Positions 1 through 22,454 of a stretch of DNA of 22,454 nucleotides are shown here, in pieces (positions within the stretch are counted from its first letter, which is position 1; the number at the start of each line of letters is the position of its first letter). This stretch comes from a virus, in the IMG/VR virus record IMGVR_UViG_3300027849_000065, positions 1-22,454 of that record. One strand, written 5' to 3'. Both the position numbers and the translations under genes were made by a program. The notes below the pieces were generated by a model. It worked only from the letters and a program-made list of their open reading frames with translations, was not told the origin of the DNA and made no database searches.

Positions 1-565
1 TACCATATAAAGAAGATGGTACTGCATCAGCAACCTTTCCTAATTCAGCAATAACGTTTGTAGCATTAACACCCCCAGCAACTTTAGTAATGTCTTGTCC
101 AGCTGGTAAAGTAGCAGCAGTTAACAAAGTAGCAAAACCATCAAATGTTCCAGCACCAGCAGTTCCACTCCAGATGTCTTGCTCTGTTTGTGCAGAAATT
201 TCAGAAGCCATTAAACCAATAAAGTAATCAGCAAAAGATTTAGGCATCACATCGTGTGCAGAATATCCCATCTCAATTGCAGACCAGTCCGATTCAAATG
301 GGGTCTTACACAATTCCAAATTTATTTGTAAACTTTTTGGCTCAATTATTCTTTCAGTTAAGACAACTGCTCCAGCATCTGTAAAATCGCAACTTGCGTT
401 TGCAATAGCACCAGATAAACTAACTCTTTTTAAAACTTCTTTAAATTTTACATTTGGCTTAACCTCAATTAATCCATTTGCAATTGTGTTTCCAGATAAA
501 AGTGCAGCGGAAATATATTTTCCAGCAAATTCTCCAGCGTAAGTACTTGTAATTGATAAACTCAT
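1..565 (-). CDS. Major capsid protein, N-terminal 188 residues (runs off left edge)
   Basis: The frame starts at an ATG at 565 and stays open to the window edge, so only the N-terminal 188 residues are visible. It would form the icosahedral shell. The visible part has a Cys-Lys-x-Pro-Phe...Asp-Trp segment around residues 75-90, then a Pro-Lys-Ser-Phe-Ala-Asp-Tyr-Phe stretch and a Gln-Asp-Ile-Trp-Ser-Gly motif. I recognise this pattern from capsid proteins of flavobacterial phages. The position supports it: it follows an XkdF-type protease and a scaffold-like gene, and starts 4 bases after the latter's stop codon. HK97-type fold is inferred from family and context, not shown. A second head protein is the main alternative. 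Confidence 0.75.
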   Translation of the reverse strand, partial: MSLSITSTYAGEFAGKYISAALLSGNTIANGLIEVKPNVKFKEVLKRVSLSGAIANASCDFTDAGAVVLTERIIEPKSLQINLELCKTPFESDWSAIEMGYSAHDVMPKSFADYFIGLMASEISAQTEQDIWSGTAGAGTFDGFATLLTAATLPAGQDITKVAGGVNATNVIAELGKVADAVPSSLYG

Positions 566-569
566 TTTA

Positions 570-1154
570 TTAGTTATTTAATTTGTTAAAAATTCTATTG
601 ATTGTATTATTTTTACCTTTTTGAGAGTATAGGTGTAACTCTTTTTTACTTGTTTCGTTTTCTGGATTGTGAGATATTCCCTCTACTTCGTCAACAGATA
701 ATTCAACTTTTTCAGTAGATAATTCAACTTCTACTTTAGATAGTTTTAATTCGTTGATTTCATTTCTTAACTTTTCAATTTCAGAAAAGAAAGTTTCTTT
801 ACTTATAGACTCAACAACTTTTTTAGGTGTTGCAGTTTCAGTAGATAAATCTTCTTCAACAACTTCATCTTCAACTGGTGCTTCATCTTCTGCTGGTGCT
901 TCTTCTTCTGCTCCAGCTTCTTTGATTTCTCCAATTACTCCTTCTTCTAAAACTACGATAGTAGAACCATCTTCAGAAATATATTCTCCGATTGGTAAGG
1001 CAACTAATTCTGTGTCTGCAACGACAAAGATTTCTGCACCAACTTCAAATACTTCTGCTTCTAAAATAGCACCATTATCAAGTTTCATTTGCTCTAATTT
1101 CACTTCGATACCGAGCAAGGTTCTAACTTTGTTTAACGTTTCTTTTGTATTCAT
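570..1154 (-). CDS. Capsid-assembly / scaffold-like protein, 194 aa
   Basis: A compact N-terminal part (about residues 1-78) with a Gly-Glu-Tyr...Glu-Asp-Gly turn is followed by a very acidic Ala/Glu/Asp/Pro-rich linker (80-105). A helical, charged segment (about 115-157) is probably coiled coil, and the C-terminus is basic. An acidic linker plus coiled coil directly before a capsid gene suits a scaffold or capsid-assembly cofactor, but no catalytic motif is visible. Residues 143-155 closely resemble residues 17-29 of the next protein upstream in the operon. The ATG at 1154 is preceded by TATATAA two bases away. The role is inferred from position and composition. Confidence 0.6.
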   Translation of the reverse strand: MNTKETLNKVRTLLGIEVKLEQMKLDNGAILEAEVFEVGAEIFVVADTELVALPIGEYISEDGSTIVVLEEGVIGEIKEAGAEEEAPAEDEAPVEDEVVEEDLSTETATPKKVVESISKETFFSEIEKLRNEINELKLSKVEVELSTEKVELSVDEVEGISHNPENETSKKELHLYSQKGKNNTINRIFNKLNN

Positions 1155-1196
1155 ATTTATATAATAGATATTAAGATTGATTTTGTGTTTTGGTTT

Positions 1197-1580
1197 TTAA
1201 TTAACAGATTTTTTAATAGTTTTTACCTTGTCAACATTTCCATTTATTTGAGAGATTAAGTCTAAAGCACTTAAATACTCTTTGTAAAACATTGTTTTCT
1301 TTACATCAATGCCTAAATCATTAGCTTTTTTTGAGTAATCTTTATAAAAAGCACTTACTTTATTACTTGAACCTACTCCTTTTCTTTCTGGATTTTTAGC
1401 TTGTATGTATGCTTTTGCGTGTTTACTTATTTGAGCAATTTGTTTATCAGATTCTTGTAAACTTTTTTCCAAACCTTTTAAAATAGTTTTAAAGTCCATT
1501 GCCAACTCAATTTTCTGCGTTGCCAATTCAGTTTTTTCTTCCTTAAATAATTTGTTAAATACTTCTCTTTGTGTGTTCAT
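1197..1580 (-). CDS. Small helical head-assembly-region protein, 127 aa
   Basis: The protein is mostly charged and helical, with a likely coiled coil over about residues 10-60, and is lysine-rich. No enzymatic motif is visible. Residues 17-29 (Thr-Glu-Leu-Ala-Thr-Gln-Lys-Ile-Glu-Leu-Ala-Met-Asp) have a near copy in the C-terminal half of the neighbouring scaffold-like protein, suggesting a shared binding or processing motif. It lies between the protease block and the scaffold-like gene. The ATG at 1580 follows TATATAA with two bases between. I do not recognise a family; an assembly or minor head role is inference. Confidence 0.55.
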   Translation of the reverse strand: MNTQREVFNKLFKEEKTELATQKIELAMDFKTILKGLEKSLQESDKQIAQISKHAKAYIQAKNPERKGVGSSNKVSAFYKDYSKKANDLGIDVKKTMFYKEYLSALDLISQINGNVDKVKTIKKSVN

Positions 1581-1594
1581 AGTTATATATTAAT

Positions 1595-1726
1595 TTATTG
1601 TTCGTCTGTGTTGCTAATGTTTCCAATTCCTTGCTTCCAATACTCTGGAGTTTCGCATCCTTTTACTGGATTTGTTTTACACTCTATTGAGTAAGTGTTT
1701 AAGCATTTACAATAAACCGCTCTCAT
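1595..1726 (-). CDS. Cysteine-rich small protein, 43 aa
   Basis: The start codon overlaps the stop of the protease gene as ATGA, implying translational coupling. The 43 residues contain four cysteines (6, 8, 16 and 24) spaced C-x-C-x7-C-x7-C, which could hold one metal ion. The C-terminus is polar. The gene fills the space between protease and 127-aa genes, leaving 14 bases before the next start. Function is unknown. Confidence 0.5.
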   Translation of the reverse strand: MRAVYCKCLNTYSIECKTNPVKGCETPEYWKQGIGNISNTDEQ

Positions 1727-2313
1727 TCTGACAATGCTTTTTTAAGTTCGTTTATTAGTTTATCTTCTGCTGATAGATTTTCTTCTATTTCTTCTTTTGG
1801 TCTTTCTAATTTATCTGCGAAATAACCCTCAATACTGAAACCCTTGCATTTTTTAGTCAAAATATATTCGTTCCAAACTTCGTCATTGTCAACTTTAACA
1901 GAACCCATCCAAGTACCTACTGGTACATCTAAACCATACAATGCAGTCTTGTCTTTTTCTTTATCTTCTACAATCCAACTCTCAACTAATGTTAATCCGC
2001 TTAAAACTTCATCATGTTCTAATGTTGATTGTGATTGATTGCCATTTTGCAGATACATTTGTGATGCTCTTGCAATAGTATCTTTACTAAAAAAAATGTA
2101 GTATTCTTCTTTACCATTTTTTCTGTAAATAGGTTTATTTGGTATTAATAAAGCACCCATTAATAAACGTTTCTCTTTGTTTATTTCTGCAAGTTTAATT
2201 TCTTGGTTATTAAGTGCTATAAAATCAGATTCAATTGCTGGATTTTCAACGACTGAAATTGCTTCTACTCCGATTGCTTCATCTTCATCTAAAATAAGTT
2301 CTATAATTCTCAT
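1723..2313 (-). CDS. XkdF-like putative prohead serine protease, 196 aa
   Basis: The sequence matches the layout I know for the phage XkdF-like putative protease family: an N-terminal Glu/Asp-rich part with Val-Val-Glu-Asn-Pro-Ala, then Leu-Glu-His-Asp (His100), Glu111-Ser-Trp-Ile-Val, Gly-Thr-Trp-Met, a Lys-Val-Asp...Trp segment, and Gly-Phe-Ser-Ile-Glu-Gly (Ser160). His100 and Ser160 are plausible catalytic residues. Such enzymes process scaffold and capsid during prohead maturation, and the downstream scaffold-like and capsid genes fit that. The ATG at 2313 is preceded by TATATAA three bases away. Family assignment is fairly confident; catalytic activity is inferred. Confidence 0.75.
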   Translation of the reverse strand: MRIIELILDEDEAIGVEAISVVENPAIESDFIALNNQEIKLAEINKEKRLLMGALLIPNKPIYRKNGKEEYYIFFSKDTIARASQMYLQNGNQSQSTLEHDEVLSGLTLVESWIVEDKEKDKTALYGLDVPVGTWMGSVKVDNDEVWNEYILTKKCKGFSIEGYFADKLERPKEEIEENLSAEDKLINELKKALSE

Positions 2314-2350
2314 ATCTTATATAATGTATTTTTTAAATTATTTTGTATTT

Positions 2351-4255
2351 TTAAATTGAAGCACCATCAATTATATTTCTATCCATTGATTGCGCAGAAG
2401 TTACATCCCCAGAAACAACATACGCTCTTGTAGGTTCTTGTGATTGTCCACCTATTGCATCCGCTAATTGATTTGTTCCACTTGCTCCAACTACGTTAAA
2501 TGCTGGAGGTTGTGATGGCATTGATGGGGTTGGTATATTTGGAACGGATGCACCAGCCGAACCAGCACTTGCTTTTGTTTTTGATACTGCACTTTTTACA
2601 GATTTAACAATCCCTACACCTTGTGCAATAGCACTAGCGATAGTAATAATGTTTTGAGGAAATCCAATTTTAGAACTTTCTGCAACGTTTTGCCCAGTAG
2701 CAACACCAGCTGCACCAATTGCTTCTGCACCTTTAAATGTAATTCGTTTTAAATCCATTAAAGTTTCTTGTAATGCTAAACCTTGCTTTACAATTAATAA
2801 TGCTTTACCTATTCCAGATTCAGCATTAGCAAACTGTGAAAGAGCATCAACAACCGATGCTTTATCTTTTATTTTTTGCCTATCTAATTCACTTTCTTTT
2901 TTTGCTAACTCTGCTTTAAGTGTAAAATTTTCTTCGTTGTTCGTATTTGTAAATTCATCCAAAGCAATTTGAGCATCTATCTTTGCTTGTGTACCTCCAT
3001 TTGCTAAATCTATTATAGCTTGTAACCTTTCTTCTTCTATTATTTTTTCAGCCTCGTTTATTTCAATAAGTTTCTCTAATCTTAATTGCTCATTTAAAAT
3101 TTGTTCTGCTGCAAACTTTTCTTTCTGTGTGTTTAAATTAGATTCGCTTTCTGTTTTTGAGTTTGTTAATTCTATTGCTTCTTTATCTAAAGCATTTGCA
3201 TTTGACATTTGCTCTGAACGAATACCCTCTATCTGCGCTCTAACTCCAGCCAATTCTTTTTCAGCTTCTATTTGTGCAACTTTAAATTCTACATTATTTT
3301 TATCTTTTTTTAGATTAGCATTTGCTAAAGCTAGTTGTAATTTAGCTTGTGATAGCATTCCTTTTTCAGCTTTAGAAATCTTTACAAGTAATTCATCATT
3401 TGCTTTTTTACGTTCAGTTATAGATTTTGTTTCGTCATCTCTTATTTGTCTTAACTTTTCTGCTTGTCTATCAAATTTTTCAAATATTAATCCTTGTCTT
3501 GCAGCTCCTAATTCAGCAGACTTCTGTAATTCAACATTTGCTTTTGCAGCTTTAACCGCAGCAGATACACTAACCTCACTTAATTCTTTTACTACTGTTT
3601 TTCCAGCGTTTCCAACTTCTGTTACTGCTTCACTAAAGTTATTATAAATATCAGAACCAGCTTTAATTGCTGCAACTCCAACTTCATAAATATTAGTCTT
3701 TGTTTCTGATATAGATTCTTTTAAAGACTTTATTGTTTCTGGGTCTTTATCTCCAAAGAAAGATTCCTCCCAAGCCAATTGTGCTGATTGTAAAGCTAAT
3801 TTAATTCCATAAAATGTATTTTTAAAAGGAGTTAATACAAGTGTTAATATGCCACCCATTACTTTTCCAAGTGCATCAAATTGTTCATTTGATTGTGTTA
3901 GTGCATCATAAATATCTGTGAAAGCATTTACAACTTGCCCAACTACATTTGCAGAAGTTTCAAAAACAACATTAAATAAATCAACTGCTTTTTGGTTCTG
4001 TTCAAATAAATCTTTTAAAGTAGAAAGTAATCCAATAATTAAACCAATACCAGCAGCCTTTAATGCAGTACCAATTCCCTTTACACCTTTTCCAACTAAA
4101 TTACTTGATTTTTCAACATCCTTTAAACCAGCAGCAGTATCTTTATTGCCTTTTGTAACTGTTTTATTTAAGTCCTCAACACTCTTTGCAACATTATCAA
4201 TCCCTTTTAGTGCTTTATCCGTTTTAGCTTCTAATTCAATAACTACTTTTTCCAT
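2351..4255 (-). CDS. Tail tape measure protein, 634 aa
   Basis: This is the longest structural tail protein here. It has a charged N-terminus, a hydrophobic Gly/Ile/Leu segment around residues 65-82 and another near 133-142, a long coiled-coil-rich centre (about 240-470) dominated by Glu, Lys, Ala and Gln, then an Ala/Gly/Ser/Pro-rich C-terminal tail. This architecture is typical of tape measure proteins, which set tail length and enter the cell on infection. At roughly 0.15 nm per residue it would imply a tail near 95 nm (inference). The ATG at 4255 lies inside the end of an overlapping 47-aa gene, so translation is probably coupled. Confidence 0.85.
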   Translation of the reverse strand: MEKVVIELEAKTDKALKGIDNVAKSVEDLNKTVTKGNKDTAAGLKDVEKSSNLVGKGVKGIGTALKAAGIGLIIGLLSTLKDLFEQNQKAVDLFNVVFETSANVVGQVVNAFTDIYDALTQSNEQFDALGKVMGGILTLVLTPFKNTFYGIKLALQSAQLAWEESFFGDKDPETIKSLKESISETKTNIYEVGVAAIKAGSDIYNNFSEAVTEVGNAGKTVVKELSEVSVSAAVKAAKANVELQKSAELGAARQGLIFEKFDRQAEKLRQIRDDETKSITERKKANDELLVKISKAEKGMLSQAKLQLALANANLKKDKNNVEFKVAQIEAEKELAGVRAQIEGIRSEQMSNANALDKEAIELTNSKTESESNLNTQKEKFAAEQILNEQLRLEKLIEINEAEKIIEEERLQAIIDLANGGTQAKIDAQIALDEFTNTNNEENFTLKAELAKKESELDRQKIKDKASVVDALSQFANAESGIGKALLIVKQGLALQETLMDLKRITFKGAEAIGAAGVATGQNVAESSKIGFPQNIITIASAIAQGVGIVKSVKSAVSKTKASAGSAGASVPNIPTPSMPSQPPAFNVVGASGTNQLADAIGGQSQEPTRAYVVSGDVTSAQSMDRNIIDGASI

Positions 4256-4386
4256 TGCATTTCTTGTTTTTGTCTTGTAAATACTTCTTTAAAACTATCT
4301 GGAAACTTATTCTTTCCTTTTGCTAACTGCACAATCTCCGCTTTGCAGTCTGTATCTTTTAATAAATCTAATATTTGTTTTATCAT
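4243..4386 (-). CDS. 47-aa protein overlapping the tape measure start
   Basis: The start overlaps the stop of the 676-aa gene as ATGA, and its own stop lies 13 bases inside the tape measure gene in another frame. The product is short and charged (Lys-Asp-Thr-Asp-Cys near residues 10-14, Lys/Gln-rich C-terminus), with no membrane segment. The double overlap is good evidence that it is translated. Its position directly before the tape measure is where tail-assembly chaperones usually sit, but it is too short for that family and the chaperone is encoded elsewhere in the window. Confidence 0.55.
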   Translation of the reverse strand: MIKQILDLLKDTDCKAEIVQLAKGKNKFPDSFKEVFTRQKQEMQWKK

Positions 4387-6413
4387 AAGTCATTTAGTAA
4401 TTCTATTTCTGATTTACCGCTATCAAAATTGGTTGTTATTGAATTTATTTTATAACTTTTTCCAGATACTATAAACCTATCTGCTAAAGTATAATTCAGT
4501 AAAATTCTTAATGGTAAATAAGCACTTACCTTTGATATTCTATTTGATGGATTGAAAACACTTGTTATATAATTGCTATAATATGCTTGAAATAATGTAT
4601 TTGTAAAAGTAGAATCTCCAGTATATTCATTCGATTCATTATAGAAATTCAAGTTGTAAGAACTCGTAGCAGATGCCAATGCAACACTATTTGATGGAAT
4701 GTTGTAAGTAACTATTTGACTTTGTGATGTAGCTGAATTTAAGAATGCAATTGGCGTTGTTAATGTTTGCCTTATAGGGTAAAATATTAAAGGTTTACCA
4801 ATGTAAGATTCTTGGTTATCGTCAACAAACCAACCAACTTGAATATCTGTATTTGAAGAAGTATTTTCATCAATTAACCTTTCATACTTCATTTGTGAAA
4901 AAGGTGTTTTAATAGTATAAATACTACCATCTAATTTTTCGCCATTTGTAAATTCTGATTTACCCCAAGTTTTTCCAAATCTTTGTTTGTGAAAAGCAGC
5001 TAAAAAAGTTTTAGTATCTTCGTGCTGAAAATTTATTTCTCTATATGGTAAAGCAACATTTACTTGGCTTTTACTAACATCTATATATTTACTTACATCA
5101 TAAGAAGAACCGCTATTATAAAAAGAGTCTAAAGTTTTTACAACAATTTTACTTGTAATTTTGTCAAAGTATGCGGTTAAATTAAATGTTTTAAATAGCC
5201 CACTTAAAAAGTCTATTGTTTTAATATCTGGTATTTGTTGCGTAATATCAAACGTGAAAACATTCACATAACTATAATTTAAAATTGTATAAAACTTGCT
5301 ATATAATTGAGATGCAGATGGTCTGTAATCTATTTGCCATTCTATTTTACTAAATGTTATAGATGCTGAACTTTCTATATAAACAACCGTTCCGCTTGTA
5401 CCTAAATTTACACCAGTTAAATCAATAGTAATGCCTCCAATATTATCTCCAGAATTGTAAACCTCAATACCGTTATTTTGAATAGATACTTTAAATGTTT
5501 GTCCGCTTAAAGTTTCCATTACCAACTGTTTTGAAAGGTATTTGCTTTCAACACCAGTCAAAGTTAAAGTTGTATTATTACTTATAGAAGACAATGTATT
5601 TGCATCAGAACCATTTGGAAAAGCATTTACAATTGCTTGATTAACTCCGCTTAAATTTTCTACTGCTCCCTTTTTTCTGTGCAACCACATAAATAAGTTG
5701 TAGTAAGATGCATTTGTATTTACAAAGAAATCATTACTAAAAATTAAATCTTGTGAATATCCATTAGCTATTGAGTATTTAGACTCTATTGCTTCAATTA
5801 TAGAATGTAAGCGAATAGCATATTTCAATTCTGTATATAAAACACCTTGTATGTGACCACTTTTATAATGTAAATTTCCAGCGGTTGTATCTGAACTACT
5901 GCTATTATAATGCAACCTTTGTGTGTGTGTAATTAAAGGTGCAATTATGTTGTTTGTGGCTGGGTCATCTTGTAAAGCATCCTTTACATTAGCAGCATCA
6001 TAGGTTTTATTTAAAGATGTTAAGCTATCTAAAGAAGACAAACTATCTTCGCCTAACAAGTCTTTTAAGATAACCGTATTACCAAAGAATGTAATCCTAT
6101 ATGTATGTGGTTTATTGTTCTTTAAATCAACTCCTTCTAACTTAATTAACCCATCTCTAAATGGTAGGTTATTCAATTCTATATTTGAACTCTTTTTTAT
6201 CCGTGCATCAAAACCATCAACAATATCAAAATTATAATAGTGTTTAAAAATCTTGTTATTTGTTTTAGAAGCTGGTAGGCTAAAGGTTCTGGAAAAATCA
6301 GTAAATATTTTACCAATGTCTTTAACGTTTTGAATTGATTGTGTTATGGTAACACTTTCATCTTTAAACATATCAACTCTTTGCCCTTCAATATATAGTT
6401 GTAATTTTTGCAT
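4383..6413 (-). CDS. Large tail/baseplate-associated structural protein, 676 aa
   Basis: The N-terminus contains a segment with Val-Lys-Asp-Ile-Gly-Lys-Ile-Phe-Thr-Asp-Phe-Ser, Pro-Ala-Ser-Lys-Thr-Asn-Asn-Lys-Ile-Phe and Ile-Thr-Phe-Phe-Gly-Asn. I recognise this from large virion proteins in many flavobacterial phages and prophages. The rest is beta-rich with many Ser, Thr, Asn and Tyr, and has no signal peptide or enzyme motif. It lies between the 374-aa protein and the tape measure gene, and its start directly abuts the previous stop. A tail-tip or baseplate role is likely from context, but no experimentally assigned function is known to me. Confidence 0.65.
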   Translation of the reverse strand: MQKLQLYIEGQRVDMFKDESVTITQSIQNVKDIGKIFTDFSRTFSLPASKTNNKIFKHYYNFDIVDGFDARIKKSSNIELNNLPFRDGLIKLEGVDLKNNKPHTYRITFFGNTVILKDLLGEDSLSSLDSLTSLNKTYDAANVKDALQDDPATNNIIAPLITHTQRLHYNSSSSDTTAGNLHYKSGHIQGVLYTELKYAIRLHSIIEAIESKYSIANGYSQDLIFSNDFFVNTNASYYNLFMWLHRKKGAVENLSGVNQAIVNAFPNGSDANTLSSISNNTTLTLTGVESKYLSKQLVMETLSGQTFKVSIQNNGIEVYNSGDNIGGITIDLTGVNLGTSGTVVYIESSASITFSKIEWQIDYRPSASQLYSKFYTILNYSYVNVFTFDITQQIPDIKTIDFLSGLFKTFNLTAYFDKITSKIVVKTLDSFYNSGSSYDVSKYIDVSKSQVNVALPYREINFQHEDTKTFLAAFHKQRFGKTWGKSEFTNGEKLDGSIYTIKTPFSQMKYERLIDENTSSNTDIQVGWFVDDNQESYIGKPLIFYPIRQTLTTPIAFLNSATSQSQIVTYNIPSNSVALASATSSYNLNFYNESNEYTGDSTFTNTLFQAYYSNYITSVFNPSNRISKVSAYLPLRILLNYTLADRFIVSGKSYKINSITTNFDSGKSEIELLNDL

Positions 6414-7538
6414 CTATCGAATATTGTTTATAGTATCAAATGATTTTTCAAACTCAATTGTGTAATCTACTAACTTATCATTAACCGATGTTTTATAAGC
6501 AATGCTACTTGTTTTAACATTGATAGGTAAAACTTGTTCGCCAGTTTCTAATATGTTTGTAACCCAAACCTTTTCACTTAATAACAATTGCTTAAACACT
6601 TCGTTATATTCTTCGCTTAAATAACCACTACTTAAAGAAATAGATTCATTTCCAATTACATTAAAATCTCTGTTAACGTGTGTAGTGCTATTGTAACCAC
6701 CATAATTAAGTGCTATATTAGACTTGTAAGATTCTTTTTTAATCGTTAAATTCTCTTTAGACTTTTTAAAGAAATACATATCTTGTAATGCTCCGAACTT
6801 ATTTATAAATGTTACTTTCTTTGGTTCGTATTTGCATTCTTCAATTACGTTTACTTTTATAGTTTGTATTCCGCTACTGTCTGAAACAGTTATTTTATCA
6901 ACTGCTCCAATAGAATAGTTATCAAAGAATGATTGCAAACAAGCGTTTGGTTCGTAATCTCCATTAGCATCTAAAACTCTTTCTTGAAACGTATCCCAAT
7001 TAACACTATCCCCATAAATAGAAACGTACTTTATTTGCCCAGAACTTAAAGTGCTTGAACCAATTGTTTCAGATGCAATTACTTCTCCATCTTTATAGAA
7101 AACAACAGTTGGATTTCCAAGTGTGTTGATAGGTATTCTAAAAGTATTATCTTCTAATACAAATAATTCTCTATTGCTAATTAGTAAAGATGGTGTAGCA
7201 GTTTGTGCTTCTTCAAAATAATAGTAACCATCAAATGCAACTTGTACACCAACACCAGAAAAAATTTCTACATTAGATGCATTAAAGGCTTTGTGAACAA
7301 ATTTTACCCAAACTGCTTGTCCATTATAATTACCATCAAATGAAATGTCTAAATAATCTCTAACCAACTCTGATATCTCAAAGTTTAAGTAAGCACCAGA
7401 AACATTTTTTCTTAAATTATATTGTGCAGTAACTGTTGCACTACCATCTCCATCCCATACAGATATGTCTAATGTTGCATAAGCAGTATTTGGTACTGCG
7501 GTGTTTAAAATTATTGGACTTCTTAAATTTAATGCCAT
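6414..7538 (-). CDS. Putative tail structural protein, 374 aa
   Basis: The protein is beta-rich. Its N-terminal third alternates short hydrophobic strands with Gly/Asp/Asn turns, and the C-terminal part includes a Lys-Phe-Gly-Ala-Leu-Gln-Asp-Met-Tyr-Phe-Phe-Lys motif and ends near a Glu-Phe-Glu-Lys-Ser-Phe segment. No catalytic motif is visible. It sits between the gp10-like gene and the 676-aa gene with almost no spacing on either side, so it belongs to the tail module. A distal-tail or baseplate component is a reasonable guess; a major tail protein is possible but the length is unusual for that. Confidence 0.6.
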   Translation of the reverse strand: MALNLRSPIILNTAVPNTAYATLDISVWDGDGSATVTAQYNLRKNVSGAYLNFEISELVRDYLDISFDGNYNGQAVWVKFVHKAFNASNVEIFSGVGVQVAFDGYYYFEEAQTATPSLLISNRELFVLEDNTFRIPINTLGNPTVVFYKDGEVIASETIGSSTLSSGQIKYVSIYGDSVNWDTFQERVLDANGDYEPNACLQSFFDNYSIGAVDKITVSDSSGIQTIKVNVIEECKYEPKKVTFINKFGALQDMYFFKKSKENLTIKKESYKSNIALNYGGYNSTTHVNRDFNVIGNESISLSSGYLSEEYNEVFKQLLLSEKVWVTNILETGEQVLPINVKTSSIAYKTSVNDKLVDYTIEFEKSFDTINNIR

Positions 7539-7540
7539 TG

Positions 7541-8068
7541 TTATTTATTGTTTATACTGTTTTTCATTAGTGCCTCAACATCTAATTTGTATGCTTCTAC
7601 TAATTCCTTATTCAATCCTTTAAATGCTTTCTCAAATGGTTTGGTAAAGAATAGACTTGGTGCAATTCCTTTCTGATAAATACTTCTACTAATTAAAAAA
7701 GCAGTACTATCATAACTTAAAAACCTTCCGCTTTTTTTATCTCTAAATTGAAACCTTTTTCTTTTTACCCATTTGTTAATACCCTCACTTAATCCACCTT
7801 TCCTGCCAGTACCAGATCCAAACTTAAAAGGACTGTTAGGTGCTTTTGCACTTGAACTTTTACCTCTTACACCTTTGTCTTGAAAGACTCCATAGTCCTC
7901 CATCATAAAAGCTAACTGAAAACTATTCTTAGAAACCTTTACATCAGAGTCTAAACTTTTAGCTAATTTCCCAGAACTGTTTTTATCAGAACCACGAAGA
8001 TTTACTCTTGCTTTTGTAACTACATACTTTGCGAAATTCTTTAATTCTTTTTCTACATTGCTTAACAT
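7541..8068 (-). CDS. HK97 gp10-like head-tail joining / tail completion protein, 175 aa
   Basis: A small basic protein with an N-terminal helix (Ala-Lys-Tyr-Val...Ala-Arg-Val-Asn-Leu), a Ser-Gly-Lys-Leu-Ala-Lys-Ser-Leu segment, and Met-Glu-Asp-Tyr-Gly-Val-Phe-Gln-Asp-Lys-Gly-Val followed by a basic Arg-Lys-Arg loop. This arrangement (helix, then x-Tyr-Gly-x-Phe/Val...Lys-Gly) is what I associate with HK97 gp10-type tail completion proteins. It overlaps the upstream tail-terminator-like gene by 7 bases, and such pairs are usually adjacent. The assignment is by motif resemblance and neighbourhood. Confidence 0.6.
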   Translation of the reverse strand: MLSNVEKELKNFAKYVVTKARVNLRGSDKNSSGKLAKSLDSDVKVSKNSFQLAFMMEDYGVFQDKGVRGKSSSAKAPNSPFKFGSGTGRKGGLSEGINKWVKRKRFQFRDKKSGRFLSYDSTAFLISRSIYQKGIAPSLFFTKPFEKAFKGLNKELVEAYKLDVEALMKNSINNK

Positions 8069-8517
8069 ATACTTATGTCATTTGGTATAATCACATCAAA
8101 GGTTAATGCCCATCCAGCAACTTCTGCCTCAAACCTATCATAGAAAGGTTCAAAACTTGGAGAACCATCTAACTGATATAAATCTTGGTGTAATGTGCCA
8201 CCTCTTAATACTTGCACTAACTTATTTAGTACTGCTAATTGTGTGTTCAATATATCTTGCTCGTTGTTATTCCCTATGAATATATCTACCACTTCTTCTT
8301 TTGAAATGTTTACTACATCCATAGCTAAAACAGATAAGCTAAAACGTAATATGTTATCCTCGTTTCCTACATTGTTAACTATAATATGTGATAAAGGAAA
8401 CATTGTCTGCTTCGATAAATCTATTCTTGTGATGTCTCCAGTTGTAACTGTGTTCACATTTACATCCGCTAACAGTTGGTCTTTTATTACTTGGGTAACT
8501 TGATAAAATCCTTTCAT
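8062..8517 (-). CDS. Tail terminator-like / tail completion protein, 151 aa
   Basis: The protein has an N-terminal helix, a mid-section with Phe-Pro-Leu-Ser-His-Ile-Ile-Val-Asn, and a C-terminal Phe-x-x-Arg-Phe-Glu-Ala-Glu-Val-Ala-Gly-Trp-Ala-x-Thr-Phe-x-Val strand pair. Size, fold pattern and position next to a gp10-like gene suit the proteins that cap the tail tube at the head-proximal end. The ATG at 8517 follows directly on the stop of the -1 frame of the chaperone gene (TAAATG). That arrangement supports translation of the shifted frame. Function is inferred. Confidence 0.55.
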   Translation of the reverse strand: MKGFYQVTQVIKDQLLADVNVNTVTTGDITRIDLSKQTMFPLSHIIVNNVGNEDNILRFSLSVLAMDVVNISKEEVVDIFIGNNNEQDILNTQLAVLNKLVQVLRGGTLHQDLYQLDGSPSFEPFYDRFEAEVAGWALTFDVIIPNDISIC

Positions 8518-9254
8518 TTAAAACTTACTTTTTATTTGTTGTGCTTCTATCTCTGCTTTCTCTTTCATAAAGGATAGCATTGTGAAACATTGATGTACAT
8601 TTAGTTTAGTGATATCTTCAAATTTTGTAATATCTCCGTTAGAGAGCCCATAAATTGATTGATACCAACCCCACTTTGCTCCGAAGTTAGCTGCCCTTGA
8701 ATAGCCTGCATTTCCGTTTGATTGCTGGAAGAGAGAATCGTATGCTTCGATAACTCCATTCCTAAATTCAGAAAAAAAAAGACTGAACCTATTGCAGCAC
8801 CTAGAGGCATATCCTTCATTTTCTCTGGATTCTTTACGTCGTACTCTTCAATGTTATATTTACCCACCTTACTTATTTTGGTTGGTCTGTATAAGACATT
8901 CATTGCAACGTGCATTTGCTCCCACTTAGAAACATTGTTGTCTAAATCTATATACTCTCCTAAAGACATATCATCTAAGTCTGGGATGAATCCATATTCA
9001 ATACCATTTAATTCAAAACGTTCTGTATGTTTTGGTGTTTGGCTAAGTAGTTCATTTATAATATCGACAATAGCAGCTGCACTAGACATCTTTAGTTTGT
9101 AGCTATCTGACAAAGGAATGCCACAAAATATCTCTATCATTTTAGCATCCAAGAAATTACCCTCTGGATTGTTTTCAGCTATTTTTAAATACTTTTGGTA
9201 CTGTCCTAGCGTTACTTCGTTAATTGATGTTGGTACATTAATCTCTATCTTCAT
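8518..9254 (-). CDS. Predicted -1 frameshift product of the tail chaperone (GT-like), 245 aa
   Basis: Slipping one base back at the T9 run (8772-8780) keeps the first 161 residues and adds 84 from the -1 frame, ending at TAA 8520-8518 immediately before the next gene's ATG. The added part reads as a real protein: Lys-Trp-Gly-Trp-Tyr-Gln-Ser-Ile-Tyr, Gly-Asp-Ile-Thr-Lys-Phe-Glu, Val-His-Gln-Cys-Phe-Thr-Met-Leu, then a charged Lys/Glu helix. This Trp-Tyr...Gly-Asp...Phe...helix layout resembles the T part of tail-chaperone fusions. The shifted frame has no start of its own that would include the Trp-rich segment. A sequencing indel in the homopolymer is the alternative. Confidence 0.6.
8601..9254 (-). 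CDS. Tail assembly chaperone, zero-frame (G-like) form, 217 aa
   Basis: The unshifted product has an N-terminal domain with Glu-Val-Thr-Leu-Gly-Gln-Tyr-Gln, a central Phe-Ile-Pro-Asp-Leu-Asp-Asp-Met-Ser-Leu-Gly-Glu-Tyr-Ile-Asp-Leu segment (about residues 88-105), and Ala-Met-Asn-Val-Leu-Tyr-Arg-Pro. Residues 159-161 are Phe-Phe-Phe, encoded by nine consecutive T. After them the frame continues 56 residues to a TAA at 8601. I read it as the shorter partner of a G/GT pair that chaperones the tape measure during tail assembly. The ATG at 9254 follows TATATAA by two bases. Unlike most siphophages it lies six genes upstream of the tape measure. Confidence 0.65.
   Translation of the reverse strand: MKIEINVPTSINEVTLGQYQKYLKIAENNPEGNFLDAKMIEIFCGIPLSDSYKLKMSSAAAIVDIINELLSQTPKHTERFELNGIEYGFIPDLDDMSLGEYIDLDNNVSKWEQMHVAMNVLYRPTKISKVGKYNIEEYDVKNPEKMKDMPLGAAIGSVFFFLNLGMELSKHTILSSSNQTEMQAIQGQLTSEQSGVGINQFMGSLTEILQNLKISLN
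8772..8780 (-). other. Slippery site U_UUU_UUU (T9 run) for -1 frameshift
   Basis: The coding strand has nine T between GTC and CTG, filling exactly three zero-frame Phe codons, so the heptamer T-TTT-TTT lies in the phase needed for tandem -1 slippage. RNA polymerase slippage adding one U would give the same -1 frame. I see no strong downstream hairpin, only short AUCG/CGAU arms beginning some 20 bases later. Confidence 0.6.
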
Positions 9255-9277
9255 GCTTATATAATGAATTTTATAAG

Positions 9278-9427
9278 CTATTTTATGAAATAAGCCTTAC
9301 AATTTTCATAAGCCTTTGTAAGTAGTAGGTAGTGGTTAGGTTTTGAAGGCTTGGCAATCCTAATTTGTTTGCCTGTTCTGTGATGTATGAAGCATTCAAG
9401 AACTGCTATCATTTGAATGTTATCCAT
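9278..9427 (-). CDS. 49-aa protein coupled to the large terminase gene
   Basis: The start shares one base with the terminase stop (TAATG), a common coupling arrangement in this operon. The product is small and basic, with a His-His-Arg-Thr-Gly-Lys segment at residues 15-20 and two cysteines. I recognise no family. It ends 23 bases before the tail chaperone start. Confidence 0.5.
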   Translation of the reverse strand: MDNIQMIAVLECFIHHRTGKQIRIAKPSKPNHYLLLTKAYENCKAYFIK

Positions 9428-10593
9428 TATCTCACAAAGTATTTTCCAGCGTTAGGGTTCTTTAACTGAGAAGAGATTGCATAACGTGCTGCATCGATAC
9501 AATGGTTAAAAGCATCAATAGGTTTATTAATAGTATTCCCTTCTCTATCTTTCATCCAAGTATAAGACTGCAACTCTTTAATTAAGTTCTTGCTTCTACT
9601 TGTTACAAAGATTTTGTTTTGGTTGATTAGATTGATACCATATACAATTGAGTCTTTACCTTTAGTACAAGGCAATACTTTATGTCTGTACGTTCTTAGT
9701 TCTGCAATTGATTTAGGTTCTGCTGAGTCTGCATAGATTACACCCTCTATATTATTTGTAGTTAATAGATTTGAGATGTCTATGTTTAGAAGTTTCTTTT
9801 GGTATATAATCTCATCGAAGATATACCCATCATTGTATTTATATAATCCTATTAAAGTTGTTGGATCATTACTATATCCAAAATCCATTCCGTAACACAG
9901 TAACCTTGCTTCTTCTGGTAGTTGGTTTATCTCTTTCCAATCTGTAATACATACACCATCTAAAGAACCAATCTGACCAAGACCATATACTTGCCACCAG
10001 TTACTCCAATAGGTAGAATCTTTTGCTTTCTCTCTTGCTCGTTCAATATCTTTTACAATGGTCTGTGGTAATGCTTCATTGTCTAAATAGGTTAATGTGA
10101 TAAAGTCTGCATCATCATTACCAGCTACTTCTTTATGTGCCCAGAAGTTAGCGGTCGGGTTGAAGTCAATCCATATATCCCCAGATGTTCGAATTGATAA
10201 TTGTTGGTATGCCTCAAAGGGTACATTGTTTGCTTCATTGACATACAATACATTCCTTCTTGCACCTCTTAATTTATCTGGTTGTTCTACTGAGAAGAAT
10301 TCTATATAAGATCCATTAGTAAAAGTATAAGTTAAAGATGACCTATTCCATTGGCTATCTTTAAACCTATTAGTTAGCATCATAATTTTTAAAAAATCAC
10401 GTATGCACCCACGACGCAAATGTGGTATAGACTCAGACACTACACTAGTTTCTAGCATAGGAGTTCTAATACATCTATCTATTAAGATAGGAAGTATCCC
10501 AAAAGTTTTTCCAGCAGAAGTTCCTCCTTGTATTACTTTCTTTCTATTCTTTAAAGCATGGAGTTTCCTAATTGCAGTTGTTGTTTGAAACAT
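9427..10593 (-). CDS. terL: Terminase large subunit, 388 aa
   Basis: This is the packaging motor ATPase and nuclease that cuts concatemeric DNA and pumps it into proheads. The Walker A motif Gly-Gly-Thr-Ser-Ala-Gly-Lys-Thr is at residues 23-30. Walker B, Val-Leu-Tyr-Val-Asn-Glu-Ala-Asn, is at 115-122 with catalytic Glu120. The C-terminal nuclease has the expected acidic residues in Gly-Met-Asp-Phe-Gly-Tyr (Asp237), Ile-Tyr-Ala-Asp-Ser (Asp289) and Asn-His-Cys-Ile-Asp-Ala-Ala-Arg-Tyr (Asp367). It directly follows the small subunit gene. At 388 residues it is at the short end for the family but all core motifs are present. Confidence 0.93.
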   Translation of the reverse strand: MFQTTTAIRKLHALKNRKKVIQGGTSAGKTFGILPILIDRCIRTPMLETSVVSESIPHLRRGCIRDFLKIMMLTNRFKDSQWNRSSLTYTFTNGSYIEFFSVEQPDKLRGARRNVLYVNEANNVPFEAYQQLSIRTSGDIWIDFNPTANFWAHKEVAGNDDADFITLTYLDNEALPQTIVKDIERAREKAKDSTYWSNWWQVYGLGQIGSLDGVCITDWKEINQLPEEARLLCYGMDFGYSNDPTTLIGLYKYNDGYIFDEIIYQKKLLNIDISNLLTTNNIEGVIYADSAEPKSIAELRTYRHKVLPCTKGKDSIVYGINLINQNKIFVTSRSKNLIKELQSYTWMKDREGNTINKPIDAFNHCIDAARYAISSQLKNPNAGKYFVR

Positions 10594-10839
10594 CTACAAA
10601 TCAAATAAAGGTTGCTCACTATTAATTGTTATATCTTTTGTTTCTTTTGGTTTACCATACATGTAAGCCATGTATAATTGGATAGCTTTAAAATCGCCAT
10701 CATCCATTAATTCTTTTAACTTTAGGATAGCTTCGTCTTTGTCTATATGCTTTGAAAGTCTTTCTATCAGTTGTAATTCCTCTGACTTAGATTTCCTCCC
10801 AGCAGTTTTATGTCCTCCATTATTCTTCCTCCCATCCAT
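10594..10839 (-). CDS. Terminase small subunit-like protein, 81 aa
   Basis: A short protein with a basic, glycine-rich N-terminus (Arg-Lys-Asn-Asn-Gly-Gly-His-Lys) that may bind DNA, a Leu-Ile-Glu-Arg-Leu-Ser helix, and a C-terminal Ala-Ile-Gln-Leu-Tyr-Met-Ala-Tyr-Met-Tyr-Gly-Lys-Pro segment, which I associate with small terminase-type proteins. Its stop directly abuts the large subunit start. It would recognise the packaging site. It is shorter than typical small subunits, so it may be a minimal or divergent form. The upstream 69-base gap contains TATATAG but no promoter I can defend. Confidence 0.65.
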   Translation of the reverse strand: MDGRKNNGGHKTAGRKSKSEELQLIERLSKHIDKDEAILKLKELMDDGDFKAIQLYMAYMYGKPKETKDITINSEQPLFDL

Positions 10840-10908
10840 AATTAAAAAAAATTATTAATAATTCTCTAACTATATAATAGAAAAACCTTTAGATTTTATT
10901 TTAAAACA

Positions 10909-11034
10909 TTACTTTTTTTCTTCAACAGTCATATTAATAGCAGTTACAATTGCTTGAACTTCTAATGCTAATTTGTAGCACATCTTTTCTAGTAGTGCTA
11001 TTCTTTCATTTATTGTGTGTTTCTTTTGCTTCAT
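10909..11034 (-). CDS. 41-aa helical protein
   Basis: Reading from an ATG at 11034 in an A-rich AAGATATG context, the product is lysine/glutamate-rich at both ends with an amphipathic central helix (Ile-Ala-Leu-Leu-Glu-Lys...Leu-Ala-Leu-Glu-Val). No family recognised. It lies between a structured non-coding stretch and the terminase genes. Confidence 0.4.
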   Translation of the reverse strand: MKQKKHTINERIALLEKMCYKLALEVQAIVTAINMTVEEKK

Positions 11035-11048
11035 ATCTTTTTTAATTT

Positions 11049-11138
11049 AATCCTTAACTTAGATTCAGTAACACTAAAGAAGACTCCCCAATCAATTTAA
11101 ACTCTTTATGTTTGTGCCTTCTCTCTAAGCTAAGGATT
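11049..11138 (-). ncRNA. Candidate structured RNA element (14-bp inverted repeat)
   Basis: Arms AATCCTTAACTTAG (11049-11062) and CTAAGCTAAGGATT (11125-11138) pair with one mismatch around a 62-base interior containing no gene. Inside them AGAGAAGG can pair with CTTCTTT. The element starts at the stop codon of the 61-aa gene and ends shortly before the 41-aa gene. It could be a processing or stability element or a weak terminator. There is no T-arm or anticodon pattern, so it is not a tRNA. Confidence 0.4.
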
Positions 11139-11323
11139 TATTTTAATTCTTTTTTTAATTTCTCTATGTATAATGTAGCATCCATCAACTCTTCTTGCAG
11201 ATGTTGTAGCCATTCTAAGGAACTTAAATCATTCCTATCCATTGTCTTGTTATACTTCTTTATTCCTACCTCTGAACGTTCTTTAAACGAGCCTATAACA
11301 TCATCAACTATTGTATCTTTCAT
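11138..11323 (-). CDS. 61-aa protein, possibly MazG-like / nucleotide pyrophosphohydrolase fragment
   Basis: The pattern Phe-Lys-Glu-Arg...Gly-Ile-Lys-Lys-Tyr...Asp...Leu-Glu-Trp-Leu-Gln-His-Leu-Gln-Glu-Glu-Leu-Met-Asp-Ala...Tyr-Ile-Glu-Lys-Leu resembles the helical E-x-x-E-x-x-D metal-binding pattern of phage MazG-like dNTP pyrophosphohydrolases (Glu-Glu-Leu-Met-Asp near residues 44-48). Such enzymes hydrolyse dNTPs. The protein is short for that family, so it may be a minimal single-helix-pair form acting as a multimer, or only a look-alike. Start and upstream stop overlap as ATGA. Confidence 0.45.
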   Translation of the reverse strand: MKDTIVDDVIGSFKERSEVGIKKYNKTMDRNDLSSLEWLQHLQEELMDATLYIEKLKKELK

Positions 11324-11508
11324 ATTAGTTTATCGCTTAATTCTTGTATCCATTGTCTTAGTCTATTCTTATTGCAAGTGCAAACCTCTTGGTACTTATG
11401 ATTGAAATACTTTGCGTGTAACCGACACATTGTTTTAAAATCTTCATTACTCATTTTAGAAGTAATTCTTTCTTTAACTCCGTTCCATATTAATTTATCT
11501 TCTACCAC
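11320..11508 (-). CDS. 62-aa Cys-x-Cys small protein (GTG start)
   Basis: A TGA lies in frame six bases upstream, so translation must start at the GTG at 11508 or internally at an ATG near residue 19. The GTG overlaps the stop region of the preceding 42-aa gene, favouring coupled initiation there. The protein has Cys28, a Cys43-Thr-Cys45 pair, and a C-terminal Arg-Gln-Trp-Ile-Gln-Glu-Leu helix. A similar Cys-x-Cys-Lys/Asn arrangement occurs in the 42-aa neighbour. Metal or nucleic-acid binding is possible; function unknown. Confidence 0.5.
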   Translation of the reverse strand: MVEDKLIWNGVKERITSKMSNEDFKTMCRLHAKYFNHKYQEVCTCNKNRLRQWIQELSDKLI

Positions 11509-11630
11509 AGTTCAATATCGTTTAGGTTCTCTTGTCTTTCTTTACACTTACAATTTGGATAGATTTTCTTCCAAATCCATTTGATACCAGTATAATATGT
11601 AATGCGTTCTATTAAGTCTCCTAGTCTCAT
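11502..11630 (-). CDS. 42-aa Cys-x-Cys small protein
   Basis: The start overlaps the stop of the membrane-protein gene as TAATG, and the stop overlaps the next GTG start. The product has aromatic residues (Tyr-Tyr near 12, Trp18, Trp20), then Asn-Cys-Lys-Cys-Lys-Glu-Arg-Gln-Glu-Asn-Leu-Asn. I have a sense that Cys-x-Cys-Glu/Lys-x-Arg-x-x-x-Leu-Asn small proteins recur in Bacteroidota phages, but know no function. Confidence 0.5.
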   Translation of the reverse strand: MRLGDLIERITYYTGIKWIWKKIYPNCKCKERQENLNDIELW

Positions 11631-11749
11631 TATTTATTTATAAAGTCTATTAATGATTTAATAACTATTACTACGGTTGTAACTACACTAGCCAATAACA
11701 ATGATGCTATTACTATGAAGTTTAGTACTCTTGATTTTACCTTTTTCAT
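11630..11749 (-). CDS. 39-aa single-span membrane protein
   Basis: A basic N-terminus (Lys-Lys-Val-Lys-Ser-Arg) precedes an uninterrupted hydrophobic stretch from about residue 9 to 30 (Val, Ile, Leu, Ala), followed by a short polar tail. This predicts one transmembrane helix with the N-terminus inside. It could be a small inner-membrane protein involved in lysis, exclusion or host modification. No family can be assigned. The ATG at 11749 is in a TAGATATG context and the stop is coupled to the next gene. Confidence 0.5.
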   Translation of the reverse strand: MKKVKSRVLNFIVIASLLLASVVTTVVIVIKSLIDFINK

Positions 11750-11830
11750 ATCTATTATATTAAAAGTGATGCAGCCATACTCTTGTTCACTAGCGACAGT
11801 TAATATTAAAGTCAGCTACACCTACTTTGA

Positions 11831-12304
11831 TTAATCTTTTACTTTATCCTTTAATGCTTTCTTTACCTTTCTAAATGTATTATAAAGAGAATGGTATGTG
11901 ATGTTTGTTTTGTTTGATAACTCTGTGAATGAGTATTCATCTTGTATAAGGTTGTACACCTTTTTATCATACCAATGCAAATCATCTAGTGCTGATTCTA
12001 CTTTCTCGTTCTCTCCTTCATAGTCTATGTATTCTCCAGATGCTAAGTCCAGACATAAATCAATAGATGTTTTTGGTAACTTCTTTTTCTTATTTTCCAA
12101 TTGCAAAAATGTTGTCTTTAAAGTTTTGTATATGTAATAATAGTTTACCTCTCCGTTGTAAGAAATATCTAATCCTTTGTTCAGCATCTTGCCAATAATT
12201 AAATACATATCTCCTACAATATCCTCTGCTTCATATTTAGTACAACCAAATTTTAAAGTTGTATTAATCCATTTCTTGTGAGACTCATATACTTTCTCTA
12301 ACAT
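11831..12304 (-). CDS. Sigma-70-like regulatory protein, 157 aa
   Basis: Residues 22-36 (Thr-Lys-Tyr-Glu-Ala-Glu-Asp-Ile-Val-Gly-Asp-Met-Tyr-Leu-Ile) match the region 2 core pattern of ECF-type sigma factors. Residues 124-151 (Tyr-Ser-Phe-Thr-Glu-Leu-Ser...Tyr-His-Ser-Leu-Tyr-Asn-Thr-Phe-Arg-Lys-Val-Lys) look like a region 4 helix-turn-helix. The linker is short and acidic. Phages use such proteins to switch on late genes, and this one sits just upstream of the tiny-gene cluster and terminase. Its ATG overlaps the previous stop as TAATG. Alternatively it is a sigma-like DNA-binding protein without sigma activity. Confidence 0.6.
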   Translation of the reverse strand: MLEKVYESHKKWINTTLKFGCTKYEAEDIVGDMYLIIGKMLNKGLDISYNGEVNYYYIYKTLKTTFLQLENKKKKLPKTSIDLCLDLASGEYIDYEGENEKVESALDDLHWYDKKVYNLIQDEYSFTELSNKTNITYHSLYNTFRKVKKALKDKVKD

Positions 12305-12531
12305 TACATCAATGCTTTATAGAGTTTTGAATATCCTTCTTTCTGTGCCTCGATGCACGTATCATAAATGATAGCACCAGACTTTAACAGTTCCTTCTCC
12401 TTGTACACATCGCAAGTAACTCCCTTGCGTGAGCGTATCAGTTCAATCTCATACCCTTTGTCTTCACAGTAGTTTGTCATTGTAACAAAGTCTGGAAGTC
12501 CTAAACTACTCTCTTTCAATTGTTGCATCAA
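12304..12531 (-). CDS. Hypothetical protein, 75 aa
   Basis: A small protein with Met-Thr-Asn-Tyr-Cys-Glu-Asp-Lys-Gly-Tyr-Glu-Ile-Glu-Leu, then a basic Arg-Ser-Arg-Lys-Gly turn and a C-terminal helix with Glu-Ala-Gln-Lys-Glu-Gly. The pattern suggests a compact alpha/beta fold, possibly DNA- or protein-binding. It overlaps the nuclease gene start by 26 bases and its stop overlaps the sigma-like start. I recognise no family. Confidence 0.5.
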   Translation of the reverse strand: MMQQLKESSLGLPDFVTMTNYCEDKGYEIELIRSRKGVTCDVYKEKELLKSGAIIYDTCIEAQKEGYSKLYKALM

Positions 12532-12742
12532 ATCCTAATTTTTTAAGTTCTCTTATTCTATACTCTTGCAATTTGCTTACAGGAGTCTTTGCTCCTTTTA
12601 CTTCGATGAATTTAACATCGTTGGGCTTAAGCGCCACTATATCTGGTATACCCGCTTTATTCGTAGAAATTAGTTTTATAACATAATATCCCTCCGCTTC
12701 GTATTTCTTTATTAGTTTACTTTGATATTTAGCTTCGCTCAT
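12506..12742 (-). CDS. VRR-NUC domain nuclease, 78 aa
   Basis: The whole protein is a minimal VRR-NUC domain of the PD-(D/E)xK nuclease superfamily. It has Gly31-Ile-Pro-Asp34 (metal-binding Asp), Phe-Ile-Glu47-Val-Lys49-Gly, and Ser56-Lys-Leu-Gln59 followed by a helix and Gly-Phe near residue 70. Stand-alone phage VRR-NUC proteins are Holliday-junction-type or structure-specific endonucleases, and are often found beside SNF2-like helicases, as here two genes upstream. A role in recombination or resolving replication intermediates before packaging is likely. Confidence 0.85.
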   Translation of the reverse strand: MSEAKYQSKLIKKYEAEGYYVIKLISTNKAGIPDIVALKPNDVKFIEVKGAKTPVSKLQEYRIRELKKLGFDATIERE

Positions 12743-12745
12743 ATT

Positions 12746-13399
12746 TTAAAATAAAGAGTTCCATGTTGTTTGTTCATTTATCCTTTGTGTTGCAGTCTGG
12801 TAATACTCTTTATCTAATTCACAAGCAGTAAGAGTAAGATTCATTTTCTCTATCTTATTTACAGAGTCTACTGCTATTGCAATACTTCCAGAACCTAAAT
12901 GTGTATCTAGTATTTTTTGATTTGGTTCTGCATATTTAGTAAGAAGCCATTGATATAATCCAATAGGTTTTTCTGTTGGGTGTATTCTTGGTGTACCATT
13001 GTTAGCGTTAGCACCTACCCAGCTAACCTTGTAAGACCTTAACGCTTTATTAAAGGAAGTGTATGCAAGTTCTCCATCACTAAAATCATTTGCACCAGTT
13101 CCTTTATCCCAATAAACCCACCCCATACTTGGAGGTAAGTTTTCAGTCATATAATTTGCACCCCAAACTATTTGATTTTTACTTACTCTTCTTAACTCTT
13201 CAAAGTATTCTTTTGTAGGGGGTTTATTATCCCATTCAGACGTTCCCCTATTTATTTTGTTTTTACCATTTCCAAGAGACATTTTAGTTACACCAATTCC
13301 ATAAGGAGGATCAACTATTGCTAAATCAAAATGGTTGTCTGGGTAACGCTTCATTAACTCCATGTTACACTCGTTAGTTATTTTTAGATACTCTTTCAT
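12746..13399 (-). CDS. DNA N6-adenine (or N4-cytosine) methyltransferase, 217 aa, beta-type motif order
   Basis: The catalytic motif Asp-Pro-Pro-Tyr is at residues 30-33, followed by a variable region, His-Pro-Thr-Glu-Lys-Pro at 140-145 and the AdoMet-binding motif Asp-Thr-His-Leu-Gly-Ser-Gly-Ser at 165-172. Motif IV before motif I marks the beta class. It methylates phage or host DNA at an unknown site. No restriction enzyme lies beside it, so self-protection against host restriction or regulation is more likely than a full restriction system. Its start lies 26 bases inside the end of the helicase gene. Confidence 0.85.
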   Translation of the reverse strand: MKEYLKITNECNMELMKRYPDNHFDLAIVDPPYGIGVTKMSLGNGKNKINRGTSEWDNKPPTKEYFEELRRVSKNQIVWGANYMTENLPPSMGWVYWDKGTGANDFSDGELAYTSFNKALRSYKVSWVGANANNGTPRIHPTEKPIGLYQWLLTKYAEPNQKILDTHLGSGSIAIAVDSVNKIEKMNLTLTACELDKEYYQTATQRINEQTTWNSLF

Positions 13400-14600
13400 A
13401 ATGCTTCGTTGTAAATGATTTCTTGTCTTGTACTTGTTTGTATATCTTGTCTTCTAATCCACCCTTAGAGAATATCCAATACACATCATTGGTCTGTCTC
13501 TCTTTAGTTGTTAGTCTGTCTCTAGATTGCCAATAACTTGTTGCACTAAAATCTATATTAAAATACACCAAGTAGTCTGCTTTCGATAGGCTGATGCCTT
13601 CTCTTCCAGATACTATCTGCAATGCTATGTTCTTATTAGTTGCATTAAACTCTACTAAGTCTGTTGTAAGTTCATCCCCAAATACAGACTGCAATAGTTT
13701 TAGTTCCTCTTTGAATTTATAGAAGATGCCTATCTTCTTTCCTTGAAACTTCTTCTTTATAAATACTCCTTTGCTATCATCTACAATAGCTGATGAACCA
13801 TCTTCTAATTTGATTGTACCAGAGTATAACTGATGTACTTTCTGCATTAACTTTACTGGTGTATCTGCTAAGATTACTCCACCGTTTGTGCCTTCATATA
13901 CTCTGTCTCTTTTCACTCTTTTAATAAGTGCATACGTTGTAGGTTTCATTTCAACGTGCAGGATGTGTTCGTTTACCTTAGAACTAAAACCAGCTTCTTT
14001 CTGTGAGAATGAGATAATATGCTTAGAGACTATCTGTCTTATTAAGTTCTGCTTGGCTACTGAGTAATCATTTACATCATATCCGTTTATCTTTCTTTTA
14101 GTTACATCCACATAACTCTTTGCCCAAGCGTAAAATGACTTCTCCGTAAATGGAGAGTATGCACTTATCCAAAACTGATGGAATATCTGAGAGAAAGACT
14201 CTGGTGTTGGTGTACCACTTAATAAGATGCAGTACTTCTTACCTACTATTTCTTTAATGCGTTTTGTTCTTACTGATGCTTTAGGGAATGCAGCAAGTGA
14301 ATGAGACTCATCTACTATAATCAAATCATACCCTTTACCATTTACTTTGTGTACCGCCTCAAAGTTTGTAATTTTTATAGCATAGCTAGGCCATAGTAAA
14401 TCGTAGTCTGCTTCAATTGAGGAGATTGCTTTCTTCTTGGTTATAAACAGAACAGATGCTACATCCATTCTATCTGCTATGCCTAAAGAAGTTAAGGTTT
14501 TACCAGTTCTCACTTCCATAGCCAACATAATAATGCGAAGCCTAGAAAGTCTTTTAGTACCCTCTTCAATTATATTTTGTTGGTAGTCTCTGAACTTCAT
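13374..14600 (-). CDS. SNF2-like SF2 helicase, 408 aa
   Basis: A two-domain superfamily 2 helicase or translocase. Motif I Glu-Val-Arg-Thr-Gly-Lys-Thr is at residues 29-35, motif II Asp-Glu-Ser-His at 97-100, motif III Ser-Gly-Thr-Pro-Thr-Pro at 128-133. The C-terminal domain has Ser-Gly-Arg-Glu-Gly-Ile-Ser-Leu (332-339) and motif VI Gln-Ser-Arg-Asp-Arg at 359-363. The N-terminal Arg-Asp-Tyr-Gln-Gln and Asp-Glu-Ser-His box are typical of the SNF2 branch. It probably remodels or unwinds DNA during replication or recombination, working with the nearby VRR-NUC nuclease. Confidence 0.88.
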   Translation of the reverse strand: MKFRDYQQNIIEEGTKRLSRLRIIMLAMEVRTGKTLTSLGIADRMDVASVLFITKKKAISSIEADYDLLWPSYAIKITNFEAVHKVNGKGYDLIIVDESHSLAAFPKASVRTKRIKEIVGKKYCILLSGTPTPESFSQIFHQFWISAYSPFTEKSFYAWAKSYVDVTKRKINGYDVNDYSVAKQNLIRQIVSKHIISFSQKEAGFSSKVNEHILHVEMKPTTYALIKRVKRDRVYEGTNGGVILADTPVKLMQKVHQLYSGTIKLEDGSSAIVDDSKGVFIKKKFQGKKIGIFYKFKEELKLLQSVFGDELTTDLVEFNATNKNIALQIVSGREGISLSKADYLVYFNIDFSATSYWQSRDRLTTKERQTNDVYWIFSKGGLEDKIYKQVQDKKSFTTKHYERVSKNN

Positions 14601-14601
14601 A

Positions 14602-15144
14602 TTAAAATGCTCTATTACTTAAACCATCAGACGACTCTATAATATCACATCTATCTTGAGACTTCCATGACCATGATTTCTTTCTTAGTTCTATCATCTC
14701 GCTTAGTTCTTTGGTTTCTTCTACTGTTAGGTCTGATACTAATTGTTGTATTGGTGTAATTTCTATCTGCCCTTTAGTTTGTAAGTATTTATATTGTTTT
14801 TCTATAACAACAATTTCCTTGTCCATTGGTGTAGCATCCTTAAAAAATAGATACAAGTAATTCTTTAACTCTGGTAAGTCAAAAGCGTATGTGTCAAATT
14901 TTCCAACAGAATGTAAATATTTATCATGGCTATATTTTAATCCTCTTTTAGTATAAAACCTTGCCATTTCAGAAGGACTTACTTTGTGCTTTCTAAATGC
15001 TACAATATTTAAAAGAGACCTGTATTCTGGGTATAATCTGCTTCTCCAGTTAACTAAAATATTTATATTCAAATCGTTTATAATAAAGTTTAAAACTCCT
15101 TCTAATTCCTTTTCTATTTCTTTAGTAATTTTATTGTATTTCAT
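14602..15144 (-). CDS. Putative DNA-binding protein with DnaA domain IV-like HTH, 180 aa
   Basis: Residues about 36-85 contain Pro-Glu-Tyr-Arg...Ala-Phe-Arg-Lys-His-Lys-Val-Ser-Pro-Ser-Glu-Met-Ala-Arg-Phe, then Tyr-Ser-His-Asp-Lys-Tyr-Leu-His-Ser-Val. The end resembles the Asp-His-x-Thr-Val-x-His signature of the DnaA C-terminal DNA-binding domain. A C-terminal Glu/Lys-rich helical stretch (120-155) may mediate contacts. It directly follows the primase-helicase gene, so an origin-binding or initiator-helper role is plausible. The resemblance is partial; a generic HTH protein is the alternative. Confidence 0.45.
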   Translation of the reverse strand: MKYNKITKEIEKELEGVLNFIINDLNINILVNWRSRLYPEYRSLLNIVAFRKHKVSPSEMARFYTKRGLKYSHDKYLHSVGKFDTYAFDLPELKNYLYLFFKDATPMDKEIVVIEKQYKYLQTKGQIEITPIQQLVSDLTVEETKELSEMIELRKKSWSWKSQDRCDIIESSDGLSNRAF

Positions 15145-15147
15145 ATC

Positions 15148-17529
15148 TTAAAATGGTATATCTTCTAATTCTATTTCTTTTACTTTGAAACCTAAATCGC
15201 ACCATCTTGTGCCATTAGTATTTCCTTCTTCGTAGTTTATATCTTTATACTTTGCGTATTGTTTCAGCCAATTCTGAAAGGTTTTCTTTCTTAGCCATTT
15301 CTTATAGTCTGTGTACTCTTCTACAAAGTCTTCAAACAGTTCCGCTTTAGATACTCTTGCTTTTCTTATTGATGTGTTGTGGTCATCTTCTGCCCATTCG
15401 TGAAACTCAAAAGAGGTTGATGTAATAAACTTTCTTGTTTTCAAATTCTTTAGTTCTGGAGTAGCAAAGCCTAGCTTTAAAAACTTCTGTAAGTTTGAAA
15501 TCATGTAGTTATCAAATCGCAACCATTCATCAGTTGAGAAGTCATCTAGTAACATTTTACCAAATTCATCAAATGGAGTATTCTTTGCGTTGTAGTGTTG
15601 TGCTAATTCAAGTTCCCACTTTCTTCTCTCGTGTGAGTTTCCAGATCCATTGATTGCGTAGTTGGTTGTAATAACAATCTTTGGAGATTGATAGAAGTCT
15701 AATTTAATAGCATCTCTATTTTTCTTTTCAAGTGTGATACCCTCTGTAATTAAAGAGAACAAACCTTCAAAATCAAACTTCTTCTTTACATCATCAAATA
15801 CTAATACTTGTGTTGATGTTGTTACTACTTGATATGCAAATGATTTGTTTTTGTCAAAGGATTTACCATCCAAAATAACTACCTTCTTTAAGTTTTTTAA
15901 AGCATCTACAATGATTCCTTTACCAGTTCCTCCTTCTGGATTCTCTGAGATTACTTCATCGTTTAAAATTACTGCTGGAGAATATCCTTTGTTTTTAAAA
16001 CCATGCATTAAGTAACCAATAGTAGTCTCAAAACTTAATACATTGTTCTGATTGTCTCCAGAGATTCTTCTAATAAAAGTTTGGTAATCGTTTGTGTGGT
16101 TATCTGAGATAGAGAAGTCTCTATCTATAACGCTATCTTTCCATACATAACCATCTAAATCAATGTACTTAATAGTATCTAATCCTTTTTCTGTAACTTC
16201 TACAATGCAATTTCTATAATAGCAGTATGCTGCTTCCCTAGTATCTTGCTTCATAGATACTGAGATAGCATCTAAAATGTTTAAATAGTCTTCTTTAAAG
16301 TATCTTGTATTTACTGCTAAGAACTCATAAACCTCAGACTGTTTAGATTCTTCCAACTCCTTTAATAATGTGCTTTTGATTTTGTCTTCTGTTGTGAAGT
16401 CTATTAAGTTAGACTCAACCTTTACAAATACAAAAGACTCAGAGCCTTCTGGATAGAATTTATAATATCCTTTCTGTCTTAAATAGTCTTTAAGTTTTTT
16501 AGAGATAATAGTAACCTTTCCTTTTGAAGAGATAGACCAAAAGATATCAATAGACTCATTCTCTTTAGCCTCTGTGATTACAGTATCAATATCGCTAGGG
16601 TCATAACCACGAACAACTAATTCTTTGGTTAACTTCTCTTCTGACACCCCAGATAAATATTGTCTATTTACATAGTCTGTGATCTGGTTATCCTCAAAGT
16701 ATTTTGTATCAAATGTAGATTTGGTTTTCTTATAAGCAGATTGAATGGTTCTTTGGATTTCTTTCTTAGTGAAGTCTTCCTCTATAAACTTATTAAAGTG
16801 AGATTCACATCCATATTGGTCAACACCAAATTCAGAGAATGCACAAGCTAATTTAAATGTGTTAGAGTTTCTTTCTCCAGATACATTACCAAAGTTTTTA
16901 TCAAACCATTTATCAAGTCTTTTTATAATTTCTCCTTTCTCTTTTAGAGGAACTTTAAAAGAATCTGTATCATGGTGTAAATATTCTTTAGTATCTATGA
17001 TTTCTTTAAAAACCTCAGAGTCTTTATTTACATAAATATTAGGGTCAAAAGATTCATAGCATACCCTACTAACATCACTTCCAGATATATCGAAGTGTGA
17101 GGTATTAAAATACTCTTTTAGAGCATCAAAGTATTTCTTATGGTTATGAGTTTCAGCTGGTATTTTAACCAACACTTTTAACCCATTTCCAGAAGGAGAT
17201 ATAAAGCAACAATATACAAATTTATCTTGTAAGAAACTAGCTTTAAAGTCTAATAAATCTTGGTTATTTTTAAAATCATCAAAATCTAAACAAACCAAAC
17301 CAGAGTGTTTTATAATCTTCTTTGCTGAACGTTCTCTAAAAGTTCCAGAGAAGCAGATGGAAGGTAAATTCTTTTTTAATTCTTGTCTTTTTTGCTTTTC
17401 CTTTTCATTTCGTATAGCTGAAACCTTCTCTTTAGAATCCCCATTTTTAATCCTTAACAACACATCATCAATATTTAGATGATAGGGTGTATTGGTTTCT
17501 TTTATGTTCTTAAAAAGCGTGATTGTCAT
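15148..17529 (-). CDS. Primase-helicase (BT4734-type N-terminal domain plus P-loop helicase), 793 aa
   Basis: Central replication enzyme. The N-terminal part matches the BT4734/VirE-N type primase domain: Phe-Ser-Gly-Thr-Phe, His-Ser-Gly-Leu-Val-Cys-Leu-Asp82-Phe-Asp84, Ser-Pro-Ser-Gly-Asn-Gly-Leu-Lys (111-118) and Asp-Val-Ser-Arg-x-Cys-Tyr. A PriCT-like segment follows near 214-231. The C-terminal part is an SF3-like helicase with Walker A Pro-Glu-Gly-Gly-Thr-Gly-Lys537 and Walker B Val-Leu-Val-Phe-Asp-Asp (575-580). The last residues are Leu-Glu-Asp-Ile-Pro-Phe, like an SSB tip. I chose the ATG at 17529; a GTG at 17550 lies inside an inverted repeat. Confidence 0.88.
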   Translation of the reverse strand: MTITLFKNIKETNTPYHLNIDDVLLRIKNGDSKEKVSAIRNEKEKQKRQELKKNLPSICFSGTFRERSAKKIIKHSGLVCLDFDDFKNNQDLLDFKASFLQDKFVYCCFISPSGNGLKVLVKIPAETHNHKKYFDALKEYFNTSHFDISGSDVSRVCYESFDPNIYVNKDSEVFKEIIDTKEYLHHDTDSFKVPLKEKGEIIKRLDKWFDKNFGNVSGERNSNTFKLACAFSEFGVDQYGCESHFNKFIEEDFTKKEIQRTIQSAYKKTKSTFDTKYFEDNQITDYVNRQYLSGVSEEKLTKELVVRGYDPSDIDTVITEAKENESIDIFWSISSKGKVTIISKKLKDYLRQKGYYKFYPEGSESFVFVKVESNLIDFTTEDKIKSTLLKELEESKQSEVYEFLAVNTRYFKEDYLNILDAISVSMKQDTREAAYCYYRNCIVEVTEKGLDTIKYIDLDGYVWKDSVIDRDFSISDNHTNDYQTFIRRISGDNQNNVLSFETTIGYLMHGFKNKGYSPAVILNDEVISENPEGGTGKGIIVDALKNLKKVVILDGKSFDKNKSFAYQVVTTSTQVLVFDDVKKKFDFEGLFSLITEGITLEKKNRDAIKLDFYQSPKIVITTNYAINGSGNSHERRKWELELAQHYNAKNTPFDEFGKMLLDDFSTDEWLRFDNYMISNLQKFLKLGFATPELKNLKTRKFITSTSFEFHEWAEDDHNTSIRKARVSKAELFEDFVEEYTDYKKWLRKKTFQNWLKQYAKYKDINYEEGNTNGTRWCDLGFKVKEIELEDIPF

Positions 17530-17567
17530 TTTATTATTATTTTGCAACACTTTACCGTTGCGTTAGT

Positions 17568-17588
17568 ACACTTTATTTTATAAAGTGT
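17568..17588. repeat. Perfect 9-bp hairpin with 3-base loop
   Basis: ACACTTTAT, TTT, ATAAAGTGT forms a perfect stem-loop inside the candidate origin. No T-run follows in the leftward transcript direction, so it is not a typical terminator. It may be a protein-binding site or an origin hairpin. Confidence 0.5.
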
Positions 17589-17697
17589 TGCGTTAACAAA
17601 CCCTTATGTTTATTAGGTTTTTACCTCTCAACAACACTTGCAACATTTTAAAAAAAATTTTGAAAAACTTTTTATTTTTTATTTTTATTTTTTTAAA

Positions 17698-17705
17698 CAA
17701 ATCTA
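17698..17705 (-). promoter_or_regulatory. Possible Bacteroidota -7 box for the primase gene
   Basis: On the leftward strand TAGATTTG fits TAnnTTTG. I cannot find a clear -33 TTTG at normal spacing, and in AT-rich DNA the match may be chance. If real, transcription would start in the A/T tract about 150 bases before the primase ATG. Confidence 0.25.
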
Positions 17706-17735
17706 GTTTGCACAAAAAAGTGTTGAAGTGTACTG

Positions 17736-17843
17736 TTACATCTTATTGAGTATATTTAAAAACTCTTCATTTGTAATAATATAGACAGACCTTAGTTCCT
17801 TGAACCAATCTAAAAAACTCTGCATTTTTTCTACTTTATTCAT
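17736..17843 (-). CDS. 35-aa protein
   Basis: The start overlaps the stop of the 45-aa gene as ATGA. The product has an amphipathic N-terminal helix with Phe-Leu-Asp-Trp-Phe-Lys-Glu-Leu and ends Asn-Lys-Met. It is the last gene before the candidate origin. No family recognised; overlap is the main evidence that it is real. Confidence 0.4.
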   Translation of the reverse strand: MNKVEKMQSFLDWFKELRSVYIITNEEFLNILNKM

Positions 17844-17977
17844 ATTAAAGATTCTTTATAACAAGTTCTGCTGCAATATCCATAGTCCGTATCAATAGGA
17901 GTTTGGCACTCCTGGCATTCTCCTTCGTACTCACTATCTTTCAAGTGTTCGTGTAATTGGTTGTCGAATGCTTCCAT
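17840..17977 (-). CDS. Zinc-ribbon-like small protein, 45 aa
   Basis: Start coupled to the preceding gene by TAATG. Cysteines at 21, 24, 35 and 39 give C-x2-C-x10-C-x3-C, consistent with one zinc site, after an acidic N-terminal helix. Small zinc-finger proteins of this kind may bind nucleic acid or protein. Function unknown. Confidence 0.5.
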   Translation of the reverse strand: MEAFDNQLHEHLKDSEYEGECQECQTPIDTDYGYCSRTCYKESLI

Positions 17978-18132
17978 TAAAAAAATCTATTAGCTTGAAA
18001 ATCTGCTTCATCTTTTTCCGTTAAAGAAATTATTACTTGCATACCTTCAAAAAAGGATAATAATTCTCTGGTTGATTTATTTTTTGCATGTTCAGCAGCT
18101 AATCTCAATTGTATTTCTCTTGTGAATTCCAT
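17977..18132 (-). CDS. 51-aa helical protein
   Basis: Reading from an ATG at 18132, six bases after the previous gene's stop, the product is a mostly helical charged protein (Arg-Leu-Ala-Ala-Glu-His-Ala-Lys-Asn-Lys, then Arg-Glu-Leu-Leu-Ser-Phe-Phe-Glu). Its stop overlaps the next start (TAATG). No family recognised. Confidence 0.5.
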   Translation of the reverse strand: MEFTREIQLRLAAEHAKNKSTRELLSFFEGMQVIISLTEKDEADFQANRFF

Positions 18133-18138
18133 AATATT

Positions 18139-18558
18139 TTACTTTACGATTAATGAATTTTTACTATAGCTTACTTTAGGCATTTCAACTACTTCGCCAT
18201 CTTCTGTTCCAACAAGTAAATGTCTTTGTGTAGCCAAGTAGGCTTGCTTACTTCTCGCTTCTACTTCTTTCTTCTGGTTATCCAGATCTATCCATTCTTC
18301 AATGTGTTTAAAAGAATAGCGAATGCCACCGTTTCTTTTTTCGAATACGAAACCAGAATCTTGAAAAGTTTTCTCTGAGTATAAATCAGCTTCATTAAAA
18401 GCAATTTCTTCTATTTGCTTTATAGCTTCAGCATAAAGTGCTTGGCACTTTTTTAAGTTCCCATAAGTAGAAAGTGCAGCAATATTGCCCTCTTCTACTT
18501 CTGTTAAGAGATGCGCAACCTCTTGCTCACGCATCTCAAAAAAGAATTCCTTACTCAT
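18139..18558 (-). CDS. Hypothetical early protein, 139 aa
   Basis: The N-terminal part is a long acidic helix with Glu-Gln-Glu-Val-Ala-His-Leu-Leu-Thr-Glu-Val-Glu-Glu-Gly-Asn. A middle segment has Phe-Glu-Lys-Arg-Asn-Gly-Gly-Ile-Arg-Tyr-Ser-Phe, and a second helix with Ile-Asp-Leu-Asp-Asn-Gln-Lys-Lys-Glu-Val-Glu-Ala-Arg. Its ATG shares one base with the stop of the SSB-like gene (TAATG), so the two are co-translated and may act together in replication. I have seen similar proteins beside SSB-like genes in flavobacterial phages but know no function. Confidence 0.6.
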   Translation of the reverse strand: MSKEFFFEMREQEVAHLLTEVEEGNIAALSTYGNLKKCQALYAEAIKQIEEIAFNEADLYSEKTFQDSGFVFEKRNGGIRYSFKHIEEWIDLDNQKKEVEARSKQAYLATQRHLLVGTEDGEVVEMPKVSYSKNSLIVK

Positions 18559-19229
18559 TAGAAGGGTACGTTTTCGATTTTATCCTCAACTAAAGCTGGT
18601 TCTTCTACTTTCGTAGCTTCATCTTTAGCAAGATATCCATCCATGTAGCTTTCTAATTCGTTTGCTTTTGCTTCTACTATTTTAAATTCGTAATCCGTTA
18701 AAGAAGTATTGAATTTAAAGTTTGGTGTAGAATATGCAACCGTACCTTTCTTGTGGTCTTCTGCATCTTCAATAGTAACCCATTCATCCTTCAATCTTTT
18801 CCAAGCACCTTTCTCAGTAAATTGAGAATACTTAGAAACTGCTGCACCCTTAAAAGAGATGTTTATTAATTCTCCTTCTTTGGTTACTGCGTAAATAGAT
18901 TTGTGATAATTACCACCAGCAGCATTAACTGCTCCTTTGATGTCTGAGTATACACCCTTTGAAATGATGCGCCCTTTGAAAGTTTTTACTTCAAACTCTT
19001 CTGCACTAATCTGCAAGATTTCATTTGAATAAATACCAGTCTGGTCAGAATCAGAGAACCCCTTGATTGTATGGAATTCTTCTAATACTAAAAAGGTTAA
19101 AGGAAGTTTTACTTCCACATTTTGCTTTAGCTCTTTATTATAAAAGCTAAAAGATTTGTTGTTACTTTTCCACTCCATAAATTTAGAAGTTGGATTTGTA
19201 CTCTTTTGTTGTCTTGTTAAAAACCCCAT
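18558..19229 (-). CDS. SSB-like single-stranded DNA-binding protein, 223 aa
   Basis: The body is beta-rich, with Thr-Gly-Ile-Tyr-Ser-Asn-Glu, Val-Lys-Thr-Phe-Lys-Gly, Lys-Gly-Val-Tyr-Ser-Asp-Ile-Lys-Gly, Tyr-His-Lys-Ser-Ile-Tyr-Ala and Ile-Ser-Phe-Lys-Gly-Ala segments. An acidic C-terminal tail ends Ile-Glu-Asn-Val-Pro-Phe, the layout of a single-stranded DNA-binding protein with an SSB tip. It would coat ssDNA and recruit partners in replication. I chose the ATG at 19229 (A/T-rich leader, start Met-Gly-Phe-Leu-Thr-Arg). A GTG at 19280 would add 17 residues that look non-protein-like. SSB function is inferred. Confidence 0.6.
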   Translation of the reverse strand: MGFLTRQQKSTNPTSKFMEWKSNNKSFSFYNKELKQNVEVKLPLTFLVLEEFHTIKGFSDSDQTGIYSNEILQISAEEFEVKTFKGRIISKGVYSDIKGAVNAAGGNYHKSIYAVTKEGELINISFKGAAVSKYSQFTEKGAWKRLKDEWVTIEDAEDHKKGTVAYSTPNFKFNTSLTDYEFKIVEAKANELESYMDGYLAKDEATKVEEPALVEDKIENVPF

Positions 19230-19281
19230 AATAAAAAATTGTTTTAAACTACGATTGAAATCTGTGGCAACCGCATCCACA

Positions 19282-19467
19282 TCAATAATTTTTCTGTTTT
19301 TGTAACTTCAAGAACTTGTTAATACCTACTCTTGCTTCTTCTATTGAAATACCTTTGTTTGCTTTTGGTTTAGATGTTTTTACTCCTAGAATTAAACGTG
19401 CCTCGTTCTTAGCTTTCACAGAAAGCGTTGGTAAAAGGTTTATAATTTGTTGTTCTAGTGCAGTCAT
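19282..19467 (-). CDS. Hypothetical early protein, 61 aa
   Basis: A small basic protein with an N-terminal helix (Glu-Gln-Gln-Ile-Ile-Asn-Leu-Leu), a Lys-rich loop (Lys-Thr-Ser-Lys-Pro-Lys-Ala-Asn-Lys) and a C-terminal helix ending Lys-Leu-Gln-Lys-Gln-Lys-Asn-Tyr. Possibly nucleic-acid binding. Its start context AAGATATG follows the preceding gene's stop by three bases. No family recognised. Confidence 0.55.
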   Translation of the reverse strand: MTALEQQIINLLPTLSVKAKNEARLILGVKTSKPKANKGISIEEARVGINKFLKLQKQKNY

Positions 19468-19470
19468 ATC

Positions 19471-19698
19471 TTAAAATGGTAATCTGTCTTTTTCTGTTTC
19501 TATAACTGACATCATTTCTTCAAAGCACTCTAACCCATATTTATAAGCCAATGTTAGAAGTACTGTATCTTCTAAATTTGTATCGCTTTTTTCAAATGCG
19601 TTATAAATAATCTTGTTGAAAGTTTCCTTTGTTTTGGAGTCCGTAGCTAAATCTGTTTTAGACATCATTTCTACTAAGTTTCTTTGAATTGTAATCAT
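19471..19698 (-). CDS. Early protein with SSB-type C-terminal tip, 75 aa
   Basis: One of the first leftward genes after the control region. It is a helical, acidic protein with Leu-Leu-Thr-Leu-Ala-Tyr-Lys-Tyr-Gly-Leu-Glu in the C-terminal half, ending Lys-Asp-Arg-Leu-Pro-Phe. The Pro-Phe end matches those of the SSB-like protein and the primase-helicase, hinting that it binds the same partner, though the tip here is less acidic. No family recognised. Confidence 0.6.
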   Translation of the reverse strand: MITIQRNLVEMMSKTDLATDSKTKETFNKIIYNAFEKSDTNLEDTVLLTLAYKYGLECFEEMMSVIETEKDRLPF

Positions 19699-19822
19699 AG
19701 TTTATATTTTTTTTATTTATCAAAGACTGTAACCCACCTCTATTCTCTTTCATTATCCTCCAACCTTTAGAGATAGATTCAGACTCTTTGTAATCATTAT
19801 TGATAACAGTATATATTGGCAC
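19658..19822 (-). CDS. Possible 54-aa early leader gene (GTG start, weak)
   Basis: The frame from a GTG at 19822 has protein-like composition (Pro-Ile-Tyr-Thr-Val-Ile-Asn-Asn-Asp-Tyr, then Gly-Trp-Arg-Ile-Met-Lys-Glu-Asn-Arg-Gly-Gly-Leu) and overlaps the 75-aa gene by 41 bases. It would be the first gene after the early promoter. An internal ATG at 19753 follows GGAGG, rare here. It may equally be chance or a degraded gene. Confidence 0.25.
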   Translation of the reverse strand: MPIYTVINNDYKESESISKGWRIMKENRGGLQSLINKKNINYDYNSKKLSRNDV

Positions 19823-19851
19823 TATTATTAGATTATTTGTACTAATTTTTG

Positions 19852-19859
19852 TACATTTG
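19852..19859 (+). promoter_or_regulatory. Candidate rightward -7 box (repressor promoter)
   Basis: TACATTTG fits the Bacteroidota TAnnTTTG consensus, 81 bases before the repressor ATG. A TTTG at 19836-19839 is too close to serve as a normal -33 element, so strength is uncertain. Transcripts from here would cross the three tandem repeats. Confidence 0.35.
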
Positions 19860-19885
19860 ATAGTATTCTTATTGTTTCACTTAAA

Positions 19886-19893
19886 CAAAGATA
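19886..19893 (-). promoter_or_regulatory. Candidate leftward early promoter -7 box
   Basis: On the leftward strand TATCTTTG fits TAnnTTTG exactly. The -33 region upstream is occupied by the tandem 10-bp repeats, with GTTTCG at about the right spacing. It would drive the whole leftward early operon and is the best-supported promoter in the window. Confidence 0.5.
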
Positions 19894-19922
19894 CGAAACT
19901 TTACGATACTTTGCGAAACTTT
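19893..19922. repeat. Three tandem 10-bp repeats, candidate repressor operator
   Basis: ACGAAACTTT, ACGATACTTT and GCGAAACTTT follow head to tail with exactly 10-bp period, so a protein would bind the same helix face. They overlap the upstream part of the leftward promoter and the leader of the repressor gene, the expected place for an autoregulated lysogeny operator. Confidence 0.55.
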
Positions 19923-19940
19923 TTTAAAAAAAATTAAAAA

Positions 19941-20282
19941 ATGACTTTTGAAGATAGCTTAAATTACATAATAGAAAAAGGTATTTCTGCTTATGAAATT
20001 TATAAAAACACTGATTTAACCGAAGCTGGTGTGAGGAAAGTTCTAAGTAAGAAAGTTGCCAACCCTCAAAGAAAGACAAGAGAAATTATTATTGAATTTG
20101 CGAATAAAATAAAACAAAACGATACAAAAATACTAACTTTAAGTGTTGATGAATTGAAAAGAATGGAAGATTTAGCATCTAATGTGATAAAAAATCACAA
20201 AAAATTGCTACAAACAGAAATGTATAGTTTGTGGTTTGAAGTTGAATGCCAAAAAAGGGTTATTGAAATCTTAAAAGAATAG
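19941..20282 (+). CDS. HTH repressor-like protein, 113 aa
   Basis: Residues about 13-45 (Gly-Ile-Ser-Ala-Tyr-Glu-Ile-Tyr...Leu-Thr-Glu-Ala-Gly-Val-Arg-Lys-Val-Leu) form a helix-turn-helix of the phage repressor type, followed by Asn-Pro-Gln-Arg-Lys-Thr. The C-terminal half is a charged helix (about 65-113), likely coiled coil for dimerisation. There is no peptidase domain, so induction would not be by LexA-like self-cleavage. It diverges from the early operon across an operator-like repeat array, which makes a CI-type or Cro-type regulator most likely. Confidence 0.65.
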   Translation: MTFEDSLNYIIEKGISAYEIYKNTDLTEAGVRKVLSKKVANPQRKTREIIIEFANKIKQNDTKILTLSVDELKRMEDLASNVIKNHKKLLQTEMYSLWFEVECQKRVIEILKE

Positions 20283-20382
20283 TATCTAATTCGTCTTTTG
20301 TTTTGGTTTCTTTAAGGGTTTTTATTATTTCTTTGTTAATCGTAATCTTTTTCTTGTACTCTTCTAGTTTTTTAGCAATCAT
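20260..20382 (-). CDS. Possible 40-aa protein convergent with the repressor
   Basis: The ATG at 20382 opens a lysine/glutamate-rich helical frame (Lys-Lys-Leu-Glu-Glu-Tyr-Lys-Lys-Lys, then Lys-Thr-Leu-Lys-Glu-Thr-Lys) that overlaps the repressor's last 23 bases on the opposite strand. Composition is protein-like, but there is no coupling to other genes and no visible promoter. It may be a small regulator or an accident. Confidence 0.3.
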   Translation of the reverse strand: MIAKKLEEYKKKITINKEIIKTLKETKTKDELDTILLRFQ

Positions 20383-20468
20383 TTATCTTATTTATAGCAT
20401 ATAAAAAAATTATGTTTAAAAAATTGTCTTAAATTATAAACATAAAAATAAGTAATTAGTTCCTATTA

Positions 20469-20515
20469 TGCAACTAATCTTTTAAAAAATAATTAACAAA
20501 TGCAACTTAGTTGCA
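20469..20515. repeat. TGCAACTAA inverted pair and 15-bp palindrome
   Basis: TGCAACTAA (20469-20477) recurs as its complement at 20507-20515, which is also the right half of the palindrome TGCAACT-T-AGTTGCA (20501-20515). It is a plausible excisionase or repressor site on the left flank of the attachment region. Confidence 0.4.
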
Positions 20516-20638
20516 GAAAAACAAAAATTATAAAAGTACAACTAAAGGTACAAGTTTACACCCTTTAGCGACAAATCATAAAAACGCTATGAGTAGCCCT
20601 GTCTAGGTTTAACTGTTTGTTGAGATTCTGCTTCACGA

Positions 20639-20680
20639 TTCATAACCCTGAGGTCACGGGTTCAAATCCCGTTCTCGCTA
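20639..20680 (+). tRNA. 3' half of a CAT-anticodon tRNA (att core)
   Basis: Reading right: loop TTCATAA with CAT anticodon, stem strand CCCTG (20646-20650), variable AGGTC, T-stem ACGGG, loop TTCAAAT, CCCGT, acceptor TCTCGCT and discriminator A. The 5' partners (CAGGG, AGCGAGA) are missing upstream, so it cannot be a functional tRNA. GC content is far above the surroundings. It would restore the 3' end of the host gene after integration. Confidence 0.75.
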
Positions 20681-20701
20681 CAAATTAAAATTTTAACCAA
20701 G

Positions 20702-20756
20702 TTACTCATAGTAAGTGTTTTAAGTGCTAAAACTTAACATATTTTACTATGAGTAA
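20702..20756. repeat. 13-bp perfect inverted repeat across the integrase start
   Basis: TTACTCATAGTAA (20702-20714) and TTACTATGAGTAA (20744-20756) are perfect complements 29 bases apart. The right arm contains the integrase ATG (20749-20751). AAGTGTTTT and AAAACTT inside can extend the stem with one bulge. Each arm contains a copy of the CTATGAGTA 9-mer. Confidence 0.6.
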
Positions 20757-22056
20757 AAAGAAAAAAAAGAGCAAAGGTACAACTAAAGGGAAAAGTTTAG
20801 CTTTTCTCTTATCCCATACAAATCTAATGAAGAAGAAATACACCATTTCCCTTTATACTGGCGGAATTAACGTCAAGGATTGGGATATTCTTACAAAAAC
20901 AGAAAAAACGAACGCTCTTAAAAAAAGATGGTGTCTTGTTTGGTTTTTTAGAAATCCTAAAACAGACTTACTAGAAAGGCAAACAAACTACAAAGGTGGT
21001 GTAAATAGGCTTCGAACCATGTCTTTACGATATGATTTTTTAAAAACATGTAAAAAAGCATTAAAAGAAAACATTATAGGTGGCTGGTCTCCCTACGATG
21101 ACAATCAAGATAATTTTGAACTAAACGAGTCTAAAGAAATATACTCAATAAAAGATGCATTAGATTTAGCTTACAATCATTCAAAATTAACAGTTGCAAA
21201 GGTAACCGCTTCTAGTTACAGAACGACCAAGAATCAATTCATTGAATTTATAGGTGCTAAAAATTCAATTAAGGACATTAATGAGTTAAACAAATCTGCG
21301 GTTCTTAAATTCTTAAACCATAAATTAAAGGAAACTTCTGCAAGAACTAGAAACAATTCAAAGGCATCTTTGTCTGCTCTTTTTTCAATTATGGAGAATC
21401 AGCTGGATATCATTGATAGAAATTTTATAAAAGATATTAGCAACGAAAAGACCAAAGCAAAAACAGATAGGACTTTCACAAAAAAAGAATTAAAAGAAAT
21501 AGTAGATTGGTTAAGAAAGAACGATGCCTACCTTTTACTTTATATCCGATTTATAGCTTATAATTTCCTGCGCCCTGTTGAAGTAAACAGATTAAAAGTA
21601 AAGGATATAAATTTAGAAGAAAGTTTACTGTATTTCCAAGCTAAAAACAAACCATTAAAAGTAAAGAGAATACCAAGTATATTTATAGAGGATATAAAAG
21701 CTATGAATTTACACCTCTATAATAAGGAGGATTTTTTATTCACTCCAAAGAATGAACCTTCTGATTGGGTTTCAGACGATAACTCAAAAAGGGATGCGTT
21801 TTCTAAACGTTTTAAAGTTGTCAAAGATAAATTTAATTTAGGTGCTAAATATGGTCTCTATTCTTTTAGACATTCATTTATAACTAATCTATTTAGAACA
21901 TTAAGAACAACCGAGAACAAAAGTTACTCAGAAGCAATAGAGTTCTTGCAGCCAATTACAGGACACGAAACAAGAGAAGCATTAGAGAAGTACATACATA
22001 CGCACGATATGGACATTCCTAAAGATTGGTCTGATAAAATAGACTTTATTCTATAA
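20749..22056 (+). CDS. int: Tyrosine recombinase integrase, 435 aa
   Basis: A lysine-rich N-terminus and an arm/core-binding region (about 130-225) precede the catalytic domain. Active-site residues are visible: Arg275 in Phe-Leu-Arg-Pro-Val-Glu-Val, a Lys-Pro-Leu-Lys turn (302-305), Arg374-His375 in Tyr-Ser-Phe-Arg-His-Ser-Phe, His406 in Thr-Gly-His-Glu-Thr-Arg, and nucleophile Tyr415 in Lys-Tyr-Ile-His. It catalyses integration at the tRNA-derived core just upstream. The overall form is like phage and conjugative-transposon integrases of Bacteroidota. The start ATG lies in an inverted repeat. Its stop overlaps the convergent phosphoesterase stop. Confidence 0.9.
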   Translation: MSKKKKKSKGTTKGKSLAFLLSHTNLMKKKYTISLYTGGINVKDWDILTKTEKTNALKKRWCLVWFFRNPKTDLLERQTNYKGGVNRLRTMSLRYDFLKTCKKALKENIIGGWSPYDDNQDNFELNESKEIYSIKDALDLAYNHSKLTVAKVTASSYRTTKNQFIEFIGAKNSIKDINELNKSAVLKFLNHKLKETSARTRNNSKASLSALFSIMENQLDIIDRNFIKDISNEKTKAKTDRTFTKKELKEIVDWLRKNDAYLLLYIRFIAYNFLRPVEVNRLKVKDINLEESLLYFQAKNKPLKVKRIPSIFIEDIKAMNLHLYNKEDFLFTPKNEPSDWVSDDNSKRDAFSKRFKVVKDKFNLGAKYGLYSFRHSFITNLFRTLRTTENKSYSEAIEFLQPITGHETREALEKYIHTHDMDIPKDWSDKIDFIL

Positions 22057-22454
22057 GTGCATCGGTTCGTTTATTGCGTATTTACCACCAAATACAACTG
22101 CAACTCCAATAGCTGGTTTCTTAAAGTGCTTTCCGTAACTCATAGCGTAAGATTTGCTATCTATACCACAACCAACTGCACAACCAAAGACTTTATAATT
22201 AGCACCAACTGCAAACTCTGTAAACATTTCTGTATGCCTATGCCCTTGCACAGTTGACATCATATCATCCTTTGCTTTCTTTGTGGCTCTTCCAGACTCT
22301 CCATGTATATACTGCACGTTATCATAAACAAATCTTGTATCAAAATTCCATTTAGGAGTTTCTAATACTTCTGCCATTCCTTTAATCCATCTCTTAGGAA
22401 CTCCAGAACTAAATGCCTTGCGTTTTATCAAACGGTCATGGTTTCCCAAACACA
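22051..22454 (-). CDS. Metallophosphoesterase, C-terminal 134 residues (runs off right edge)
   Basis: The frame is open at the right edge, so the N-terminus is missing. Leu-Gly-Asn-His-Asp-Arg near the visible start and Gln-Gly-His-Arg-His further on are the metal-binding Gly-Asn-His-(Asp/Glu) and Gly-His-x-His motifs of calcineurin-like phosphoesterases. The family hydrolyses phosphodiesters or monoesters; the substrate here is unknown. Phage forms are common, and finding one right of the attachment site indicates that phage sequence continues there. The end converges with the integrase, overlapping by 6 bases. Confidence 0.8.
   Translation of the reverse strand, partial: CLGNHDRLIKRKAFSSGVPKRWIKGMAEVLETPKWNFDTRFVYDNVQYIHGESGRATKKAKDDMMSTVQGHRHTEMFTEFAVGANYKVFGCAVGCGIDSKSYAMSYGKHFKKPAIGVAVVFGGKYAINEPMHL

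Follow-up and report, generated by a model that had tools for sequence, protein, structure and literature searches.

A gene found throughout a family of Bacteroidota phages carries an uninterrupted run of Ts past which two reading frames are both under selection; two C-termini are therefore made from one DNA stretch. Among its homologues, the -1 relation between the two parts of the gene and a run of at least nine Ts, free of codon phase, are nearly universal. The reading put forward here, to which a probability of roughly 0.55 is assigned, is that this Bacteroidota-wide phage family fixes the proportion of two tail chaperone forms by letting RNA polymerase, and not the ribosome, slip on at least nine consecutive Ts, with two alternative selected C-termini encoded in the same DNA. 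Within this reading, we infer the slipping of the polymerase rather than the ribosome, the product ratio, and the chaperone role. As proposed, one gene would yield two proteins with about 160 common N-terminal residues. Unslipped mRNA would be translated into a short form of 217 aa that ends in the zero-frame tail, and slippage of RNA polymerase on the T run, with the gain of one U (or the loss of two), would permit normal translation to produce a long form of about 245 aa that ends in an 84-residue -1 domain; loss of one U would lead into the +1 frame, where translation would end a few codons on. In a set ratio, the two forms would most likely play the part of lambda gpG/gpGT, chaperoning tail assembly around the tape measure protein.

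Two reading frames past one T run

The DNA analysed (hereafter the window) is a 22,454-base IMG/VR virus record, and the recoded gene in it comprises the following features.

8601..9254, minus strand: zero-frame gene, short product of 217 aa (ORF list and translation; homologues; PHROG 32199, which has no function annotated)
8772..8780, minus strand: T9 slip run, A9 on the plus strand (sequence; codons GTC TTT TTT TTT CTG)
8518..8772, minus strand: -1 frame, 84-codon C-terminal domain of the putative long product of about 245 aa (translation; conserved motif; helical model)
8604..8771, minus strand: dual-coding stretch of 168 nt, zero and -1 frames (codon-position pattern; stop-avoidance tests)
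8768..8770, minus strand: +1-frame TGA stop immediately 3' of the T9 run (sequence)

The first-pass annotation of this DNA had described a T9 run that fills three zero-frame Phe codons with U_UUU_UUU in phase, followed by a -1 frame that stays open for 84 codons and ends right before the next ATG, and the sequence confirms both descriptions. The run (8780..8772), the sole A/T homopolymer of at least nine in the window, forms codons 159-161 (TTT TTT TTT) of the zero-frame ORF, with GTC before and CTG after, and holds the in-phase heptamer at 8778..8772. The short product consists of 161 aa through the end of the run and a 56-aa zero-frame tail; these 56 further codons, a second selected C-terminus, had been omitted from that annotation. 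In the -1 frame, translation after the run proceeds from SEFRNG to KSKF, includes a conserved F..KWGWY..I..LA.GD motif, and terminates at a TAA (8520..8518) that the ATG of the next gene (8517..8515) directly abuts.

Evidence that both frames code past the run comes from the substitution pattern in 64 disjoint pairs of related sequences. Over the ten codons that directly follow the run, the rates at -1 codon positions 1, 2, and 3 are 0.219, 0.089, and 0.039, a pattern that is the mark of a dominant zero frame. Over the overlap, the corresponding rates are 0.133, 0.074, and 0.142, and beyond the zero-frame stop they are 0.086, 0.038, and 0.212; the share of substitutions that falls on the third -1 position is 0.41 (0.38-0.43) within the overlap versus 0.63 (0.60-0.67) after it. 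When the -1 amino acids were fixed and codons were drawn from usage, a zero frame open for as long as that observed had a P of 0.000-0.16 across 18 lineages (P = 0.028 for the window), and 32 of 63 clusters hold the zero frame open at P<0.05. The median zero-frame tail is 55 codons long (range 16-85), and 140 of 155 distinct close relatives have its stop at a shared alignment column. Of the 155, 139 have exactly two +1 codons before the +1 stop and a further 12 have none, an early stop that would cap the products of a single-base deletion.

Two smaller observations concern the same stretch. Throughout the 155 distinct sequences, the +1 stop lies 0-4 codons past the run and is mostly a TAG in a near-invariant TTTAGG. 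Additionally, a close relative with T10 (L017) has a zero-frame tail of 6 codons instead of 56, and is a natural variant without the dual-coding tail.

Frame relation and run length among relatives

Loci were classified independently of the run, by profile HMMs of the N-terminal part and the -1 part; the 420 loci in which both parts were detected were deduplicated to 302 distinct junctions, which form 64 clusters at 60% identity. The -1 relation is present in 419 of the 420 loci, every one of them with a T run of at least nine (T9 in 258, T10 in 145, and T12 in 16), and 301 of the 302 distinct junctions are in the -1 state with a run of 9, 10, or 12. Across the 64 clusters the run has 9 or 10 Ts and begins at codon position 1, 2, or 3 in 6, 47, and 11 clusters, respectively. 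Programmed recoding into the -1 frame, as first predicted from the window, is thus strongly supported, both frames being selected and the run being conserved at nine or more in these 419 loci. That the -1 frame is not open by chance is shown by the same loci and by an IMG/VR search in which this frame alone retrieved 194 relatives (the zero frame alone retrieved 236). It had also been reasoned that ten Ts would make one continuous gene, but T10 relatives occur only in registers that keep the -1 relation; the companion notion, of homologues that lack the run and conserve one frame only, did not hold across the homologues.

The sole locus of the 420 outside the -1 relation (L381) has a T7 and its halves in frame, the loci closest to it (L477 and L478) show a T9 in -1, and seven is the length expected from T9 minus two Ts. 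The roles may be reversed in L381, with the long form as the standard product and the short form made by slipping, or else an indel error may be responsible. Located at about 2090-2249 of a contig shared with L476, L381 is the only in-frame relative to keep a residual T run, which reads ATT TTT TTA (an in-phase U_UUU_UUA); its -1 frame stops after about 8 codons. A further locus, L259:100-190 (genome G783, GC-rich Bacteroidales), which is not among the 420 because its N-terminal part is cut by the contig end, has the -1 relation and the conserved -1 domain, yet a T5 only (TCG GTT TTT CAG). From a continuous single-frame fused gene without a T run (L261 / L314:2830-3636), it is evident that the standard product can be the long form.

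Among phage records, isolates with a homologue are limited to the Nonlabens phages P12024L and P12024S, whose gp40/gp41 are true homologues at about 30% identity and document both the T9 run and the -1 relation for an isolate; they differ in being annotated as two hypothetical genes and in having a zero-frame tail of only about 25 codons. In P12024L (L157, 4001-4695), gp40 and gp41 appear to be one recoded gene.

Polymerase or ribosome at the run

Tailed phages that recode their tail chaperones are a classic example of ribosomal -1 frameshifting, and Xu, Hendrix and Duda reportedly described such -1 frameshifts in the tail assembly chaperones of tailed phages in 2004. In the gene considered here, RNA polymerase slippage is nonetheless judged, from sequence comparison, to be the probable main step. 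It is favoured because the floor of nine holds in every codon phase, because neither alternative heptamers nor stimulators are found, and because T runs of at least nine are avoided by the host. A programmed -1 shift by the ribosome at U_UUU_UUU, of the lambda G/GT kind, wherein the P- and A-site tRNA-Phe would move back by one base, perhaps mixed with polymerase slippage, is a possible but distinctly less likely account. A programmed frameshift at this heptamer is also what the first-pass annotation had given, of which the recoding into -1 and the in-phase heptamer stand, whereas the floor in all codon phases, the missing stimulators, and the host avoidance appear to fit polymerase slippage better than a ribosomal slip.

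An in-phase heptamer is present in the window and wherever the run has nine or more Ts, as ribosomal frameshifting would have it; however, a stretch of nine Ts cannot avoid including an in-phase U_UUU_UUU, and the heptamer alone therefore decides nothing. Two Ts of each T9 are unneeded for the heptamer (which two varies with codon phase), yet not one run shorter than nine occurs in the 301 distinct -1 junctions, whatever the codon phase, and no alternative slip heptamer is used in any of them. Relative to the protein alignment, the run shifts over five bases without its length ever falling below nine; its start and end are coupled (r 0.94), and 0 of 5000 shuffles left all runs at nine or more. 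Given that hydrophobic codons lengthen T runs, which weakens the simple argument that T9 or longer exceeds the heptamer, a constrained permutation was performed in which an in-phase heptamer was kept in each cluster. This permutation, which takes clusters as independent and is without amino-acid constraint or phylogeny, gave a mean of 11.5 runs shorter than nine and a minimum of 7 in 949 samples, against 0 observed in the 64 clusters. As evidence for polymerase slippage, the run-length floor is strong but not conclusive.

Published work is consistent with polymerase slippage: polymerase insertions increase exponentially with homopolymer length (PMC5574713), bacterial genes exploit A/T runs for slippage (PMC1088944), and U_UUU_UUU is a much weaker site for E. 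coli ribosomes than A_AAA_AAG (PMC5009743). Host genes further speak against a heptamer-driven slip, inasmuch as those of one Flavobacteriaceae genome tolerate in-phase T7-T8 runs (56 versus 47 +/- 6 expected), which are not avoided. Runs of at least nine in the same genes number 1 versus 11.8 +/- 2.7 expected for T and 8 versus 25.7 expected for A; in the genes of a Bacteroidales genome, there are 0 T runs of at least nine versus 6.9 expected, and T runs from length five upward all fall short of expectation. Replication slippage could be an alternative cause of this avoidance, and the shortage of shorter T runs in the Bacteroidales genome likewise counts against the polymerase reading.

No RNA structure was found downstream (mean z -0.56 at 50 nt and -0.2 at 90 nt) or upstream of the run in 29 lineages, and an upstream Shine-Dalgarno-like site was found in 0 of the 29. 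This absence is weak evidence and counts for little, since lambda G/GT also lacks stimulators; indeed, lambda G/GT and many tailed phages shift frame without them (PMC5009743), a point in favour of the ribosome. So is the retention of the -1 relation by L259 with its T5 only, a length that polymerase slippage would hardly serve.

In comparison with known systems, the gene resembles lambda gpG/gpGT in that one gene gives two products with a common N-terminal part and a C-terminal extension in the -1 frame, within a tail gene block and with no obvious stimulator. It differs in that the slip site is T9 or longer as opposed to the varied heptamers of lambda-type phages, that a second selected tail of about 55 zero-frame codons follows the slip, and that no sequence relation between the two pairs is detectable. 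With the transcriptional slippage genes (Shigella mxiE, Thermus dnaX, and IS elements; Baranov et al., 2005), the gene has in common an uninterrupted run of at least nine whose length is conserved, the lack of translational stimulators, and the rarity of such runs in other genes; it differs from them in the long dual-coding stretch common to the -1 and zero-frame products and in that its mRNA heterogeneity is predicted. Potyvirus P3N-PIPO offers another parallel, in which slippage of a polymerase adds a base and opens a second frame over a long main frame, although there the enzyme is an RNA virus polymerase, the site is GA6, insertion amounts to about 2%, and the protein is unrelated (PMC5009743).

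Other explanations of the two frames fare considerably worse. Two separate genes, with a -1 start codon that belongs to the downstream one, as P12024L gp40/gp41 are annotated, would be an unlikely arrangement: the run marks the onset of -1 conservation, at a point where the window has no start codon, the -1 frame is open for merely 9-15 nt upstream of the junction in many relatives, and the T run would be needless. An independent downstream gene was rejected on these grounds. A phase-variable contingency locus, in which DNA replication slippage would toggle the long form, is very improbable. Intragenic homopolymers are the usual substrate for such switching, but a mix of on and off states would be expected among relatives, whereas all distinct junctions but one share the -1 state and selection acts on both frames simultaneously; phase variation was accordingly rejected. 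Least credible of all is a sequencing or assembly error, or a disrupted gene, with a true run of T10 and a single ORF, which might be entertained because homopolymers are error-prone and some relatives (L381 and L261) are single-frame, but which is refuted for the family by the shared -1 state of those junctions, drawn from independent assemblies, an isolate phage, and two bacterial-genome copies on contigs of 3.9 and 4.3 Mb, as well as by selection on the zero frame past the run.

The -1 recoding of a tail gene is already known. A conserved site of nine or more Ts in place of varied heptamers, together with a long selected dual-coding tail, is new relative to the open-access literature, as far as that literature shows; searches of it turned up no report of phage tail genes using transcriptional slippage. 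We know of no phage tail gene among the mxiE-, dnaX-, and IS-type cases. If the slip has moved to RNA polymerase with the two-product outcome kept, selection would hold the product ratio and not the decoding step, and the slippage rate of the host polymerase would set the phage assembly ratio in Bacteroidota. The dual-coding tail is also a good system for the study of two frames that evolve under joint constraint.

Gene neighbourhood, tail role, and spread

The genes around the recoded pair in the window include the following.

9427..10593, minus strand: terminase large subunit, upstream gene (Terminase_3 and Terminase_3C; Pfam PF17288, E 9e-19, and PF04466, E 8e-10)
8062..8517, minus strand: next gene, 151 aa, which starts directly after the -1 stop (ORF list; PHROG 30964)
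7541..8068, minus strand: 175-aa gene with a gp10-type tail completion likeness by eye only and no named family match (PHROG 29822, which has no function annotated; same place in prophage L312)
2351..4255, minus strand: probable tape measure, 634 aa (weak PHROG matches, including a virion structural protein)
1723..2313, minus strand: XkdF-like protease

The gene order is terminase, recoded pair, 151-aa gene, 175-aa gene, 374-aa gene, 676-aa gene, 634-aa probable tape measure, and XkdF-like protease. The earlier observation that the pair comes right after terminase, and not beside the tape measure, agrees with this order, in which four genes separate the pair from the putative tape measure, both in the window and in prophage L312. 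In L314, the fused gene lies two genes before a protein with a TMP_2 match (E 9e-6, below the cut-off), and this protein is in a matching position to the 634-aa protein of the window. From 10593 to 1723, the modules of the window run terminase, tail, then head, an unusual order that L312 likewise has, with the portal last.

A tail-chaperone role for the pair is plausible by analogy, from its G/GT-like architecture and its position in the tail block, and to this extent the initial assignment as a tail chaperone gene stands; it finds no counterpart among sequence families and one weak structural match. Lambda-type G/GT, characterised also by binding to the tape measure and the tail tube protein and by absence from virions, lies directly before the tape measure and after the major tail protein gene, whereas the pair here follows terminase, several genes before the tape measure; the pair is therefore likened to G/GT and not classed as a member. 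Searches of Pfam, NCBIfam, and PDB sequences with the pair returned no functional family, and neither structural model (N-terminal part, pLDDT 82; -1 domain, pLDDT 76 and all helical) had a significant PDB fold match; absence of a family match is compatible with, and does not exclude, a chaperone fold. In BFVD, the N-terminal model retrieves the P12024S protein, numerous unnamed phage proteins, and, as a weak match, one protein named tail assembly chaperone (A0A8S5V8Z8, E 0.017, TM 0.40). Several single-chain BFVD proteins (e.g., A0A516L5A8 and A0A6J5N0W0) match both the N-terminal and the -1 models, and the long form therefore appears to be one ORF in some relatives.

Alignment-led scans extended the homologues to about 30% identity, a genome scan added MAGs of Winogradskyella, Psychroflexus, a Bacteroidetes bacterium, and a Tannerellaceae bacterium, and more copies, down to about 20% identity, came from the Flavobacteriaceae and Bacteroidales genomes searched. 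Among 50,697 phage records, the zero-frame search found the Nonlabens phages only, and tblastn with the -1 domain gave no match at E up to 1. The homologous loci are those of phages and prophages of Flavobacteria and Bacteroidales, including one isolate phage. The family of recoded genes spans Bacteroidota phages phylum-wide, a spread that is new relative to the open-access literature, as far as that literature shows; no report of frameshifted tail chaperones in Bacteroides or Flavobacterium phages is found in it. In databases, the gene is truncated or appears as two hypothetical ORFs; the T run provides a simple marker with which to correct annotation across many Bacteroidota phages. One homologue with an intact T9 is located on a Bacteroidales chromosome (L311:8746-9490, genome G533), where the neighbours within 20 kb resemble ordinary host genes (SusC/SusD-like by eye) and not a phage tail block.
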